64,000 nucleotides of DNA from Agrococcus sediminis (lineage in GTDB: Bacteria; Actinomycetota; Actinomycetes; Actinomycetales; Microbacteriaceae), in assembly GCF_007923295.1 (NCBI RefSeq), contig NZ_VOIR01000016.1, positions 62,001 through 126,000 on the forward strand. Reading direction: 5' to 3'. Made by a program: the position numbers and the translations under genes. This document shows, one piece after another, positions 1 through 64,000 of this stretch. The notes beneath the pieces are model-generated. The model saw only the letters and a list, made by a program, of their open reading frames with translations, ran no database searches and was not told where the DNA came from. Within the stretch, counting starts at the first letter, position 1. Every line of letters starts with the position of its first letter.

Positions 1-774
<774 letters not shown>

Positions 775-880
775 CTCGCTCTCACCATCCTCTGGGGCGC
801 AGGCCGCGCCCGTGCATGAAGCCTAGACGAGGGCGGTGACAGCGCGACCGACCACGCCGCCCGCGCGCAGATCCGGACCG

Positions 881-886
881 TAGGCT
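881..886 (+). promoter_or_regulatory. -10 element of a probable leaderless copC transcript
   Basis: TAGGCT lies exactly six bases before the ATG at 893, so transcription would start at or next to the start codon. A GGAGG also sits directly against the ATG, too close to act as a normal Shine-Dalgarno. No clear -35 was seen. Confidence 0.45.
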
Positions 887-892
887 GGAGGC

Positions 893-1522
893 ATGCATGC
901 CGCCATCGCCGCGCTCGCGGCCGTCCTCCTCCTGCCCGCCCACGCATCCGTCATCGACTCGACGCCCGCCGACGGCGACACCCTCACCGCGCAGCCGGGC
1001 ACGTTCAGCGTCGTCATGAACGAGGAGATCCTCGCGCTCGAGGGCGCCGACGGCGGCAACGCGATGCAGCTGACCGACGCCGAGGGCCGCTTCTACGGCG
1101 ACGGCTGCCTCGCCGTCGACGGCGACACGCTCTCGCTCGACGCCGAGCTCGGCGAGGCGGGCGACTACACGCTCACCTACCAGATCGTCTCGGCCGACGG
1201 CCACCCGGTCGACGGCACCGTCGCCTTCGCGTTCGAGCCCGAGGCCGGCGCCGAGGGCGCCCCCGGGGCCGAGACCGCGCCGGTGTGCGGGGAGGCCGCC
1301 GAGGAGACCCCCGCGGCGACGGAGCCCGCCGAGCCCGAGGCGACCTCCGACGCCCCGGCCGCCACGGCATCCGCCGACCAGGGCACGGGCGCCGAGGAGC
1401 CGGCCGAGGCGGAGGGCCAGTTCCCGTTCGTCGCGATCGGCATCCTCGCGGTGCTCGGCGTGCTCGCGGTGATCGCGTACACGATCAACCGCGGCTCGCG
1501 CACCCGCCGCGACCGCGCCTGA
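893..1522 (+). CDS. CopC-domain copper-binding membrane-anchored protein
   Basis: A 209-residue secreted protein. Residues 1-16 form a signal peptide; cleavage after PA-16 would expose His17 as the first mature residue, which is the copper ligand position in CopC proteins. The CopC fold follows, ending in the family signature QIVSADGHPVDGTVAF with its second histidine. An acidic, Ala/Glu/Pro-rich linker (about 115-175) leads to one transmembrane helix (about 178-198) and a basic cytoplasmic tail, so the domain is displayed outside the membrane. No CopD or YcnI partner is next to it. It lies alone between clpX (divergent) and clpP2 (convergent). A role in periplasmic-side copper handling is inferred from the family. 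Confidence 0.82.
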   Translation: MHAAIAALAAVLLLPAHASVIDSTPADGDTLTAQPGTFSVVMNEEILALEGADGGNAMQLTDAEGRFYGDGCLAVDGDTLSLDAELGEAGDYTLTYQIVSADGHPVDGTVAFAFEPEAGAEGAPGAETAPVCGEAAEETPAATEPAEPEATSDAPAATASADQGTGAEEPAEAEGQFPFVAIGILAVLGVLAVIAYTINRGSRTRRDRA

Positions 1523-1530
1523 CGCACGGC

Positions 1531-1564
1531 GAAGGCCCGGCACCTCGAGGGGTGCCGGGCCTTC
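1531..1564. terminator. Bidirectional terminator between copC-like gene and clpP2
   Basis: A perfect 14-bp inverted repeat (1531-1544 with 1551-1564, six-base loop) sits between two convergent genes. The arms start GAAGG and end CCTTC, typical of bidirectional terminators in GC-rich actinobacteria. Confidence 0.85.
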
Positions 1565-1581
1565 GTCTCGCTCGCTGCTGC

Positions 1582-2247
1582 TCAGCCGAGCAGCTGCGGC
1601 GCCGTCTTGCGGCTCGTGAGCACCTGGTCGATGAGGCCGTACTCGAGCGCCTCCTCGGCCGAGAGGAAGGTGTCGCGCTCGATGTCCTTCGACACCTGCT
1701 CGACCTCCTTCTTGGAGTGCTTCGACAGCGTCTCCTCGAGCCAGCCGCGCATGCGCAGCACCTCGCGCGCCTGGATCTCTATGTCGGATGCCTGGCCGCG
1801 GCCGGCGTCGGACGTCGCCGGCTGGTGGATGAGGATGCGGGCGTTCGGCAGCGCGAGGCGCTTGCCGGGCTCGCCCGCGGCGAGCAGCACGGCCGCGGCC
1901 GATGCCGCCTGGCCGAGGCACACGGTCTGCACCGCGGGCCGGATGTACTGCATCGTGTCGTAGATCGCCGTCATGGCCGTGAACGAGCCGCCGGGCGAGT
2001 TGATGTACATGACGATGTCGCGATCCGGGTCCTGGGACTCGAGCACGAGCAGCTGCGCCATGATGTCGTCGGCCGACGCGTCGTCGACCTGCACGCCGAG
2101 GAAGATGATGCGGTCCTCGAAGAGCTTCGCGTACGGGTCCTGGCGCTTGAAGCCGTAGGCCGTGCGCTCCTCGAAGCTCGGCAGGATGTAGCGCGAGCCG
2201 GGCATCTGGAGGGCGCTGCCGCCCGCCTGGAACGTGGGAGTCTCCAT
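1582..2247 (-). CDS. clpP2: ClpP2, Clp protease proteolytic subunit
   Basis: Serine protease subunit that in actinobacteria forms a mixed ClpP1-ClpP2 tetradecamer. The 221-residue protein has the full triad: Ser116 in GQAASAAAV, His141 in ILIHQP and Asp192 in DIERD. The N-terminal stretch RYILPSFEERTAYGFKR and the VQVDDASADDI segment are typical of ClpP2 rather than ClpP1. Its ATG overlaps the clpP1 stop codon by one base (TGATG), so translation is probably coupled and the two subunits made in balance. A strong terminator follows. Confidence 0.97.
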   Translation of the reverse strand: METPTFQAGGSALQMPGSRYILPSFEERTAYGFKRQDPYAKLFEDRIIFLGVQVDDASADDIMAQLLVLESQDPDRDIVMYINSPGGSFTAMTAIYDTMQYIRPAVQTVCLGQAASAAAVLLAAGEPGKRLALPNARILIHQPATSDAGRGQASDIEIQAREVLRMRGWLEETLSKHSKKEVEQVSKDIERDTFLSAEEALEYGLIDQVLTSRKTAPQLLG

Positions 2248-2882
2248 CAGTTGCCACCCTCCTGGCCGGTGCTGTCGTCGAGGGCGGAGTGGCCGTCCTC
2301 CTGGTCGGTGCCGCCGCCGCCGGTGACGTCGGCCGCCGACTCGCGCACGTGGTCGACGAAGCCGTACTCGAGCGCCTGCTGCGCCGTGAACCAGCGGTCG
2401 CGGTCGCCGTCGGCGTTGATCTGCTCGACGCTCTTGCCGGTGCGCTCGGCCGTGATCTCGGCGAGCCGCTTCTTCATGTCGAGGATGAGCTGCGCCTGCG
2501 TCTGGATGTCGCTCGAGGTGCCGCCGAAGCCGCCGTGGGGCTGGTGCAGCAGCACGCGCGCGTTGGGCGTGATGTAGCGCTTGCCGGCGGTGCCGGCGGT
2601 CAGCAGCAGCTGGCCCATCGACGCGGCCATGCCGATGCCGACGGTGACGATGTCGTTCGGCACGAACTGCATGGTGTCGTAGATCGCCATGCCGGCCGTG
2701 ATCGAGCCGCCGGGCGAGTTGATGTAGAGGTAGATGTCCTTGTTCTGGTCCTCCGCGGCGAGCAGCAGGATCTTGGCGCAGATCTCGTTCGCGTTCTCGT
2801 CGCGCACCTCCTCGCCGAGCCAGATGATGCGATCGCGCAGCAGTCGGTCGAAGACCGAAGGCGCGAAGACGGGTTCAGCCAC
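2247..2882 (-). CDS. clpP1: ClpP1, Clp protease proteolytic subunit
   Basis: First gene of the clpP1-clpP2 operon, 211 residues. Triad: Ser88 (GMAASMGQ), His113 (LLHQP) and Asp162 (GDRDRWF). Closest in look to mycobacterial ClpP1 ([27 protein letters not shown]). The start chosen is GTG at 2882, preceded by AGAAGGAG at good spacing; the open frame continues far upstream without meaning. The acidic, glycine-rich C-terminal tail (about 183-211) is disordered-looking. A ClgR-like palindrome lies about 65 bp upstream of the start. Confidence 0.96.
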
Positions 2883-2946
2883 AGGTGACTCCTTCTCTCG
2901 GTTCGCTCCAACCCTAGGCGAGCGGCGCGGCGCGCTCGGCCGTGTT

Positions 2947-2957
2947 CGCCGCAGGCG
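2947..2957. promoter_or_regulatory. Possible ClgR operator upstream of clpP1
   Basis: CGC-CGCAG-GCG within GTTCGCCGCAGGCGGAG fits the spaced palindrome CGC-N5-GCG known for the actinobacterial Clp regulator ClgR, with one mismatch to the inner consensus as I remember it. It lies 65-75 bp before the clpP1 start and right beside the tig terminator. Confidence 0.4.
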
Positions 2958-2967
2958 GAGGCATGCG

Positions 2968-2996
2968 GAAGGGCCGGGCTTCCGCCCGGCCCCTTC
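2968..2996 (-). terminator. Terminator of tig
   Basis: GGAAGGGCCGGGC pairs with GCCCGGCCCCTTC across a TTCC loop, with a single extra C. It lies 9 bases past the tig stop codon, before the clpP1 promoter region. Confidence 0.75.
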
Positions 2997-3004
2997 GCTG
3001 TGGA

Positions 3005-4357
3005 TCAGTCCTCGGCGTGCTGCTTCGCGAGGTTCGCCTCCGCCTCGCGGATGGCGCCCTCGATGTCGTCCTCGTCGGCCTCCGCCTTCGGCAGGAAGTC
3101 CGACAGGTCGACCGTCTCGCCCTTGTCGTCGACGACGGTGACGCGGCCGAGCAGGGTCGAGAGGGTCTTGCCGCGGAGGATGTCGCCGAGCAGCACCGGC
3201 AGCTGGCCGTTGGCCTCGAGCGCCTGGACGAGCTCCTGCGGAGCCATGCCGTACTGCGCCGCCTGCTGCACGATGATCTGCGTGAGCTCCTGCTGCGTGA
3301 CCTGCAGGTCCTCCTCCTCGGCGAAGCGGTCGAAGAGCATCTGCTGCTTGAGCAGCTTCTGCGTCTCCTGGCGCACCTCCTCGCCGTGCTCGGCGTCCTC
3401 GGAGCGGTTCTCGGCCTCGAGGTGGCGGGCCACCTCGTCCTCGACGACCTGCGACGGGACCTCGATCTCGACGGCCTCGATGAGCTCGTCCTGCAGGCGC
3501 TGGCGCGCCTGCTCGGCCTGGCCGAGGCGGCTCGAGCGGCCCGCCTGCTCGCGCAGGTCGGCCTTCAGCTCGTCGATGGTGTCGAACTGGCTCGCCATCT
3601 GGGCGAAGTCGTCGTCGGCCTCGGGCAGCTCGCGCTCCTTGACGGCCTGCACGGTGACGCTCACCTCGGCGTCCTTGCCGGCGTGGTCGCCGCCGACCAG
3701 GGTCGACGTGAAGGTCGTCTCCTCGCCCGCGGTGAGCGACTCGACGGCCTCGTCGATGCCGTCGATGAGCTCGCCCGAGCCGACCTCGTAGGAGATGCCG
3801 CTCGCGGTGTCGACGGGCTCGCCGTCGATCGAGGCGGTGAGGTCGAGCGTGACGAAGTCGCCCTTCGCGGCCGGGCGGTCGACGGTCACGAGCGTGCCGA
3901 AGCGGGCGCGCAGCTCGTCGAGCTCCTGCTGGACGGCGTCGTCGCCGACCTCGATGGCGTCGACGGTGATCGTGCGGCCCTCGACCTCGGGGAGGTCGAA
4001 GTCGGGGCGGACGTCGACCTCGATCTCGAGCACGAGGTCGCCCGAGAAGTCCTTCACCTCGGGCCACGCGGTCACGTCGGCCTGCGGGCGGCCGAGCGGG
4101 CGGATGCCGGCCTCGGCGACGCCCTGGCGGTAGAACTCGTCGATCGACTGCGACACGGCCTGGTTGAGGATCTCCTCGCGGCCGACGCGCTGGTCGATGA
4201 TCGCCGCAGGCACCTTGCCCTTGCGGAAGCCGGGCACGCTGATCTGCTCGGCGACGGTCTTGTACGCCTGGTCGATCGCGGGACGCAGCTCCTGGGGCTC
4301 GACGGCGATGGTGAGCTTCGTGCGCGTGTTCTCGATCTTCTCGACCGTGGTCTTCAC
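3005..4357 (-). CDS. tig: Trigger factor, ribosome-bound chaperone and prolyl isomerase
   Basis: Binds near the ribosome exit tunnel and shields nascent chains. The 450-residue protein starts [17 protein letters not shown] and carries the ribosome-binding signature GFRKGKVP in its first quarter, the FKBP-type domain around residues 150-240 ([20 protein letters not shown]) and a helical C-terminal substrate-binding part. It ends in an acidic tail. GTG at 4357 is chosen because AGGAGA precedes it at normal spacing. It is transcribed toward clpP1P2 but separated from them by a hairpin, as in many actinobacteria. Confidence 0.96.
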
Positions 4358-4610
4358 GAGGGGGTCTCCTGAGGTTGATGGTGGTCGGGCCTGTGCGGCG
4401 CGGGCCCTGGGCCGCGCTGGCGCGCCAGATCCGCCGCGAGAGGGCGGACCACCGCCCGAGTCTACCGGCCCGTGCGCCCGCATCCCCAATCCGTCCGGGC
4501 CGCGGCTGCGAACCACCGGCATGACCTCCCTCGCCCTCGCGCCTCGGCCTGCAATACTCAGGCCGGTGGCGCGCGCGCACGTGCGCCGCGTGCACGTGGA
4601 GAGGGGACCT

Positions 4611-5159
4611 GTGGAGATCGACGTCGAGGAGTGCCTCGTGCGCGCCGCCGACGGCGACCAGCGCGCGTTCGCCGCGCTCTACGACGCGACCGCTCCGCGC
4701 GTGTTCGGCCTCGTGCTGCGCATCCTGGTCGACCGCGCGCAGGCCGAGGAGGTCGCGCAGGAGGTCTTCCTCGAGGCGTGGCGGCAGGCGAAGCGCTTCG
4801 ACCCGAGCCGCGGCGCCGCCATCAGCTGGCTGCTGCAGATCGCGCACGCGCGCGCGGTCGACCGCGTGCGCTCCTCGCAGGCGCAGCGCGACCGCGACGC
4901 GCGCATCGGGATCCGCGACACCGCGGTGCCGGTCGACGTCGTCGCCGAGCAGGCCGAGGTCTCGCTCGACGCCGCCAGGGCGCGCAGCGCGCTCGGGCAG
5001 CTGAGCGACGCCCAGCGCGAGGCGATCGAGCTCGCCTACTTCGACGGGCTCACGCAGACCGAGATCGCCGAGCGCCTGGGGGCGCCGCTCGGCACGGTGA
5101 AGACGCGGATGCGCGACGGGCTCACACGCCTGCGCGGCATCCTGGGGGTGACGACATGA
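4611..5159 (+). CDS. sigK: ECF RNA polymerase sigma factor, SigK-like
   Basis: A 182-residue group 4 sigma factor. Region 2 (about 25-95) contains [19 protein letters not shown] and [17 protein letters not shown] for core binding and -10 recognition. Region 4 (about 125-180) contains the helix-turn-helix [20 protein letters not shown] for the -35. GTG at 4611 has GAGAGGGG just upstream; a GTG at 4596 is the alternative. The stop overlaps the next gene's ATG (ATGA), the usual layout for a sigma factor and its membrane anti-sigma. SigK assignment rests on the RskA-type partner; the name is an analogy, not proof of the same regulon. Confidence 0.88.
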
Positions 5160-5974
5160 GCGACGACCGCCGGTCCGTCGACGACCTGGCCGCGGCATAC
5201 GCGCTCGACGCGCTGACGCCCGAGGAGCGCGCGCGCTTCGAGGCAGAGGCCTCGCCCGAGGCGCGTGCCGAGGCCGCGGCGCTCGCCGACACCGCCACGC
5301 TGCTCGGCGGCGACCAGGCCGCTCCCCCGCCGAGCCTCCGCGCGAGCGTGCTCGACGCCATCGCGCGCGAGCCGCAGCTGCCCGCGACGGACGACGCGCC
5401 TCGCGCCGCAGCCCCGCTCGCCGCGCGCTCCGACGCGACCGGCACCGACGCATCCGGATCCGGCCTCGGCGCATCCGCCCCGGCAGGCGGCACCGGCCGC
5501 CGGCTCGGACCGGCCGAGCGGCGCGCCCGCGCGCGCTGGCAGCCGATGCGCGTGCTCGGCGCGGTCGCCGCGAGCGCCGCGCTGCTCGTCGTCGGCATTG
5601 CCATCGGCACGCAGCTCGGCGCCGACCCGCGGCAGGAGGCGCTCGGCGCCGTCGTGAGCGCGTCCGACGCGCAGCGCAGCGAGGTCGAGCTCGCCGACGG
5701 CACCGTCGCGACGGTGATCTGGTCGGCCGAGCAGGGCCAGTCGGCGATCCTCTTCGAGGGCCTGGGCGCCGCGCCCGAGGGCCGCACCTATCAGGCCTGG
5801 TACATCGACGCCGCGGGCCCGCACGACGCGGGCGTCTTCGACGCCGAGGGCGACTCCACCGCGATCGTGCTCGAGGGCGAGCTCTCGGCCGGCGCCGTCG
5901 TCGGCGTCACGGTCGAGCCGGCCGGCGGCTCCGAGGCGCCCACCACCGATCCGATCCTCGTCGTCGAGACCTGA
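5156..5974 (+). CDS. rskA: Anti-sigma factor, RskA family
   Basis: Holds the upstream sigma factor inactive at the membrane. Residues 1-80 form the zinc-less anti-sigma domain ([16 protein letters not shown] opening). A Pro/Ala/Ser linker follows, then one transmembrane helix near residues 140-160 ([19 protein letters not shown]) and an extracytoplasmic RskA C-terminal domain with [17 protein letters not shown]. Release of the sigma factor in this family follows regulated proteolysis of the anti-sigma. The ATG overlaps the sigma gene stop by four bases, so the two are co-translated. A perfect hairpin follows directly. Confidence 0.88.
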
Positions 5975-6006
5975 CGCATCCGCCGCCCGTGTCGGCGGCG
6001 GATGCG
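5975..6006 (+). terminator. Terminator of the sigma/anti-sigma operon
   Basis: CGCATCCGCCGCC (5975-5987) pairs perfectly with GGCGGCGGATGCG (5994-6006) over a six-base loop, starting immediately after the rskA stop codon. Confidence 0.85.
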
Positions 6007-6032
6007 CGCGGCCGGGCTGGGATGATCGAGCG

Positions 6033-6953
6033 GTGTCAGACCTCTCGAGCGCGTCCTCGCGCGGCCGCCTGGGCCGGACGGCCATCGTCGTCGCGTCGAT
6101 CGCCCTCGTCATCACCTGGAGCTCGGGCTTCGTGGGCGCCGAGCTCGCTGCTCGCGCCGACGGCGAGCCGATCACGGTGCTCGCGTGGCGCTTCGTCGTG
6201 CTCGCGGGGATCCTCGTGGCGACGATGCTCGTGCTGCGCCGCCGCTGGCCGGGTGCCCGCAGCTGGCTGCGGCAGGGCGCGATCGCGCTGCTGAGCCAGG
6301 CCGGCTACCTGCTGATGATCTTCGAGGGCGTGCGCTTCGGCGTCGACGGCGGCACCGCCGCGCTCATCGCCGCGCTGCAGCCGATGCTCGTCGCCACCGT
6401 CGCCGGCCGCTTCCTCGGCGAGCGCGCGAACGGGTGGATGTGGTTCGGCATGGTCGTGGGGCTCGCGGGCGTCGCGCTCGTCGTCTCGGGGCAGATCGGC
6501 GGCTCCGGCGCGCCGCTGTGGGCGCACGCGCTGCCGCTCGTCGGCGTGCTGTGCCTCGCCACGGGCACCGTGCTGCAGCGCCGCTGGCACATGCACGACG
6601 ACCTGCTGCAGACGATCACCATGCAGTCGGTGGTCGCGGGCGCCGCGTTCATGCTCGTCGCGCTCGTGCGCGGCCACGCCGCGCCGCCGACGAGCCTCGC
6701 CGTGTGGGGCGCGGTCCTCTGGCTCGTGGTGCTCGCGAGCCTCGGCGGCTACGTGCTGTACGTCACCGTCACGCGCTCGCACGGCGCCACGTTCGTCAGC
6801 ACCATGCTCTACCTCACGCCGCCGACGACGATGCTCTGGGTGTGGCTCTTCTTCGGCGTGCCGATCGCGCCGCTCGGCATCGCCGGGCTCGTGGTCGCCG
6901 CGGTGGGCGTGGCGATCGTGCTGACCGCGCAGCGGCGGGCCTCCGCCGCCTGA
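6033..6953 (+). CDS. EamA-family (DMT superfamily) transporter
   Basis: A 306-residue integral membrane protein with about ten hydrophobic helices in two EamA repeats (about 17-145 and 160-300). The first repeat has the usual VITWSSGFVGAELAARA opening and ALIAALQPMLVATVAGRFLGE; the second has LYLTPPTTMLWVWLFFG. The family exports amino acids, nucleosides or other metabolites; the substrate cannot be read from sequence. GTG at 6033 lies six bases after GATGAT, so the mRNA is probably leaderless. The stop is only 6 bp from the stop of the convergent gene. Confidence 0.85.
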   Translation: MSDLSSASSRGRLGRTAIVVASIALVITWSSGFVGAELAARADGEPITVLAWRFVVLAGILVATMLVLRRRWPGARSWLRQGAIALLSQAGYLLMIFEGVRFGVDGGTAALIAALQPMLVATVAGRFLGERANGWMWFGMVVGLAGVALVVSGQIGGSGAPLWAHALPLVGVLCLATGTVLQRRWHMHDDLLQTITMQSVVAGAAFMLVALVRGHAAPPTSLAVWGAVLWLVVLASLGGYVLYVTVTRSHGATFVSTMLYLTPPTTMLWVWLFFGVPIAPLGIAGLVVAAVGVAIVLTAQRRASAA

Positions 6954-6959
6954 CCGCGC

Positions 6960-7766
6960 TCAGCCCTCGTCGGCGAGCAGCGCCTCGACGTCGGGCAGGT
7001 CGCGGAAGCCCCCGAAGGTGCCCTGCTCGGCGATCTCCCGGGCGGCCCCGAGCCATCCGCCCCACGCCGCCCGCGCGAGCGTGCCGCCGACGCTGATGCG
7101 GCGCACGCCGAGCGCGGCGGCCTCCGCGACCGTGATCCAGGGCGCGTTGACCAGCAGGTTGACGGGCTTCGGCGCCACCGCCTCCACGATCGCCGAGATC
7201 TCGGCGCGCGTCGAGATCCGCGGCGCGTAGAGGCAGTCCGCGCCCGCCTGGGCGTACGCGACGAGCCGGTCGACCGTGTCGTCGAGGTCCGGATGCCCGA
7301 CGACGTAGCCCTCGGAGCGCGCGGTCAGGAGCACGCGGGTGCCGCTGCGGTCGATCGCCTCCCGCGCGGCGCGGACTCGCTCGACGGCGAGCGCGCGCTC
7401 GTACAGGGGTGAGCCGGCGTCGCCGGTGGCGTCCTCGATGGAGAGCCCCGCGACGCCGGTCTCGACCGCGACCGCCACGGTGCCGGCCACGGCGTCGGGC
7501 TCGACGGCGTAGCCGCCCTGGAAGTCGGCGCTCACGGGCACCGCGACCGCTGCCGCGACGGCGCTCAGATGCGCGAGGGACTCGTCGAGCGCGAGGCGGG
7601 CGTCCTGCATGCCGAGCGCCCACGCCGCGCCGGCGCTCGTGGTCGCGAGCGCGGGGAAGCCGAGCCGCTCGAGGATGCGGGCGCTGCCGAGGTCCCACGG
7701 GTTCGGCATGACGAAGCAGCCGGCGGCGTGCAGGCGGTGGAGCTCGACGACTCGCGGATCGGCCAC
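6960..7766 (-). CDS. Isocitrate lyase/PEP mutase-family enzyme
   Basis: A 268-residue single-domain TIM-barrel protein. Family marks: VMPNPWDLGSARILERLG near the N-terminus, ATTSAGAAWALG, SADFQGGY in place of the usual D-x-E-x-G metal-site loop (Glu replaced by Gln), LSIEDATG, and LLTARSEGY. It lacks the KKCGH catalytic loop of true isocitrate lyase, so a PEP mutase, carboxyphosphonoenolpyruvate-like or oxaloacetate-decarboxylase-like role is possible; the substrate is unknown. GTG at 7766 is chosen over an upstream ATG because GAGGAGG precedes it. It stands alone, convergent with the EamA gene. Confidence 0.8.
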   Translation of the reverse strand: MADPRVVELHRLHAAGCFVMPNPWDLGSARILERLGFPALATTSAGAAWALGMQDARLALDESLAHLSAVAAAVAVPVSADFQGGYAVEPDAVAGTVAVAVETGVAGLSIEDATGDAGSPLYERALAVERVRAAREAIDRSGTRVLLTARSEGYVVGHPDLDDTVDRLVAYAQAGADCLYAPRISTRAEISAIVEAVAPKPVNLLVNAPWITVAEAAALGVRRISVGGTLARAAWGGWLGAAREIAEQGTFGGFRDLPDVEALLADEG

Positions 7767-7860
7767 GGAGCCTCCTCGACGATCGCCCTCGGCCTGCAGC
7801 GCGACGCTATGCCCGTGCGCCCGCTCCCGCAAGGGGCTCCGTGCCGGACCGCTCGGGCAC

Positions 7861-7939
7861 GCCGAGGAGGCAGCTCGGCGAGGAGCCCCTGCGCGAACGG
7901 CGAGAGGACGACCATGCCGATGCCGTCGCCCGTGGCTCG
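7861..7939 (-). pseudogene. Possible remnant of an aldo/keto reductase gene
   Basis: Read on the minus strand this stretch gives GDGIGMVVLSPFAQGLLAEL, very like the aldo/keto reductase segment EGIGQVVWSPLAQGVLTG. It is cut on one side by the MFS stop codon at 7941 and loses the resemblance after about 20 residues, with no reductase sequence elsewhere nearby. It is likely a decayed fragment left by rearrangement; chance similarity is possible. Confidence 0.35.
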
Positions 7940-7940
7940 C

Positions 7941-9143
7941 TCAGGACCAGCGCGCGAGCGCGAGCGCGACGAGCGCGAGGCCGGCGGCCAGCAGCCCCAT
8001 CGCCGCGTAGGAGCCGGTCGCGACGGCCAGCAGCGGGCCGAGCGCCGGGCCGAGCGCGGTGACGGCGGTGATCGGCGCCGCGAACGCGCCGTTCAGCGCG
8101 CCGTAGCCGCGCGGCCCCCAGCGCTCCACCACCGCGGAGCCCTGCACGAGCGTCTGCGCGCCGCGCACGGCGCCCGCGGCGACACCGATCGCGATGAGCA
8201 GCCACGGCGGGCCGGGCACGAGCGACAGCAGCGCCAGCACGATCGCGGCGAGCCCAGCCGTCGTCGCGAGCGGCACCCACGGCGACGCGGCGCGCGGCAG
8301 CGCCACGTAGAGCAGCCGCCCGGCCACCTGGCCGGCGCCCAGCAGGCCGAGGCCCCACGCGGCGAGCTCGTACGTGAGCCCCTTCTCGGTGAGCAGCGGG
8401 ATGGCGGCGAGCGTCACCATGTACAGGGCCGCGGCCACCGCGATCATGGCGACCTCGAGCATCCAGAACCGGCGGGTGCGCAGCACCGCGGCGACCGACG
8501 GCGGCGGCGCGTGCTCGCCGCTCGCCTCGCGGGCGGGCCAGGAGCGCTCGAGCGACCACCAGTGCAGCGGGGTCGTGAACGCGACGAGCACGACCGCGAG
8601 CACGAGCAGCGTCGTGCGCCAGTCGAGCACGCCGAGCAGCGCGGCGGTGAGGGGGGCGAACGCGGTCGAGGCGAGCCCGCCGGCGAGGGTGACGACCGTC
8701 ATCGCCCGGCGGCGCGCGCCGCCGCCCTGCGCGTCGCCGTGGCGCCGCGTGAGCAGCGTGAACGCCGCCTGGTAGAGCACCGCCGACTGGCCGAGGCCGA
8801 CGACCACCCAGGCCGCGGCGAACCCGGGCACGGTGGTCGCGGCCGCGGCCATCGCGAGCCCGCTGGCGCCGACCAGGCTGCCGAGCGTCATGACGAGCCG
8901 CGGGCCGCGATCGTCGAGCCAGCGGCCGACGACGATGCCGGCGGCGGCGGATGCGACGAGGCCGGCCGAGAAGCAGAGCATCACGACGGGCAGTCCCCAG
9001 CCGGTGTCCGCCGCGACAGCGGGCGCCGCGACGATGAGCCCGTAGTAGAGGATGCCCCAGCTGACGACCTGGCCGACCGAGAGCGCCGCCAGCCGGGCGA
9101 CGGGCCCGGGCGAGCGGCGCGCGGCGACGGCGCGGCCGCTCAC
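7941..9143 (-). CDS. Major facilitator superfamily transporter in an ars-type cluster
   Basis: A 400-residue membrane protein with about twelve hydrophobic helices. MFS landmarks include a loop after helix 2 with VGRWLDDRGPRLVMTLGS and a central cytoplasmic loop around residues 195-215. It follows the arsR-like gene by 13 bp in the same direction and lies opposite a flavoprotein of the type found in arsenic operons, so export of a metalloid or organo-metalloid is inferred. GTG at 9143 is chosen as the first start after the arsR stop. Gene-specific substrate evidence is absent. Confidence 0.78.
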   Translation of the reverse strand: MSGRAVAARRSPGPVARLAALSVGQVVSWGILYYGLIVAAPAVAADTGWGLPVVMLCFSAGLVASAAAGIVVGRWLDDRGPRLVMTLGSLVGASGLAMAAAATTVPGFAAAWVVVGLGQSAVLYQAAFTLLTRRHGDAQGGGARRRAMTVVTLAGGLASTAFAPLTAALLGVLDWRTTLLVLAVVLVAFTTPLHWWSLERSWPAREASGEHAPPPSVAAVLRTRRFWMLEVAMIAVAAALYMVTLAAIPLLTEKGLTYELAAWGLGLLGAGQVAGRLLYVALPRAASPWVPLATTAGLAAIVLALLSLVPGPPWLLIAIGVAAGAVRGAQTLVQGSAVVERWGPRGYGALNGAFAAPITAVTALGPALGPLLAVATGSYAAMGLLAAGLALVALALARWS

Positions 9144-9156
9144 CCGAGGCCCCGCG

Positions 9157-9510
9157 TCAGAGGCCGCGCAGCACGGCGGCGGTCTGCTCGAGCGTGCCGC
9201 GCACGACCGAGTAGTACGCCCACTTGCCGCGCTGCTCGCGCTCGACGAGCCCGGCCTCCGCGAGCACGCGCATGTGGTGCGACACGGTGCCCTGCGAGAG
9301 CCCCACAGGCGCCGTGAGGTCGCAGACGCACGCCTCGCCGCGCGCGCCTGCCGCGATGAGCGACAGCAGCCGCACGCGCGTCGGGTCGCCGAGCGCCTTC
9401 CCGACCTTCGCGAGGCGCTCGGCCTCGTCGCGCGGCATGCCGGCGTCGGCCTCGGGCGCGCAGCAGCCGTCGGCCGCGGGGGCGTCAATCGGTGCGTCGG
9501 TGATGGTCAT
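9157..9510 (-). CDS. arsR: ArsR-family metalloregulator
   Basis: A 117-residue winged-helix repressor. The DNA-recognition helix is LSQGTVSHHMRVLAEAGLV (about 70-88), followed by the wing REQRGKWAYYSV. The metal site sits just before it: EACVCDL with Cys61 and Cys63, the classical ArsR As(III)/Sb(III) motif; extra cysteines are Cys16-Cys17. It should release DNA when thiols bind metalloid. It is divergent from the flavoprotein gene and upstream of the MFS gene, so it probably controls both from the 99-bp gap. ATG at 9510. Confidence 0.9.
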   Translation of the reverse strand: MTITDAPIDAPAADGCCAPEADAGMPRDEAERLAKVGKALGDPTRVRLLSLIAAGARGEACVCDLTAPVGLSQGTVSHHMRVLAEAGLVEREQRGKWAYYSVVRGTLEQTAAVLRGL

Positions 9511-9531
9511 GCGGGCAGTCTGCCACACAGA

Positions 9532-9585
9532 TTGACAAACATCGATACGTCGTGCACGATCAACGCATCGATCACCTTCGATACG
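9532..9585. promoter_or_regulatory. Divergent promoter/operator region of the ars-type cluster
   Basis: In the 9511-9609 gap, TTGACA (9532-9537) and CACGAT (9555-9560) form a 17-bp-spaced promoter toward the flavoprotein gene. Related words ATCGATAC (9541), ATCGATCA (9568) and TTCGATAC (9578) repeat across it. These AT-richer repeats overlapping the promoter are the best candidates for the ArsR binding site. Confidence 0.55.
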
Positions 9586-9609
9586 ACCAGTCCCGATGAG
9601 GAGACAGCC

Positions 9610-10902
9610 ATGCACGACCTTCCCGTCATCGTCGTCGGCGCCGGCCCGCAGGGCCTCGCCGCCGCCGCGCACCTGCTCGAGCGCGGCTTCGAGCCGCTCG
9701 TGCTCGAGCGCGGCGACGCGGCAGGCGCCTCCGTGTCGGAGTGGAGCCACGTGCGGCTCTTCTCCGCGTGGGACGAGCTGGTCGACTCGGCGAGCCGCCG
9801 CCTGCTCGAGGCCTCGGGCACGCCCATCCCGACGCGCGGCTACCCCAAGGGCTCCGCCTGGGTGCGCGACTACCTGCAGCCGCTCGCCGCGGCGCTCGGC
9901 GACCGCGTGCGCTACGGCCAGGAGGTCGTCTCGATCAGCCGCCGAGGGCGCGACAAGGTGGTCGACGCCGGGCGCGCCGAGCAGCCGTTCGTCGTGCGCA
10001 CCGTCGACCGCGACGGCGTCGAGCGGCGCCTGCTCGCCCAGGCCGTGCTCGACGCATCCGGCACGTGGCGCACGCCCGCGCCCGCCGGCGCCGACGGCAC
10101 CCCCGCGCTCGGCGAGCGCGCCGCCGCCGACCGCATCGACTACCGCATCCCCGCCGAGGTCGCCGAGCTGGCAGGCGCGCACGTCGCCGTCGTCGGCGCC
10201 GGCCACTCCGCGACGCACGCCGTGCTGCGGCTCGCCGAGCTCGCCGAGCGCAGCCCCGGCACGCGGGTGACGTGGCTGCTGCGGCGCGCATCGGCCGAGG
10301 GTGCGCTCGGCGGCGGGGAGGCGGATGCGCTCCCCCAGCGGGCCGCGCTCGGCTCGCGAGCGAGGAAGGCGATCGAGCAGGGCCTCGTCGAGGTCGTGAC
10401 CGGCTTCCGCCTCGACGAGGTGCGCCGAGCGGGCGACGGGATCGTGCTCGTCGGCGACGACGGCCGCGAGGTGGGCCCGGTCGTGCGGCTCTTCGCGCTC
10501 ACGGGCTTCCGCCCCGACCTCTCGATCCTGTCGGAGGTGCGCGTCGCGGTCGACCCGTCGCTCGACGCGGTCGCGGGCCTCGCCGCCGAGATCGACCCCA
10601 ACGTCCACTCGTGCGGCACGGTCGCCGCGACCGGCGTCGCCGAACTCGCCCAGCCCGAGCCCGGCCTGTTCGTCATCGGCGCGAAGAGCTACGGCCGCGC
10701 GCCGACGTTCCTCGCGCTCACGGGCTACGAGCAGGTGCGCAGCGTCGTCGCGCACCTGGCCGGCGACCACGAGGCGGCCGCCCGCAACGAGCTCGTGCTG
10801 CCCGAGACCGGCGTGTGCGGCGGAGCGGGCGACTTCGGCGGCACCTGCTGCGCCGCTCCGGCGCCGGCGCAGGCCGAGCGGGCCGAGGCCGTCGCCGTCT
10901 GA
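9610..10902 (+). CDS. ArsO-like flavin-dependent monooxygenase/oxidoreductase
   Basis: A 430-residue FAD/NAD(P) protein. The FAD site is VIVVGAGPQGLAAAAHL (about 6-22); a second dinucleotide fold begins VAVVGAGHSATHAVL near residue 195; LFALTGFRPDL closes the FAD domain. The C-terminal tail is distinctive: Cys403, then Cys413-Cys414 in GGTCCAAP, a cysteine-rich end I associate with flavoproteins encoded in arsenic operons. Divergent arsR and MFS genes support a metalloid detoxification role, the actual reaction being unproven. ATG at 9610 with GAGGAGA upstream. A hairpin follows. Confidence 0.75.
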   Translation: MHDLPVIVVGAGPQGLAAAAHLLERGFEPLVLERGDAAGASVSEWSHVRLFSAWDELVDSASRRLLEASGTPIPTRGYPKGSAWVRDYLQPLAAALGDRVRYGQEVVSISRRGRDKVVDAGRAEQPFVVRTVDRDGVERRLLAQAVLDASGTWRTPAPAGADGTPALGERAAADRIDYRIPAEVAELAGAHVAVVGAGHSATHAVLRLAELAERSPGTRVTWLLRRASAEGALGGGEADALPQRAALGSRARKAIEQGLVEVVTGFRLDEVRRAGDGIVLVGDDGREVGPVVRLFALTGFRPDLSILSEVRVAVDPSLDAVAGLAAEIDPNVHSCGTVAATGVAELAQPEPGLFVIGAKSYGRAPTFLALTGYEQVRSVVAHLAGDHEAAARNELVLPETGVCGGAGDFGGTCCAAPAPAQAERAEAVAV

Positions 10903-10912
10903 GGGGGCCGTT

Positions 10913-10932
10913 CGCCGGGCGCTGGCCCGGCG
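10913..10932. terminator. Bidirectional terminator between flavoprotein and epimerase genes
   Basis: CGCCGGGC pairs with GCCCGGCG over a four-base GCTG loop, between two convergent stop codons. Confidence 0.65.
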
Positions 10933-10933
10933 A

Positions 10934-11779
10934 TCAGGCCCGGCCGGTCGGCGGAGCGCCGCCCGCGCGGGCGTCGAGCATCGCGCCGTAGCCCTCCTCG
11001 AAGGAGGGGAACCGCAGGTCGCCGAGGAGCGCCAGCAGCCGGTCGCCGGCGAGCACCGTGCCGCCGGCGACCTCCGGCAGGATGCGCGGCGGCGGCTCGA
11101 CGCCCAGCCGCGCGGCGATCCAGCCGACCACCTCGCCGAGCGGCGCCGGGCGCCGGTCGACCGCGTGCAGCAGATGCGGCGGGTCGGCGGCCATCAGCAT
11201 CGCCTCGAGGGCGCGCACGAGGTCGGTCTCGTGGATGCGATTGGTGCGCTGCGCGTGCTGCACGGGCGTGCGCTCGAGCACCGTGCGCACGAGCCGCTCC
11301 CGGCCGGGGCCGTAGATGCCCGCGGGACGCACCACGAGCGCGCCGAGCCGCTCGCGGGCGACGCGCTCGCCTTCGAGCAGCGTCCTGGCGCGCGCCGAGA
11401 CCGGCGCCGGCGCATCCGCCTCCGTGCGCACCTCCGCGCCGGCGAGGCCCTCGAGCACGCGCGTCGAGGAGACGAGCACCACGCGGCTCGGCGGCTCCGG
11501 CAGCGCGTCGGCGAGGTGCTGCAGCGAGCGCACGTACGCGTCGTCGTCGGGGCCGGGCGGCAGCGTCACGACCATCGCGTCGACCTCCGGCAGCAGCCCG
11601 CGAGGCACCGGCTCGCCGAGGTCGACGGCGAGCGGCGACAGCGCTGCGGGCAGCGCCTCGGTGCGGCGGCGGAGCGCGACGGCCTCGCCGCCGCCCGCGG
11701 CGAGGCGCAGGCCGAGACGGGTGCCGACCTGCCCGCATCCGACGAGCAGCGTGCGTTGCGCCGCCGTCTCCGAACCCAT
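10934..11779 (-). CDS. NAD(P)-binding epimerase/dehydratase-like protein
   Basis: A 281-residue short-chain-type sugar-epimerase relative. The Rossmann motif is LLVGCGQVGTRLGLRLA (about 11-27); RVVLVSSTRVLEG carries the SST of the catalytic region and VVRPAGIYGPGR replaces the usual YxxxK tyrosine segment; NRIHETDLVRALEAML is typical of YeeZ/SDR-like proteins. The canonical YxxxK is not evident, so it may bind nucleotide without classic epimerase chemistry. ATG at 11779 abuts a degenerate copy of the tRNA-Pro 3' end. Function unknown. Confidence 0.72.
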   Translation of the reverse strand: MGSETAAQRTLLVGCGQVGTRLGLRLAAGGGEAVALRRRTEALPAALSPLAVDLGEPVPRGLLPEVDAMVVTLPPGPDDDAYVRSLQHLADALPEPPSRVVLVSSTRVLEGLAGAEVRTEADAPAPVSARARTLLEGERVARERLGALVVRPAGIYGPGRERLVRTVLERTPVQHAQRTNRIHETDLVRALEAMLMAADPPHLLHAVDRRPAPLGEVVGWIAARLGVEPPPRILPEVAGGTVLAGDRLLALLGDLRFPSFEEGYGAMLDARAGGAPPTGRA

Positions 11780-11806
11780 GTCGGGGTGACAGGATGCGAA
11801 CCCGCG
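11780..11806 (-). repeat. Degenerate copy of the tRNA-Pro 3' end
   Basis: These 27 bases match 11855-11881 (the acceptor/T-arm part of tRNA-Pro plus two flanking bases) at 24 positions in the same orientation, 48 bp away. The T-arm no longer pairs and TTCGAA is changed to GCGAAC, so it is not a tRNA. It resembles an attachment-site duplication or a recombination scar. Confidence 0.6.
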
Positions 11807-11856
11807 GGTCGGCGCGTCGCTGCCCCCGGCCCGACTCCCCATCCCGGCACGCACGT

Positions 11857-11930
11857 CGGGGCGACAGGATTCGAACCTGCGACCTCCCGCCCCCAAAGCG
11901 GGCGCTCTAGCCAAGCTGAGCTACGCCCCG
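11857..11930 (-). tRNA. tRNA-Pro (anticodon TGG)
   Basis: A 74-base cloverleaf on the minus strand: acceptor CGGGGCG with CGCCCCG, D-stem GCTC/GAGC, anticodon stem CCCGC/GCGGG with loop TTTGGGG (anticodon TGG), and T-arm GCAGG-TTCGAAT-CCTGT. CCA is not encoded. Its 3' end faces the accessory block. Confidence 0.97.
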
Positions 11931-11956
11931 TCGGGATCGCTCCCGTACGACGGGGA

Positions 11957-11962
11957 AGTCTA
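11957..11962 (-). promoter_or_regulatory. -10 element of tRNA-Pro
   Basis: TAGACT on the minus strand, 27-32 bases before the mature tRNA 5' end. No convincing -35. Confidence 0.4.
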
Positions 11963-12005
11963 TCGGCGCACGCCAACGCCGCCGCACGCGAGCGGCGGTG
12001 GAACT

Positions 12006-12032
12006 GGGACCCCTTGCACCGAACGGGGTCCC
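12006..12032 (-). terminator. Terminator of the GH1 gene
   Basis: GGGACCCC (12006-12013) pairs perfectly with GGGGTCCC (12025-12032) across an 11-base loop, about 20 bases past the stop codon of the beta-glucosidase. Confidence 0.6.
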
Positions 12033-12054
12033 GTTCCCGGGCCGCGCCGCGCCG

Positions 12055-13467
12055 CTACAGCGTCCGCTCGCGGATCATCCGCGCGAGCTCGAGCCCCGAG
12101 TCCTTCACCGTGCGCTCCTGCGTGTCGTAGTCGACCCGCACGATGCCGAAGCGCTTGTGGTAGCCCCACGCCCACTCGTAGTTGTCGAGCAGCGACCAGT
12201 ACATGTAGCCCTTGACCGGCACGCCCGCGTCGATCGCGTCGAGGATCGCGCCCACGTGCGCGCGCAGGAACTCGACCCGCTCGGCGTCGTGGATCCGCGC
12301 CTCGCCGGTCGCCGCATCCGTCACCACCTCATCGTCGTAGGCGGCGCCGTTCTCGGTCACCCAGATCTCGACGCCCTTCGGCCCCGCGTACTCCTCGTGC
12401 ACGCGCCGCAGCAGCCGCGTGAGCCCCTCGGGCTGCACCTCCCAGCCCATGGTCGTCGTGGGCAGGCCGCGCGGGTGCATGTGCACGCCGTCGGCGGCCG
12501 GGTACGGGCTGCCGACGGGGCGGTCGGTCGGCGCGTCCTGCAGCAGCGGCTCGGCGGGAGGCTCGAACGAGCACGCGTCGCCGTGGTAGTAGTTCACGCC
12601 CAGCACGTCGATCGGCGAGCCGATGATCGCGAGGTCGCCCTCCTGCACCACGGCGTCGAGGCCGAGGTGGCCGACGTCGGCGAGCAGCGTCTCGGGGTAG
12701 CTGCCGCGCAGGATCGGATCGATGAAGAAGCGGTTGAACTGCTCGTCGATGCGGCGCGCGGCGTCGCGGTCGGATGCGCTGTCAGGGTCGACCGGGTCGG
12801 CCACGGTGAGGTTCAGGGTGATGCCGAGCCGCTCGGCGCCGGCCTCGCGGAGCGCCTGCACCGCCATGCCGTGCGCGAGCAGCAGGTGGTGGCCGGCGGC
12901 GAGGCCGTCGGCGACGCTCTGCCGGCCGGGGGCGTGCGCGCCGGCCGTGTAGGAGAGGAACGACGAGCACCAGGGCTCGTTGAGCGTCGTCCAGTTCTGC
13001 ACGCGGTCGCCGAGCCGCTCGTGCACGGCGAGCGCGTAGTCGACGAAGCGGCTCGCGGTGTCGCGCGCGGGCCAGCCGCCGGCCTCCTCGAGCGCCTGCG
13101 GGAGATCCCAGTGGTAGAGCGTCAGCCACGGGAGGATGTCGGCGCCCAGCAGCTCGTCGACGAGCCGCGAGTAGAAGTCGAGGCCCTTCGCGTTCGGCGC
13201 GCCGCCGTCGGGGCAGACGCGCGCCCAGCTCGTCGAGAAGCGGTACGTCTGCAGGCCCAGCTCGCGCATGAGCGCGACGTCGTCGGGCATGCGGTGGTAG
13301 TGGTCGCACGCGACGTCGCCGGTGTGGCCGTCGATCACGGCGCCGGGCACGCGGGCGAAGGCGTCCCAGATGCCCGGGCGGCGGCCGTCCTCGGCCGCGG
13401 CGCCCTCGATCTGGTAGGCGGCGGTCGCGCCGCCGAGGATGAGGTCTGCTGGGATGCTGCGCTGCAC
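12055..13467 (-). CDS. Family 1 glycoside hydrolase (beta-glucosidase)
   Basis: A 470-residue retaining glycosidase, the usual GH1 length. The general acid/base is Glu164 in TLNEPW and the nucleophile is Glu372 in VTENG; the N-terminal GGATAAYQIEGA, RFSTSWARV and TLYHWDLPQAL are further GH1 marks and the Trp-rich GYMYWSLLDNYEWAWGY lines the sugar site. No signal peptide, so it hydrolyses imported disaccharides or aryl glucosides in the cytoplasm. No sugar transporter lies beside it. GTG at 13467 sits six bases after TACGCT, suggesting a leaderless mRNA. Located between two tRNA genes. Confidence 0.95.
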   Translation of the reverse strand: MQRSIPADLILGGATAAYQIEGAAAEDGRRPGIWDAFARVPGAVIDGHTGDVACDHYHRMPDDVALMRELGLQTYRFSTSWARVCPDGGAPNAKGLDFYSRLVDELLGADILPWLTLYHWDLPQALEEAGGWPARDTASRFVDYALAVHERLGDRVQNWTTLNEPWCSSFLSYTAGAHAPGRQSVADGLAAGHHLLLAHGMAVQALREAGAERLGITLNLTVADPVDPDSASDRDAARRIDEQFNRFFIDPILRGSYPETLLADVGHLGLDAVVQEGDLAIIGSPIDVLGVNYYHGDACSFEPPAEPLLQDAPTDRPVGSPYPAADGVHMHPRGLPTTTMGWEVQPEGLTRLLRRVHEEYAGPKGVEIWVTENGAAYDDEVVTDAATGEARIHDAERVEFLRAHVGAILDAIDAGVPVKGYMYWSLLDNYEWAWGYHKRFGIVRVDYDTQERTVKDSGLELARMIRERTL

Positions 13468-13473
13468 CCGAGA

Positions 13474-13479
13474 AGCGTA
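13474..13479 (-). promoter_or_regulatory. -10 element of a probable leaderless GH1 transcript
   Basis: TACGCT on the minus strand, followed by six bases and then the GTG start at 13467. Confidence 0.5.
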
Positions 13480-13508
13480 TCGGGGCGGATGCGCGGGCGC
13501 CGATGCGG

Positions 13509-13514
13509 TAGATT
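13509..13514 (+). promoter_or_regulatory. -10 element of tRNA-Gly
   Basis: TAGATT about 33 bases before the tRNA 5' end, in an otherwise very GC-rich stretch. Confidence 0.45.
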
Positions 13515-13546
13515 CGTGCAGTCCCGAGGCACGCGGCTCGGGGCGC

Positions 13547-13617
13547 GCGGGCGTAGCTCAATGGTAGAGCCTCAGTCTTCCAAACTGATTACGCGGGTTC
13601 GATTCCCGTCGCCCGCT
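13547..13617 (+). tRNA. tRNA-Gly (anticodon TCC)
   Basis: A 71-base cloverleaf: acceptor GCGGGCG/CGCCCGC with T discriminator, D-stem GCTC/GAGC, anticodon stem TCAGT/ACTGA with loop CTTCCAA (anticodon TCC), and T-arm GCGGG-TTCGATT-CCCGT. CCA not encoded. Confidence 0.97.
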
Positions 13618-13706
13618 CCCTCATCTCCGCCGGTCGAGCCGGCCGCGCAGCCGCCGAGTCGAGACCACATCGGCCGGCGCGCGAGGCGCAGCACAGCCGC
13701 TGCCGG

Positions 13707-13712
13707 TAGCGT
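13707..13712 (+). promoter_or_regulatory. -10 element of a probable leaderless lipoprotein transcript
   Basis: TAGCGT, six bases, then the GTG start at 13719. Confidence 0.5.
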
Positions 13713-13718
13713 GCCGGT

Positions 13719-14375
13719 GTGCATGCGCGACTGCGGACCCGCCCCCGCCGCCAAGGCTCGCCCCGGCTCGGCGCCGCGATGGTCGCCGCCGCCGCGCTGA
13801 CGCTCGCCGCGTGCGTGGCCCTGCCGCCGGAGACGCCGGACGATCCCGCGATCCCGACCACGGCATCCCCGGCCTTCACCGACCTCGCTCCGCCGCCGAC
13901 GACCAACGGGCCCACCGAGCCGCCCGTGCCCACGACGGCGCCGGGCGACTTCGCCTACGGCGAGACGGTCGTCATCCACACCGAGCGCGGCTCCACGTGG
14001 GAGGTGACGGCGCTGCGGTCGATCGACCCGGCCGACTCGCTCGCGCTGCAGACGGGCTCGACCCCGCGGGCGAACGAGCGCTTCGTGGTGCTCGAGCTCG
14101 AGATCGAGAACGTCGGCGTCATCACGACGCACCCCATGCACGACATGACGATCGGCTACCAGCCGGACGGCGCACCGCTGTCGGATCAGAACTCCGCCTC
14201 GACAGCAGCCGCCCCGAACGACCTCGGCTACGTGTGGGACTTCGCGCCCGGCGACCGCGAGTCGGTGCAGGTGATCGTCGCCGTGCGCGACGACGCGGCG
14301 ACGACCGGCAGCTGGGTGTTCACGACGAACGACCGCGGCACGCTCGAGCCGGGCACCGTCTACCGCTTCGGCTGA
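13719..14375 (+). CDS. Putative lipoprotein with a DUF4352-like domain
   Basis: A 218-residue exported protein. A basic N-terminus and hydrophobic stretch end in the lipobox LAAC (Cys32), so it is predicted to be lipid-anchored outside the membrane. A Pro/Thr-rich linker (about 35-75) leads to an immunoglobulin-like domain with NERFVVLELEIENVG and a C-terminal FAPGDRESVQVIVAV, both typical of DUF4352-type proteins of unknown role. Its stop codon is 4 bp from the stop of the convergent glycosylase gene. Function not known. Confidence 0.75.
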   Translation: MHARLRTRPRRQGSPRLGAAMVAAAALTLAACVALPPETPDDPAIPTTASPAFTDLAPPPTTNGPTEPPVPTTAPGDFAYGETVVIHTERGSTWEVTALRSIDPADSLALQTGSTPRANERFVVLELEIENVGVITTHPMHDMTIGYQPDGAPLSDQNSASTAAAPNDLGYVWDFAPGDRESVQVIVAVRDDAATTGSWVFTTNDRGTLEPGTVYRFG

Positions 14376-14379
14376 GCCC

Positions 14380-15384
14380 TCACAGCTGGCAGCCGGGGCA
14401 CCAGTACAGCTTGCGCCCCTGCATCGTCTCGAGCGCGATGCTCGTGCCGCAGCGGCGGCACGGCAGCCCCTCGCGCTTGTAGACCCAGTGGCGGTCGGCA
14501 CGGTTCGCGAGCGCCGCGGCCCGCCGCGCGCCGCGCAGGCCGTCGATCGTGAGCATCTGGCCCGTCTCGACGCCGATGCGCAGCAGCTTCACCCAGTCGC
14601 GCCAGAGCGCGCGCAGCTCGTCGTCGGTGACGGCGCTGCCCGGCCGGTGCGGGTCGATGCGCGCGCGGAAGAGCAGCTCGGCCCGGTAGACGTTGCCGAT
14701 CCCGGCGACGACCGACTGGTCCATGAGCAGCTGCCCGATGGGCTGGTTGGAGCGCGACGCGCGCGCGACGAAGCGGTCCTCGGCCTTGCGGCGCGACTCG
14801 GTCGGCGCCTCGGGGTCGGGCCCGAGCCGCTCGGCGAGCGCGGCGACCTCGGCCGGCTCGAGCACCTCGCAGACGGTCGGCCCCCGCAGGTCGGCGACGG
14901 CGGTGTCGGTGAGGATGCGCACGCGCACCTGCCCGACGGGCTCCGGCGGGAAGTCCACGGCCTCCGTCGCCGTCTCCTGCTCCCCCGCCCGCAGCCGCGC
15001 GAGGCGCGGCGCGCCGATCGACGCGATCGAGTCCTCGTGCTCGCCGTCGACGCCGGCGCGCACGGGGATGCCGCGCATGCCGGTCTGGCCCATCCGCCCG
15101 ACCGCGGCGAGGATCGTCGGGTCGACGCTGATGGCGCCGGCGAAGTCCCACGCGCCGTAGATGCCGAGGTGCACGTGCAGCACGTGCGCGGGCTGGGCAG
15201 CGGTGCCGCCGAAGCCGAGCAGCAGGTGCTTGCCGATCGCCTCGGAGGAGGTGATCTCGAGCCCGTCGAGCTCGGCAGCGCCCACCTCGAACCGCCCCTG
15301 CGGGCTCGTCACCCGGGCGGTGCGCCCGACGAAGTTCGCGCCGAACTGCCGGGCGATGCGATGGACGGAGTGCCCCTCCGGCAT
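14380..15384 (-). CDS. nei: Fpg/Nei-family DNA glycosylase-AP lyase
   Basis: Removes oxidised bases and nicks the abasic strand. The 334-residue protein keeps the mature N-terminus PEGHSV (Pro2 nucleophile, Glu3), the helix-two-turn-helix QSVVAGIGNVYRAELLF, and a C-terminal zinc finger with CRRCG and CPGC. MPEGHSVHRIARQ is the Nei-type rather than the MutM-type (MPELPE) opening. It is longer than MutM because of an insert around residues 140-215. The ATG overlaps the rpiB stop by one base, making it the last gene of a three-gene operon. Confidence 0.93.
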   Translation of the reverse strand: MPEGHSVHRIARQFGANFVGRTARVTSPQGRFEVGAAELDGLEITSSEAIGKHLLLGFGGTAAQPAHVLHVHLGIYGAWDFAGAISVDPTILAAVGRMGQTGMRGIPVRAGVDGEHEDSIASIGAPRLARLRAGEQETATEAVDFPPEPVGQVRVRILTDTAVADLRGPTVCEVLEPAEVAALAERLGPDPEAPTESRRKAEDRFVARASRSNQPIGQLLMDQSVVAGIGNVYRAELLFRARIDPHRPGSAVTDDELRALWRDWVKLLRIGVETGQMLTIDGLRGARRAAALANRADRHWVYKREGLPCRRCGTSIALETMQGRKLYWCPGCQL

Positions 15385-15869
15385 CAGCGGATCTCGTGGC
15401 CCGCGATGCCGCCCGTGGTCTCGTACTCCCCGAGCTGCGCGATGCGGCGCGCGTGCCGCTCGGCGCCCGAGAAGGGCGTGGCGAGGAAGGCGTCGATGAT
15501 CTCGAGCATCTCCTCCTCGGTGTGCTGGCGCGCGCCGACGGCCACGACGTTCGCGTCGTTGTGCTCGCGCGCGAGCCGCGCGGTCGCGAGGCTCCAGGCG
15601 AGCGCCGCGCGCACGCCCTCGACCTTGTTCGCCGCCATCTGCTCGCCGTTGCCCGAGCCGCCGAAGACGACGCCGAGCGCCTCGACGCCGTCGCGCTGGT
15701 CGCGCACGACCGCGCGCGCCGCGTTGATGCAGAACGACGGGTAGTCGTCCTCGGCGTCGTAGTCGACCGGGCCGTGGTCGACCGCCTCGTGGCCGGCGGC
15801 CTCGAGGTGGGCGACGAGCCGCTTCGAGATCTCGAAGCCGGCGTGGTCGGTGGCGATGTGGACGCGCAT
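15384..15869 (-). CDS. rpiB: Ribose-5-phosphate isomerase B
   Basis: Interconverts ribose-5-phosphate and ribulose-5-phosphate in the pentose phosphate pathway. The 161-residue protein has the phosphate-site opening HIATDHAGFEISK, and GGSGNGEQMAANK with Glu76, the general base position in actinobacterial RpiB (a Cys does this in Escherichia coli). HNDANVVAVGAR follows. It overlaps both neighbours by one base (TGATG at each junction), so the DsbA-like gene, rpiB and nei are translationally linked. Confidence 0.95.
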   Translation of the reverse strand: MRVHIATDHAGFEISKRLVAHLEAAGHEAVDHGPVDYDAEDDYPSFCINAARAVVRDQRDGVEALGVVFGGSGNGEQMAANKVEGVRAALAWSLATARLAREHNDANVVAVGARQHTEEEMLEIIDAFLATPFSGAERHARRIAQLGEYETTGGIAGHEIR

Positions 15870-16501
15870 CACGCCTCCTCTGCGCCGAAGACCGGCCCGC
15901 GGGTGCGCGAGCGCTTGAGCTCGAAGAAGCCGTCGACGGATGCGGCGGCGACGATGCCGTCGAACATGCGGAGCGCCTCCTCGCCGGTAGGCGCGGGGCT
16001 GACGACGGGGCCGAAGAACGCGACGTCGTCGACGGCGATCACGGGCGTGCCGACGTCGTCGCCGACGAGCTCGATGGCGCGGCCGTGGCTGTCGCGCAGC
16101 GCCTCGTCGTGCGCATCCGTCTCGCTCGCGAGCGCGGCGTCGAGCCCCACCTCGGCGAGCGCCTCGGCGATGATCGCGTCGTCGTCGTTGCGGCCGTCGG
16201 GGTGGATCCGCGTGCCGAGCGCGTCGTACAGGGGCTTCACGACGGCGTCGCCGCCCGCGGCGCGCGCGGCGGTGACGAGGCGCGTGAGGCGCATCGAGCG
16301 CGGCATGCGCGCGGCGTACGACTCGGGCAGGTCGCGGCCCTCGTTGAGCACCGCGAGGCTCATCACCTGCCAGTCCACGTCGAGGCCGCGCACGTCGGCG
16401 ACCTCGCCCAGCCAGCGGCTGGTCATCCACGCCCACGGGCAGGTCGGGTCGAACCACATGCGCACGCGCTGCGGCTGGTCTGCGGGGGCCTCGATCGTCA
16501 T
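15869..16501 (-). CDS. DsbA-like protein, Rv2466c (mycothiol-dependent nitroreductase) family
   Basis: A 210-residue cytoplasmic thioredoxin-fold protein. MWFDPTCPWAWMTSRW places the active cysteine at Cys21, but the second cysteine of the family CPWC motif is Ala24 here. VGTPVIAVDD supplies the cis-proline. The mycobacterial relative uses mycothiol and reduces nitro compounds; a monothiol form could still work with an external thiol. It heads the operon with rpiB and nei and is divergent from pepN, the same neighbourhood as in Mycobacterium. ATG at 16501 sits six bases after TAGCAT, a likely leaderless mRNA. Confidence 0.85.
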   Translation of the reverse strand: MTIEAPADQPQRVRMWFDPTCPWAWMTSRWLGEVADVRGLDVDWQVMSLAVLNEGRDLPESYAARMPRSMRLTRLVTAARAAGGDAVVKPLYDALGTRIHPDGRNDDDAIIAEALAEVGLDAALASETDAHDEALRDSHGRAIELVGDDVGTPVIAVDDVAFFGPVVSPAPTGEEALRMFDGIVAAASVDGFFELKRSRTRGPVFGAEEA

Positions 16502-16507
16502 GGCTCG

Positions 16508-16513
16508 ATGCTA
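16508..16513 (-). promoter_or_regulatory. -10 element of a probable leaderless transcript for the DsbA-like operon
   Basis: TAGCAT on the minus strand, then six bases, then ATG at 16501. Confidence 0.5.
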
Positions 16514-16547
16514 CCGAGGGCACGGCGGGCGCCCGTCGCCGCGCCAC

Positions 16548-16553
16548 TACGCT
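16548..16553 (+). promoter_or_regulatory. -10 element of pepN
   Basis: TACGCT about 37 bases upstream of the GTG start; the leader then contains GAAGGAG as ribosome-binding site. Confidence 0.4.
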
Positions 16554-16589
16554 GGAGCGCACCAGCACACACTGCCGAAGGAGTCCCGC

Positions 16590-19130
16590 GTGCCCGGAGA
16601 GAACCTCACCCGCACCGAAGCCCAGGAGCGCGCAGCGCTCGTCGAGGTCGACGGCTACGACGTCGCGCTCGACCTGACGACCGGGGACGAGGTGTTCCGC
16701 TCGACGACGACGGTGCGCTTCCGCGCCCAGGACGGCGCATCCACGTTCATCGACCACATCTCCAAGCAGGTGCACTCGGTCACGCTGAACGGCGCCGAGC
16801 TCGACGTCGCCGCCGTGAACGACGGCGTGCGCATCCAGCTCGAGGGCCTCCAGGCCGAGAACGAGCTGACCGTCGTCTCCGACGCGATGTACGTCAACAC
16901 CGGCGAGGGCCTGCACCGCTTCGTCGACCCGGTCGACGGCGAGGCCTACCTCTACTCCCAGTTCGAGGTGCCCGACTCGCGCCGCGTGTTCGCGGTGTTC
17001 GAGCAGCCCGACCTCAAGGCCGAGTTCCGCTTCACCGTCACGGCGCCCGCCGCGTGGCAGGTCGTGTCGAACCAGCCCACGCCCGAGCCGGTCGTCGAGG
17101 GCGACACCGGCACCTGGGCCTTCGAGCCGACGCCGCGCATCTCGAGCTACATCACCGCGCTCGTCGCGGGCCCCTACACGGTCACCCGCTCCGAGCTCAC
17201 CTCGAGCGACGGCCGCACCATCCCGCTCGGCATCTTCTGCCGCGCTTCGCTCGCCGAGCACATGGACGCCGACTACCTGTTCGACATCACCCGCAAGGGC
17301 TTCGCGTTCTTCGAGGACCAGTTCGGCGTCCCCTACCCGTTCGAGAAGTACGACCAGCTCTTCGTGCCCGAGTTCAACGCGGGCGCGATGGAGAACGCCG
17401 GATGCGTGACGTTCACGGAGTCGTACGTGTTCCGCGCGCAGGTGACCGACGCCATCCGCGAGCGCCGCGTCGTCACGGTGCTGCACGAGCTGGCCCACAT
17501 GTGGTTCGGCGACCTCGTCACGATGCGCTGGTGGAACGACCTGTGGCTCAACGAGTCGTTCGCCGAGTGGGCGTCGACCCTCGCCACCGCCGAGGCGACC
17601 GAGTGGACGGGCGCGTGGACGACGTTCCAGGCCATGGAGAAGACCTGGGCGTACCGCCAGGACCAGCTGCCCTCGACGCACCCGATCGTCGCCGAGATCC
17701 GCGACCTCGAGGACGTGCAGGTCAACTTCGACGGCATCACCTACGCCAAGGGCGGCTCGGTGCTCAAGCAGCTCGTCGCCTGGGTGGGCCTCGAGTCGTT
17801 CATGCAGGGCGTCGGCGCCTACTTCCGCAAGCACGCGTGGGGCAGCACCGAGCTCACCGACCTGCTCTCGGAGCTCGAGGCCGCGAGCGGCCGCGACCTC
17901 GGCGACTGGAGCCGCAAGTGGCTCGAGACGGCCGGCGTCAACACGCTGCGCCCGAAGATGGAGCTCACCGCCGACGGCATCATCTCGTCGTTCGCGATCG
18001 AGCAGACGGCGCCGGCCGAGTGGCCGACGCTCCGCCCGCACCGCATCGCCGTCGGCTTCTACGAGCTCGAGGAGGAGGTGCTGCGCCGCACCCACCGCGT
18101 CGAGCTCGACATCGACGGCGAGTCGACCGACGTGCCGCAGCTGGCCGGCCACCTGCGGCCCGCGCTCATCCTGCTGAACGACGACGACCTCGCCTACGCG
18201 AAGATCCGCCTCGACGACGAGTCGATGGCCACCGCGATCGAGCACCTGCGCGACATCGAGGAGCCCCTCGCCCGGGCGCTCGTGTGGGGCGCGGCCTGGG
18301 ACGCGACCCGCGACGCCGAGACCCCGGCGAGCGACTACGTCGACCTCGTGCTCGCGAACATCGGCGCCGAGACCGAGTCGACGATCATCCGCCTCGCCCT
18401 CGCGCAGCTGGCGCAGGCCGCCCGCACCTACGTGCACCCCGAGCGCCGCGCGGCGACCATCGAGCGCGTCGGCGACGCGCTGTGGCAGCTCGCCGAGCAG
18501 GCTCAGCCCGGCTCGGACGCGCAGTTCCAGTTCGTCGGCGCCTTCGCCGGTCTCGCCTCGACCGACGCGCACGCCGCGGCGCTGCGGGGCCTCCTCGACG
18601 GCACGCGCACGCTCGAGGGCCTCGCGATCGACGCCGACCTGCGGTGGCAGCTGCTCGACGGCCTGGTGCTGAACGGCGCCGCCGGCGAGGAGGAGATCGC
18701 CGCGGAGCTCGCGAGCGACGACACCGCGACCGGCCGGCAGTTCGCCGCCCGGGCTCGCGCGACCGTCCCCACGGCCGAGGGCAAGGAGGCCGCGTTCGCG
18801 TCGGTCGCCGACGAGGCGGGCGCGTCGAACATGATCGTGCGCTACACCGGCCTCGGCCTGCAGCACGTGAACGACGCATCGTCGCTCGAGCCGCTCGTCG
18901 CCCGGTACCACGCCGCCATCCAGCCGATCTGGGACTCCCGCACCTACCAGGTGGCCGAGGGCCTGCTCGTCGGCCTCTACCCGGCGGTGCTCGCCGACGA
19001 GCGGCTCGCGGAGGCGACCCGCGCGTGGCTCGCCGACAACGAGTCGGCCGTGCCGGCGCTGCGCCGCATCGTGGTCGAGCACCTCGCCGGCGTCGAGCGG
19101 GCGCTCAAGGCGCAGCAGCGGGACGCGTGA
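16590..19130 (+). CDS. pepN: Aminopeptidase N (M1 zinc metallopeptidase)
   Basis: Removes N-terminal residues from peptides in the cytoplasm, downstream of Clp and proteasome-like degradation. The 846-residue protein has the exopeptidase motif GAMENAG at about residue 266 and the zinc site HELAHMWFGD at about 299 with the distal glutamate in LWLNESFAEW. The C-terminal half is the helical ERAP1-like domain. GTG at 16590 is chosen because GAAGGAG precedes it at ideal spacing; the frame is open much further upstream. mscS starts 12 bp after the stop. Confidence 0.96.
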   Translation: MPGENLTRTEAQERAALVEVDGYDVALDLTTGDEVFRSTTTVRFRAQDGASTFIDHISKQVHSVTLNGAELDVAAVNDGVRIQLEGLQAENELTVVSDAMYVNTGEGLHRFVDPVDGEAYLYSQFEVPDSRRVFAVFEQPDLKAEFRFTVTAPAAWQVVSNQPTPEPVVEGDTGTWAFEPTPRISSYITALVAGPYTVTRSELTSSDGRTIPLGIFCRASLAEHMDADYLFDITRKGFAFFEDQFGVPYPFEKYDQLFVPEFNAGAMENAGCVTFTESYVFRAQVTDAIRERRVVTVLHELAHMWFGDLVTMRWWNDLWLNESFAEWASTLATAEATEWTGAWTTFQAMEKTWAYRQDQLPSTHPIVAEIRDLEDVQVNFDGITYAKGGSVLKQLVAWVGLESFMQGVGAYFRKHAWGSTELTDLLSELEAASGRDLGDWSRKWLETAGVNTLRPKMELTADGIISSFAIEQTAPAEWPTLRPHRIAVGFYELEEEVLRRTHRVELDIDGESTDVPQLAGHLRPALILLNDDDLAYAKIRLDDESMATAIEHLRDIEEPLARALVWGAAWDATRDAETPASDYVDLVLANIGAETESTIIRLALAQLAQAARTYVHPERRAATIERVGDALWQLAEQAQPGSDAQFQFVGAFAGLASTDAHAAALRGLLDGTRTLEGLAIDADLRWQLLDGLVLNGAAGEEEIAAELASDDTATGRQFAARARATVPTAEGKEAAFASVADEAGASNMIVRYTGLGLQHVNDASSLEPLVARYHAAIQPIWDSRTYQVAEGLLVGLYPAVLADERLAEATRAWLADNESAVPALRRIVVEHLAGVERALKAQQRDA

Positions 19131-19142
19131 CCGGAGGGCCTC

Positions 19143-20066
19143 GTGGGTGACGTGAGCTGGAGCTCGTTCGGCGAGTGGTGGCAGACCTGGGGCGCGCCGA
19201 TCGGCGTGCTGCTGGTCGTCGTCGGCGCCTTCATCGCGTTCTGGATCGTGAAGGCCGTCATCGGCCGCGTCGTCCACGAGGTCGTCACCGGCGTCAAGCG
19301 CCGGGCCGACGCCGCCGACACCGAGGCGCTCAGCAGCTCGCCGCTCGCGCAGGTGCGCGTCGTGCAGCGCACCCGCGCGATCGGCAGCGTGCTGAACACG
19401 ATGGTCGCCTGGGTGATCACGGCGCTCGCGCTCATCCTGATCCTCAGCATCCTGGGGGTGAACGCCGGGTCGCTCGTCGCGATGGCGGGCTTCCTCGGCG
19501 CCGCCGCCGGCATCGGCGCGCAGGGCGTCATCAAGGACTTCCTGAACGGCCTGTTCATGGTGTTCGAGGATCAGCTCGGCATCGGCGACGTCGTCGACCT
19601 CGGCGAGGCCTCCGGCGTCGTGGAGTCGGTCGGCATCCGCGTCACGCAGGTGCGCGACGTGCACGGCACGCTCTGGTACGTGCGCAACGGCGAGATCGTC
19701 CGCGTCGGCAACAAGTCGCAGGGCTGGGCGCGCGCGATCATCGACCAGGCCGTGCCGTACCACGCCGACGTCGACGCGGTCGAGCAGCGCCTGCTCGACG
19801 TCGCCACCGAGATGAGCGAGTCGCCCGAGTGGGTCGGCCGCATCATCGACAAGCCCGAGACGTGGGGCATCGAGTCGGTGTCGGCCGAGGCGGTCGTCAT
19901 CCGGCTCGTGGTGAAGACCCGCGCGAGCGCGAAGGACGACGTCGCGCGCGAGCTGCGCCGCCGCGTCAAGGCGGGGCTCGACGACCTCGGCGTCGAGCTG
20001 CCGTCGCTGCAGAAGGTCGTCGTGCAGGGGCTCGGCGAGCAGCCGCCGAAGGGCGGGCAGGCATGA
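19143..20066 (+). CDS. Mechanosensitive ion channel, MscS family
   Basis: Safety valve that opens on membrane tension in hypo-osmotic shock. The 307-residue protein has transmembrane helices at about 15-38 and 82-105, and the pore helix with its glycine/alanine packing (AMAGFLGAAAGIGAQGVIKD, about 118-137), followed by the beta domain (GDVVDLGEASGVVESVGIR) and a mixed C-terminal domain. GTG at 19143 follows a GGAGGG sequence. The stop overlaps the glbO ATG by four bases. Confidence 0.92.
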   Translation: MGDVSWSSFGEWWQTWGAPIGVLLVVVGAFIAFWIVKAVIGRVVHEVVTGVKRRADAADTEALSSSPLAQVRVVQRTRAIGSVLNTMVAWVITALALILILSILGVNAGSLVAMAGFLGAAAGIGAQGVIKDFLNGLFMVFEDQLGIGDVVDLGEASGVVESVGIRVTQVRDVHGTLWYVRNGEIVRVGNKSQGWARAIIDQAVPYHADVDAVEQRLLDVATEMSESPEWVGRIIDKPETWGIESVSAEAVVIRLVVKTRASAKDDVARELRRRVKAGLDDLGVELPSLQKVVVQGLGEQPPKGGQA

Positions 20067-20449
20067 CGCAGACCCTCCACGACGCCGTCGGCGGCAGCCC
20101 GTTCTTCGCGCGCCTCGTGCACGAGTTCTACGAGCGCGTGTGGCAGGACGACGTGCTCCGCCCGATGTACCCGCAGGACGACCGAGCCGGCGCCGAGGAT
20201 CGCTTCCGCATGTTCCTCGAGCAGTACTGGGGCGGCTCGACGGCCTACAGCGAGCAGCGCGGGCACCCGCGGCTGCGCATGCGCCACGCGCCGTTCCCCG
20301 TCGACCCCGACGCGCGCGAGCGGTGGCTCGCGTGCATGCGCGGCGCGCTCGACGTGGTCGACCCCGCGCCGCTGCACCGCGCCGAGCTCGACGACTACTT
20401 CGAGCGCGCCGCGACGGCGATGCTCAACCGCAACCCGCTCATCCGCTGA
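20063..20449 (+). CDS. glbO: Group II truncated haemoglobin
   Basis: A 128-residue 2-on-2 globin. Tyr23 (B10) lies in FYERVW, the proximal histidine in LRMRHAPF, and the YWGG segment is typical of this group. The family binds O2 and NO and is linked to redox or lipid metabolism in mycobacteria. It overlaps mscS (ATGA), so its dose follows the channel gene. In Mycobacterium the glbO gene also lies close to pepN. Confidence 0.93.
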   Translation: MTQTLHDAVGGSPFFARLVHEFYERVWQDDVLRPMYPQDDRAGAEDRFRMFLEQYWGGSTAYSEQRGHPRLRMRHAPFPVDPDARERWLACMRGALDVVDPAPLHRAELDDYFERAATAMLNRNPLIR

Positions 20450-20462
20450 GAAGGAGACCGCC

Positions 20463-22103
20463 GTGGCCGCAGCAGAGGACGTCGTCGTCATCGGAGCGGG
20501 CCTCGCCGGCCTCGTCACCGCGTGCGAGGCGCTCGACCGCGGCCGCACGGTGCGCATCGTCGAGCAGGAGGGCCCCCGCTCGATCGGCGGGCAGGCGTTC
20601 TGGTCGTTCGGCGGCCTGCTGCTCGTCGACTCCCCCGAGCAGCGCCGCCTCGACATCCACGACTCGCTCGAGCTCGCGCGCGACGACTGGGCGCGCAGCG
20701 CTGGCTTCGACCGGGCCGAGGATGCGTGGGGCCGGCGGTGGGCGGAGGCCTACCTCGAGTTCGCCTACCGCGACCTCTCCCCCTGGCTGCGCTCGCTCGG
20801 CGTGCGCCTCTTCCCCGTCGTCGGGCACGCCGAGCGCGGCGCCCGCACGCCCGGGGGCCACGGCAACACCGTGCCGCGCTTCCACATCGTCTGGGGCACC
20901 GGCCCCGGCGTCGTCGCGCCCTTCACGCGCCGGCTGCGCGACGCCGGCGCCGACGGGCGCGCGCGCCTCTCCTTCCGGCACCGCGCGACGCGCCTGCTCG
21001 TCGAGGACGGCCGGGTCGTCGGCGTCGCCGGCGACCGGCTGGCCGACGACCTGACGGTGCGCGGCGAGCCGTCGAGCCGGGAGGCCATCGGTGCCTTCGA
21101 GGTGCGCGCCGAGTCGGTGGTGGTCGCGACGGGCGGCATCGGCGGCGAGCTCGAGCGGGTGCGGGCGCTCTGGCCCGCGCGCCTCGGCGCGGCGCCGCGC
21201 CAGGCGGTGCGCGGCGTGCCGCTGCACGTCGACGGCTCCGGGCTCCGGCTCGCCGTCGACGCGGGCGCGCGGCTCGTGAACGAGGACCGGATGTGGCACT
21301 ACACCGAGGGCATCGCCAACTGGGATCCGATCTGGCCCGACCACGGCATCCGCATCCTCCCCGGGCCCTCGAGCCTCTGGCTCGACCACCGGGGCCACCG
21401 GCTGCCCTCCCCCAACTACCCCGGCTTCGACACGCTCGCGACGCTCGAGCACCTGCGCTCCGTCGGCGCCGAGCACTCGTGGTTCGTGCTCACGCAGTCG
21501 ATCGTCGAGAAGGAGTTCACGCTCTCGGGCTCCGAGCAGAACCCCGACCTGACCGGCAGGAGCATCCCGCGCCTGCTGCAGCGGGTGCTGCCGGGCGCGC
21601 CCGCACCGGTGCAGGCGTTCCTCGACCACGGCGAGGACTTCGTCGTCGCCGGCAGCCTCACCGAGCTGCTCGACGGCATGGAGCGGCTCGGCGGCGACGG
21701 CGCGCTCGACCGGGCCGCCGTCGTCGCGGCGATCGAGGAGCGCGACGCGGCCGTCGCCGATCCCGCCTCCCACGATCCGCAGGCGGTCGAGATCCGCCGC
21801 GCCCGCGAGTACGTCGGCGACCGGCTCGTGCGCACCGCGGCGCCGCACCGCATCCTCGACGAGCGCCACTGGCCGCTCATCGCCGTGCGCCTGCGCACCC
21901 TCACCCGCAAGACCCTCGGCGGCATCCAGACCGACCTCGACTCGCGCGCGCTCGGCGCCGACGGCGCGCCGGTGCCCGGCCTCTTCGCCGTGGGCGAGGC
22001 GGCCGGCTTCGGCGGCGGCGGCGTGCACGGCTACCGGGCGCTCGAGGGCACCTTCCTCGGCGGCTGCCTGCACACCGGCCTCCGCGCCGGCCGCGCGGTC
22101 TGA
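20463..22103 (+). CDS. FAD-binding dehydrogenase, 3-ketosteroid-dehydrogenase-like
   Basis: A 546-residue flavoprotein of the fumarate reductase/KstD superfamily. The FAD site is VVVIGAGLAGLVTACEA (about 7-23) with ARTPGGHGNTVPRFH and VVVATGGIGG in the middle, and PGLFAVGEAAGFGGGGVHG near the C-terminus. NCBI-type annotations call this branch simply FAD-binding dehydrogenase; the substrate is unknown and steroid activity should not be assumed. GTG at 20463 has AGAAGGAG upstream, 13 bp after the glbO stop, so it is probably the last gene of the pepN-mscS-glbO run. A perfect terminator follows. Confidence 0.83.
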   Translation: MAAAEDVVVIGAGLAGLVTACEALDRGRTVRIVEQEGPRSIGGQAFWSFGGLLLVDSPEQRRLDIHDSLELARDDWARSAGFDRAEDAWGRRWAEAYLEFAYRDLSPWLRSLGVRLFPVVGHAERGARTPGGHGNTVPRFHIVWGTGPGVVAPFTRRLRDAGADGRARLSFRHRATRLLVEDGRVVGVAGDRLADDLTVRGEPSSREAIGAFEVRAESVVVATGGIGGELERVRALWPARLGAAPRQAVRGVPLHVDGSGLRLAVDAGARLVNEDRMWHYTEGIANWDPIWPDHGIRILPGPSSLWLDHRGHRLPSPNYPGFDTLATLEHLRSVGAEHSWFVLTQSIVEKEFTLSGSEQNPDLTGRSIPRLLQRVLPGAPAPVQAFLDHGEDFVVAGSLTELLDGMERLGGDGALDRAAVVAAIEERDAAVADPASHDPQAVEIRRAREYVGDRLVRTAAPHRILDERHWPLIAVRLRTLTRKTLGGIQTDLDSRALGADGAPVPGLFAVGEAAGFGGGGVHGYRALEGTFLGGCLHTGLRAGRAV

Positions 22104-22116
22104 GGCGCGGACGGCA

Positions 22117-22147
22117 GAGCGCCCCGTCCGCTCGGGACGGGGCGCTC
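22117..22147. terminator. Bidirectional terminator between FAD dehydrogenase and ctaF
   Basis: GAGCGCCCCGTCC pairs perfectly (13 bp) with GGACGGGGCGCTC over a five-base loop, between convergent genes. Confidence 0.88.
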
Positions 22148-22158
22148 CTGTCGGGTCG

Positions 22159-22578
22159 TCAGCGGCTGAAGTTGCCGCGGTAGTACTCGTACACCCAGCC
22201 GACCATGACGATGGCCAGCAGGCCCGCGCCGATGGGGATGAGGAACGTGGGGCCTGCGAGCGACAGGAACATCACCGCGAGGGCGCCGGCGAGCGCGATC
22301 GGCCACCAGCTCCACGGCGAGTAGTGCCCCTGGTCGGGGTCGTCCTCGTCGAGCTCGGCGTCGAGGCGGTCCATCGCGAGCTCGCCGTGCTGGCCGCGGT
22401 GCACGAGCACGAGGTAGAAGGCGATGAGCGTGCACATCACGCCCACGAGCGCCATGCCCAGCGTCCCGGCCCACTCGATGCGGCCGTCGTAGGAGCCCAT
22501 GTGCCAGACCGTGTAGACGGCGGCGCACAGGTAGAAGAAGACGGCGATGATGGTCAGGATGACGATGTTCGAGCGCAT
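22159..22578 (-). CDS. ctaF: Cytochrome c oxidase subunit IV, actinobacterial type
   Basis: Small structural subunit of the aa3 oxidase found only in actinobacteria. The 139-residue protein has four hydrophobic helices (two at about 4-24 and 37-60, two between about 92 and 130), an acidic loop around residues 66-85, and the YSPWSWWP segment typical of CtaF. It starts 1 bp after the ctaD stop codon and is last in the ctaC-ctaD-ctaF operon. The terminator downstream supports this. Confidence 0.93.
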   Translation of the reverse strand: MRSNIVILTIIAVFFYLCAAVYTVWHMGSYDGRIEWAGTLGMALVGVMCTLIAFYLVLVHRGQHGELAMDRLDAELDEDDPDQGHYSPWSWWPIALAGALAVMFLSLAGPTFLIPIGAGLLAIVMVGWVYEYYRGNFSR

Positions 22579-22579
22579 G

Positions 22580-24292
22580 TCAGCGGACCTCGTCCTTCTG
22601 CAGGTCGACCACGGGTCGGTTCGGGGCGTCCTTCAGCGGTCCGACGCCGTACTGCGGGCCCGCGTTCGGGTGGTGCAGGTCGAACGCCGGCGACTCCGAG
22701 CGGATGCGCGGGATGGCGTGGAAGTTGTGCCGCGGCGGCGGGCAGCTCGTCGCCCACTCGAGCGAGCGGCCGGTGCCCCACGGGTCGTCGACGGTCACGC
22801 GCGGCGCGGTGCGGGCCGTGATCCACACGTTCCAGAGGAACGGCACCATCGAGAGGCCGAGGAGCATGGCGCCCACGGTCGACAGCTGGTTCATCCACGT
22901 GAAGCCGTCCTCCGCCAGGTACGTGTAGTACCGGCGCGGCATGCCGATGACACCCAGCCAGTGCTGCACCAGGAACGTCATGTGGAAGCCGATGAACAGC
23001 ATCCAGAAGTGCACGTGGCCGAGGCGGTCGTTCAGCATCTTGCCGGTCCACTTGGGCCACCAGAAGTAGAAGCCCGAGAACATCGCGAACACGACCGTGC
23101 CGAAGACGACGTAGTGGAAGTGCGCGACCACGAAGTAGGTGTCGGAGATGGCGAAGTCGAGCGGCGGCGACGCGAGGATCACGCCCGTCAGGCCGCCGAA
23201 GGTGAACGTGACGAGGAAGCCGAACGCCCACAGCATGGGAGACTCCCACGTGATCGAGCCGCGCCACATCGTGCCGATCCAGTTGAAGATCTTCACGCCG
23301 GTCGGCACCGCGATGAGCATCGTCATGAGCGAGAACCACGGCAGCAGCACGGTGCCCGTGACGTACATGTGGTGCGCCCACACCGTCACCGACAGCGCGG
23401 CGATGGAGATCGTCGCTCCGACGAGCGTGTTGTAGCCGAAGATCGGCTTCCGCGAGAAGACCGGGATGACCTCGGAGATGATGCCGAAGAACGGCAGCGC
23501 GATGATGTACACCTCGGGGTGCCCGAAGAACCAGAACAGGTGCTGCCAGAGCACGGCGCCGCCGTTGGCAGGGTCGAAGATGTGACCGCCGAAGATGCGG
23601 TCGATCGCGAGGCCGAACATGGCCGCCGCGAGCACCGGGAAGACGATGATCACGAGCAGCGAGGTGATGAGCACGTTCCACGTGAAGATCGACATGCGGA
23701 ACATCGTCATGCCGGGCGCGCGCATCGTGATGATCGTGGTGATGAAGTTGACACCGCCCATGATCGTGCCGAAGCCCGACAGCGCGAGGCCCAGCACCCA
23801 GAGGTGGCCGCCGATGCCCGGCGAGAACGCGGTGGTGCTCAGCGGCGTGTAGGCGAACCAGCCGAACGAGGCCGCACCCTGCGGCGTCAGGAAGCCGCCG
23901 ATCGCGATGAGCGAGCCGAAGGTGAACAGCCAGTACGCGAGGGCGTTGAGGCGCGGGAACGCGACGTCGGGCGCGCCGATCTGCAGCGGCATGAGCACGT
24001 TGGCGAAGCCGGCGAAGAGCGGCGTCGCGAACATCAGCAGCATGATCGTGCCGTGCATCGTGAAGAGCTGGTTGTACTGCTCCTCCGTGGGCACGACCTC
24101 GAGGCCCGGCGCGAAGAGCTGCGCGCGGATGAGCAGCGCCATGACGCCGCCGAGGAGGAAGAAGAGGAACGAGGTGCCGAGGTACAGGTACCCGATCGTC
24201 TTGTGGTCGGTGGAGGTGATCCACTTGACCAGCGTGTTGCCCTTGCGCTCAGCGCTGCGGCTGATCGCGGGGCGCGTCGCCGTGGCGGTCAT
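22580..24292 (-). CDS. ctaD: Cytochrome c oxidase subunit I
   Basis: Catalytic subunit carrying haem a and the haem a3-CuB centre. The 570-residue protein has twelve predicted membrane helices. Visible ligands include the low-spin haem histidine in [10 protein letters not shown], the CuB region [11 protein letters not shown] with its His-Tyr pair and WAHHMYVTG with the two adjacent histidines, and the C-terminal haem histidines in [10 protein letters not shown]. Proton-channel residues appear in [22 protein letters not shown] at 24292 overlaps the ctaC stop by one base. Confidence 0.97.
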
Positions 24293-25194
24293 CAGTCGTC
24301 CTCGCCTTCGTTGGTGGTGTCAACGCTCTCGTCGCGGCCAGGGTCGATGCTGTCGTCGCCCGTGAACGGGTTGACCGACTCGTCGATGGCGCCGACGTTG
24401 CCCTCGGCCTCGAGGCTCTCGAGGTAGGCGTCGTACTCCTCGGGGCTCACGAGCTCGACGTTGAAGAGCATGAGCGAGTGGTACTCGCCGCAGAGCTCGG
24501 CGCACTTGCCGCGGTACACGCCCTCCTGATCGCCGGTCTCGAAGTACATGTGGTTCGTGACGCCCGGGAGCATGTCCTTCTTGTAGAGGAACTCGACGAC
24601 CCAGAAGGAGTGGGCGACGTCGCGCGACTCGAGCGTGATCTCGATCGTGGAGTTCGTCGGGAGGTACAGCGTCGGGAGCGAGCTCGCGTCGATGAGGTTC
24701 GACTCAGGGTCGTTCTGCGCCTGGATGCCCTGGTAGTAGACCGGGTCCTGGCCGTCGCGCTCGTAGACGAAGTCCCACGCCCAGCGCTTGCCGTAGACGG
24801 TGAGCGAGTAGTCGGGGTCGTCGATCGGCTCCTCGATGATCGCCTGGTCGCGCGCCGTGAACGCGAAGAAGCCGGCGACGAGGATCACGGGGACGATCGT
24901 GAAGAAGATCTCGATCGGCATGTGGTACCGCAGCTGCACCGGCAGGCCAGTCTGGCCCTTGCGGCGGCGGTACGCGATCGCGGCCCAGATCATGAGGCCC
25001 CACGTGACGATGCCGACGCCCAGCAGCACGATCCAGGAGGTCGTCCACAGGCCCATGATCCGGTCGACGTGGTTCGTCAGACCCGGCTCGCTCGGCATCC
25101 ACCCCTGCAGCTGCGCCTGCGTGCAGCCGGCGAGCGCGAGGGCGGCGACCACCGCGACCGGGGCGGCGATCCAACGAGATCGACGATTGCGCAA
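24292..25194 (-). CDS. ctaC: Cytochrome c oxidase subunit II, lipoprotein
   Basis: Accepts electrons from cytochrome c through the CuA centre. The 300-residue precursor has a signal ending in the lipobox LAGC (Cys24), two membrane helices at about 52-72 and 92-112, and a cupredoxin domain with the CuA motif [12 protein letters not shown]. An acidic tail follows. No ATG fits: the start appears to be TTG at 25194, six bases after GAGGAAG. A TAGGAT -10-like element lies at 25233-25228, giving a leader of about 30 bases. Confidence 0.94.
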
Positions 25195-25296
25195 TGTCTT
25201 CCTCCGAGTCGGTGAGCAGTCACCTCGATCCTAGTACCCACAGAGGGCGCTCAGGCTCCTGCCACGCGCCTCCGAGGCGCCCCTGGAACGCGACGA

Positions 25297-25324
25297 CGCC
25301 GCCGATCCCAAGGGATCGGCGGCG
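25297..25324 (-). terminator. Terminator of erpA
   Basis: CGCCGCCGATCCC pairs perfectly with GGGATCGGCGGCG (13 bp, tight loop), 26 bases after the erpA stop codon and before the ctaC promoter. Confidence 0.82.
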
Positions 25325-25349
25325 TGTCGCGGCGGGCTGCTCGCGCGGC

Positions 25350-25691
25350 CTAGTGGAAGGAGTCGCCGCACGCGCAGCTGCCCTGCGCGTTGGGGTTGTC
25401 CATCGTGAAGCCCTGCTTCTGGATCGAGTCCTCGAAGTCGATGGTCGAGCCGTCGAGGTAGGGCACGCTCATGCGGTCGACGATGACCTCGACGCCGTCG
25501 AAGTCGCGCACGACGTCGCCGTCGAGCTTCCGCTCGTCGAAGTAGAGCTGGTAGATCAGCCCCGAGCATCCGCCGGGCTGCACGGCCACGCGCAGGCGCA
25601 GGTCGTCCCTGCCCTCCTGGTCGAGCAGGCGGCGCACCTTGTCGGCGGCCGTCTCCGTGAGCATGACGCCATGGGTCGCGAGATCGGTCAT
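25350..25691 (-). CDS. erpA: A-type iron-sulfur cluster carrier (ErpA/HesB)
   Basis: Delivers Fe-S clusters to target enzymes. The 113-residue protein has the three conserved cysteines of the family: Cys42 (GGCSGLIYQL), Cys106 and Cys108 (SCACG). In mycobacteria a homologue also lies close to ctaC. ATG at 25691 with GAGAGGAG upstream. The likely -10 (TAGACT, 25743-25738) begins on the stop codon of the M20 peptidase gene, so this gene has its own promoter embedded in the end of its neighbour. Confidence 0.93.
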   Translation of the reverse strand: MTDLATHGVMLTETAADKVRRLLDQEGRDDLRLRVAVQPGGCSGLIYQLYFDERKLDGDVVRDFDGVEVIVDRMSVPYLDGSTIDFEDSIQKQGFTMDNPNAQGSCACGDSFH

Positions 25692-25740
25692 CTGCGGCTC
25701 CTCTCCGGTCTCCGTCGGGGCAACGCCCGACCCGTCCAGT

Positions 25741-27168
25741 CTATTCCGCGCGGTCGCCGGCCCGCGCGAGCAGCAGCGCCTCCGCGCCGATCGCGCGCCG
25801 CAGCACGCCGAGGTGCTGCGACTCGTTGGGGCTGTGCGCCATCGTGCCCGGGTCCTCGACGCCCGTCACCAGGATCTGCGCGCCGGGGAACTGCGCGACG
25901 AGGTCGGCGATGAACGGGATGGAGCCGCCGATGCCGGTCTCGACCGCCTCCGCGCCCCACGCATCCGCCATCGCCCGCTTGGCCTCGGTCGCGCCCCAGC
26001 CGCTCGCGTCGACGAGGAAAGGGTCTCCGAGGTCGATGCTGTCGAGCTCGATGTGCGCGCCGAACGGGGCGTGCGCGCGCAGGTGGCGCTCGATCGCCGC
26101 GAAGGCGTCGGCGGCCGACTGGCCGGGCGCGATGCGCGTCGAGAGGCGGAACCGCATCGTCGGGAGGATGGTGTTGGATGCGTCGGGCACGCTGGGCGCG
26201 TCGACCCCGGTGATCGTCGCCGACGGCTTGGCCCAGAGGCGCGCCAGCAGCGGGCCGGTGCCGACGAGCTGCACGCCGTCGAGCAGCGCCGCCTCGGCGC
26301 GCAGGTGCTCCTCCGACTGCTCGGGGACGTCGAGGTCGGCCTCGGTGAGGCCCTCGATGGCGACCGAGCCGTCGTCGTGCCAGAGGGTCGCGGCGAGCTT
26401 CGAGAACGCCATCATCGCGTCGGGCACCGCGCCGCCGACCATGCCGGAGTGGCTCGCGTGGCCGAGCGTCGTGATGCGCACGTTGAGCGCGACGTTGCCG
26501 CGGAGCGCCACGGTGAGCGACGGCACCTCGGTCGACCAGTTGTCGCTGTCGGCCACGACGATCACGTCGGCCTCGAGCGCCTCGGCGTGCTGCTCGAGGA
26601 AGCGCTGGAAGGAGCGCGAGCCGTGCTCCTCCTCCCCCTCGATGAACAGCGCGAGGCCCACCTCGGGCTCGACGACCTCGGCGAGCGCGCGGATCGCGGC
26701 GATGTGCGCGATGACGCCCGCCTTGTCGTCGGAGGCGCCGCGGCCGTGGAGGCGCCCGTCGATCTCGGTCGGCTCGAACGGCGGCGTGCGCCACAGGGCC
26801 TCGTCGCCCCAGGGCTGCACGTCGTGGTGGGCGTAGAGCAGGATCGACGGGCGGCCGGCGCGGGCGGGTCGGGTCGCGAGCACCGCCGGCTGGCCGAGCT
26901 CGTCGGTGTCGCCGATCGGGGCGCGCTCGATCGAGACGCGCTCGAACACGCCCGTCCCCTCCGCGAGGGCGGCCACCGCCTCCGCGCTCGCCTGCACGTG
27001 CGCCGCGTCGTAGGCGTCCCACGACACGCTCGGGATGCGCACGAGCGCCTTCAGGTCGTCGACGGCGCGGTCGAAGCCGGCATGGACGGCGGCGAGGACG
27101 GCCCGGTCGCGCTCGGAGAGCTCGGCGCCCGGGCGCGCGGGGAGGGAGTCAGCGGGGGAAGCAGTCAT
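25741..27168 (-). CDS. M20-family dipeptidase
   Basis: Zinc metallopeptidase of 475 residues. Metal-binding segments in order: YAHHDVQPWG, GRGASDDKAG with the bridging aspartate, EGEEEHGS with the catalytic and ligand glutamates, and ADSDNWS; a dimerisation (lid) domain spans about 200-360. It resembles cytosolic Xaa-His/beta-Ala dipeptidases that recycle peptides. ATG at 27168 lies seven bases after TAGGAT (27181-27176), so the mRNA may be leaderless. Divergent from the DUF3043 gene. Confidence 0.92.
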   Translation of the reverse strand: MTASPADSLPARPGAELSERDRAVLAAVHAGFDRAVDDLKALVRIPSVSWDAYDAAHVQASAEAVAALAEGTGVFERVSIERAPIGDTDELGQPAVLATRPARAGRPSILLYAHHDVQPWGDEALWRTPPFEPTEIDGRLHGRGASDDKAGVIAHIAAIRALAEVVEPEVGLALFIEGEEEHGSRSFQRFLEQHAEALEADVIVVADSDNWSTEVPSLTVALRGNVALNVRITTLGHASHSGMVGGAVPDAMMAFSKLAATLWHDDGSVAIEGLTEADLDVPEQSEEHLRAEAALLDGVQLVGTGPLLARLWAKPSATITGVDAPSVPDASNTILPTMRFRLSTRIAPGQSAADAFAAIERHLRAHAPFGAHIELDSIDLGDPFLVDASGWGATEAKRAMADAWGAEAVETGIGGSIPFIADLVAQFPGAQILVTGVEDPGTMAHSPNESQHLGVLRRAIGAEALLLARAGDRAE

Positions 27169-27175
27169 GCGCACG

Positions 27176-27181
27176 ATCCTA
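27176..27181 (-). promoter_or_regulatory. -10 element of a probable leaderless M20 peptidase transcript
   Basis: TAGGAT on the minus strand, seven bases, then ATG at 27168. Confidence 0.5.
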
Positions 27182-27206
27182 GGCGTCGGCGGGAGGGCGG
27201 CGGCGG

Positions 27207-27212
27207 TAGGAT
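27207..27212 (+). promoter_or_regulatory. -10 element of the DUF3043 gene
   Basis: TAGGAT 36 bases before the GTG at 27248, followed by a leader with AGAAGGA. It is back to back with the M20 promoter, only 25 bases apart. Confidence 0.5.
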
Positions 27213-27247
27213 GGGTCGATCCAGCCCCCAGCGAGAAGGACCTCCAC

Positions 27248-27805
27248 GTGCCGCTGTTCAGCCGCTCCGACGCCAGCAAGCAGCCCCAGCCGGGGACCGA
27301 GGTGCGTCGCACGCCGAAGCAGTCGGAGCAGGTCGCCCGCAACCGCCGCCCCCTCGTCCCCGAGGACCGCAAGGAGGCGCGGCGCCAGGTGCAGGAGAAG
27401 ATGCGCAGCGAGCGCGAGAAGGCTCGCCGCGGCTTCGAGTCCGGCGACGAGAAGTACCTGCCGGCGCGCGACAAGGGTCCGGTGCGGCGCTACGTGCGCG
27501 ACTGGGTCGACGCCCGCCTCTCGATCGGCACCGCCGCGATGCCGATGATGATCGTCGTGCTCGTCATGACGTTCGTCAACGACCCGCAGTGGCGCCTCAT
27601 CGCCAACCTCGTGCTGTGGGGCTTCGTCGCCGTCGTCGTGCTCGACTCGGTCGTGATGGCGTGGCAGCTGCGTCGCGCGCTGCGCGCGAAGTTCGGCGAG
27701 AAGGACGCGAAGGGCCACGGCTGGTACGCCACCATGCGCGCCGTGCAGCTGCCGTTCATGCGCATGCCGAAGCCCAAGACCAAGCTCTTCCAGCAGCCGG
27801 AGTGA
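27248..27805 (+). CDS. DUF3043-family membrane protein
   Basis: A 185-residue actinobacterial protein of unknown function. A highly charged N-terminal half (about 1-85, with RRPLVPEDRKEARRQ and EKYLPARDKGPVRRYVRD) precedes two membrane helices at about 98-115 and 120-142, and a basic C-terminal tail. The YLPARDKGPVRRYVRDWVD block is the family hallmark. GTG at 27248 with AGAAGGA upstream. Widely kept near cytochrome oxidase and erpA genes in Actinobacteria, but the context does not reveal its role. Confidence 0.88.
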   Translation: MPLFSRSDASKQPQPGTEVRRTPKQSEQVARNRRPLVPEDRKEARRQVQEKMRSEREKARRGFESGDEKYLPARDKGPVRRYVRDWVDARLSIGTAAMPMMIVVLVMTFVNDPQWRLIANLVLWGFVAVVVLDSVVMAWQLRRALRAKFGEKDAKGHGWYATMRAVQLPFMRMPKPKTKLFQQPE

Positions 27806-27859
27806 GCGCTGCGGCGCGAGCCGCCGCCTCACCCCTGCGCGCGAGCGGGAGCGCGAGCG

Positions 27860-28879
27860 CTACGTCGCGAGCAGCCCCGCGTTGATCTCGCGCGCCCAGC
27901 CCGGCCCGCGGTAGATGAAGCCGGTGTAGCCCTGCACGAGCGCGGCGCCGGCGTCGAGCCGCTCGCGCACCTGCGCGGCGGTCTCCACGCCGCCGACCGA
28001 GATCACGTCGACGCCAGCGGGCAGCGCCGCGCGCAGCAGGCGCAGCACCGCGAGCGACCGCGCGGCCACCGGCGGGCCCGACAGCCCGCCCGCGCCTGCG
28101 CGCGCCACCGCATCCGCATCGCTCACGAGACCGTCGCGCCGGATGGTGGTGTTCGTGGCGATGACGCCCGCGAGCGCCAGGCGCTCGGCGAGCGCGGCGA
28201 TGCCCTCGACCTGCTCGTCGTCGAGGTCGGGCGCGATCTTCACGAGCACCGGCACGTCGCCGGCCTCGGCGCGGATCGCCGCGAGCAGCGGCTCGAGCAC
28301 GCGCGTCTCCTGCAGGCCGCGCAGGCCGGGCGTGTTCGGGGAGGAGACGTTGACGGCCAAGTAGTCGGCGACCGGTGCGAGCAGGCGCGCCGAGTGCAGG
28401 TAGTCGCGCTCGACCGCGGCGGTGTCGTCGGCGTCGACCACGCGGCTCTTGCCGATGTTGACGCCGATCACGGGGCGCGAGCGCGCCTCGCGGGCGACGG
28501 CGATGCGCTCGGCGGCGACCGCCGCTCCCTGGTTGTTGAAGCCCATCCGGTTGATGAGCGCTCGGTCGTCGACGAGCCGGAACAGGCGCGGCCGGTCGTT
28601 GCCCGGCTGCGGGCGCGCCGTGATCGTGCCCACCTCGACGTGGCCGAAGCCGAGCGCGCCGAGGCCCGCGATCATCGTCGCGTCCTTGTCGAAGCCGGCC
28701 GCGATGCCGAACGGCGTCGGCAGCTCGCGGCCGAGGGCGCGGGTGCGGAGCGCCGGGTCGGTGCGCACACCGGGGTGCGCGAGCCCGATCGCCCGGATGG
28801 CGGCCGCGCCGAGGTGGTGCGCCCGCTCGGGGTCGACGTGGCGGAAGCCGTGCCGGAAGAGCTGGTCGTACGCGGTCAT
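27860..28879 (-). CDS. pyrD: Dihydroorotate dehydrogenase, class 2 (quinone-linked)
   Basis: Oxidises dihydroorotate to orotate at the membrane in pyrimidine synthesis. The 339-residue protein has the class 2 N-terminal helix ([18 protein letters not shown]), the FMN/substrate segment [21 protein letters not shown] with the catalytic serine, TNTTI, and GGVETAAQ for the phosphate of FMN; the [11 protein letters not shown] end is typical. It overlaps nrdR by four bases (ATGA), so it is co-translated with it. Convergent with the DUF3043 gene. Confidence 0.95.
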
Positions 28880-29352
28880 CGCTCCTCCTCCGCGTCGACG
28901 GCGTGCGCCTGATCCTCGCGCAGGGCCCGGATGGCGGCCTCGAAGTCGTCGAGCGAGTCGAAGGCGTTGTAGACGCTCGCGAACCGCAGGTAGGCCACCT
29001 CGTCGAGCTCGCGCAGCGGCGGCAGCACCGCGAGGCCGATCTCGTTCGCGTCGATCTGGCTCGCGCCGGTCGCGCGGATCGTCTCCTCGACCGCCTGCGC
29101 GACGCCGGCGAGGTCGGCGTCGGTGACGGGCCGGCCGCGCACGGCCTTCCGGACGCCCTCGATGACCTTCTCGCGGCGGAACGGCTCGAGCACGCCGGAG
29201 CGCTTCACGACCGACAGGCTCGCCGTCTCGGTGGTGGTGAAGCGGCGGCCGCACTCGGTGCACTGGCGCCGGCGGCGGATGGAGGTGCCGTCGTCGCTCG
29301 TGCGGGAGTCGACGACGCGGGAGTCGGGGTTGCGGCAGAAGGGGCAGTGCAT
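28876..29352 (-). CDS. nrdR: Transcriptional repressor NrdR
   Basis: Represses ribonucleotide reductase genes in response to ATP/dATP. The 158-residue protein has the zinc ribbon (Cys3, Cys6, Cys31, Cys34) followed by an ATP-cone domain (about 48-140, [19 protein letters not shown]). It sits between hisD and pyrD, overlapping hisD by one base and pyrD by four, so it is translated as part of a biosynthetic operon rather than with nrd genes, none of which is in this window. ATG at 29352. Confidence 0.96.
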
Positions 29353-30665
29353 CAGGCCTCCCCCGCCTCGAAGCGCGCCTCGATGGCCTCGCCGTGCGCG
29401 GGCAGGCCCTCGGCGGCGGCGAGCGCGACCACGTCGGCCCGCACCGCGGCGAGCGCCGCGCGGTCGTAGCGCACGACCTGCTGGGGGCGGAGGAACGTCG
29501 CGGCCCCGAGGCCGGCGACGCGCCGCGCCTGGCCGCCGGTCGGCAGCACGTGGTTGGAGCCGGCGGCGTAGTCGCCGAGGCTGACCGGCGTGTGCGCGCC
29601 GAGGAAGATCGCTCCGGCGTGGCGGATGCGTGCGAGCACGGCGTCGTCGTCGGCCGTCATGATCTCGAGGTGCTCGGGCGCGTACGCGTCGCTCACCCGC
29701 GCGGCGGCGTCCAGGTCGGCGACGAGCACGATCGCCGACTGCTCGCCCGCGAGCGAGGCGCCGACGCGGGCGCTCGCCGCCGTGGCGGCGGCGCGGCGCG
29801 CGACGGCCTCGTCGACGCGGTCGGCGAGCGCGGCGTCGTCGGTGACGAGCACGGCGCTCGCGAGCTCGTCGTGCTCGGCCTGGCTGACGAGATCGGCGGC
29901 GATGAGCTCGGCGTCGGCGGTGCCGTCGGCGATCACGAGGATCTCGGTGGGCCCAGCCTCCGAGTCGACGCGGACGCTGCCGGCGACCGCGCGCTTGGCC
30001 GCGGCGACGAAGACGTTGCCGGGGCCCGTGACGACGTCGACGGGTGCGAGCCCGATGCCGGGCACGCCGTGGGCGAAGGCGCCGACCGCGCCGGCGCCGC
30101 CCATCGCGTAGACCTCGTCGACGCCGAGCAGCGCGCACGCGGCGAGGATGGTCGGGTGCGGCAGCCCGTCGTGCTCGGCCTGCGCGGGGCTCGCGACGGC
30201 GATCGAGCGGACGCCGGCGGCCTGCGCGGCGACCACGTTCATGACGACGCTCGACGGGTAGACGGCCTTGCCGCCGGGCACGTACAGGCCGACGCGGTCG
30301 ACGGGCTGCCAGCGCAGCTCGACCGCGGCGCCCGGCGCGGGCTCGACGGCGGTCGGCGGCGGCACCTGCGCGGCGGAGCCGATCCGCACGCGCTCGATCG
30401 CGGTCTCGAGCGCCGCGCGCACCGCCGGGTCGAGCGCGGCGAGCGCCTCCTGGAGCGCGGCCGCGGGCACCCGCAGCTCGGCGGGGCGCACGCCGTCGAA
30501 GCGCTCGGCCTGCGCGGCCAGGGCCTCGGCGCCGCGCTCGCGCACGTCGGCGATGAGCTCCTGGGCGGCCGGCAGCGCGCGATCGACGTCGACGGCGGGT
30601 CGCGGCAGCAGCGCGCGCAGCTCGTGCTCGTCGGGCAGCGTCGTCAGGTCGAGTCGTCGGAGCAT
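29352..30665 (-). CDS. hisD: Histidinol dehydrogenase
   Basis: Catalyses the last two oxidation steps of histidine synthesis with NAD and zinc. The 437-residue protein shows [46 protein letters not shown], the metal-site SQAEHDE and YAPEHLEI, and [18 protein letters not shown] at 30665 is chosen because TACGAT (30678-30673) lies seven bases before it; the alternative ATG at 30674 overlaps that hexamer. First gene of hisD-nrdR-pyrD. No other his gene is nearby. The 20-bp repeat array lies just upstream. Confidence 0.95.
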
Positions 30666-30672
30666 GGCCTCC

Positions 30673-30678
30673 ATCGTA
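30673..30678 (-). promoter_or_regulatory. -10 element of a probable leaderless hisD transcript
   Basis: TACGAT on the minus strand, seven bases, then ATG at 30665. It lies about 60 bp from the edge of the repeat array. Confidence 0.45.
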
Positions 30679-30740
30679 CGGCGACGGCGCCGCGCCCGCC
30701 GCGCCCCGCTCCCCCTCCCCGCGCGCCGCGCGCGGCGATC

Positions 30741-31000
30741 GAGTGGCGCCTCCCAGCATCGAGTGGCGCGGCGCAACATCGAGTGGCGCCTCGCAGCATC
30801 GAGTGGCGCGGCGCAACATCGAGTGGCGCGGCGCAACATCGGATGGCGCCGCACGACATCGAGTGGCGCCGCCTGCGGTCGCCGCCACTCGATCGCGCGA
30901 GCCGCCACTCGATCACGCGAGGCGCCACTCGTTCTCCGGAGGCGCCACTCGTTCTCCGGAGGCGCCACTCGACCGCGGGAGGCGCCGCTCCAAGCGGGCG
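30741..31000. repeat. Thirteen-unit, 20-bp-period repeat array with inversion
   Basis: The 344-bp gap between dnaE and hisD is filled by units of exactly 20 bp. Seven units (30741-30880) start GAGTGGCGCC/G, followed by ten more variable bases, most often GCGCAACATC (three times). Then, with no spacer, six units (30881-31000) carry the reverse complement GGCGCCACTC/GCCGCCACTC; two of these are identical over all 20 bases. The core contains the palindrome GGCGCC. A period of 20 is not a multiple of three and every frame changes meaning, so it is not coding. The two halves could fold on each other. Confidence 0.93.
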
Positions 31001-31009
31001 GCGGGCGGA

Positions 31010-34000
31010 TCAGGCGATCGAGGCGGGGCCCAGCAGCGACTTGATCTCGCCGAAGAGGTCGCTCGAGACGCGCACCCGCTGCGGCAGCGAGAACACCCGC
31101 TCGACCTCCGGCCGCTCGAGCGCCAGGCGCACGTCGGTCGGCCCGGAGTGCCGCTCGAGCAGGCCGCGCAGCTCGCGCATGACCGTCATTGACGCGCGGC
31201 GCTCGGGGATGCGCAGCTCGAGCGGCCGCGTCTCGTCGACCGGCTGGACATCCGGCGTGTCGATGCTGTTCGCGTGCACCGTGAAGCCGTCGTCGCGCGT
31301 GCGCACCCGGCCCCGCACCACGACCACCTGGTCGGGCTGCAGGCTCGTGCGGAACTCCGTGTAGGACTTGCCGAGCACCATCACCTCGAGCTCGCCGCCG
31401 AAGTCCTGCAGCGCGAAGATGCCGTACTGGTTGCCGGAGTTGCGCGCGACGCGGTGCTGCACGCTCGTGATGAGGCCCGCGAGCGTGACGGTGTCGCCGT
31501 CCTCGGCGGTCTCGGCGAGGTCCTGGATCTGATGCGTCGCGTGCTTCGCGAGCTCGAGCTCGAGGCCCGCGAGCGGGTGGTCGGAGACGTACAGGCCGAG
31601 CATCTCGCGCTCGAACGCGAGCTTGTCGCGCTTGCCCCACTCCGGCCGGTCGGGCACCCGGTCGGCGACCGTGTCGAGGTCGTCGAAGATGTCGCCGAAG
31701 AGGTCGACCTGGCCGTTGGCCTCGTTGCGCTTGATCGAGACGGCCGCGTCGACCGCATCCTCGTGGATCTCGAGCATCGCGCGCCGCGTCGCCCCCTGGC
31801 TGTCGAAGGCGCCCGACTTGATGAGCGACTCGACGGTGCGCTTGTTGGCGACGCCGAGCGGCACCTTCTTCAGGAAGTCGTGGAACGACGTGTAGGCGCC
31901 CTCGCGCGTGCGCGCGGCGATGATGCCGTCGACCACGCCCTCGCCGACGTTGCGCACGGCGCCGAGGCCGAAGCGGATGTCGTCGCCGACGGCCGTGAAG
32001 TAGAGCGACGACTCGTTGACGTCGGGCGGCAGCACCGTGATGCCCATCCGCCGGCACTCCGACAGGTAGATCGCCATCTTGTCCTTGGAGTCGCCGACGC
32101 TCGTCAGCAGCGCCGCCATGTACTCGGCCGGGTAGTGGGCCTTCAGGTAGGCGGTCCAGTAGGAGATGACGCCGTAGGCGGCGGAGTGCGCCTTGTTGAA
32201 GGCGTAGTCGGAGAAGGGCAGCAGGATGTCCCACAGCGCCTTGACGGCGGCGGCCGAGTAGCCGCGCTCCCGCATGCCGCCGGAGAACGCCTCGAACTGC
32301 TTGTCGAGCTCGGCCTTCTTCTTCTTGCCCATCGCGCGCCGCAGGATGTCGGCCTGGCCGAGCGTGTAGCCGGCGACCTTCTGCGCGACCGCCATCACCT
32401 GCTCCTGGTAGATGATGAGGCCGTAGCTCTCGTCGAGGATGTCGGCGAGCGGCTCCTCGAGCTCGGGGTGGATGGGCGTGATCGGCTGCAGGCCGTTCTT
32501 GCGCAGCGCGTAGTTGGTGTGCGAGTCGGCGCCCATGGGGCCGGGCCGGTAGAGGGCGATGACGGCCGAGATGTCGCCGAACGAGTCGGGCTTCATGAGG
32601 CGCAGCAGCGAGCGCAGCGGTCCGCCGTCGAGCTGGAAGACGCCGAGCGTGTCGCCGCGGCCGAGCAGCTCGTACGCGCCGCGGTCGTCGAGCGGCAGGG
32701 TCTCGAGGTCGAGCTCCTCGCCGCGGTTGGCGCGGATGTTGTCGAGCGCGTCGGAGACGATCGTGAGGTTGCGCAGCCCCAGGAAGTCCATCTTGATGAG
32801 GCCGAGCGCCTCGCACGCGGGGTAGTCGAACTGCGTGATGATCGCGCCGTCCTGCTCGCGCTTCATGATCGGGATGATGTCGATGAGCGGCTCGGACGAC
32901 ATGATCACGCCCGCCGCGTGCACGCCCCACTGCCGCTTGAGATTCTCGAGCCCGCGGGCGGTCTCGAAGACGGTCTTCGCCTCGGCGTCGGTCTCGATGA
33001 GCGCGCGGAGGTCGCCGGCCTCCTTGTAGCGCTCGTGGGACGAGTCGAAGATGCCCGAGAGCGGGATGTCCTTGCCCATGACCGCGGGCGGCATCGCCTT
33101 CGTGAGCCGCTCGCCCATGCCGAACGGGAAGCCGAGCACGCGGGATGCGTCCTTCAGTGCCTGCTTGGACTTGATCGTGCCGTAGGTGACGATCTGGGCG
33201 ACGCGCTCCGAGCCGTACTTCTCGGTGACGTAGCGGATGACCTCGGGGCGGCGACGGTCGTCGAAGTCGATGTCGAAGTCGGGCATCGAGACGCGGTCGG
33301 GGTTGAGGAAGCGCTCGAAGATGAGGCCGTGCTCGAGCGGGTCGAGGTCGGTGATGCGCATCGCGTAGGCGGCCATGGAGCCGGCGCCGGAGCCGCGGCC
33401 GGGCCCCACGCGGATGCCGTTGTCCTTCGCCCAGTTGATGAAGTCGGCGACGACGAGGAAGTAGCCGGGGAACCCCATGTTCGAGATGACGTCCATCTCG
33501 TAGTTCGCCTGCTGCTGCACGCGCTCGGGGACGCCGCCCGGGTAGCGGCGCTCGAGGCCGACCGCGACCTCGTGGCGGAACCAGGTGTCCTCGGTGTGGC
33601 CCTCGGGCACGGGGTACCGGGGCATGTAGTTGGCCGACTCGTCGAACTCGACCGAGCAGCGCTCGGCGACGAGCAGGGTGTTGTCGCACGCGCCGTCGAG
33701 GTCGCGGAAGAGGTGGCGCATCTCGGCGGCCGACTTCACGTAGTAGCCGCCGCCCTCGAGCCGGAAGCGGTTCGGGTCGTCCATCGTGGAGCCGGACTGC
33801 ACGCACAGCAGCGCCTCGTGGCTCTTGGCGTCGGCGGCGTGCGTGTAGTGCAGGTCGTTGGTGGCCAGCAGCGGCAGTCCGAGCCGCTTGCCGATCTCGA
33901 GCAGCCCGTCGCGCACGCGGCGCTCGATCTCGAGCCCGTGGTCCATGATCTCGAGGAAGTAGCTCTCGGCGCCGAAGAGGTCGCGGTAGCTCGCCGCCGC

Positions 34001-34519
34001 ATCCATCGCGAGGTCGAACTGGCCGAGCCGCAAGCGGGTCTGCACCTCGCCGGAGGGGCAGCCGGTGGTCGCGATGAGGCCCTTCGCGTGCCGCTCGAGC
34101 AGCTCGCGGTCCATGCGCGGCTTGAAGTAGAAGCCCTCCATCGACGCGTAGGAGGAGAGGCGGAAGAGGTTGGCGAGCCCCTCGTTGCTCTCGGCCAGGA
34201 GCGTCATGTGCGTGTACGCGCCGCCGCCCGAGACGTCGTCGCCGGGCGCGGCGTCGCTGCCGCCCCACTTGACGCGCGTCTTGTCGGAGCGGTGGGTGCC
34301 GGGCGTGATGTACGCCTCGGTGCCGATGATGGGCTTGACGCCCTGCGCCTTCGCCGCGCGCCAGAACTCGTAGGCGCCGAACACGTTGCCGTGGTCGGTC
34401 ATCGCGACCGCCGGCATGCCCTCCTGCTGCACGGCCTGCATGAGCTCGGTGATGCGAGCTGCGCCGTCGAGCATGGAGTACTCGGTGTGGACGTGGAGGT
34501 GCGCGAAGGAGTCTGCCAT
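31010..34519 (-). CDS. dnaE: DNA polymerase III subunit alpha
   Basis: Replicative polymerase, 1169 residues, the usual DnaE1 length. The N-terminal PHP domain begins HLHVHTEYSMLDGAA; the polymerase active site has GPGRGSGAGSMAAYAM and PDFDIDFDDRRRPEV with the catalytic aspartates; EQVMAVAQKVAGYTLGQAD and KAHSAAYGVISY mark the fingers; an OB fold (VTLAGLITSVQHR) lies near residues 995-1070. ATG at 34519; TAGGAT at 34534-34529 is a likely -10. The repeat array starts 9 bases past its stop codon. Confidence 0.97.
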   Translation of the reverse strand: MADSFAHLHVHTEYSMLDGAARITELMQAVQQEGMPAVAMTDHGNVFGAYEFWRAAKAQGVKPIIGTEAYITPGTHRSDKTRVKWGGSDAAPGDDVSGGGAYTHMTLLAESNEGLANLFRLSSYASMEGFYFKPRMDRELLERHAKGLIATTGCPSGEVQTRLRLGQFDLAMDAAASYRDLFGAESYFLEIMDHGLEIERRVRDGLLEIGKRLGLPLLATNDLHYTHAADAKSHEALLCVQSGSTMDDPNRFRLEGGGYYVKSAAEMRHLFRDLDGACDNTLLVAERCSVEFDESANYMPRYPVPEGHTEDTWFRHEVAVGLERRYPGGVPERVQQQANYEMDVISNMGFPGYFLVVADFINWAKDNGIRVGPGRGSGAGSMAAYAMRITDLDPLEHGLIFERFLNPDRVSMPDFDIDFDDRRRPEVIRYVTEKYGSERVAQIVTYGTIKSKQALKDASRVLGFPFGMGERLTKAMPPAVMGKDIPLSGIFDSSHERYKEAGDLRALIETDAEAKTVFETARGLENLKRQWGVHAAGVIMSSEPLIDIIPIMKREQDGAIITQFDYPACEALGLIKMDFLGLRNLTIVSDALDNIRANRGEELDLETLPLDDRGAYELLGRGDTLGVFQLDGGPLRSLLRLMKPDSFGDISAVIALYRPGPMGADSHTNYALRKNGLQPITPIHPELEEPLADILDESYGLIIYQEQVMAVAQKVAGYTLGQADILRRAMGKKKKAELDKQFEAFSGGMRERGYSAAAVKALWDILLPFSDYAFNKAHSAAYGVISYWTAYLKAHYPAEYMAALLTSVGDSKDKMAIYLSECRRMGITVLPPDVNESSLYFTAVGDDIRFGLGAVRNVGEGVVDGIIAARTREGAYTSFHDFLKKVPLGVANKRTVESLIKSGAFDSQGATRRAMLEIHEDAVDAAVSIKRNEANGQVDLFGDIFDDLDTVADRVPDRPEWGKRDKLAFEREMLGLYVSDHPLAGLELELAKHATHQIQDLAETAEDGDTVTLAGLITSVQHRVARNSGNQYGIFALQDFGGELEVMVLGKSYTEFRTSLQPDQVVVVRGRVRTRDDGFTVHANSIDTPDVQPVDETRPLELRIPERRASMTVMRELRGLLERHSGPTDVRLALERPEVERVFSLPQRVRVSSDLFGEIKSLLGPASIA

Positions 34520-34528
34520 GGCCCCTCG

Positions 34529-34534
34529 ATCCTA
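34529..34534 (-). promoter_or_regulatory. -10 element upstream of dnaE
   Basis: TAGGAT on the minus strand, nine bases before the dnaE ATG, giving a leader of only about two bases. Confidence 0.45.
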
Positions 34535-34575
34535 CGGGCGGGGGCCCACGCGCCGAGCCGGGCGCGGCGGCAGGA

Positions 34576-35496
34576 TCAGTCCTCGCGGAGGATCTCGAGC
34601 GCCCGCGCGAGGTCGGCCGGGTAGGGCGACTCGAAGACCACCTGCTCGCCGGAGCCCGGGTGCCGGAAGCCGAGCCGCTTCGCGTGCAGCCACTGCCGCT
34701 CGAGGCCGAGCCGGGCGGCGACCGTCGGGTCGGCGCCGTACATGGTGTCGCCGATGCAGGGGTGGCGCCGGGCGGCCATGTGGACGCGGATCTGGTGCGT
34801 GCGCCCCGTCTCGAGGTGCACCTCGAGCAGGCTACCGCCGCGGAACGCCTCGAGCGTCTCGTAGTGGGTGATCGCGTGCTTGCCGCTCGAGACGACGGCG
34901 AACTTCCACTCGCTGCCCGGGTGGCGGCCGATCGGCGCGTCGATCGTGCCCGACAGCGGGTCGGGGTGCCCCTGCACCGCCGCGTGGTAGACCTTCTCGA
35001 CCTCGCGGTCGTGGAACGCCGCCTTCAGGTCGCTGTAGGCGCGCTCGCTCTTCGCGACCACCATCAGGCCGCTCGTGCCGGCGTCGAGCCGGTGCACGAC
35101 GCCCTGCCGCTCGGCGGCCCCGGAGGTGGCGATCTGGAAGCCGGCTGCCGCGAGCGCGCCGACGACCGTCGGGCCCTGCCAGCCCCCGCTCGGGTGCGCG
35201 GCGACGCCGGCGGGCTTGTCGACGACGACGATGTCGGCGTCGTCGTGCACGATGCCGAGGTCGGGCACGGGCGTCGCGACGATGCGGGGCGCCTCGCGAG
35301 GCTGCCAGCGCAGGTCGAGCCACGCGTCGGCGCGCAGGCGGTCGGACTTCCCGAGCGTCGCGCCGTCCTGCTGCGCCCCGCCGTCGTCGAGCATGGTGAC
35401 GACCGCGGTCCGCGAGAGCCCCAGCAGCTTGGCGAGGCCAGCGTCTGCGCGCGTGCCGTCGAGGCCGGGCGGCACCTGCAGGAAGCGCTCCTGCAT
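34576..35496 (-). CDS. RluA-family pseudouridine synthase
   Basis: Converts uridines to pseudouridine, probably in 23S rRNA. The 306-residue protein has an N-terminal S4 RNA-binding domain (about 12-70, [15 protein letters not shown]) and the catalytic [12 protein letters not shown] with its aspartate, followed by [11 protein letters not shown]. RluD is the best guess from length and the S4 domain. It overlaps lspA by one base, as commonly seen for the lspA-rluD pair in bacteria. Confidence 0.93.
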
Positions 35497-36086
35497 CAGC
35501 GGTCGTCGGGGTCGAGCGGCTGCGTGGCGTCAGGGTCGTCCTCGCGCGCGGCCGCCTTCGGCTCGTCGGTGCGTCGCACGCCGTCGAGGCCGATGTTGGC
35601 GAGCACGAGCAGCACCACGCCGATCATCGACGACACGATGAAGATGTCGGCGATGTTGAAGATCGCCGGGAAGCCCCAGACCTGGATGAAGTCGATGACG
35701 TGGCCGACGAAGAAGCCGGGCTCGCGCGTCAGCCGATCGGTGAGGTTGCCGACCGTGCCGCCGAGCAGGCCGCCGAACGCGGCCGCCCACAGGGGCGAGC
35801 GGATGCGACGCAGCTGGGTGGCGATGAACACCACCACGACGCCGGCGAGGATCGTGAAGATCCAGGTGGAGCCGGCCGCGAGCGAGAACGCCGCACCGGG
35901 GTTGCGCACGAAGTGCCACTGGAGCAGCTCGCCGAGCACGGCGCGGCGCTCCCCCTCGGCCATCTCGGCGATGACCCACTCCTTCGAGAGGAAGTCGGCC
36001 ACCCAGACGACGACTGCGGTCCCGAGCACGAGGCCCAGCATCCGCCAGGCCGTCGTGCTCCGGACCGCAGTCGAGTCGTCTGCCAC
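35496..36086 (-). CDS. lspA: Signal peptidase II (prolipoprotein peptidase)
   Basis: Cleaves lipoprotein signal peptides after lipid attachment; clients in this window include CtaC and the DUF4352-like lipoprotein. The 196-residue membrane protein has four helices, the conserved [20 protein letters not shown] with the first catalytic aspartate and [11 protein letters not shown] with the second. A charged C-terminal tail (about 170-196) is longer than in Escherichia coli. GTG at 36086; divIVA ends 11 bp upstream. Confidence 0.95.
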
Positions 36087-36097
36087 AGAGTGCGCGA

Positions 36098-36823
36098 TCA
36101 GCTGCCGCTCTGGCCGCCGAAGGCGAGCGAGGACGAGCGGTCGAGGTCGCGCAGCTGGCTCTCGATGTAGCCGCGCAGCTTCAGGCGGTAGTCGCGCTCG
36201 AAGCTCTTGAGCTCGTCGATCTTCTGCTCGAGGGCAGCCTTCTGCTCGTCGAGCTTCTTCTTCTCGTCGTCGAACTCCTGGTTGAGCACCGCCTTGCGCT
36301 GCTCGGCGTCGTCCTCGATCTGCTGCGCGGTGGCCTCGGCGGCGGCGATCAGCTCGTCGCGGCGGGCCTCGCCCGCGGCGACGTGCTCGTCGTGGACGCG
36401 CTGCGCGAGCGCCAGCAGGCCATCGGCGTTCGAGACGGCGGGCGCGGCGCCCTCGGGCTGCGGCTCCGCGGCCTGCGGCTCGGTGACCACGTCGTCCTGC
36501 GGCACCTCGGCGACGGGGGCCGGCTCGGCCTCGCGCTCGGCGAGCTGCTCCTTGAGGCGCTCGTTCTCGACGCGGAGCTGCTCGAGCTCGGCGGCGTCGG
36601 GGTGCTCGACGGCCTCGGCGGGCGCAGCGGCGGGCGCGGCGACGGCGCCGCCCTGCTTCAGCTGCTCGTTCTCGGCGCGGAGGGCGTCGTTCTCCTCGGT
36701 GAGTCGACGAAGCTCGGTGACCACCTCGTCGAGGAAGTCGTCGACCTCATCCTGGTCGTAGCCGTCGCGGAAGCGCGTCGTCTCGAAGCGCTTGTGGACG
36801 ACGTCGTCAGGAGTCAGTGCCAT
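36098..36823 (-). CDS. divIVA: DivIVA/Wag31 polar growth scaffold
   Basis: Coiled-coil protein that gathers at negatively curved membrane and directs polar growth and septum placement. The 241-residue protein starts with the membrane-binding segment MALTPDDVVHKRFETTRFRD, then a first coiled coil (about 30-55), an Ala/Glu/Pro-rich linker (about 58-130) and a long second coiled coil (about 135-225). GYDQDEVDDFLDEVV is the family signature. A 113-bp leader with two -10-like hexamers separates it from yggT, so it probably has its own promoter. Confidence 0.95.
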   Translation of the reverse strand: MALTPDDVVHKRFETTRFRDGYDQDEVDDFLDEVVTELRRLTEENDALRAENEQLKQGGAVAAPAAAPAEAVEHPDAAELEQLRVENERLKEQLAEREAEPAPVAEVPQDDVVTEPQAAEPQPEGAAPAVSNADGLLALAQRVHDEHVAAGEARRDELIAAAEATAQQIEDDAEQRKAVLNQEFDDEKKKLDEQKAALEQKIDELKSFERDYRLKLRGYIESQLRDLDRSSSLAFGGQSGS

Positions 36824-36848
36824 GTCGTGCCTTTCTTCGTCGGCTGCC

Positions 36849-36864
36849 GCGCCCGATCGGGCGC
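36849..36864. repeat. 16-bp perfect palindrome in the divIVA leader
   Basis: GCGCCCGATCGGGCGC lies 26 bases before the divIVA start codon. TACAGT (36883-36878) and TAGGAT (36913-36908) on the minus strand are candidate -10 elements upstream, so the palindrome would be in the 5' leader RNA or act as an operator. Confidence 0.5.
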
Positions 36865-36936
36865 GCAGCGCAGATTCACTGTACCCGTCGCGGACGGCGT
36901 GCTGACGATCCTAGCCCGCCGCGCCCGCGCGGCACC

Positions 36937-37245
36937 TCAGGCGCTGAGCGCCCGGAAGGGGCCGACCACGGTCATGAGCAGGATGAGCCCGAGGAGCAGC
37001 ACGAGCATCGCGAGGTCGAGCATCGCGCCGCCGACGCGCACCGGCTTCACGAACCGGCGCACCCAGCGCAGCGGCGGGTCGGTCACCCGCAGGATCCACA
37101 CCGACAGCACGAGCCAGAAGCCGGAGGGCTTCCAGTCGCGCCGGAGCTGCCGCACGAAGTCGAGGATGATCCGCGCCCAGAAGACGTAGAACGCGAGCAG
37201 CGCTGCGGTGTGGACGATCCAGGCGAGGATCGAGACGATCGGCAC
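36937..37245 (-). CDS. YggT-family membrane protein
   Basis: A 102-residue protein with two long hydrophobic helices (about 2-25 and 72-97) separated by a loop with DPPLRWVRRFVKPVRVGG, the YggT signature. The family lies with sepF in dcw-linked operons of Gram-positive bacteria and is thought to help cell division or membrane organisation; its exact role is not known. GTG at 37245, 14 bp after the sepF stop codon. Confidence 0.88.
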   Translation of the reverse strand: MPIVSILAWIVHTAALLAFYVFWARIILDFVRQLRRDWKPSGFWLVLSVWILRVTDPPLRWVRRFVKPVRVGGAMLDLAMLVLLLGLILLMTVVGPFRALSA

Positions 37246-37259
37246 TGAGCTGACGGGGC

Positions 37260-37730
37260 TCAGTGCGCGAAGACGGCGGAGTCCGCGTCCTCGTCGACCG
37301 AGCGGCCGCCGGAGACGGCGATGTGCTCGGGCGTCAGCAGGTAGACCTTGGTCGTCACGCGCTCGATGCGGCCCTCGAGGCCCTGCGTGAGGCCCGCCGA
37401 GAAGTCGATCAGCCGGCGCGCGTCGCCGTCGGTCATCTGCGACAGGTTGATGATCACCGGCGTGCCGTCGCGGAACGCCTCGGCGATGGCCTTGGCGTCC
37501 TTGTACTGGCGCGGGTGCACCGTGAGGATCTCGCTCATGTCGCTCACCTTCTGCGCTGCGCGGAGCTTCGTGACGGGAGCGCGGCGCGGCTCCTCGACGC
37601 GCTCGCGCGGCTGGTGCGTGTGTGCACGGTCGTGCTCCTCGGTCCGCTCGATCGGGCGGACCTCCTGGGTCAGCTCGTCCTCCTCGGCGAAGCCGAAGTA
37701 GATCGCCGCCTTCTTCAGTGCGTTGCTCAT
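37260..37730 (-). CDS. sepF: SepF, membrane anchor for FtsZ
   Basis: Tethers FtsZ filaments to the membrane; the main such anchor in actinobacteria, which lack FtsA. The 156-residue protein opens with an amphipathic helix ([20 protein letters not shown]), then a charged linker, then the folded SepF domain (about 68-150, [18 protein letters not shown] and [13 protein letters not shown]). It partners the FtsZ C-terminal peptide encoded two genes upstream. ATG at 37730 with GAGGAGGAT upstream. Confidence 0.95.
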
Positions 37731-37757
37731 GGGATCCTCCTCGTGGCCTGGTTCACG

Positions 37758-38432
37758 CTATCCGCCGAGCGGGCGGTTTCCCGTGATTGCGGTGCCGATC
37801 CGCAGGTGTGTCGCGCCGTGCTCGAGCGCCTCGCGCCAGTCGCCGCTCATGCCCGCCGAGATCCAGTCGGCTGCGGGGTCGACGGCGCGCACGCGCTCGG
37901 CGAGGCGGGCGAGCCGCTCGAACGCGGCAGCGGGCTCCTCGCCGAGCGGCGCGACCGCCATCACGCCCCGCAGCCGCAGCGCCGACGACGCGGCGACGCG
38001 CTCGGCGAGCGCGTCAAGGCCGTCGGGGGCGACGCCCCCGCGGGCGGGGTCGCCGGAGAGGTTGACCTGCACGAGCGCGTCGCGCACGGGGCGCTCGTCG
38101 CCGGGCTCGCCGCCCTCGAGCGCCTCCACGAGCTCGGGCGCGTCGATCGAGTGCAGCACGTCGGCGTAGCGGGCGACCTGCCGCGCCTTGTTGCGCTGCA
38201 GCTGGCCCACGAAGTGCCAGGTGAGGTCGAGGTCGGCGAGCGCCGCCGCCTTGTCGCGCGACTCGGGGTGCCGGCTCTCGCCGAAGTCGCGCTGCCCCGC
38301 CGCCGCGAGCTCGCGCACGAGCGAGGCCGGATGCCGCTTCGTGACGACGATCAGCGTGACGCCGCGCGCCCGGCGCGCCCCCTCGAGCTGCTCGAGGAAG
38401 GCGGCCAGGCGCGCGGCGGGGGCGTCTGCCAT
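37758..38432 (-). CDS. YggS-family PLP-binding homeostasis protein
   Basis: A 224-residue alanine-racemase-like barrel that binds pyridoxal phosphate and buffers it rather than catalysing a known reaction. The PLP lysine is in LIVVTKRHP (about residue 32); GESRHPESRDK, HFVGQLQRNKAR, and SAGMSGDWREALEHGATHLRIGTAI complete the family pattern. It stands between ftsZ and sepF, the standard actinobacterial order. ATG at 38432, 5 bp after the ftsZ stop. Confidence 0.93.
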   Translation of the reverse strand: MADAPAARLAAFLEQLEGARRARGVTLIVVTKRHPASLVRELAAAGQRDFGESRHPESRDKAAALADLDLTWHFVGQLQRNKARQVARYADVLHSIDAPELVEALEGGEPGDERPVRDALVQVNLSGDPARGGVAPDGLDALAERVAASSALRLRGVMAVAPLGEEPAAAFERLARLAERVRAVDPAADWISAGMSGDWREALEHGATHLRIGTAITGNRPLGG

Positions 38433-38437
38433 GCGTG

Positions 38438-39607
38438 TCAGCGCAGGAAGTCGGGGAGGAACTCGTCCTCCTCCTCGTCCACCTGGGTCAGCGGCTGGAC
38501 GGGGCCGGTGAGGTGGTCGGCGACCGGGGGCGCCGGGACGGGGCGGCGCTCGGGCGCCTCGTGGGCGTCGGACGCCGGGGCGCTCGGCGTCGACTGCCGC
38601 AGGCCCATCTCGGTGCGCGACGCCGTGCGGATCACGGAGTCGTCGACCTTGGCGATCGGGCCGGTGCCGTCGAAGCCCGCGGCGATGACCGTCACGCGCA
38701 CCTCGTCGCCGAGCGTGTCGTCGATGACCGTGCCGAAGATGATGTTCGCCTCGGGGTGCACCGCCTCCTGCACGAGCTTGGCGGCGTCGTAGGTCTCGTG
38801 GATGCCGAGGTTGCTGCCGGCCTGGATCGACAGCAGCACGCCGTGCGCGCCGTCGATCTTCGCCTCGAGCAGCGGGCTCGCGACGGCGAGCTCGGCGGCC
38901 TTGATCGCGCGGTCCGCGCCGCGCGACGAGCCGATGCCCATGAGCGCGGAGCCCGCGCCCTGCATGACCGACTTCACGTCGGCGAAGTCGACGTTGATGA
39001 GGCCCGGCGTGGTGATGAGGTCGGTGATGCCCTGGACGCCGGCGAGCAGCACCTGGTCGGCGGTCTCGAACGCCTCGACCATCGAGATGCCCATGTCGGA
39101 GATCTCGAGCAGCCGGTCGTTCGGCACGACGATGAGCGTGTCGACCTCGTTCTTGAGCGCCTCGACGCCCGTCTCGGCCTGCGCCTGGCGTCGGCGGCCC
39201 TCGAACGAGAACGGCTTCGTCACGACGCCGACGGTGAGCGCGCCGAGGCTCTTGGCGATGCGCGCCACCACGGGCGCGCCGCCCGTGCCGGTGCCGCCGC
39301 CCTCGCCCGCGGTGACGAAGACCATGTCGGCGCCCGCGAGCGCCTCCTCGATCTCCTCCGCGTGGTCCTCGGCGGCGCGGCGGCCGACCTCGGGGTCGGC
39401 GCCTGCGCCGAGGCCCTTGGTGAGCTCGCGGCCGACGTCGAGCTTGACGTCGGCGTCGCTGAGCAGCAGCGCCTGCGCGTCGGTGTTGATGGCGATGAAC
39501 TCGACGCCTCGCAGGCCGAGGTCGATCATGCGGTTCACGGCGTTCACGCCGCCGCCGCCCACGCCGACCACCTTGATGACGGCGAGGTAGTTGTTGTTGG
39601 AAGTCAC
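38438..39607 (-). CDS. ftsZ: Cell division GTPase FtsZ
   Basis: Tubulin relative forming the Z ring. The 389-residue protein has the GTP signature [10 protein letters not shown] at residues 101-110, the T7 loop [11 protein letters not shown] with the catalytic aspartates, and a C-terminal linker ending in DEFLPDFLR, the peptide bound by SepF. GTG at 39607. It is preceded by an unusually AT-rich leader with an imperfect inverted repeat, so a separate promoter in addition to dcw readthrough is likely. Confidence 0.97.
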
Positions 39608-39626
39608 GGTTCCGGCCCCTCGATCG

Positions 39627-39650
39627 AACTCTCAACCTCTAGTTGAAGTT
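39627..39650 (-). promoter_or_regulatory. AT-rich inverted repeat in the ftsZ upstream region
   Basis: On the minus strand AACTTCAAC and GTTGAGAGTT flank TAGAG, an imperfect inverted repeat about 20-43 bases before the GTG. TAAACT just upstream is a possible -10. It stands out in composition against more than 70% GC around it. Confidence 0.45.
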
Positions 39651-39774
39651 TAGAGAATTCCTCACTTCATGCTGACGAGTTCGACGGTACGTCCGCGGGG
39701 GTGCGCGGGTCGGGAGCGACTCGGTGTGTCGTCGGCGGATCCGCCAAGAAAAGGATTCGTCAGGTTCGCGGGGG

Positions 39775-40911
39775 TCAGGAGCCGCGCACGACGGAGTGCT
39801 CGGGGGCGCGCACGTCGAGCACGACCGCGACCGCCGGATCCTGCGTCGCGAGCAGCGCCGCGACCACGTCGGCCTTCAGCCGGCTCTCGTCGGCGCCGCC
39901 CCACAGCACGGTCTGGCCGCTCGTGAGCGAGAGGCGGATGTCCGACTCGGTCGGGGCGCTGATGGTCGCCGTCGCCTCGAGCACCGACGTCGGCACGGCG
40001 ACGAGCATGGCCGCGATCGCCTCGAACTCGGCGCTGCCGAGCTCGACGCCGTCGAGCCGCGGCAGCATCGCGGTCGACTCGTCGACCGGCCCGAGCGCGA
40101 CGCCCGCGGCGTCGATGACGGCCTCCCCCGATGCGGTGGGCACGATGGCCACCGGGCGCCGCTCGACGACGTGCACGATCACGGTCGACGGCGGCACGAC
40201 ATCCACCCGGAACGACTCGATCTGCGGGATCGTCGAGAGCCGCTGCGCGACGCCCTCCTCGGTGACGGTGGCGATGGGCTCCCCCATCGCGTCGCCGAGG
40301 GCCTCCTGCACGACCGCGGCGTCGAGCCGCTCGACGCCCTGCACACGCACCTCGCGCACCGCCATGAGCGGCGACCAGACGAGCCCGACGAGCAGCAGCA
40401 GCGCGAGCGCGAGCCCGCCGCCGGTGAGGAGCGCCGCGCGCACCTGCCGTCGCCGGGCGGCGGTGAAGCGCCGCACCTCGGCGCGCTCCCGGCGCACGCG
40501 GGCGCGCTTGGCCTCCTTGGCCTCGCGGCGCGTCTCGCGCGCCTCCTCGCGGTCGAGGCGGCGCTGCTCGCGCAGCGCCTCGCGCCAGGCGCGGTCGACG
40601 CGCTGGGCGAGCGAGCCGCGCTCCTCGTCGGGGAGGGGCGCGGGCTCCGGCCCGTCCGTCGCCGGCGTCGGGTCGGCGCCGTCGTCGAGGTCGGCGTAGG
40701 CGCTCAGCGCCCAGCGCCTCGGCTCGCGCTCCGGCTCCGGCTCCCGCTCGGCCGAGCGGCGAGGGGTCGCGGCCGCCTCGTGCGCCGCGATGGCGCGGAG
40801 CGCGGCGTCGCGGCGACGGCGCAGCGCCTCGAGGCTCGAGCCTCCGGCCGCGTCGGCGGCCGCCTCGACCGGCTCGTCCGTGCGGCGGTCGAAGCCGTCG
40901 GGCCGCCTCAC
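39775..40911 (-). CDS. ftsQ: Cell division protein FtsQ
   Basis: Single-pass divisome protein. The 378-residue protein is long: residues 1-205 are a charged, Ala/Arg/Glu-rich cytoplasmic region, followed by one membrane helix ([13 protein letters not shown]), then the POTRA domain ([21 protein letters not shown]) and the FtsQ domain. GTG at 40911 overlaps the murC stop by four bases (GTGA). It is the last dcw gene before ftsZ, with 167 bp between them. Confidence 0.9.
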
Positions 40912-42311
40912 GACCCGTCGCCCTCCTCCAGCGCCGCGAGCACCTGCGGGATGATCCGGTAGACGTCGCCGCACGAGAGCGTGACGATGATGTCGCCCTC
41001 GCGCGCGAGCTCCGCCGCCCGCTCCGCCGCCTGCTGCCAGTCGGGCAGGTAGTCGACGTCGGCGTCGTCCTGGAAGCGCTCGGCGACGAGCGCGCCGGTG
41101 ACGCCGGGGATCGGGTCCTCGCGGGCACCGTAGACGTCGAGCACCACGGTGTGGTCGGCGACCCGCTCGTAGACGGCGGCGAAGTCGCCCGCCATGTCGC
41201 GCGTGCGGGTGTACAGGTGCGGCTGGTGGATGGCGATGATGCGGCCGTCGCCGATCACGGTGCGCGCCGCCGACAGCGCGGCGTCGACCTCGGCGGGGTG
41301 GTGCGCGTAGTCGTCGAACACGCGCACGCCGCGTCGCTCGCCGTGCAGCTCGAACCGGCGCCCGGTGCCGCGGAAGCCCGCGAGCGCGTGCGCGCCGTCG
41401 ACGGGCGCGACGCCCATCGCGACGAGGGTCGCGAGCGCCCCCACCGCGTTCACGGCGTTGTGCCTGCCGGGCACGCCCACCTCGACGTCGAAGCGCTCGC
41501 CGGCGATCTCGACGGTCGCCGCGGCGCTCGCGCCGACCCGGATGTCGACGATGCGCACGTCGGCGTCGGCGGCCTCGCCGAACGTGACGACGCGGTCATG
41601 GCGGATGCGCGCGCGCACGCGCTGCGCGCCCGGGTCGTCGGCCGAGATGACGACGGCCTCGCTCGCGCGGCTCGCGAACTCGGCGAAGGCCGCGTCGAAG
41701 GCCTCGGGGGTGCCGTAGTGGTCGAGGTGGTCGGTGTCGACGTTCGTGATGAGGGCGACGGCCACGTCGTAGAGCAGGAACGAGCCGTCCGACTCATCCG
41801 CCTCGAGCACGAACGCGTCGGAGCTGCCGTGGCCGCTCGAGGCGTCGAGGCCGGCGATGACGCCGCCGTTGACGAAGGATGCGTCGATGCCGAGGCCGTG
41901 CAGCCCGACGACGAGCATGCCCGTCGTCGTCGTCTTGCCGTGGGCGCCCGCGACGGCCACGACCCGCTTGCCGCGCGCGAGCACGTGGAGCGCCTGGGAG
42001 CGGTGCAGCACGGGCACGCCGCGCTCGCGGGCCGCGACGAGCTCGGGGTTGTCGGGCCAGAGCGCGCTCGTGACGACGACCGCGTCGACCTCGTCGGGCA
42101 GGTTGGCGGCGTCGTGGCCGATCGCGACGCGGGCGCCGCGCTCGACGAGCCGGTCGACGGCGGCGGAGCCGCTGCGGTCGGAGCCGGAGACCGCGAGCCC
42201 GGCGTCGAGCATCATGTGCGCGATGCCCGACATGCCCGAGCCGCCGATGCCGATGAAGTGCACCCGCTCGATCTGCTCGGGGATGGGCTGGGTGAGATCG
42301 GGTTCGATCAC
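40908..42311 (-). CDS. murC: UDP-N-acetylmuramate--L-alanine ligase
   Basis: Adds L-Ala to UDP-MurNAc, the first stem-peptide step. The 467-residue protein has the N-terminal Rossmann domain ([17 protein letters not shown]), the ATP loop [13 protein letters not shown] and the DYAHHPAEV motif of the C-terminal domain. GTG at 42311 has GAGGAGGAAG upstream and overlaps the murG stop by four bases. The order murG-murC-ftsQ is standard for actinobacteria. Confidence 0.97.
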
Positions 42312-43390
42312 GGCTTCCTCCTCGTGGCTGCGGCCCGCTCGATGAGGTCGCTCATGCGGTCGCTGCCGTCGGTCGCGCCGGCGCCCGCGCTGGCGGAGGC
42401 CATCTCGGCGAGCCGATCGGCGTCCTCCAGCAGCGGCACGAGCCGCGCGCGCACCCATTCTGCCGTGAACTCGCGGTCGTCGACCAGCAGCGCTCCCCCG
42501 GCCGCGACCTGGTCGGCGGCGTTCATGCCCTGCTCGCCGTTGCCGTAGGGCAGCGGCACGTACACGGCGGGGAGGCCCACGGCCATGAGCTCCGACACCG
42601 TCAGGCTGCCCGCGCGGCACACGACGAGGTCGGCGGCGGCGAGCGCGAGGTGCATGCGGTCGAGGTACTCGATCGCGACGTAGTGGGGCACGTCGGCGGG
42701 CTCGAAGTCGGTCTGCCTGCCGCCCGAGAGGTGCAGGATCTGCCAGCCGGCGGCGACGATGTCGGCGGCCGTGGCGACGATCGTGCGGTTGATGGAGCGC
42801 GCGCCCTGCGAGCCGCCGGTGACGAGGAGCGTCGGTCGCTCGGGGTCGAGGCCCAGCTCGCGCACCGCCTCGTCGCGCAGCGCGACCCGGTCGAGCCCGG
42901 TGATCTCGGGGCGCAGCGGCATGCCGACGACCTCGCCGGCGAGCGTGGTCGGCCGGTACGAGAGGCCGACGAAGGGCGTCCAGCGCGCACCGAGCACGTT
43001 GGCCATGCCGGGCTTCGCGTTCGCCTCGTGGATGGCGATCGGGATGCCCTCGAGCCGGGCCGCGCGGTAGGCGGGCGCCGCGGCGTACCCGCCGAAGCCG
43101 ACGACGACGTCGATGCGGCGCTCGCGCAGCAGCGCCCGCACCTCGCGCACCGCGCGGCGCCAGCGGGCGGGGAAGCGCAGCGCCGCGGCGTCGGGGCGGC
43201 GCGGGAACGGCAGCTTCTCGATCGTGACGAGCTCGAGGCCCGCGCGCGGCACGAGCTCGCGCTCGAGGCCCTCGCGGGTGCCGAGCACGGTCAGCTCGAC
43301 GCCGGGGTCGCGCTCGCGCAGCCGCTGCGCGGTCGCGAGCAGCGGGTTGACGTGGCCGGCGGTGCCGCCGCCGGCGAGCAGGACGCGCAC
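42308..43390 (-). CDS. murG: UDP-GlcNAc--lipid I transferase MurG
   Basis: Makes lipid II from lipid I on the inner face of the membrane. The 360-residue GT-B enzyme begins [17 protein letters not shown] (first glycine loop) and has [34 protein letters not shown] (UDP site) and [19 protein letters not shown] at 43390 lies 2 bp after the ftsW stop. Confidence 0.97.
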
Positions 43391-43392
43391 GG

Positions 43393-44643
43393 TCAGCCCT
43401 CCGCCGGAGCCGGCGCGGGCGTCGGCGAGAGCGCGGGGCGCTCGCCCCGCACGATCGGGTTGTCGACGCGCTCGAGCGACAGCACGACGCCGACGATGAG
43501 GAGCGCGGCGATGAGCTGCGAGCCGCCCGAGGAGATGAAGGGCAGCGGCACGCCGAGCACGGGCAGGAGCCCGAGCACGACGCCGATGTTGACGATCGCC
43601 TGGCCCGTGAGCCACACCATCGCGGCGCCGGTGACGACCCGCGTCATCTGCAGGCGCGCGTGCCGCACGATGCGCAGCATCGTCCAGGACAGCAGCGCGA
43701 AGAGCGCGAGCACGACGACGGCGCCGAGCAGGCCCAGCTCCTCGCCGATGATCGCGAAGATGTAGTCGTTGTCGGCCTCGGGCAGCCACGACCACTTGGC
43801 GCGCGAGTTGCCGAGCCCGACGCCGAAGAGGCCGCCCGCCGACAGCGCCCAGGTGCCGTGGAGCTGCTGCCAGCAGCCCGAGTAGTAGTCGGCGTCGGTG
43901 CAGCCCTGCACGAACGCGGTGATGCGGCGCACGCGCGAGGGGCTCGAGAGCACGACCGGCACCGCCAGCAGCGCGAGCCCGGCGGCCGGCAGCAGCAGGT
44001 GCCACCAGCGCACGCCGGCGAACCACAGCGCGCCGAACGAGAGCATCGTCATGATCACCACGGTGCCGAGGTCGCTGCCGAGCAGCACGAGGCCGATCGA
44101 GAGGCCGGCGACCGGCCCGGCCGGAATCCACGCGTGCCAGAAGCTCGTCACGTGGCGCTGCTTGCGCGTCATGATCATCGCGAGCCACACGCACAGCGCA
44201 ACCTTGACGAACTCGGACGGCTGCAGCGAGAAGCCGCCGACGCCGATCCAGTTGCGGTTGCCGTTCGCGCCGAAGCCGAGCGGGGTGAAGACGAGCACCT
44301 GCAGCGCGATGCCGAGCATGATGCCGAGCCACGCGACGCGCTGCCACACGTGCGCGGGCATGCGCGCGGCGAGCAGCATCAGCACGATGCCGACGGCGGC
44401 GAAGGCGCCCTGCTTGGCGAAGTCGGTGAAGAACGAGCCGCCCGCCACGTAGCTCTCGACCGATGAGGACGAGAGCACCATGATCAGGCCGAACGCGACC
44501 AGGAAGAGCGTGGTGCCGAGCAGCAGCGCCGCGTTGAGGGTCGGCGCGCCGAACATCGAGCGCACGCGCACGAGCGCGCGTCGGCCCATCCTGGAGGCGG
44601 CGCCGTCAGTCGTGCGCGCGGGGGCCGCGGTCGTCGTCGCCAT
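43393..44643 (-). CDS. ftsW: FtsW, lipid II polymerase of the septum
   Basis: SEDS-family glycosyltransferase that works with the FtsI transpeptidase. The 416-residue protein has ten membrane helices; SEDS marks include [24 protein letters not shown], the [19 protein letters not shown] loop with the putative catalytic region, and [13 protein letters not shown] at 44643 lies inside the 3' end of murD, a 38-bp overlap. Confidence 0.96.
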
Positions 44644-46105
44644 GGGCTCCCCTCCCCCGCACCGCCTCGGCGAAGCGGTCGCCGCGGTCTGCGTAGTCGT
44701 CGAACTGGTCCATGGATGCGGCCGCCGGCGCCAGCAGGACCGTGACGCCGGGCGCGGCGTGCGCTGCGGCCGCCTCGACGGCCAGCCGCATCACGGCTCC
44801 AGTGTCCGCCGTCGAGACCTCCACGAGCGGGATGCCCGGCGCGTGTCGCGCGAACGCCTCCCGCACCGGTGCGCGCTCGACGCCGATCGCGACGGCGGCG
44901 ACGATGCGACCCGCGTGCCGCTCGACGAGCGGCGCGACGTCGGCGCCCTTGAACAGGCCGCCCACGATCCACACGACCCGGTCGAAGGCGCTGAGCGAGC
45001 CCTCGGCCGCGTGCGGGTTGGTGGCCTTCGAGTCGTCGACCCAGCGCACCCCGTCGACCTCGGCGACGAGCTCGGTGCGGTGCCGGTCGAGGCGGAAGGA
45101 GCGGATGGCGTCCCGCACGTGGGCGGGTTCGGCGCCGAAGGCGCGCGCGAGCGCCGCCGCCGCGAGCACGTTGCGCGCCATGTGCGGCGAGCGCAGGCCG
45201 CCGGGCACGAGGTCGTCGAGCGTGCCGAGCTCGAGCGCCTGCCGGTGCCGGTCGTCGAGGAACGCGCGGTCGACGAGCACGCCGTCGACGATGCCGAGGT
45301 CGCTGCGCCCGGGCACGCCGAGGCCGAAGCCGATCGCGCGGCAGCCCTCGACGACGTCGGCCTCCTCGACCATCGCCATCGTCGCCGGGTCCTCGACGTT
45401 GTAGACGGCCGCGACCCGCGCGTTCCGGTACACCTTCGCCTTGGCCGCGCGGTACGCCTCGGCCGACCCGTGCCAGTCGAGGTGGTCGTCGTCGATGTTG
45501 AGGCACGCCGCCGAGTGCGGCCACAGGGCACCGGGCCCCTCCTCGGCGAGCCCGTGCAGCTGGAAGCTCGAGAGCTCGACGACGAGCGCGTCGAAGCCCT
45601 CGGGGTCGCGCACGGCGTCGAGCACGGGCGTGCCGATGTTGCCCACCGGCGCGACCCGGAAGCCCGCCTCGCGCAGCATGTGCGCGGTGAGCTGCGTCGT
45701 CGTGGTCTTGCCGTTCGTGCCCGTGACGAGGATCCACTCGGCCGCGCGCACCTTGTCGCGCACGCGCCAGGCGAGCTCGATGTCGCCCCACACCGGGATG
45801 CCCCGCTCGGCCGCGGCGACGAGCCACGGGTGGTCGGGGCGGAGGCCCGGCGAGGCGATCACGAGCTCGGCGTCGGCGAGCGCCTCGGGCACCTCGGCGG
45901 CCGCCGCGTCGACGATCGGCACGCCCAGGACGCCGAGGATCGTGCGGCGCTCGTCGTCGACGCGCTCGGCCACGGCGGTGACGGATGCGCCGAGCTCGGC
46001 GAGCGTGTCGACGGCGGCGAAGCCGGTGACGCCGAGGCCGAGCACCGCGACGCGCAGGCCCGACCAGTCGCTGCGCCAGGAGGTGAGGGAGTCGAGGTCG
46101 CGCAT
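44606..46105 (-). CDS. murD: UDP-MurNAc-L-Ala--D-Glu ligase
   Basis: Adds D-Glu to the stem peptide. The 499-residue protein has a Rossmann-like N-domain (VLGLGVTGFAAVDTLAE), the ATP loop VTGTNGKTTTTQL, NIDDDHLDWHG and WVDDSKATNPHA. The C-terminal tail after DRFAEAVRG (about 480-499) is Arg/Asp-rich and overlaps ftsW by 38 bp. ATG at 46105 overlaps the mraY stop by one base. Confidence 0.96.
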   Translation of the reverse strand: MRDLDSLTSWRSDWSGLRVAVLGLGVTGFAAVDTLAELGASVTAVAERVDDERRTILGVLGVPIVDAAAAEVPEALADAELVIASPGLRPDHPWLVAAAERGIPVWGDIELAWRVRDKVRAAEWILVTGTNGKTTTTQLTAHMLREAGFRVAPVGNIGTPVLDAVRDPEGFDALVVELSSFQLHGLAEEGPGALWPHSAACLNIDDDHLDWHGSAEAYRAAKAKVYRNARVAAVYNVEDPATMAMVEEADVVEGCRAIGFGLGVPGRSDLGIVDGVLVDRAFLDDRHRQALELGTLDDLVPGGLRSPHMARNVLAAAALARAFGAEPAHVRDAIRSFRLDRHRTELVAEVDGVRWVDDSKATNPHAAEGSLSAFDRVVWIVGGLFKGADVAPLVERHAGRIVAAVAIGVERAPVREAFARHAPGIPLVEVSTADTGAVMRLAVEAAAAHAAPGVTVLLAPAAASMDQFDDYADRGDRFAEAVRGRGAHGDDDRGPRAHD

Positions 46106-47205
46106 CAGCCGTGGATCGTCCACTCGAAGTAGAACAGGCCCACCGCGGCTGCGACGAACAGTCCCGCGATGATCCAGAAGCGCACGACGATCGTGACCTC
46201 GGCCCATCCCTTGAGCTCGAAGTGGTGGTGCAGCGGCGTCATGAGGAACACGCGCTTGCCCCCGGTGGCCTTGAAGTAGGCGCGCTGCACGATGACGGAG
46301 CCGGTGACGATGATCGGCAGGCCCGCGATGAGCAGCAGCAGCAGGTGGGTGTCGGTCATGACCGCGAGGCCGGCGAGCGCGCCGCCGAGGGCGAGCGAGC
46401 CGACGTCGCCCATGAAGATCTGCGCGGGGCTCGTGTTCCACCAGAGGAACCCGATGAGCGCGCCGCAGAGCGTCGCCGCGAGCGTCGCGAGGTCGAGGGG
46501 CGCCGCGATCTCGTAGCAGCGGTAGAGGTTCTCCTCGGCGGAGCCGCCGGGTCGGCACGACTGGTTGGACTGCCAGAACGCGATGAAGGCGTAGCCGACC
46601 ATCGCGACGATCGTCGAGCCCGTGGCGAGGCCGTCGAGGCCGTCGGTCACGTTGACGGCGTTGGCGGCCGAGACGTTGATGATCGTGATCCAGAGCACGA
46701 AGAGGATGCCGCCGACCGCGCCCCACGGCGCGAGGTCGAGCCACGGGATGTCGCGCACGCCCGAGATCGTGACGTCGACGACGGGCCGGCCGTCGGGGCC
46801 AGCGGGCACGGTGATCGCGAGCACCGAGAAGAGCACCGACACGACGAGCTGGCCGGCGACCTTCGCCCAGCCGCCGAGGCCGAGCGAGCGCTGGTTCGAG
46901 ATCTTCAGGAAGTCGTCGACGAAGCCGACGGCGCCCATGCCGACGATGAGCAGCAGCACGAGCAGCACCGGCCAGGTCGGCGGGTCCTGCCCGATGAGCT
47001 TCCCGCCGAAGTAGCCGACGAGCGTCGCCACGATGAAGATGAGGCCGCCCATCGTGGGCGTGCCGCGCTTGACGTGGTGCGTCTGCGGGCCGTCGTCACG
47101 GATGAACTGGCCCCAGCCGATGCGCGTGAAGCCGCGCACGAACAGCGGCGTCGCGAGCAGCGACACCAGCAGCGCGATCGCGGCCGAGGCCAGCAGCACG
47201 AGCAT
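46105..47205 (-). CDS. mraY: MraY, phospho-MurNAc-pentapeptide translocase
   Basis: Forms lipid I by linking the UDP-linked precursor to undecaprenyl phosphate. The 366-residue membrane protein has ten helices and the family aspartate motifs: GFVDDFLKISNQRS, NVTDGLDGLATG and FMGDVGSLALGG, plus the histidine motif TPLHHHFELKGW. It overlaps both neighbours by one base (TGATG). Confidence 0.97.
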   Translation of the reverse strand: MLVLLASAAIALLVSLLATPLFVRGFTRIGWGQFIRDDGPQTHHVKRGTPTMGGLIFIVATLVGYFGGKLIGQDPPTWPVLLVLLLIVGMGAVGFVDDFLKISNQRSLGLGGWAKVAGQLVVSVLFSVLAITVPAGPDGRPVVDVTISGVRDIPWLDLAPWGAVGGILFVLWITIINVSAANAVNVTDGLDGLATGSTIVAMVGYAFIAFWQSNQSCRPGGSAEENLYRCYEIAAPLDLATLAATLCGALIGFLWWNTSPAQIFMGDVGSLALGGALAGLAVMTDTHLLLLLIAGLPIIVTGSVIVQRAYFKATGGKRVFLMTPLHHHFELKGWAEVTIVVRFWIIAGLFVAAAVGLFYFEWTIHG

Positions 47206-48608
47206 CAGACGCCCCCGATCCGGTCGCCGAGGTCCTTGAGGCCCGCCGACAGCGACGACTTGACGAGCACGACGTCGCCGGGCTCGAGGCTCGAGCGCAG
47301 CAGCGCCTCCGCCTGCTCCGCATCCTCCACCCAGACGGTGTCCTGGCCGAACGACGACTCGAGCTCGGCGGCGTCGTGGATGGCCTTCGCGCCGGTGCCG
47401 ACGACGACGAGCCGGTCGATGCGCACCCGCACGGCGAGCCTGCCGACGCGGTCGTGCTCCTCGGCCGACAGCGGCCCGAGCTCGCCCATCTCGCCGAGCA
47501 CCGCGACCGAGCGGCGAGCTGCCTGCCTCGTCATGTGCGCGAGCGATCGGAGGGCCGCGGCCATCGAGTCGGGGCTCGCGTTGTAGGCGTCGTTGATGAC
47601 GGTGATGCCGCCGCCGGGCTCGAGCAGCTCCATGCGCCAGCGCTCGGCGCGGGGCATCGTGCCGAGCGCGGCGATCGCGCGCTCGAGGTCGAGGCCGAGC
47701 GCGTCGGCCACCGTGAGCGCGGCGAGCGCGTTCATGACGTGGTGCTCGCCGAGGATGCGCAGGCGCAGCGGCCACGACTCGTCGCCGCGGTGGATCGTCG
47801 CGAGCGTGCCCTCGAGCGTCGACTCGACGTCGCTCGCCCAGAGCGTCGTCGGCTCGTCGGCCGGGCCGGGCTCGGTGCCGAACCAGGCGATGCGGGCGCG
47901 GGTCGCCGCGGCCATGCCGCGCACCCGCTCGTCGTCGCGGTTCAGCACGGCGACGTGGTGCTCGCCGAGGTCCTGCACCATCTCGGTCTTCGCCCGGGTC
48001 GTGGCCTCGACGCCGCCGAACGCCCCCGCGTGGGCGAGGCCGACCTTGAGGACGACGCCGAGGTCGGGATGCGCCATGGCCGTGAGGCGCGCGATGTCGC
48101 CCACGACGCTCGCGCCCATCTCGAGCACGAGGAAGCGGGTCGCCTCGTCGATGCGGAGCATCGTCATCGGCGCGCCGACCTCGTTGTTGAACGACTTGAC
48201 GGGGCTGACGGTCGGGCCGTGCTCCTCGAGGATCGCCTGCAGCATGTTCTTCGTCGTCGTCTTGCCGTTGGAGCCCGTGACGCCGATGACGGTCAGCTCG
48301 CCCGCCGCCCGCACGCGGCGGATGACCTCGGCGGCGAGCGCGCCGAGCGCGACGACGCCGTCGGCGACGACGACGTGCGGCACGTCCTGCTCGAGGGGCC
48401 GCTCGGCGACGACGAGCGCCGCGCCCGCGGCGAGCGCGGCGTCGACGAAGCGGTGCCCGTCGGTGACCTCTCCCGGCATCGCGAAGAACGCGCCGCCGGG
48501 CGTGACGAGGCGTGAGTCGGTCTCCACGGAGCCGGTGACGACCGCGTCTTCGCCGTGGAGCACGCCGCCCACGGCCTGTGCGATCTCGCTCGCGCGCATC
48601 CGGAGCAT
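47205..48608 (-). CDS. murF: UDP-MurNAc-tripeptide--D-Ala-D-Ala ligase
   Basis: Completes the pentapeptide precursor. The 467-residue protein has the ATP loop GVTGSNGKTTTKNML, NNEVGAPMT typical of MurF, FLVLEMGASVVGDIA, and INDAYNASPDSM. The ATG at 48608 overlaps the murE stop by one base; an internal ATG nine bases on is a less likely start. Confidence 0.97.
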   Translation of the reverse strand: MLRMRASEIAQAVGGVLHGEDAVVTGSVETDSRLVTPGGAFFAMPGEVTDGHRFVDAALAAGAALVVAERPLEQDVPHVVVADGVVALGALAAEVIRRVRAAGELTVIGVTGSNGKTTTKNMLQAILEEHGPTVSPVKSFNNEVGAPMTMLRIDEATRFLVLEMGASVVGDIARLTAMAHPDLGVVLKVGLAHAGAFGGVEATTRAKTEMVQDLGEHHVAVLNRDDERVRGMAAATRARIAWFGTEPGPADEPTTLWASDVESTLEGTLATIHRGDESWPLRLRILGEHHVMNALAALTVADALGLDLERAIAALGTMPRAERWRMELLEPGGGITVINDAYNASPDSMAAALRSLAHMTRQAARRSVAVLGEMGELGPLSAEEHDRVGRLAVRVRIDRLVVVGTGAKAIHDAAELESSFGQDTVWVEDAEQAEALLRSSLEPGDVVLVKSSLSAGLKDLGDRIGGV

Positions 48609-50182
48609 CAGTGCTGCTCCCGCCGCGCGAGGTCGTCGCGCACCGGCCAGCCGGCCTCCTGGAGCGCGCGGCGCGCCTCGTCGCGCGCGACGAACGCCTC
48701 GCGGACGCCGGCGACGTCGCGGTAGTCGGCGTCGCCCGGGCCCGCCCACAGCACGGTGTCGCCCGGGCCGGCGAGCTCGAGCGCGGCGCGGATCGCCGCC
48801 TCCTCGGGCGACGACTCGATGACGGGCTTGCCGCCGGCCGCCGCGCGCGCGCCGGCGAGCACCTGCGCGCGGATGGCCGCCGGGTCCTCGGTGCGGGGGT
48901 TGAAGTCGGTCACGACGACGGCGTCGGCGAGCTCGGCGGCGATGCGGCCCATGTCGGCGCGCTTCGTGGCGTCGCGGTCGCCGTCGGCGCCGAAGAGCAT
49001 GATGAGCCGGCCCTCGGTGACGCGGCGGAGCGCCTCGAGCGTCTGCGCGAACGCGTCGGGGCTGTGGCCGTAGTCGACGAACACGGCGGGCCCTTCCTCG
49101 CCGGAGACCCGCTCGATGCGGCCGGGCAGCGTGCTGCGCATGCCGCGGTCGATCACCTCGGCGATCGCCTCGAGCTCGAAGCCCGCCTCGACGAGCATGA
49201 GGATCGCGATCGCCGCGTCGACCGCCATGTGGCGGCCGATGAACGGCACCTGCACCTCGATCGCGCCGCCGTCGATGCCGGTGAGGGTGAACGACGTCGA
49301 GGTCGGCGTCTCCTCCCAGATGTCGACGTGCCAGTCGGCCTGGCGCTGGGGATCGCTCGAGAGCGTCGTGACGGGGATGCGGCTGCGCTCGGCGACGCGC
49401 ACGCCCCAGTCGCCGTCGACGCACACGACGCCGCGCTCGGCGCGGTCGGGCGTGAAGAGCTCGAGCTTCACGTCGAAGTACGCCTCCATGGAGCCGTAGT
49501 CGTCGAGGTGGTCGTGGCTGAGGTTCGTGAACGCGACGACGTCGAAGCGCACGCCGTCGACGCGGTGCCGCTCGAGCGCCTGCGCGCTCACCTCGAGCAC
49601 GGCGGCGCGCACGCCCGCCTCGCGCATCCGGGCGAGGAGCGCGTGCAGCTCGCTCGCCTCGGGCGTCGTGAGCTTCGAGGTGACGACGAGGTCGCCCACG
49701 TGCCGCTCGGCCGTGGTCGACAGGCCCGTGACGAAGCCGAGGTCGGCGAGCAGCCCCTCGAGCATGAAGGAGGTGGAGGTCTTGCCGTTGGTGCCCGTGA
49801 TGCCGAAGAGCTTCGGCGGCTGCTCCTCGGTGCGGTACACCCACGCGGCGATCTCGCCGAGCGCCGCGCGCGGGTCGTCGACGACGATCACCGGCACGTC
49901 GGCCTCGACGACGCCTGCGCCGGCGGGGTCGGTGACCACGGCGACCGCGCCGCGCTCGACGGCGCCGGCGGCGAACTCGGCGCCGTGCCGGTGGGCGCCC
50001 GGCAGCGCGGCGAAGATGTCGCCGGGCTGCACGTCGGAGGAGTCGATCGTGATGCCCGTCACCTCGACGCCGTCGAGGTCGTCGCGCTCCTCGAGCTCGA
50101 ACGCCTCCACGAGGCCGGTGAGGGGCCTCGGTGCGGGATGCTCCGGTCGCAGGATCCTCGGGGTCACGCCCGCCACGGACAT
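48608..50182 (-). CDS. murE: UDP-MurNAc-dipeptide ligase MurE (third-residue specificity uncertain)
   Basis: Adds the third residue of the stem peptide. The 524-residue protein has the ATP loop GITGTNGKTSTSFML and KRADMGRIA. The specificity loop reads DFNPR at residues 426-430, not the DNPR of meso-DAP enzymes, so the added diamine may differ; Microbacteriaceae walls often contain unusual residues such as diaminobutyrate, ornithine or lysine. ATG at 50182 directly follows GAGGAGAGG. It starts 29 bp after the ftsI stop. Confidence 0.95.
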   Translation of the reverse strand: MSVAGVTPRILRPEHPAPRPLTGLVEAFELEERDDLDGVEVTGITIDSSDVQPGDIFAALPGAHRHGAEFAAGAVERGAVAVVTDPAGAGVVEADVPVIVVDDPRAALGEIAAWVYRTEEQPPKLFGITGTNGKTSTSFMLEGLLADLGFVTGLSTTAERHVGDLVVTSKLTTPEASELHALLARMREAGVRAAVLEVSAQALERHRVDGVRFDVVAFTNLSHDHLDDYGSMEAYFDVKLELFTPDRAERGVVCVDGDWGVRVAERSRIPVTTLSSDPQRQADWHVDIWEETPTSTSFTLTGIDGGAIEVQVPFIGRHMAVDAAIAILMLVEAGFELEAIAEVIDRGMRSTLPGRIERVSGEEGPAVFVDYGHSPDAFAQTLEALRRVTEGRLIMLFGADGDRDATKRADMGRIAAELADAVVVTDFNPRTEDPAAIRAQVLAGARAAAGGKPVIESSPEEAAIRAALELAGPGDTVLWAGPGDADYRDVAGVREAFVARDEARRALQEAGWPVRDDLARREQH

Positions 50183-50211
50183 CCTCTCCTCAGTGCTCAG
50201 GTGTCGCTTGC

Positions 50212-51999
50212 TCAGTCCGCGGTCCACTCGAGCGGGACCTCCGGCGGCTGGGTGGTGCTCGGAGGGATGTCGTAGTGGCGGATCAGGAGGTTCACCATAT
50301 CGTGGAAGGCGGGGATGGCCCCCGCGCTGGTGCGCAGCGTCTGCGGGCTGTCGTACATGGTCACGACCACGTACTGGGGGTCGTCGACCGGGAAGACGCC
50401 GGCGACCGAGATCATCATGCGGTCGGGGTCGTAGCCCCCGCCGTTCTCGTACGCCATCTGCGCGGTGCCGGTCTTCGCGGCGATGCGGTAGCCGTCGATC
50501 GGGAACGTGTCGTAGCCGTAGTCGGTGACGACGTTCTCGAGCACCTCGAGCGTCTGCCGGGCGGTGGCGTCGGTGACGACGCGCTCCCCCTGCCCCTGCT
50601 CGGGACGGGTCACCTCTCCCGCCGCATCGGTGCAGCCCTCGATGAGCCGCGCCGGCAGGTGCACGCCGCCGTTCGCGAGCGCCTGGTAGGCCGAGGCGAT
50701 CTGGATGGGCGTCGTCGCGATGCCCTGCCCGAAGAGCACGTTGAGGCTCGTCTGGGGGTCGAGCGCGGAGGCGTCGCGGAGCGGCACCGACTGCTCGCCG
50801 GCGAACCCGACGGCGGTCTGCTCGCCGAAGCCGAAGCGGTCGAGGTACTCGAAGTAGTCGCCGCGATCCATCTGCTCGGCGAGCCGCACCATGCCGGAGT
50901 TCGACGAGTTCACCAGGATGCCGGCGGCCGTCCACTGCTCGACGGGGTGCGAGGAGGCGTCGCGCACGCGCACGCCCGGTGCCGTGTACGTCCACGGCAC
51001 GCTCAGCTCGTCCCTCGGCGTGATGAGCCCGAGGTCGAGCATCGCCGCGAAGGAGAAGGTCTTGAAGATCGAGCCGGGCTCGTAGGCGGCCGTGAAGGCG
51101 CGGGAGCCGCGGTCCTGCTGCTCAGAGGACGACGGGTCGTTCGGGTCGACCGTCGGCGACTCGGCGACCGCCACGATGCTGCCGTCGGTTCGCATCACGA
51201 TGCTCGTGCCGCTGCGCGCACGCAGCTGCGTCGTGTACTGCGCGGTGAGCTGCTGCACCTGGTACTGCACGTCGCTGTCGATCGTGAGCTCGACGGTGCC
51301 GCCGTCGACGGCCGGCTCGGTCAGCATCGAGCCCGGGATGGGCGTGCCGTCGGCCGAGCGGTCGAAGACGCGGCTGCCGGGCTCCGAGGCGAGGCACTCG
51401 TCCTGGCTGCGCTCGATGCCCGCGAGCGGCTCGCTCTGGCCCATGAAGCCGACGAGGTTGCCGGCGACGGAGCCCGCCGGGTACAGGCGCTGCGGGTTGA
51501 GGCGCAGGTACACGTACGGCAGGTCGAGCGCCTGCACCGCCTCGAACTGCTCGACGTCGAGCCCGCTCGAGAGCATGAGGTAGTCGGAATCGGGGTTGCG
51601 CTCGAGCTCGGCGTAGATGCGCGCCTGCAGGTCGAGCGGGTCGTCGCCGGTGATGCGGCCGATCTCGGTGAGCGCGTCGCCGACGGTCACGACCGCCTCG
51701 ACGCCGTCGAGGTCGGGCTGGAGGTCCCGCGTGTACCGCGGCGACACCGTGAGGTCCCAGCGGTCGACGCTCTCGGCGAGCACGGTGCCCGTCGAGTCGA
51801 CGATCGGCCCGCGCGTGCCGAAGATGGTCTGCGAGACGCCGCGGCGCCCATCCGCCTCGGCGTTGAGCGCCTCGGCGCGCACGAGCTGGATGTCGGCGAG
51901 GCGCACGACGAACCCCGCGAGCATCGCGAAGGTGAGCACGGCGATGATCGTCGTCCGCACGCGGTCGCGACTCCGGTTCCGCTTGGCGACCACGGGCAC
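50212..51999 (-). CDS. ftsI: FtsI, septal class B penicillin-binding protein
   Basis: Transpeptidase that cross-links septal peptidoglycan with FtsW. The 595-residue protein has one N-terminal membrane helix (about 15-35, TTIIAVLTFAMLAGFVVRLA), the dimerisation domain (about 45-240) and the transpeptidase motifs GSIFKTF (SxxK), NSSNSG (SxN) and AAKTGTAQM (KTG). No PASTA domain follows. GTG at 51999; the alternative GTG at 51993 would remove two residues. Confidence 0.96.
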   Translation of the reverse strand: MPVVAKRNRSRDRVRTTIIAVLTFAMLAGFVVRLADIQLVRAEALNAEADGRRGVSQTIFGTRGPIVDSTGTVLAESVDRWDLTVSPRYTRDLQPDLDGVEAVVTVGDALTEIGRITGDDPLDLQARIYAELERNPDSDYLMLSSGLDVEQFEAVQALDLPYVYLRLNPQRLYPAGSVAGNLVGFMGQSEPLAGIERSQDECLASEPGSRVFDRSADGTPIPGSMLTEPAVDGGTVELTIDSDVQYQVQQLTAQYTTQLRARSGTSIVMRTDGSIVAVAESPTVDPNDPSSSEQQDRGSRAFTAAYEPGSIFKTFSFAAMLDLGLITPRDELSVPWTYTAPGVRVRDASSHPVEQWTAAGILVNSSNSGMVRLAEQMDRGDYFEYLDRFGFGEQTAVGFAGEQSVPLRDASALDPQTSLNVLFGQGIATTPIQIASAYQALANGGVHLPARLIEGCTDAAGEVTRPEQGQGERVVTDATARQTLEVLENVVTDYGYDTFPIDGYRIAAKTGTAQMAYENGGGYDPDRMMISVAGVFPVDDPQYVVVTMYDSPQTLRTSAGAIPAFHDMVNLLIRHYDIPPSTTQPPEVPLEWTAD

Positions 52000-52087
52000 C
52001 TCCGCTCCATTCCGCTCGCATCGCGAGCCTCGATCAGGTCGTCAGCACGGTATCGGCGCCCCGGCTGCTCGCCCGGCCGCCACGCCC

Positions 52088-52759
52088 TCAGCCGCCGGCG
52101 TTGGCCTCGGCGGGCAGCAGCGTGCCCGGGGCGGGCTGCTGCGGCTGCTGCGGCTGCCCGGCCTGCTCGGCCTGCGCCACGGTCGGGTCGCCGGAGAAGG
52201 GCGACTCGCCCGCAGGCAGCAGCATGCCCGGGTAGGGCCTCGCCGCCTCGACCTGCGCCTGCTGCACGGCGGCGGCCGCCTGCGGCTGCTCGGTGAGGAG
52301 GGAGTTCGGCACATACATGCCGAAGCGGTCGAGCGCGGGCGCCTGCATGTGCAGCGCGTCGGGCCCGCCCGCGGTCGCGGTGCCGGCGATCGTGAGGAAC
52401 TGCGAGGGCTGGCCGGCGAGCATGCCGAGCTCGTCGGCGGCGACGGCGATGTGCTGCGGGGACGCGAGCACCGCGACGTCCTCGGCGAGCATCTGCTCGG
52501 CGCGCGCGAGGGTCGTCGACTGCACCTGCAGGTCGCTCAGCCGGTATGCGCCCTCGCTGATGACGACCGACAGGCCGAGCTGCGCGCACACGATGCCGGC
52601 GAGCCCGGTGAGCGCGACGGCCCCGTGCACGAGGCGCGGCGCTCGGCGCGGCGCGATCGCGGGCAGGGGCAGCGCGCGCAGGTGCCGCTCGGGCTCGCCC
52701 TGGCGCTCCGGGTGGCGCTGGGGCTGGGCGTGCAGGTCGACGATGGCTGCGGTGGTCAT
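52088..52759 (-). CDS. ftsL: FtsL-like cell division protein
   Basis: A 223-residue bitopic protein in the standard ftsL position between rsmH and ftsI. A cytoplasmic basic region (about 1-45) precedes one membrane helix (about 46-70, GAVALTGLAGIVCAQLGLSV), then the expected short coiled-coil-like stretch (about 75-115). The last third (about 150-223) is an Ala/Gln/Pro-rich tail with repeated QPQQPQQP, much longer than usual FtsL. Identity rests on position and topology, since FtsL sequences are poorly conserved. The ATG overlaps the rsmH stop by four bases. Confidence 0.75.
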   Translation of the reverse strand: MTTAAIVDLHAQPQRHPERQGEPERHLRALPLPAIAPRRAPRLVHGAVALTGLAGIVCAQLGLSVVISEGAYRLSDLQVQSTTLARAEQMLAEDVAVLASPQHIAVAADELGMLAGQPSQFLTIAGTATAGGPDALHMQAPALDRFGMYVPNSLLTEQPQAAAAVQQAQVEAARPYPGMLLPAGESPFSGDPTVAQAEQAGQPQQPQQPAPGTLLPAEANAGG

Positions 52760-53742
52760 GCCAGCTCCTCCGGGATCGAGGCGGGTCGGATGCGCTGCGC
52801 CGCACGGAGGCGGACGGGTGCCGATCGGGGGTTGGCCGCGCGCTCGTCCTCATCGGCGAGCTCGGCGCCGCGCACGAGCAGCCGCAGCTGCGGCGCGTGC
52901 TCGGGCAGCTCGGCGGGCAGGTCGAGCGGCGCCGTCGAGGAGGCGGCGGCCTGCAGGGCGCGCTTGACGATGCGGTCCTCGAGCGACTGGTACGCGAGCA
53001 CGACGATGCGCCCGCCGACCGCGAGCGCGGCGATCGCCGCCGGCATCGTGCGCTCGAGGATCGCGAGCTCCTGGTTGACCTCGATGCGCAGCGCCTGGAA
53101 CACGCGCTTCGCGGGGTGGCCCTGGTTCGAGAGCGCGCGCGGCGTCGCCGCCTGCAGGATGTCGACCAGCTGCGCAGAGGTCTCGATCGGGGCCGTCGCC
53201 CGTGCGGCCACGATGGCGCGCGCGTAGCGGTCGGCGAGCTTCTCGTCGCCGTACTCGCGGAAGAGGCGCGACAGCTCGCGGTCGCTGCGCTCGGCGAGGA
53301 TCGAGGCGGCGGTCACGTCGCCGGACTGCCCCATGCGCATGTCGAGCGGCGCGTCCTTCGCGTAGGCGAAGCCGCGGTCGGCGGCGTCGAGCTGCAGGCT
53401 CGAGACGCCGAGGTCGAGCAGGATGCCGTCGACGAGCCGCACGCCGGCGGCCTCGGCCGCGAGGTCGATGCGGTCGTAGGTGGTCTGCACCGGCACGAAG
53501 CGGTCGCCGAAGCGCGCGAGCCGCGCGCCGGCGAGCCGGATGGCGTCGGGGTCGCGGTCTATGCCGGCGACCACGAGCGTCGGGTGCGCGGCCAGCAGCG
53601 CCTCGGTGTGGCCGCCCATGCCGAGCGTGCCGTCGACGACGACGGGCGTGCGGCCCGCCTCGACGGCGGCGGCGATCGCCGGGGCGAGCAGCTCGAGCGT
53701 GCGCTCGAGCATCACGGGGGTGTGGAGGTCGGATGCGTCCAT
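52756..53742 (-). CDS. rsmH: 16S rRNA (cytosine-1402-N4)-methyltransferase
   Basis: Methylates C1402 in the ribosome P site using S-adenosylmethionine. The 328-residue protein starts with HTPVMLERTLELL, has the SAM site DGTLGMGGHTEALL, GIDRDPDAI, and DGILLDLGVSSLQLD. ATG at 53742 is chosen as the residue just before the conserved start; the in-frame extension to 53778 has no support. It is second in the dcw cluster after mraZ. Confidence 0.96.
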   Translation of the reverse strand: MDASDLHTPVMLERTLELLAPAIAAAVEAGRTPVVVDGTLGMGGHTEALLAAHPTLVVAGIDRDPDAIRLAGARLARFGDRFVPVQTTYDRIDLAAEAAGVRLVDGILLDLGVSSLQLDAADRGFAYAKDAPLDMRMGQSGDVTAASILAERSDRELSRLFREYGDEKLADRYARAIVAARATAPIETSAQLVDILQAATPRALSNQGHPAKRVFQALRIEVNQELAILERTMPAAIAALAVGGRIVVLAYQSLEDRIVKRALQAAASSTAPLDLPAELPEHAPQLRLLVRGAELADEDERAANPRSAPVRLRAAQRIRPASIPEELA

Positions 53743-53838
53743 GTCGTTCCCTGCTCCGTCCCGGTCCCTGATCCCCATCCGTTCGACGCGCCGCCGGGGA
53801 AGTGCGGCGCGGCGGACAGCTGGGGGTCACGAGCCGGG

Positions 53839-54270
53839 TCAGAAGATGCCGGGGATCACCTCCTCCGTGGTGCTCGCGAAGTCGGCCTCCTTGGCCGCGT
53901 AGTACTCGTTCCAGGCCTCGGTGTCCCAGATCTCGGCCCGCGTGCCCGCCCCGATGACGGTGAGCTCGCGACCGAGGCCCGCGTACTCGCGCAGGTTGGC
54001 CGGGATCGTGACGCGGTGCTGGCTGTCGGGCTGCTCGCTCGACGCGCCGGAGAGGAACAGGCGCAGGAAGTCGCGCGCCGCCGACGAGGTCAGCGGCGCC
54101 TGGCGGATCTGCTCGTGCACCCGCTCGAACTCGCGCACCGAGAAGACGTAGATGCAGCGCTCCTGCCCGCGGGTGAGGACGAGGCCGCCCTCGAGCTCCT
54201 GCCGGAACCGGGCGGGGAGGATGACGCGGCCCTTGTCGTCGAGCTTGGGCGTGTGGGTGCCGAGGAACAC
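53839..54270 (-). CDS. mraZ: MraZ, transcriptional regulator of the dcw cluster
   Basis: AbrB-fold DNA-binding protein of 143 residues with two SpoVT/AbrB repeats: [17 protein letters not shown] (about 10-26) and [18 protein letters not shown] (about 81-98). It binds repeated boxes in its own promoter, and three such boxes lie 56-80 bases upstream of the start. GTG at 54270 with AGAGGGGG upstream. First gene of the dcw cluster; about 97 bp separate it from rsmH. Confidence 0.96.
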
Positions 54271-54325
54271 ATCGCCCCCTCTCGTCCGGCCTGCGAGCAG
54301 TTGCGTCGGATCCTTCCGACTTCCT

Positions 54326-54349
54326 CCACTCTACTCCACTCGCCGCCAC
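54326..54349 (-). promoter_or_regulatory. MraZ box: three direct repeats at 10-bp spacing
   Basis: On the minus strand GTGGCGGCGA, GTGGAGTAGA and GTGGAGGAAG follow one another; the conserved GTGG words end at 54346, 54336 and 54326, exactly one helical turn apart. This fits the known three-repeat MraZ operator architecture. Confidence 0.75.
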
Positions 54350-54443
54350 AAATCTCGAGAATCTGTCCACGACTCGCCCGAGTCGCCAGGAATGGCAAGG
54401 GATGCGGCGGTGGAGGGCTTTCGACGCCCTGTCGGCGCGCAGA

Positions 54444-54474
54444 CGCCCCGGGCGCGGCGAGCGCGCCCGGGGCG
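54444..54474 (-). terminator. Terminator hairpin 2 after the DUF3040 gene
   Basis: CGCCCCGGGCGCG pairs perfectly with CGCGCCCGGGGCG (13 bp, five-base loop). It lies between the DUF3040 gene and mraZ and is likely to block readthrough into the dcw cluster. Confidence 0.6.
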
Positions 54475-54494
54475 GCTGCGGGAGGCGAAGAGAA

Positions 54495-54520
54495 AGGGCC
54501 GACTCTCTCGAGTCGACCCT
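54495..54520 (-). terminator. Terminator hairpin 1 after the DUF3040 gene
   Basis: AGGGCCGACTC and GAGTCGACCCT pair with one mismatch over a TCTC loop, about 37 bases past the DUF3040 stop codon and followed on the minus strand by TTTCTCTTCG. Confidence 0.65.
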
Positions 54521-54556
54521 GGGGTGGAGCGCGGTGGAGGCCGCCGCGGCGGAGGC

Positions 54557-54937
54557 TCAGCCCCGCTGGTTGCGGTCGTCCCACTCCTGCGCGAGGCGGT
54601 CCATGAGGTTGGGGCCCTGCTTCGCCGACGCCGGGCCCTCGCTGGGCCGCGCGCCGGGCGCGACGTCGTCGCCGGTCGCGGGCTTCGACGCGGACAGCGC
54701 CCACAGCGCACCGGCGACGGCGATGCCGAAGCCGAGGACGCCGAGGACGGCGAGCTTCATCGACACGCCCACCACGATGAGCACGAGCCCGATCGCGATG
54801 CCGAGGACGCCGACGGCGACCTTCGTGTAGTCGACCGTGCGCGGACCGCTCGAGGCGGTGACGATGTCGGCCTCGTGCTTGTAGAGATTGCGCTCCATCT
54901 CGTCGAGCAGTCGCTGCTCGTGCTCGGAGAGGCCCAT
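54557..54937 (-). CDS. DUF3040-family membrane protein
   Basis: A 126-residue actinobacterial protein of unknown function. It starts with the family signature MGLSEHEQRLLDEMERNLY, has two adjacent membrane helices at about 39-58 and 62-84, and ends in a charged, Pro/Gly-rich tail. It is regularly found next to mraZ in actinobacteria, which suggests a link to envelope growth, but no activity is known. ATG at 54937. Confidence 0.88.
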   Translation of the reverse strand: MGLSEHEQRLLDEMERNLYKHEADIVTASSGPRTVDYTKVAVGVLGIAIGLVLIVVGVSMKLAVLGVLGFGIAVAGALWALSASKPATGDDVAPGARPSEGPASAKQGPNLMDRLAQEWDDRNQRG

Positions 54938-54999
54938 CTCGCACCCCCTTCGCTCGACCGGTGCGGATGGCCAGTGTACGCGCTGTCGCTGTCAATAGC

Positions 55000-56121
55000 A
55001 TGTGGGTTGTGTCGGCACAGCAGCGCTTCGCCCGAGCCGTCGACGGCTCGATCCAGCAGTACCTCGACGAGCGCGAGCGCGCCCTCACGGAGATCTCCGG
55101 CGACGCCGCGCCCGTGCTGCGGCTCGTGCGCGAGATGGTCTCCGGGGGCAAGCGCGTGCGCAGCGCGTTCGTGCTCTGGGGCTGGCACGCGGTCACCGCC
55201 TCCCGCGACGGGGCCGACCGCACGACCGGCACCGAGCAGGATCCGCAGTGGGCGCAGGTCGTCGGCGTCGCGACCGCGATCGAGCTCTTCCACGCCGCCG
55301 CCCTCGTGCACGACGACATCATCGACGCATCCGACACCCGGCGCGGCAGGCCCGCGATGCACCGCTCGCTCGAGCGGATGCACCGCGAGGGCGAGTGGGT
55401 CGGCGACGCCGCGTCGTGGGGCACGAGCGCCGCGATCCTGGCCGGCGACCTGCTGCTGAACTGGGCCGACGACCGCATGCTGCTCGCGTGCCGCGGCACG
55501 GCGCACGGCGACGCCGTGCACGACGCCTACCGTCGCATGCGCGAGGAGGTCACCTTCGGCCAGTACCTCGACGTGCTCGAGGAGGCGGCCTGGATCCGAC
55601 AGGAGCCGGCGGCGCTGCTCGACCGCGCGCACACCGTCGCCGTCTACAAGTCGGCGAAGTACTCGGTCGAGGCGCCGCTCACGCTCGGCGCGCTGCTCGC
55701 GGGCGCCGACGAGGGGCAGCTCGACGCGCTCGCCGGCTACGGCCTGCCCGTCGGCGTGGCCTTCCAGATGCGCGACGACCTGCTGGGCGTGTTCGGCGAC
55801 CCCGAGGTCACCGGCAAGCCTGCGGGCGACGACCTGCGCGAGGGCAAGCGCACCGTGCTGATCGAGATCGCGCGGCAGCGCCTCGGCTCGGGGGTGCGCA
55901 CGATGCTCGACGAGCTGCTCGGCGACCGCGAGCTCGACGACCGCCAGGTCGCGATCCTGCAGGACGCCATCCAGCGCTCGGAGGCGCCCGCGCGGCTCGA
56001 GGCGCTCATCGACCGCGCCGTCGGCGAGGCGCTCGAGGCGCTGCACGAGGGCGCGCTGTCGCGCTCCGCGGTGCTCGAGCTCGAGCGCCTGGCCGACACG
56101 GTCGCGAAGCGCGACCGCTGA
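55000..56121 (+). CDS. Polyprenyl diphosphate synthase (trans-isoprenyl)
   Basis: Condenses isopentenyl diphosphate units into long-chain prenyl diphosphates for quinones or other isoprenoids. The 373-residue protein has the first aspartate-rich motif LVHDDIIDASDTRRG (about 104-118) and the second FQMRDDLLGVFGD (about 255-267), plus GKRVRSAFVLWG near the N-terminus. The start is uncertain: ATG at 55000 or GTG at 55009, the latter seven bases after TAGCAT, as in other leaderless genes here. It matches the IdsA2 position next to the mycobacterial mraZ region. Confidence 0.9.
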   Translation: MWVVSAQQRFARAVDGSIQQYLDERERALTEISGDAAPVLRLVREMVSGGKRVRSAFVLWGWHAVTASRDGADRTTGTEQDPQWAQVVGVATAIELFHAAALVHDDIIDASDTRRGRPAMHRSLERMHREGEWVGDAASWGTSAAILAGDLLLNWADDRMLLACRGTAHGDAVHDAYRRMREEVTFGQYLDVLEEAAWIRQEPAALLDRAHTVAVYKSAKYSVEAPLTLGALLAGADEGQLDALAGYGLPVGVAFQMRDDLLGVFGDPEVTGKPAGDDLREGKRTVLIEIARQRLGSGVRTMLDELLGDRELDDRQVAILQDAIQRSEAPARLEALIDRAVGEALEALHEGALSRSAVLELERLADTVAKRDR

Positions 56122-56128
56122 CGCCGGC

Positions 56129-56470
56129 TCAGCCGAGCAGCTGCGCCGCGCGCCGCACGGCCGACTTCGCGCCCGCGCGCATCGCCTCGATCGGCGCGGT
56201 GCCGAGCGAGTCGTCCTCGGCGAGCAGCCAGTCGATCGCCTCGTCGTCGGTCATGCCCTGATCGAGCAGCACGAGGAGCGTGCCGCGCAGCTCCGGCAGC
56301 GGCTCGCCGTCGCGGATCGCGGCGGCGGGCACCTCGAGCCGCCCGTTGCGGCGGGTCGCCGGCAGGCGATGCTCCTCGATGAGGCGGTGGATGCGCCCGA
56401 CCGGCTGGCCGAGCAGGGTCACGAGGTCGGGCACGGAGAGCCAGGTGGTGTCTTGCGTCACGGCTCCCAT
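56129..56470 (-). CDS. Rv2175c-like DNA-binding protein
   Basis: A 113-residue protein with an N-terminal helix-turn-helix (WLSVPDLVTLLGQPVGRIHRL, about 10-30) and a C-terminal helical region with DQGMTDDEAIDWLL and the MRAGAKSAVRRAAQLLG end typical of the family. In Mycobacterium this protein is encoded beside the kinase PknL and is phosphorylated by it; here too it is divergent from a PknL-like gene, with only 56 bp between starts. DNA target unknown. Confidence 0.87.
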   Translation of the reverse strand: MGAVTQDTTWLSVPDLVTLLGQPVGRIHRLIEEHRLPATRRNGRLEVPAAAIRDGEPLPELRGTLLVLLDQGMTDDEAIDWLLAEDDSLGTAPIEAMRAGAKSAVRRAAQLLG

Positions 56471-56514
56471 GATGGCGGACGGCGTGGATCACGGGGAACC
56501 GGCCGCATCCCGCC

Positions 56515-56520
56515 TATCCT
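56515..56520 (+). promoter_or_regulatory. -10 element of a probable leaderless pknL transcript
   Basis: TATCCT, six bases, then the GTG start at 56527. Confidence 0.5.
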
Positions 56521-56526
56521 CGGCAC

Positions 56527-58452
56527 GTGCCCGTCGACTCCCGCGATCCCGTCATCGGACGGCTGATCGACCGCCGGTACGAGGTGAGCGAGCGCATCGC
56601 GCGGGGCGGCATGGCGAGCGTCTACGAGGGCGTCGACCGACGGCTCGACCGGAAGGTCGCCGTCAAGGTCATGCACCCGCACCTCGGTGACGACCCCGAC
56701 TTCCGCGAGCGCTTCATCCAGGAGGCGAAGGCCGCGGCGCGGCTCGCGCACCCGAACGTCGTGAACACGTACGACCAGGGCGAGGACGGCGACCTCGCGT
56801 GGCTCGTCATGGAGCTCGTGCCGTCGATCACGCTGCGCGACCTGCTCGCCGAGCGCGGCCGCATCACCGCCGAGCAGTCGCTCGACGTGCTCGAGGCGAT
56901 CCTCGCCGGCCTCGCCGCCGCACACCGCGCCGGCATCGTGCACCGCGACCTGAAGCCCGAGAACATCCTGCTCGCGCACGACGGGCGCATCAAGATCGGC
57001 GACTTCGGGCTCGCGCGCGCCGCGACCGCCAACACCGCGACCGGCAAGGCGCTGCTCGGCACGATCGCCTACCTCTCCCCCGAACTCGTCACGCGCGGCG
57101 TCGCCGACACCCGCAGCGACATCTACGCGGTCGGCATCATGCTCTTCGAGATGCTGACCGGCACCCAGCCGTTCACGGGCGACGAGCCGATGCAGATCGC
57201 CTTCCAGCACGCGAACGAGCAGGTGCCGCTGCCCTCGAGCGTCGCGGGCGACGTGCCAGAGGGGATGGACTCGCTCGTCCACTGGGCGACGCAGCGCGAC
57301 CCGAACCTGCGCCCCGCGAACGCCGCCGAGATGCTCGAGGAGGTGCACGCGGTGCGCGCGCGCGGCCTCGACCGGCCGACGTCGGTGCTGCCGGCGGTCA
57401 CCGAGGACGACCGCTCGACGACCGTCATCGAGCGGCCCCGGAAGCCGCGTCGTGGCGCGCCCGTCGAGCCGCAGGTCGTCGAGGACGGCGGCGACGGCGT
57501 CGCGACCACCGCGCTCGCCCGCCGGGTCACGGTGCGGCGCAGGCGCGGGATGCTGTGGCTCGCGGCCGTGCTGCTGGGCGCGCTCCTCGCCGCCGGCATC
57601 GGCTGGTGGTTCAACCTCGGCCCCGGCGGCAACGCGACCGTGCCGCAGGTGGCTGGCGAGCCGCAGGCGGCGGCCGAGCAGCTGCTCGCCGAGCGCGGCA
57701 TCGAGATCGCCGGCAGCGTCACCGAGCCGCACTACGACATTCCCGCCGGCCACGCGCTGCGCACCGATCCGCCCGCCGGCACCGAGATCCGCAGCGCCGA
57801 CTCGGTGCAGCTCGTGCTCTCGTCGGGGCGGCGCAGCCTCCCCGTGCCGGAGGTCGCCGGCCTGCAGCTCGACCAGGCGCGCGCCGACATCGAGGCCGCC
57901 GAGTTCGCCGTCGCCGAGCCGCTCGACGAGATCTTCGACGCGAGCCCCGCGGGCACCGTCATCGCCGGCTACGCGCCCGACGGCACCGTGCTGACCGAGC
58001 TCGAGGAGCTCGAGGAGCGCTCCCCCATCGCGCTGCGCGTCTCGCTCGGGCCCATCCCCGCGGCGGCCGGCCAGTCGGCCGACGACGCGCGCGCGGCGCT
58101 CGAGGCCGCCGGGCTCGAGGCCGACTTCTCGGCCGAGGAGCACTCGGCCGACGTGCCCGCCGGCGTGCTCATCAGCGTCACCGTGCCGAGCGACCGCCAC
58201 ATGCGCGCGGGCGACACCGTCACCGGCGTCGTCTCCCTCGGGCCCCGCATGGTCGAGGTGCCCGACGTGGTGGGCATGCCCATCCCCGACGCGCTGCGCG
58301 CGATCGAGGAGGCGGGGCTCCAGCCCGACCTGACGACGAACATCCCGGAGCCCCTGTGGGGCGCGCCGGGCGCCGACATCGTGTCGCAGGGCACCGAGGC
58401 CGGCGAGTCGGTCGTCGAGGGCGCGACTGTCGCCCTCGACGCCACCTACTGA
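56527..58452 (+). CDS. pknL: Ser/Thr protein kinase with PASTA domains, PknL-like
   Basis: Membrane sensor kinase that likely reads cell-wall fragments or lipid II. The 641-residue protein has a Hanks-type kinase domain (about 18-280) with Lys47 in VAVKVM, HRDLKPEN at 139-146 and DFGLAR at 159-164; a juxtamembrane linker; one membrane helix (about 342-362); and four extracellular PASTA repeats (about 366-641). Every catalytic residue is present. Its likely substrate gene is divergent. PknL in Mycobacterium lacks or has few PASTA repeats, so this domain set is more like PknB; the neighbours support the PknL name. Confidence 0.92.
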   Translation: MPVDSRDPVIGRLIDRRYEVSERIARGGMASVYEGVDRRLDRKVAVKVMHPHLGDDPDFRERFIQEAKAAARLAHPNVVNTYDQGEDGDLAWLVMELVPSITLRDLLAERGRITAEQSLDVLEAILAGLAAAHRAGIVHRDLKPENILLAHDGRIKIGDFGLARAATANTATGKALLGTIAYLSPELVTRGVADTRSDIYAVGIMLFEMLTGTQPFTGDEPMQIAFQHANEQVPLPSSVAGDVPEGMDSLVHWATQRDPNLRPANAAEMLEEVHAVRARGLDRPTSVLPAVTEDDRSTTVIERPRKPRRGAPVEPQVVEDGGDGVATTALARRVTVRRRRGMLWLAAVLLGALLAAGIGWWFNLGPGGNATVPQVAGEPQAAAEQLLAERGIEIAGSVTEPHYDIPAGHALRTDPPAGTEIRSADSVQLVLSSGRRSLPVPEVAGLQLDQARADIEAAEFAVAEPLDEIFDASPAGTVIAGYAPDGTVLTELEELEERSPIALRVSLGPIPAAAGQSADDARAALEAAGLEADFSAEEHSADVPAGVLISVTVPSDRHMRAGDTVTGVVSLGPRMVEVPDVVGMPIPDALRAIEEAGLQPDLTTNIPEPLWGAPGADIVSQGTEAGESVVEGATVALDATY

Positions 58453-58474
58453 CGCCGGCGCCGCTGCCCGGCGG

Positions 58475-59857
58475 CTACGGGCGCTGCGCCGCCCGCAGCT
58501 CCTCGGCCACGAGGAACGCGAGCTCGAGCGACTGCATGTGGTTGAGCCGCGGGTCGCAGAGCGACTCGTAGCGCGACTCGAGGCCCAGCTCGTCGATGTC
58601 CTCGGCGCCGCCCAGGCACTCGGTCACGTCGTCGCCGGTGAGCTCGACGTGGATGCCGCCGGGGAACGTGCCCACCTGGCGGTGCGCCTCGAAGAAGCCG
58701 CGCACCTCGTCGACCACGTCGTCGAAGCGGCGCGACTTGTAGCCGTTCCTCGTCGTGATGCCGTTGCCGTGCATCGGGTCGGTGACCCACAGCGGCGTCG
58801 ACTCGAGCGACTTCGAGGCCTCGAGCAGCGGCGGCAGCGCGTCGCGGATGCGCCCAGCGCCCATGCGGGTGATGAACGTGAGGCGGCCGGGCTCGCGGTC
58901 GGGGTCGAGCCGGTCGACGAGCGCCTCCATGTCGGCGGCCGTCGTCGACGGGCCGAGCTTCACGCCGATGGGGTTGCGGACGCGGGAGAAGAAGTCGACG
59001 TGGGCGCCGTCGATGTCGCGCGTGCGCTCGCCGATCCACTGGAAGTGGCTCGAGGTGTTGTAGGCGAGGCCCGTGCGCGAGTCGATGCGGGTCAGCGGGC
59101 GCTCGTAGTCCATCAGCAGGCCCTCGTGGCCGGTGAAGAACTCGACGCCGCGCAGCTCGTCGAAGTTGGCGCCGGCGGCCTCCATGAAGCGCACCGCGCG
59201 GTCGATCTCGCCGGCGAGCGCCTCGTACCTCGCGAACGACGGGTTCTGCGCGAAGCCCTTGTTCCACGAGTGCACCTGGCGCAGGTCGGCGAACCCGCCC
59301 TGCGTGAACGCGCGCACGAGGTTGAGCGTCGACGCGGCCATGTGGTAGCCGCGCAGGATGCGCTGCGGGTCGGCCGCGCGCGACTCCGGCGTGAAGTCGT
59401 AGCCGTTGACGATGTCGCCGCGGTAGGCCGGCAGCGTCAGGTCGCCGCGGGTCTCGTCGTCGCTCGAGCGCGGCTTGGCGAACTGCCCCGCCATGCGGCC
59501 CATCTTGATGACCGGCATCGCTGCGCCGTACGTGAGCACGACCGCCATCTGCAGGATGGTCTTCACGCGGTTGCGGATGTTGTCGGCCGTCGCGCCCGCG
59601 AAGGTCTCGGCGCAGTCGCCGCCCTGCAGCAGGAAGGCGCGGCCCTGCGCGGCGGCGGCGAGCCGCTCGCGCAGCATGTCGACCTCGCCCGCGAACACGA
59701 GCGGCGGGGCGCTGCGCAGCTCGCGGCGCACGTGCTCGACGGCGGCCTCGTCGCCCCAGGCGGGCTGCTGCTTGATGGGGAGCGCGCGATAGGCATCCAG
59801 CCCCTGCTCGATGGAGCGGTGTCCGGTGGACTCGGGGATCGCGATCGTGTCGGTCAT
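58475..59857 (-). CDS. aroG: 3-deoxy-7-phosphoheptulonate synthase, class II
   Basis: First step of the shikimate pathway, condensing PEP and erythrose-4-phosphate. The 460-residue plant-type enzyme has LQGGDCAETF with the metal cysteine, GRMAGQFAKPRS, LPAYRGDIVNGYDF, NPIGVKLGPS, WVTDPMHGNG with the metal histidine and GGIHVELTGDDVTECLGG. Class II is the form used by Actinobacteria. ATG at 59857; TAGACT about 50 bases up is a possible -10. Convergent with pknL, 22 bp between stops. Confidence 0.96.
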   Translation of the reverse strand: MTDTIAIPESTGHRSIEQGLDAYRALPIKQQPAWGDEAAVEHVRRELRSAPPLVFAGEVDMLRERLAAAAQGRAFLLQGGDCAETFAGATADNIRNRVKTILQMAVVLTYGAAMPVIKMGRMAGQFAKPRSSDDETRGDLTLPAYRGDIVNGYDFTPESRAADPQRILRGYHMAASTLNLVRAFTQGGFADLRQVHSWNKGFAQNPSFARYEALAGEIDRAVRFMEAAGANFDELRGVEFFTGHEGLLMDYERPLTRIDSRTGLAYNTSSHFQWIGERTRDIDGAHVDFFSRVRNPIGVKLGPSTTAADMEALVDRLDPDREPGRLTFITRMGAGRIRDALPPLLEASKSLESTPLWVTDPMHGNGITTRNGYKSRRFDDVVDEVRGFFEAHRQVGTFPGGIHVELTGDDVTECLGGAEDIDELGLESRYESLCDPRLNHMQSLELAFLVAEELRAAQRP

Positions 59858-59918
59858 GCTCGCCTCTGCGTCGTGCGGCGCCGGGGTGCGCCGCCGTCCA
59901 GTCTACCGAGGGGCGCGG

Positions 59919-60635
59919 TCAGCGGCCGGTGCGCTGCGCGGCGAGCGCACGGCGCTCTGCCTCGACGCGCGACTTCACGCTCGACGCGTAGACGTCGACG
60001 TACTCCTGGTCGGAGATGCGGTTGAGGCCGACCATGATCTCGTCGGTGATCGAGCGCAGCACGAAGCGGTCGCCCTCGAGGTTGTAGTAGCGCGAGAAGT
60101 CGATCGGCTCGCCGAAGATGATGCCGATGCGGCCCACCTTGGGCAGGCGCTGCCCGATCGGCATGACCTTCTCGGTGTCGACCATCACGCACGGGATCAC
60201 CGGCACCCGCGCATCCAGCACCATGCGCGCGACGCCGGTGCGGCCGCGGTAGAGCTTGCCGTCGGGGCTGCGGGTGCCCTCGGGGTAGATGCCGATGAGC
60301 CCGCCGTCCTGCAGCTTCTGCAGCGCCGCGTCGAGGCTCTGCGAGCTCTTCTCGCCGCCGGAGCGATCCATCGGCAGCTGCCCCACCGCGAGGAAGAACC
60401 ACCGCACGAGCCGGCCCTTGAGCCCCTTGCCGTTGAAGTAGTCGGACTTCGCGAGGAAGTACACGCGCCGGTCGATCACGAGCGGCATGAGGAAGGAGTC
60501 GATCACCGAGAGGTGGTTGCCCGCGATGATCGCGCCGCCGTGCTCGGGGATGTTGTCGAGCCCCGCCACCCACGGCCGGAACACGCGGTTCATGTACGGG
60601 CCGACCACCCAGTGCCGCAGCAGCCAGTAGAACAT
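59919..60635 (-). CDS. plsC: 1-acylglycerol-3-phosphate acyltransferase (PlsC family)
   Basis: Adds the second acyl chain in phospholipid synthesis. The 238-residue protein has the catalytic NHLSVID (HX4D, about 40-46), the substrate-binding YPEGTRSPDG (about 118-127), and the IPCVMVD segment. One hydrophobic stretch near the N-terminus suggests membrane association. It is divergent from a long-chain acyl-CoA ligase gene that could supply its acyl donor. ATG at 60635. Confidence 0.93.
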   Translation of the reverse strand: MFYWLLRHWVVGPYMNRVFRPWVAGLDNIPEHGGAIIAGNHLSVIDSFLMPLVIDRRVYFLAKSDYFNGKGLKGRLVRWFFLAVGQLPMDRSGGEKSSQSLDAALQKLQDGGLIGIYPEGTRSPDGKLYRGRTGVARMVLDARVPVIPCVMVDTEKVMPIGQRLPKVGRIGIIFGEPIDFSRYYNLEGDRFVLRSITDEIMVGLNRISDQEYVDVYASSVKSRVEAERRALAAQRTGR

Positions 60636-60725
60636 CGCACCTCCGTCGTGCCCACGAGCCTAGGGCAGTGGGAGGGGTGCGACAGACATGCGCGCGCGGC
60701 TCGGGGCCGCCGGCCGGGGCGACCA

Positions 60726-60731
60726 TAGAAT
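60726..60731 (+). promoter_or_regulatory. -10 element of the acyl-CoA ligase gene
   Basis: TAGAAT about 33 bases before the GTG start; the leader then contains GAAGGAG. Confidence 0.5.
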
Positions 60732-60763
60732 GCTCGCAACGCACGAACGCCGAAGGAGTCCCA

Positions 60764-62599
60764 GTGCCCGAGCTCACCGTCCCCGAGGGTGTCATCCCCC
60801 CTGTCGTCGCGCCCGACCCCGACGCGAACGTCACCGACCTGCTCGAGGACACCGTCCGGGCCTACCCCGACACGCCGCTGTTCGCGCTGCCCGAGGGCGA
60901 CGGCTGGCGCGACGTCTCCGCCGCCGAGTTCCGCCGCCAGGTGATCGCGCTCGCCAAGGGCCTCGTCGCCGCCGGCGTCGAGCCCGGCGACACCGTGGGC
61001 TTCATGTGCAAGGTGCGCTACGAGTTCTCGCTCGTCGACTTCGCGCTCTGGTACGCCGGCGCCCGCATGGTGCCCGTCTACGAGACCTCCGCGCCCTCCC
61101 AGATCCAGTGGATCCTCTCCGACGGCGGCGCGTCCCGCGTCATCCTCGAGGACGCCGACCTCGTGTCGCGCTTCGACGAGGCGCACGGCGACCTGCCCGC
61201 GATCACCGACGTGTGGCGCATCGACCGCGGCGACCTCGACGCGCTCGTCGAGCGCGGCAAGGACGTGCCCGACGAGGAGATCGAGCGCCGCCGCTCGATC
61301 GCCGTGGGCAGCGACGTCGCCACGCTCATCTACACCTCCGGCTCGACCGGCCGCCCCAAGGGCGTGATGCTGACGCACTCGAACTTCGTCGAGCTGTGCC
61401 GCAACGCCAAGGTCGCGATGGCCGACGTCGTCGGCGTCGGCTCGTCGACGCTGCTGTTCGTCACGCAGGCGCACGTGTTCGCGCGCTTCATCTCGGTGCT
61501 CGGCATCGCGTCCGCCGTGCGGGTCGGTCACCAGTCCGACACGAAGAAGCTGCTGCCGTCGATGGGCTCGTTCAAGCCCACCTTCTTCCTCGCCGTGCCG
61601 CGCGTGTTCGAGAAGGTCTACAACGCGAGCGAGCAGAAGGCCGAGGCCGGCGGCAAGGGCAAGATCTTCCGCGCCGCCGCGCTCACCGCCGTCGAGCACT
61701 CGAAGGCGCTCGACGCCGGCCACGTGCCGCTCGGGCTCAAGCTGCGCTTCGCGCTCTTCGACCGGCTCGTGCTCAGCAAGCTCAAGGTGGCGCTCGGCGG
61801 CAACGTCAAGTACGCCGTCTCGGGCTCGGCGCCGCTGTCGCACTTCCTCGCGCACTTCTACCGCTCCCTCGGCATCCGCATCCTCGAGGGCTACGGCCTC
61901 ACCGAGACCACCGCGCCCGTCACGGTCAACGTGCCCGACAAGTTCAAGATCGGCACCGTCGGCCCCGCCCTGCCCGGCAACGGCGTGAAGATCGCCGAGG
62001 ACGGCGAGGTGCTCGTCAAGGGCGTCTGCGTCTTCGCCGGCTACTGGCACAACGAGCAGGGCTCGCGCGAGGCGTTCACCGAGGACGGCTGGTTCCACAC
62101 CGGCGACATCGGTGCGCTCGACAGCGAGGGCTACCTGACGATCACGGGCCGCAAGAAGGAGCTCATCGTCACCGCCGGCGGCAAGAACGTCGCCCCCAAC
62201 ACGCTCGAGGACCCGATCCGCTCGAACACGATCATCGGCCAGCCGGTCGTCGTGGGCGACCAGCGCCCGTTCGTCGCCGCGCTCATCACGCTCGACGCCG
62301 AGATGCTGCCCGCCTGGCTCGAGAACCACGGCCACGACAAGGCGATGACGCTCGAGCAGGCCGCGCAGCACCCCGCCGTCATCGAGGAGGTGCGCGGCCA
62401 GATCCGCCGCGCGAACACGCTCGTCTCGCGCGCCGAGTCGGTGCGCAAGTTCGCGATCCTCCCGATCGAGTTCGTCGAGGCGAACGGGCACCTGACGCCG
62501 AAGATGTCGATCAAGCGCGACAACGTCATGCGCGACTTCGCCCCGCAGATCGAGGACATCTACGCCTCGAACTCCACGGCGCACGACGTCGGCGAGTGA
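60764..62599 (+). CDS. Long-chain fatty-acid--CoA ligase, FadD15-like
   Basis: Activates fatty acids with ATP and CoA. The 611-residue ANL-superfamily enzyme has the P-loop LIYTSGSTGRPKGVMLTH (about 185-202), GYGLTETTAPV, and the hinge and C-domain DGWFHTGDIG and ITGRKKELIVTAGGKNVAP. The protein resembles FadD15 of Mycobacterium, which also lies in this region. GTG at 60764 with GAAGGAG at good spacing. Divergent from plsC. Confidence 0.94.
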   Translation: MPELTVPEGVIPPVVAPDPDANVTDLLEDTVRAYPDTPLFALPEGDGWRDVSAAEFRRQVIALAKGLVAAGVEPGDTVGFMCKVRYEFSLVDFALWYAGARMVPVYETSAPSQIQWILSDGGASRVILEDADLVSRFDEAHGDLPAITDVWRIDRGDLDALVERGKDVPDEEIERRRSIAVGSDVATLIYTSGSTGRPKGVMLTHSNFVELCRNAKVAMADVVGVGSSTLLFVTQAHVFARFISVLGIASAVRVGHQSDTKKLLPSMGSFKPTFFLAVPRVFEKVYNASEQKAEAGGKGKIFRAAALTAVEHSKALDAGHVPLGLKLRFALFDRLVLSKLKVALGGNVKYAVSGSAPLSHFLAHFYRSLGIRILEGYGLTETTAPVTVNVPDKFKIGTVGPALPGNGVKIAEDGEVLVKGVCVFAGYWHNEQGSREAFTEDGWFHTGDIGALDSEGYLTITGRKKELIVTAGGKNVAPNTLEDPIRSNTIIGQPVVVGDQRPFVAALITLDAEMLPAWLENHGHDKAMTLEQAAQHPAVIEEVRGQIRRANTLVSRAESVRKFAILPIEFVEANGHLTPKMSIKRDNVMRDFAPQIEDIYASNSTAHDVGE

Positions 62600-62638
62600 C
62601 GGAGCCCGCGCCGAGCGAGCCCTTGCCCGTGTGAGCCG

Positions 62639-63502
62639 ATGATCCTGCCCGGAGCCCCGCAGTCCGCCGCGGCGGTCGCCGACCACTACGACGAGCTCGA
62701 CGCCACGTACCGGCGGCTGTGGGGCGAGCACGTGCACCACGGGCTGTGGTCGACGGGCGACGAGACCCCCGAAGCGGCGGTCGAGGCGCTCGTCGACTCG
62801 GTGGGCGACCGCCTCGGCCTCGCGCCGGGCGACGCGTGCGTCGACATCGGCTGCGGCTACGGCGCCACCGCTCGGCGCCTCGCGGCGACGCGCGGCGTGC
62901 GCGTCGTCGGCTTCACCCTCTCGGGCGAGCAGGCGCGGCACGCCGCGGCGCACCCGACCGCCGGCGTCGAGATCCGGCAGGGCGACTGGCTCGACAACGG
63001 CCTGGCGGACGCCTCGGCCGACGCCGCGTGGGCGATCGAGTCGAGCGAGCACTTCTCCGACAAGCAGCGGCTGTTCGCCGAGGCCCACCGCGTGCTCGTG
63101 CCCGGCGGCCGCCTCGTCGTCTGCGCGTGGCTCGCGGCCGCCGACCCGCGCGGGTGGGAGGCGCGCCACCTGCTCGAGCCGATCTGCCGCGAGGGGCGCC
63201 TGCCTTCGATGGGGACGCGCGCGGAGTACGAGGCGATGGCGCGGGCCGCGGGCCTCGAGGTGGTCGGGTACCAGGACGTCAGCCGCCGAGTGGCGCGCAC
63301 GTGGACGATCTGCACCGGCCGGCTGCTGCGGTCGGTGCTCGTCGACCCCGAGACGCGCCGGCTCGCGGTCGAGGCGCGCAACCGCGAGTTCGCGCTGTCG
63401 CTCCCCCGCCTGATGCTCGCCTACCGCACCGGCGCGATGCGCTACGGCATCCTCACCCTCGCGAAGCCCGGCGCCGAGGCGACGCCGCCCCGCGGCGCCT
63501 GA
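62639..63502 (+). CDS. Class I SAM-dependent methyltransferase
   Basis: A 287-residue methyltransferase of the UbiE/tocopherol-methyltransferase-like group. SAM motif I is CVDIGCGYGAT (about 67-77), followed by VVGFTLSGEQARHA, IRQGDWLD and AWAIESSEHFSDKQ with the E-S-S-E-H pattern of this group. Substrate unknown; a lipid or isoprenoid is plausible given its position after the acyl-CoA ligase (39 bp downstream). The stop is 4 bp from the stop of the convergent deformylase. ATG at 62639. Confidence 0.85.
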   Translation: MILPGAPQSAAAVADHYDELDATYRRLWGEHVHHGLWSTGDETPEAAVEALVDSVGDRLGLAPGDACVDIGCGYGATARRLAATRGVRVVGFTLSGEQARHAAAHPTAGVEIRQGDWLDNGLADASADAAWAIESSEHFSDKQRLFAEAHRVLVPGGRLVVCAWLAAADPRGWEARHLLEPICREGRLPSMGTRAEYEAMARAAGLEVVGYQDVSRRVARTWTICTGRLLRSVLVDPETRRLAVEARNREFALSLPRLMLAYRTGAMRYGILTLAKPGAEATPPRGA

Positions 63503-63506
63503 CCGC

Positions 63507-63998
63507 TCAGTACCAGGCGGCCTTCCGCACCTCGGCCATCGCGACCGAGCGCATCTCCTTGTCGAGCGCCTGCAGGTAGAGCTTCCCGTCGAGGTGGCCC
63601 ATCTCGTGCTGCAGCATCTGCGCCATGAGCCCCTCGCCCTCGAGCACGACCTCGTCGCCCGCGAGGTCGACGCCGACGACCCGGCAGTACGGGTGCCGCG
63701 GCGTGGGGAAGCCGAGCTCGGGCACCGACAGGCACCCCTCGTCGACGAGCACCGGCTCGCCGCGCACCTCGTCGATGCGCGGGTTCAGCACGTAGCCCAC
63801 CTCGCCGTCGACGTTGTAGGAGAAGGCGGCCCGCGCCACGCCGATCTGGCAGCCCGCGACGCCCGCGCGGCCCGGCACGCGCACCGTGTCGAGCAGGTCC
63901 TGCACGAGCGCGGCGGTGGCGGGCGCCGACGGGTCGACGGGCTCGGCGCGCTCGCGCAGCACCGGGTCGCCGAAGACGCGGATCTCGCGGACGCTCAC
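63507..63998 (-). CDS. def: Peptide deformylase
   Basis: Removes the formyl group from nascent proteins. The 163-residue metalloenzyme has motif 1 GVAGCQIGV, motif 2 EGCLSVP with ligand Cys89, and motif 3 QHEMGHLDG with His131, Glu132 and His135. The common HEMDH aspartate is Gly134 and the usual AAPQ of motif 1 is AGCQ, but all metal and catalytic residues are kept. GTG at 63998 gives the expected N-terminus (VREIRVFGDPVLR); a start beyond the window edge cannot be excluded. Confidence 0.93.
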   Translation of the reverse strand: MSVREIRVFGDPVLRERAEPVDPSAPATAALVQDLLDTVRVPGRAGVAGCQIGVARAAFSYNVDGEVGYVLNPRIDEVRGEPVLVDEGCLSVPELGFPTPRHPYCRVVGVDLAGDEVVLEGEGLMAQMLQHEMGHLDGKLYLQALDKEMRSVAMAEVRKAAWY

Positions 63999-64000
63999 GA

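Follow-up and report, generated by a model that had tools for sequence, protein, structure and literature searches.

The closest described counterparts of the element reported here are the REP repeats and their RAYT genes. RAYT genes are reported to be always flanked by two inverted REPs, and typical REP copy numbers to be over 100 (PMC2817692); REPINs are described as hairpin-forming REP doublets (PMC3116915). On the protein side, AbiEi antitoxins of the type IV toxin-antitoxin system AbiE (COG5340) are reported to bend DNA and to bind, within their own promoter, 23-bp inverted repeats that occur as a pair (PMC7319586). The EDxHD homing endonuclease I-Bth0305I is reported to act on nearly 60 bp of target DNA in dimeric form (PMC3943268), and a further paper introduces the MTES_1575 Vsr-type domain as a HEPN fusion partner (PMC3710099). 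Both the paired-repeat binding of AbiEi and the dimer of I-Bth0305I suit recognition of paired inverted units. A literature search covering work other than subscription papers and preprints returned no report of hairpins bracketing DUF559/MTES_1575-type genes.

We analyzed a window of 64,000 nucleotides from Agrococcus sediminis that carries an array of inverted 20-bp repeats between dnaE and hisD. The array comprises 13 units without spacer, laid on a single grid (30741–31000), exactly as the initial annotation had read it. Its left arm (30741–30880, plus strand) consists of seven forward units starting at 30741, 30761, 30781, 30801, 30821, 30841 and 30861, with the core GAGTGGCGCC; its right arm (30881–31000, minus strand) contains six inverted units on the same grid, with cores starting at 30881, 30901, 30921, 30941, 30961 and 30981, the last ending at 30990. 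The exact reuse of variable parts claimed in that annotation is likewise present, with three occurrences of GCGCAACATC and two copies of one inverted unit. The core had been described as shared by every unit; a common core does exist, but it varies slightly, one forward core reading GGATGGCGCC and, on the other strand, two inverted cores reading GAGTGGCGGC and the last GAGCGGCGCC.

TRF analysis at period 20 assigned scores of 186 and 132 to the two halves, the top values among the 27 rows for the window. The array was the sole match to our general array model in the window at E ≤ 0.002; the model gave no second convincing array there, the next place outside the array having an E value of 0.16, and Rfam returned no match in 29000–33000. 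The 261-nt stretch spanning the whole element (30735–30995) folded into a single long, imperfect hairpin with z-scores of −9.48 as RNA and −9.56 as DNA, and 0 of 200 shuffles folded as well, in agreement with the proposal that the two halves could form a long stem in either nucleic acid. The 3′ end of dnaE (31010–34519, minus strand) lies 19 bp from the array, and hisD (29352–30665, minus strand), an open frame with a start codon, lies downstream of the array on the same strand; both genes are named from the initial annotation and their translations.

Searching the genome and its relatives for units at 20-bp spacing, as had been suggested, revealed a dispersed family. The exact pattern GAGTGGCGC-N11-GAGTGGCGC occurred 35 times forward and 21 times in reverse in the own genome, compared with 0 for the backwards control, and a two-unit pattern allowing up to two mismatches gave 52 forward and 40 reverse matches, compared with 1 and 1 when read backwards. 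The latter pattern defined 11 array loci: nine are two-armed, always forward then reverse, one is forward-only and one reverse-only; three isolated core matches lie outside arrays. Fixed unit length, another feature of the initial reading, extends to the whole family: 80 of 81 successive core spacings of up to 45 bp in the own genome equal 20 bp, the remaining one being 40 bp. At the Agrococcus loci that were fetched, spacings in distinct contexts number 655, of which 540 equal 20 bp, 35 equal 40 bp and 16 equal 21 bp. Variable parts recur inside a single arm, in keeping with local tandem amplification under a length constraint, as had been proposed. All 11 loci lie within about 60 bp of a gene 3′ end, the ten outside the window at 10–58 bp as judged with a crude gene caller, and no target-site duplication was recognized. 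In a set of 60 rows comprising the own genome, 23 genomes of the same genus and 36 of other genera, the exact pattern was found in 13 of the 23 and in none of the 36.

One of the 11 loci (C13:137887–139272) encloses a gene at C13:138085–138987 between arms about 1.1 kb apart, and the same bracketing is present at the orthologous place in two other Agrococcus genomes (G019 and G022). Because the arms also bracket this gene elsewhere in the genome, dnaE-hisD is one insertion site among many; the dispersed family and the bracketed gene had both escaped the initial annotation, which is supported in part. The gene sits between a polA-adjacent thioesterase gene and a pdtaR-like response regulator gene, named from their translations, and encodes a protein, P0001, of 301 residues as cut, with the start codon taken provisionally. 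Against Pfam, P0001 showed weak matches to MTES_1575 and DUF559, below the curated cut-offs; at E ≤ 0.01, each domain was matched in 23 of 24 family members. The AlphaFold model of P0001 (mean pLDDT 86.8) was compared with solved structures using Foldseek. The best match, and the sole one with E under 0.001, was the AbiEi antitoxin 6y8q (E 1.6e-4, but TM-scores 0.34 and 0.47 and rmsd 6.0); AbiEi is the closest solved fold, and an AbiEi-type winged helix in the N-terminal part is possible. The second was the catalytic domain of I-Bth0305I (3r3p_B; E 0.017, probability 1.00, target TM-score 0.73), placing the nuclease part in the EDxHD/Vsr-like fold class to which the weak Pfam matches also point.

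Residues E197, D229, E240, H246 and D255 are invariant across the 24 sequences and D242 is nearly so, and these conserved acidic and histidine residues suggest DNA cutting. From the model and these matches, P0001 is predicted to be an AbiEi-like DNA-binding part fused to a Vsr/I-Bth0305I-like nuclease (EDxHD, PD-(D/E)XK-related). Unlike AbiEi, it holds the predicted nuclease domain in its C-terminal part, and unlike free-standing homing endonucleases it is associated with no intron, intein or single homing site, its bracketing repeats recurring elsewhere. No DUF1814 toxin gene was seen beside the nuclease gene when translations at three loci were inspected by eye, the neighbors being thioesterase, polA and pdtaR. 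PADLOC gave weak matches only (best E 0.0064), and Transposase_17 (PF01797) was found neither in P0001 at E ≤ 1 nor in the 24 family members at E ≤ 0.01.

The arrays are associated with this gene across the genus. P0001 relatives were found at E 1e-10 in all 24 Agrococcus genomes, with a best match of 49–100% identity in 20 (in G006 as two pieces, 70 and 76% identical, split by a stop) and of merely 33–38% in the other four (G002, G003, G013 and G015). Scoring the best 150 candidates per genome with a model derived from 19 segments of three units each, taken from nine genomes, gave arrays of any core at E 0.001 in 20 of the 24 and zero in exactly those four that contain no close P0001 homolog; a strongly divergent core would escape this model. 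Among the array-less genomes, G003 is 78% and G015 86% complete; G010, counted as positive, gave just two weak matches (best E 5.7e-4) in an assembly that is 65% complete. Since arrays of the same kind are present in 20 of 24 genomes, including the single-contig G001, G006 and G012, the possibility of an assembly artefact, raised in the initial annotation, was rejected. In a tree of dnaE, whose orthologs are present in all 24 genomes, read without the G005 row, G003, G013 and G015 form a supported clade, whereas G002 falls in a supported clade with five carriers; gene and arrays are therefore jointly absent in two lineages. A label test of this absence on the same tree is weak, with 52 of 500 shuffles as low.

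In 18 of 24 genomes, the nuclease gene was detected no more than 1.5 kb from pdtaR. At threshold, arrays occupy both sides of the gene in 14 of these 18, one side in G017 and neither side in G008, G009 and G023. The gene was not detected at pdtaR-polA in G002, G003, G010, G013 and G015, and in G002 the gene-array unit is cleanly absent, pdtaR being followed directly by the thioesterase gene and polA. In G014, one contig ends within the array and the nuclease gene lies at the end of another (C5 and C7), so that the assembly breaks inside the gene-side array and draft genomes undercount arrays. G006 carries 46 array matches despite the stop interrupting its nuclease gene; arrays can therefore outlast the enzyme, as expected of relics.

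Other repeats were seen in this context. The pdtaR-polA site of G002 holds a lone hairpin (L325, around 2190–2260) unrelated in sequence to the arrays. At C1:172478–176353 (L090), the same genome encodes a distant paralog (38% identical; gene at 1501–2376) bracketed by another repeat family containing GGTACC and GTGTC words, and at locus L091 many 11-mers are common to both gene flanks.

In the dnaE-hisD gap, six of 24 genomes carry an array, with three core types among them: G000, G005, G014 and G022 have a GCG core, and G016 and G008 other cores. The remaining 18 have none, the gap shrinking to 18 bp in G001 and G010; in G003, G007 and G015, hisD was not located and the array was judged over the first 600 bp. 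The initial annotation had taken an aperiodic gap in close relatives as an argument against the element. Periodicity is indeed absent from the gap in these 18 genomes, yet the element itself stands, and we conclude that the site is optional rather than the element unreal. Other inserts occupy the gap in G006 and G007, and G011 perhaps retains one relic unit pair. In G019 (L206) and G007 (L216), the gap contains a different repeat with GGTCGAGGAGCGC, in tandem in G007.

Period-20 arrays flank the gene even where the core is not GAGTGGCGCC, with GANYGGYCR-type cores in G001, G020, G018, G011, G006, G021, G009 and G023. In a comparison of 16 genomes, ten have a GCG-type core at the gene and six a YCA-type core. 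Each of the ten carries 7–65 exact GAGTGGCGC pairs elsewhere, compared with 0, 0, 0, 1, 1 and 35 in the YCA-type genomes, where G020 with its 35 is the exception; G016 carries both core types. Sister genomes differ alike at the gene and genome-wide, with 43 such pairs elsewhere in G019, 0 in G018 and 1 in G011. Core type at the gene flank agrees with the rest of the genome in 15 of 16 cases at a cut-off of five pairs, 14 at eight and 13 at ten. With the gene's own arrays excluded, p ranges from 0.0014 to 0.035 by cut-off, and with them counted in it is 0.0076; because the genomes are related, these values overstate the case and are only indicative. No protein column tracks core type.

To extend the comparison beyond Agrococcus, we took the best 80 of 392 relatives in named genomes, which gave 67 loci outside the genus, or 62 after five with short flanks were dropped. 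Flanks of 300 bp were scored as sharing a repeat when they had at least three 12-mers in common, inverted or direct. Among these best 80 of 392 relatives, 33 of the 62 loci shared flanking repeats, compared with 6 of 265 other genes of the same loci, and the 33 span 22 of 32 taxon labels. The repeats are long hairpins of differing sequence. The other 29 of the 62 showed no shared flanking repeat by the 12-mer test, so the bracketing rule is not universal, and period-20 arrays were found at threshold beside none of the 62 genes.

In Jiangella ureilytica, one gene-bracketing hairpin is present at 19 places. Two paralogous genes are bracketed by four of them, and ten of the other fifteen were fetched and show no gene of this kind close by. 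A hairpin of Isoptericola variabilis recurs at nine places, of which two bracket the gene and four of the other seven were fetched and lack it. An Isoptericola stretch (G061 C433:3974 and 5483; L248) holds two hairpin copies 1.5 kb apart, with no nuclease-profile match in the fetched sequence. We also considered GGTCGAGTAG and its relatives, which we take to be a known Microbacteriaceae-type repeat word; such words were not meaningfully enriched beside the genes, one of them occurring once near and three times far and the others never near.

As in REP/RAYT systems, an enzyme gene is bracketed by inverted repeats with many intergenic copies elsewhere; hairpin-forming doublets and head-to-tail clusters recur in both systems, as probably do repeats that differ by gene lineage (PMC2817692, PMC3116915). 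Inverted flanking is represented by the 14 two-sided pdtaR-polA genes and the inward-facing arms of the nine two-armed arrays, and intergenic copies elsewhere by the 11 own loci, of which ten contain no nuclease gene. The differences lie in the parts. The REP/RAYT enzyme is an HUH/Y1 transposase, whereas here it is predicted to be a Vsr/EDxHD-like nuclease joined to an AbiEi-like part. A REP repeat is one GC-rich palindrome preceded by a GT(A/G)G head, whereas the Agrococcus arms are tandem 20-bp units, and the aligned units, which read GANYGG..., lack that head. Copy numbers are also below those of REP, with 11 loci here and 19 and nine places in the two other genomes. With no Transposase_17 match and no GT(A/G)G head, membership fails on the enzyme, and the system would be REP/RAYT-like in its working.

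We consider it fairly probable that the dnaE-hisD array is a gene-less copy of a REP-like element family built on an unrelated predicted nuclease. The arrays, the orientation of their arms, the 20-bp constraint, the bracketing of the gene and the joint presence or absence of gene and arrays are direct observations, as are the presence and absence of arrays at orthologous sites and the hairpins that bracket related genes outside Agrococcus; from these we infer that the predicted nuclease binds, cuts, expands and spreads the repeats. The element consists of two arms of tandem 20-bp units that face inward. The protein would bind their cores in phase along one helix face, and to this extent the window array is, as first proposed, a plausible candidate protein-binding array. 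The protein might then cut or nick the bound cores. Repair from another unit would let an arm grow or shrink in exact 20-bp steps, and repair or copying from another locus could set the hairpin element down at further sites, chiefly next to gene 3′ ends, where little harm would follow. In a broader form, to which we give even chances, this would be a second, independent REP system, in which Vsr/EDxHD nucleases with an AbiEi-like DNA-binding part both make and spread, across Actinobacteria, the hairpins that bracket them, and the Agrococcus hairpin grew into tandem 20-bp arms whose length is set by enzyme packing on DNA.

The alternative that survives best, though we regard it as unlikely, is that the host uses the arrays as regulatory or architectural sites, with an AbiEi-like regulator coating the phased cores, the nuclease fold secondary and the bracketing a form of autoregulation. 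AbiEi is the top structural match of P0001, AbiEi is reported to bind inverted repeats in its own promoter (PMC7319586), and the strict 20-bp phase would suit one-face binding. However, all 11 own arrays lie beside gene 3′ ends, arrays come and go among species, as the six of 24 at dnaE-hisD illustrate, the catalytic-looking residues of P0001 are invariant, and for an operator a second array beyond the gene would be superfluous.

REP elements at gene 3′ ends are known to end or protect transcripts. The Agrococcus arrays, with their very stable fold and their position beside gene 3′ ends, might likewise act as RNA stems, their spread being incidental. We hold this to be improbable, as it leaves unexplained why a nuclease gene is bracketed, why gene and arrays are absent together, why the unit is exactly 20 bp and why the same bracketing occurs in other genera with unrelated repeat sequences. 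Stability would need no tandem units. Ordinary slippage minisatellites with the nuclease gene among them by chance, in line with unit numbers that vary among species and variable parts mostly shared within one arm, are more improbable still and already disfavored, as the two inward-facing arms, the dispersed one-core copies and the link to the gene all go unexplained.

On the REP-like reading, this family seems to be a counterpart, not described before, of the REP repeats that accompany a dedicated copying enzyme in other bacteria. To our knowledge, the origin and spread of REP-type repeats have so far been tied to HUH transposases. A REP-type nuclease of unrelated fold, if confirmed, would mean that repeat-making by a bracketed enzyme evolved more than once. 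The Agrococcus arrays, with their fixed 20-bp step and species-specific cores, offer a ready substrate for binding and cutting assays, and, if the reading is true, many unexplained DUF559/MTES_1575-type genes in Actinobacteria would gain a testable job.
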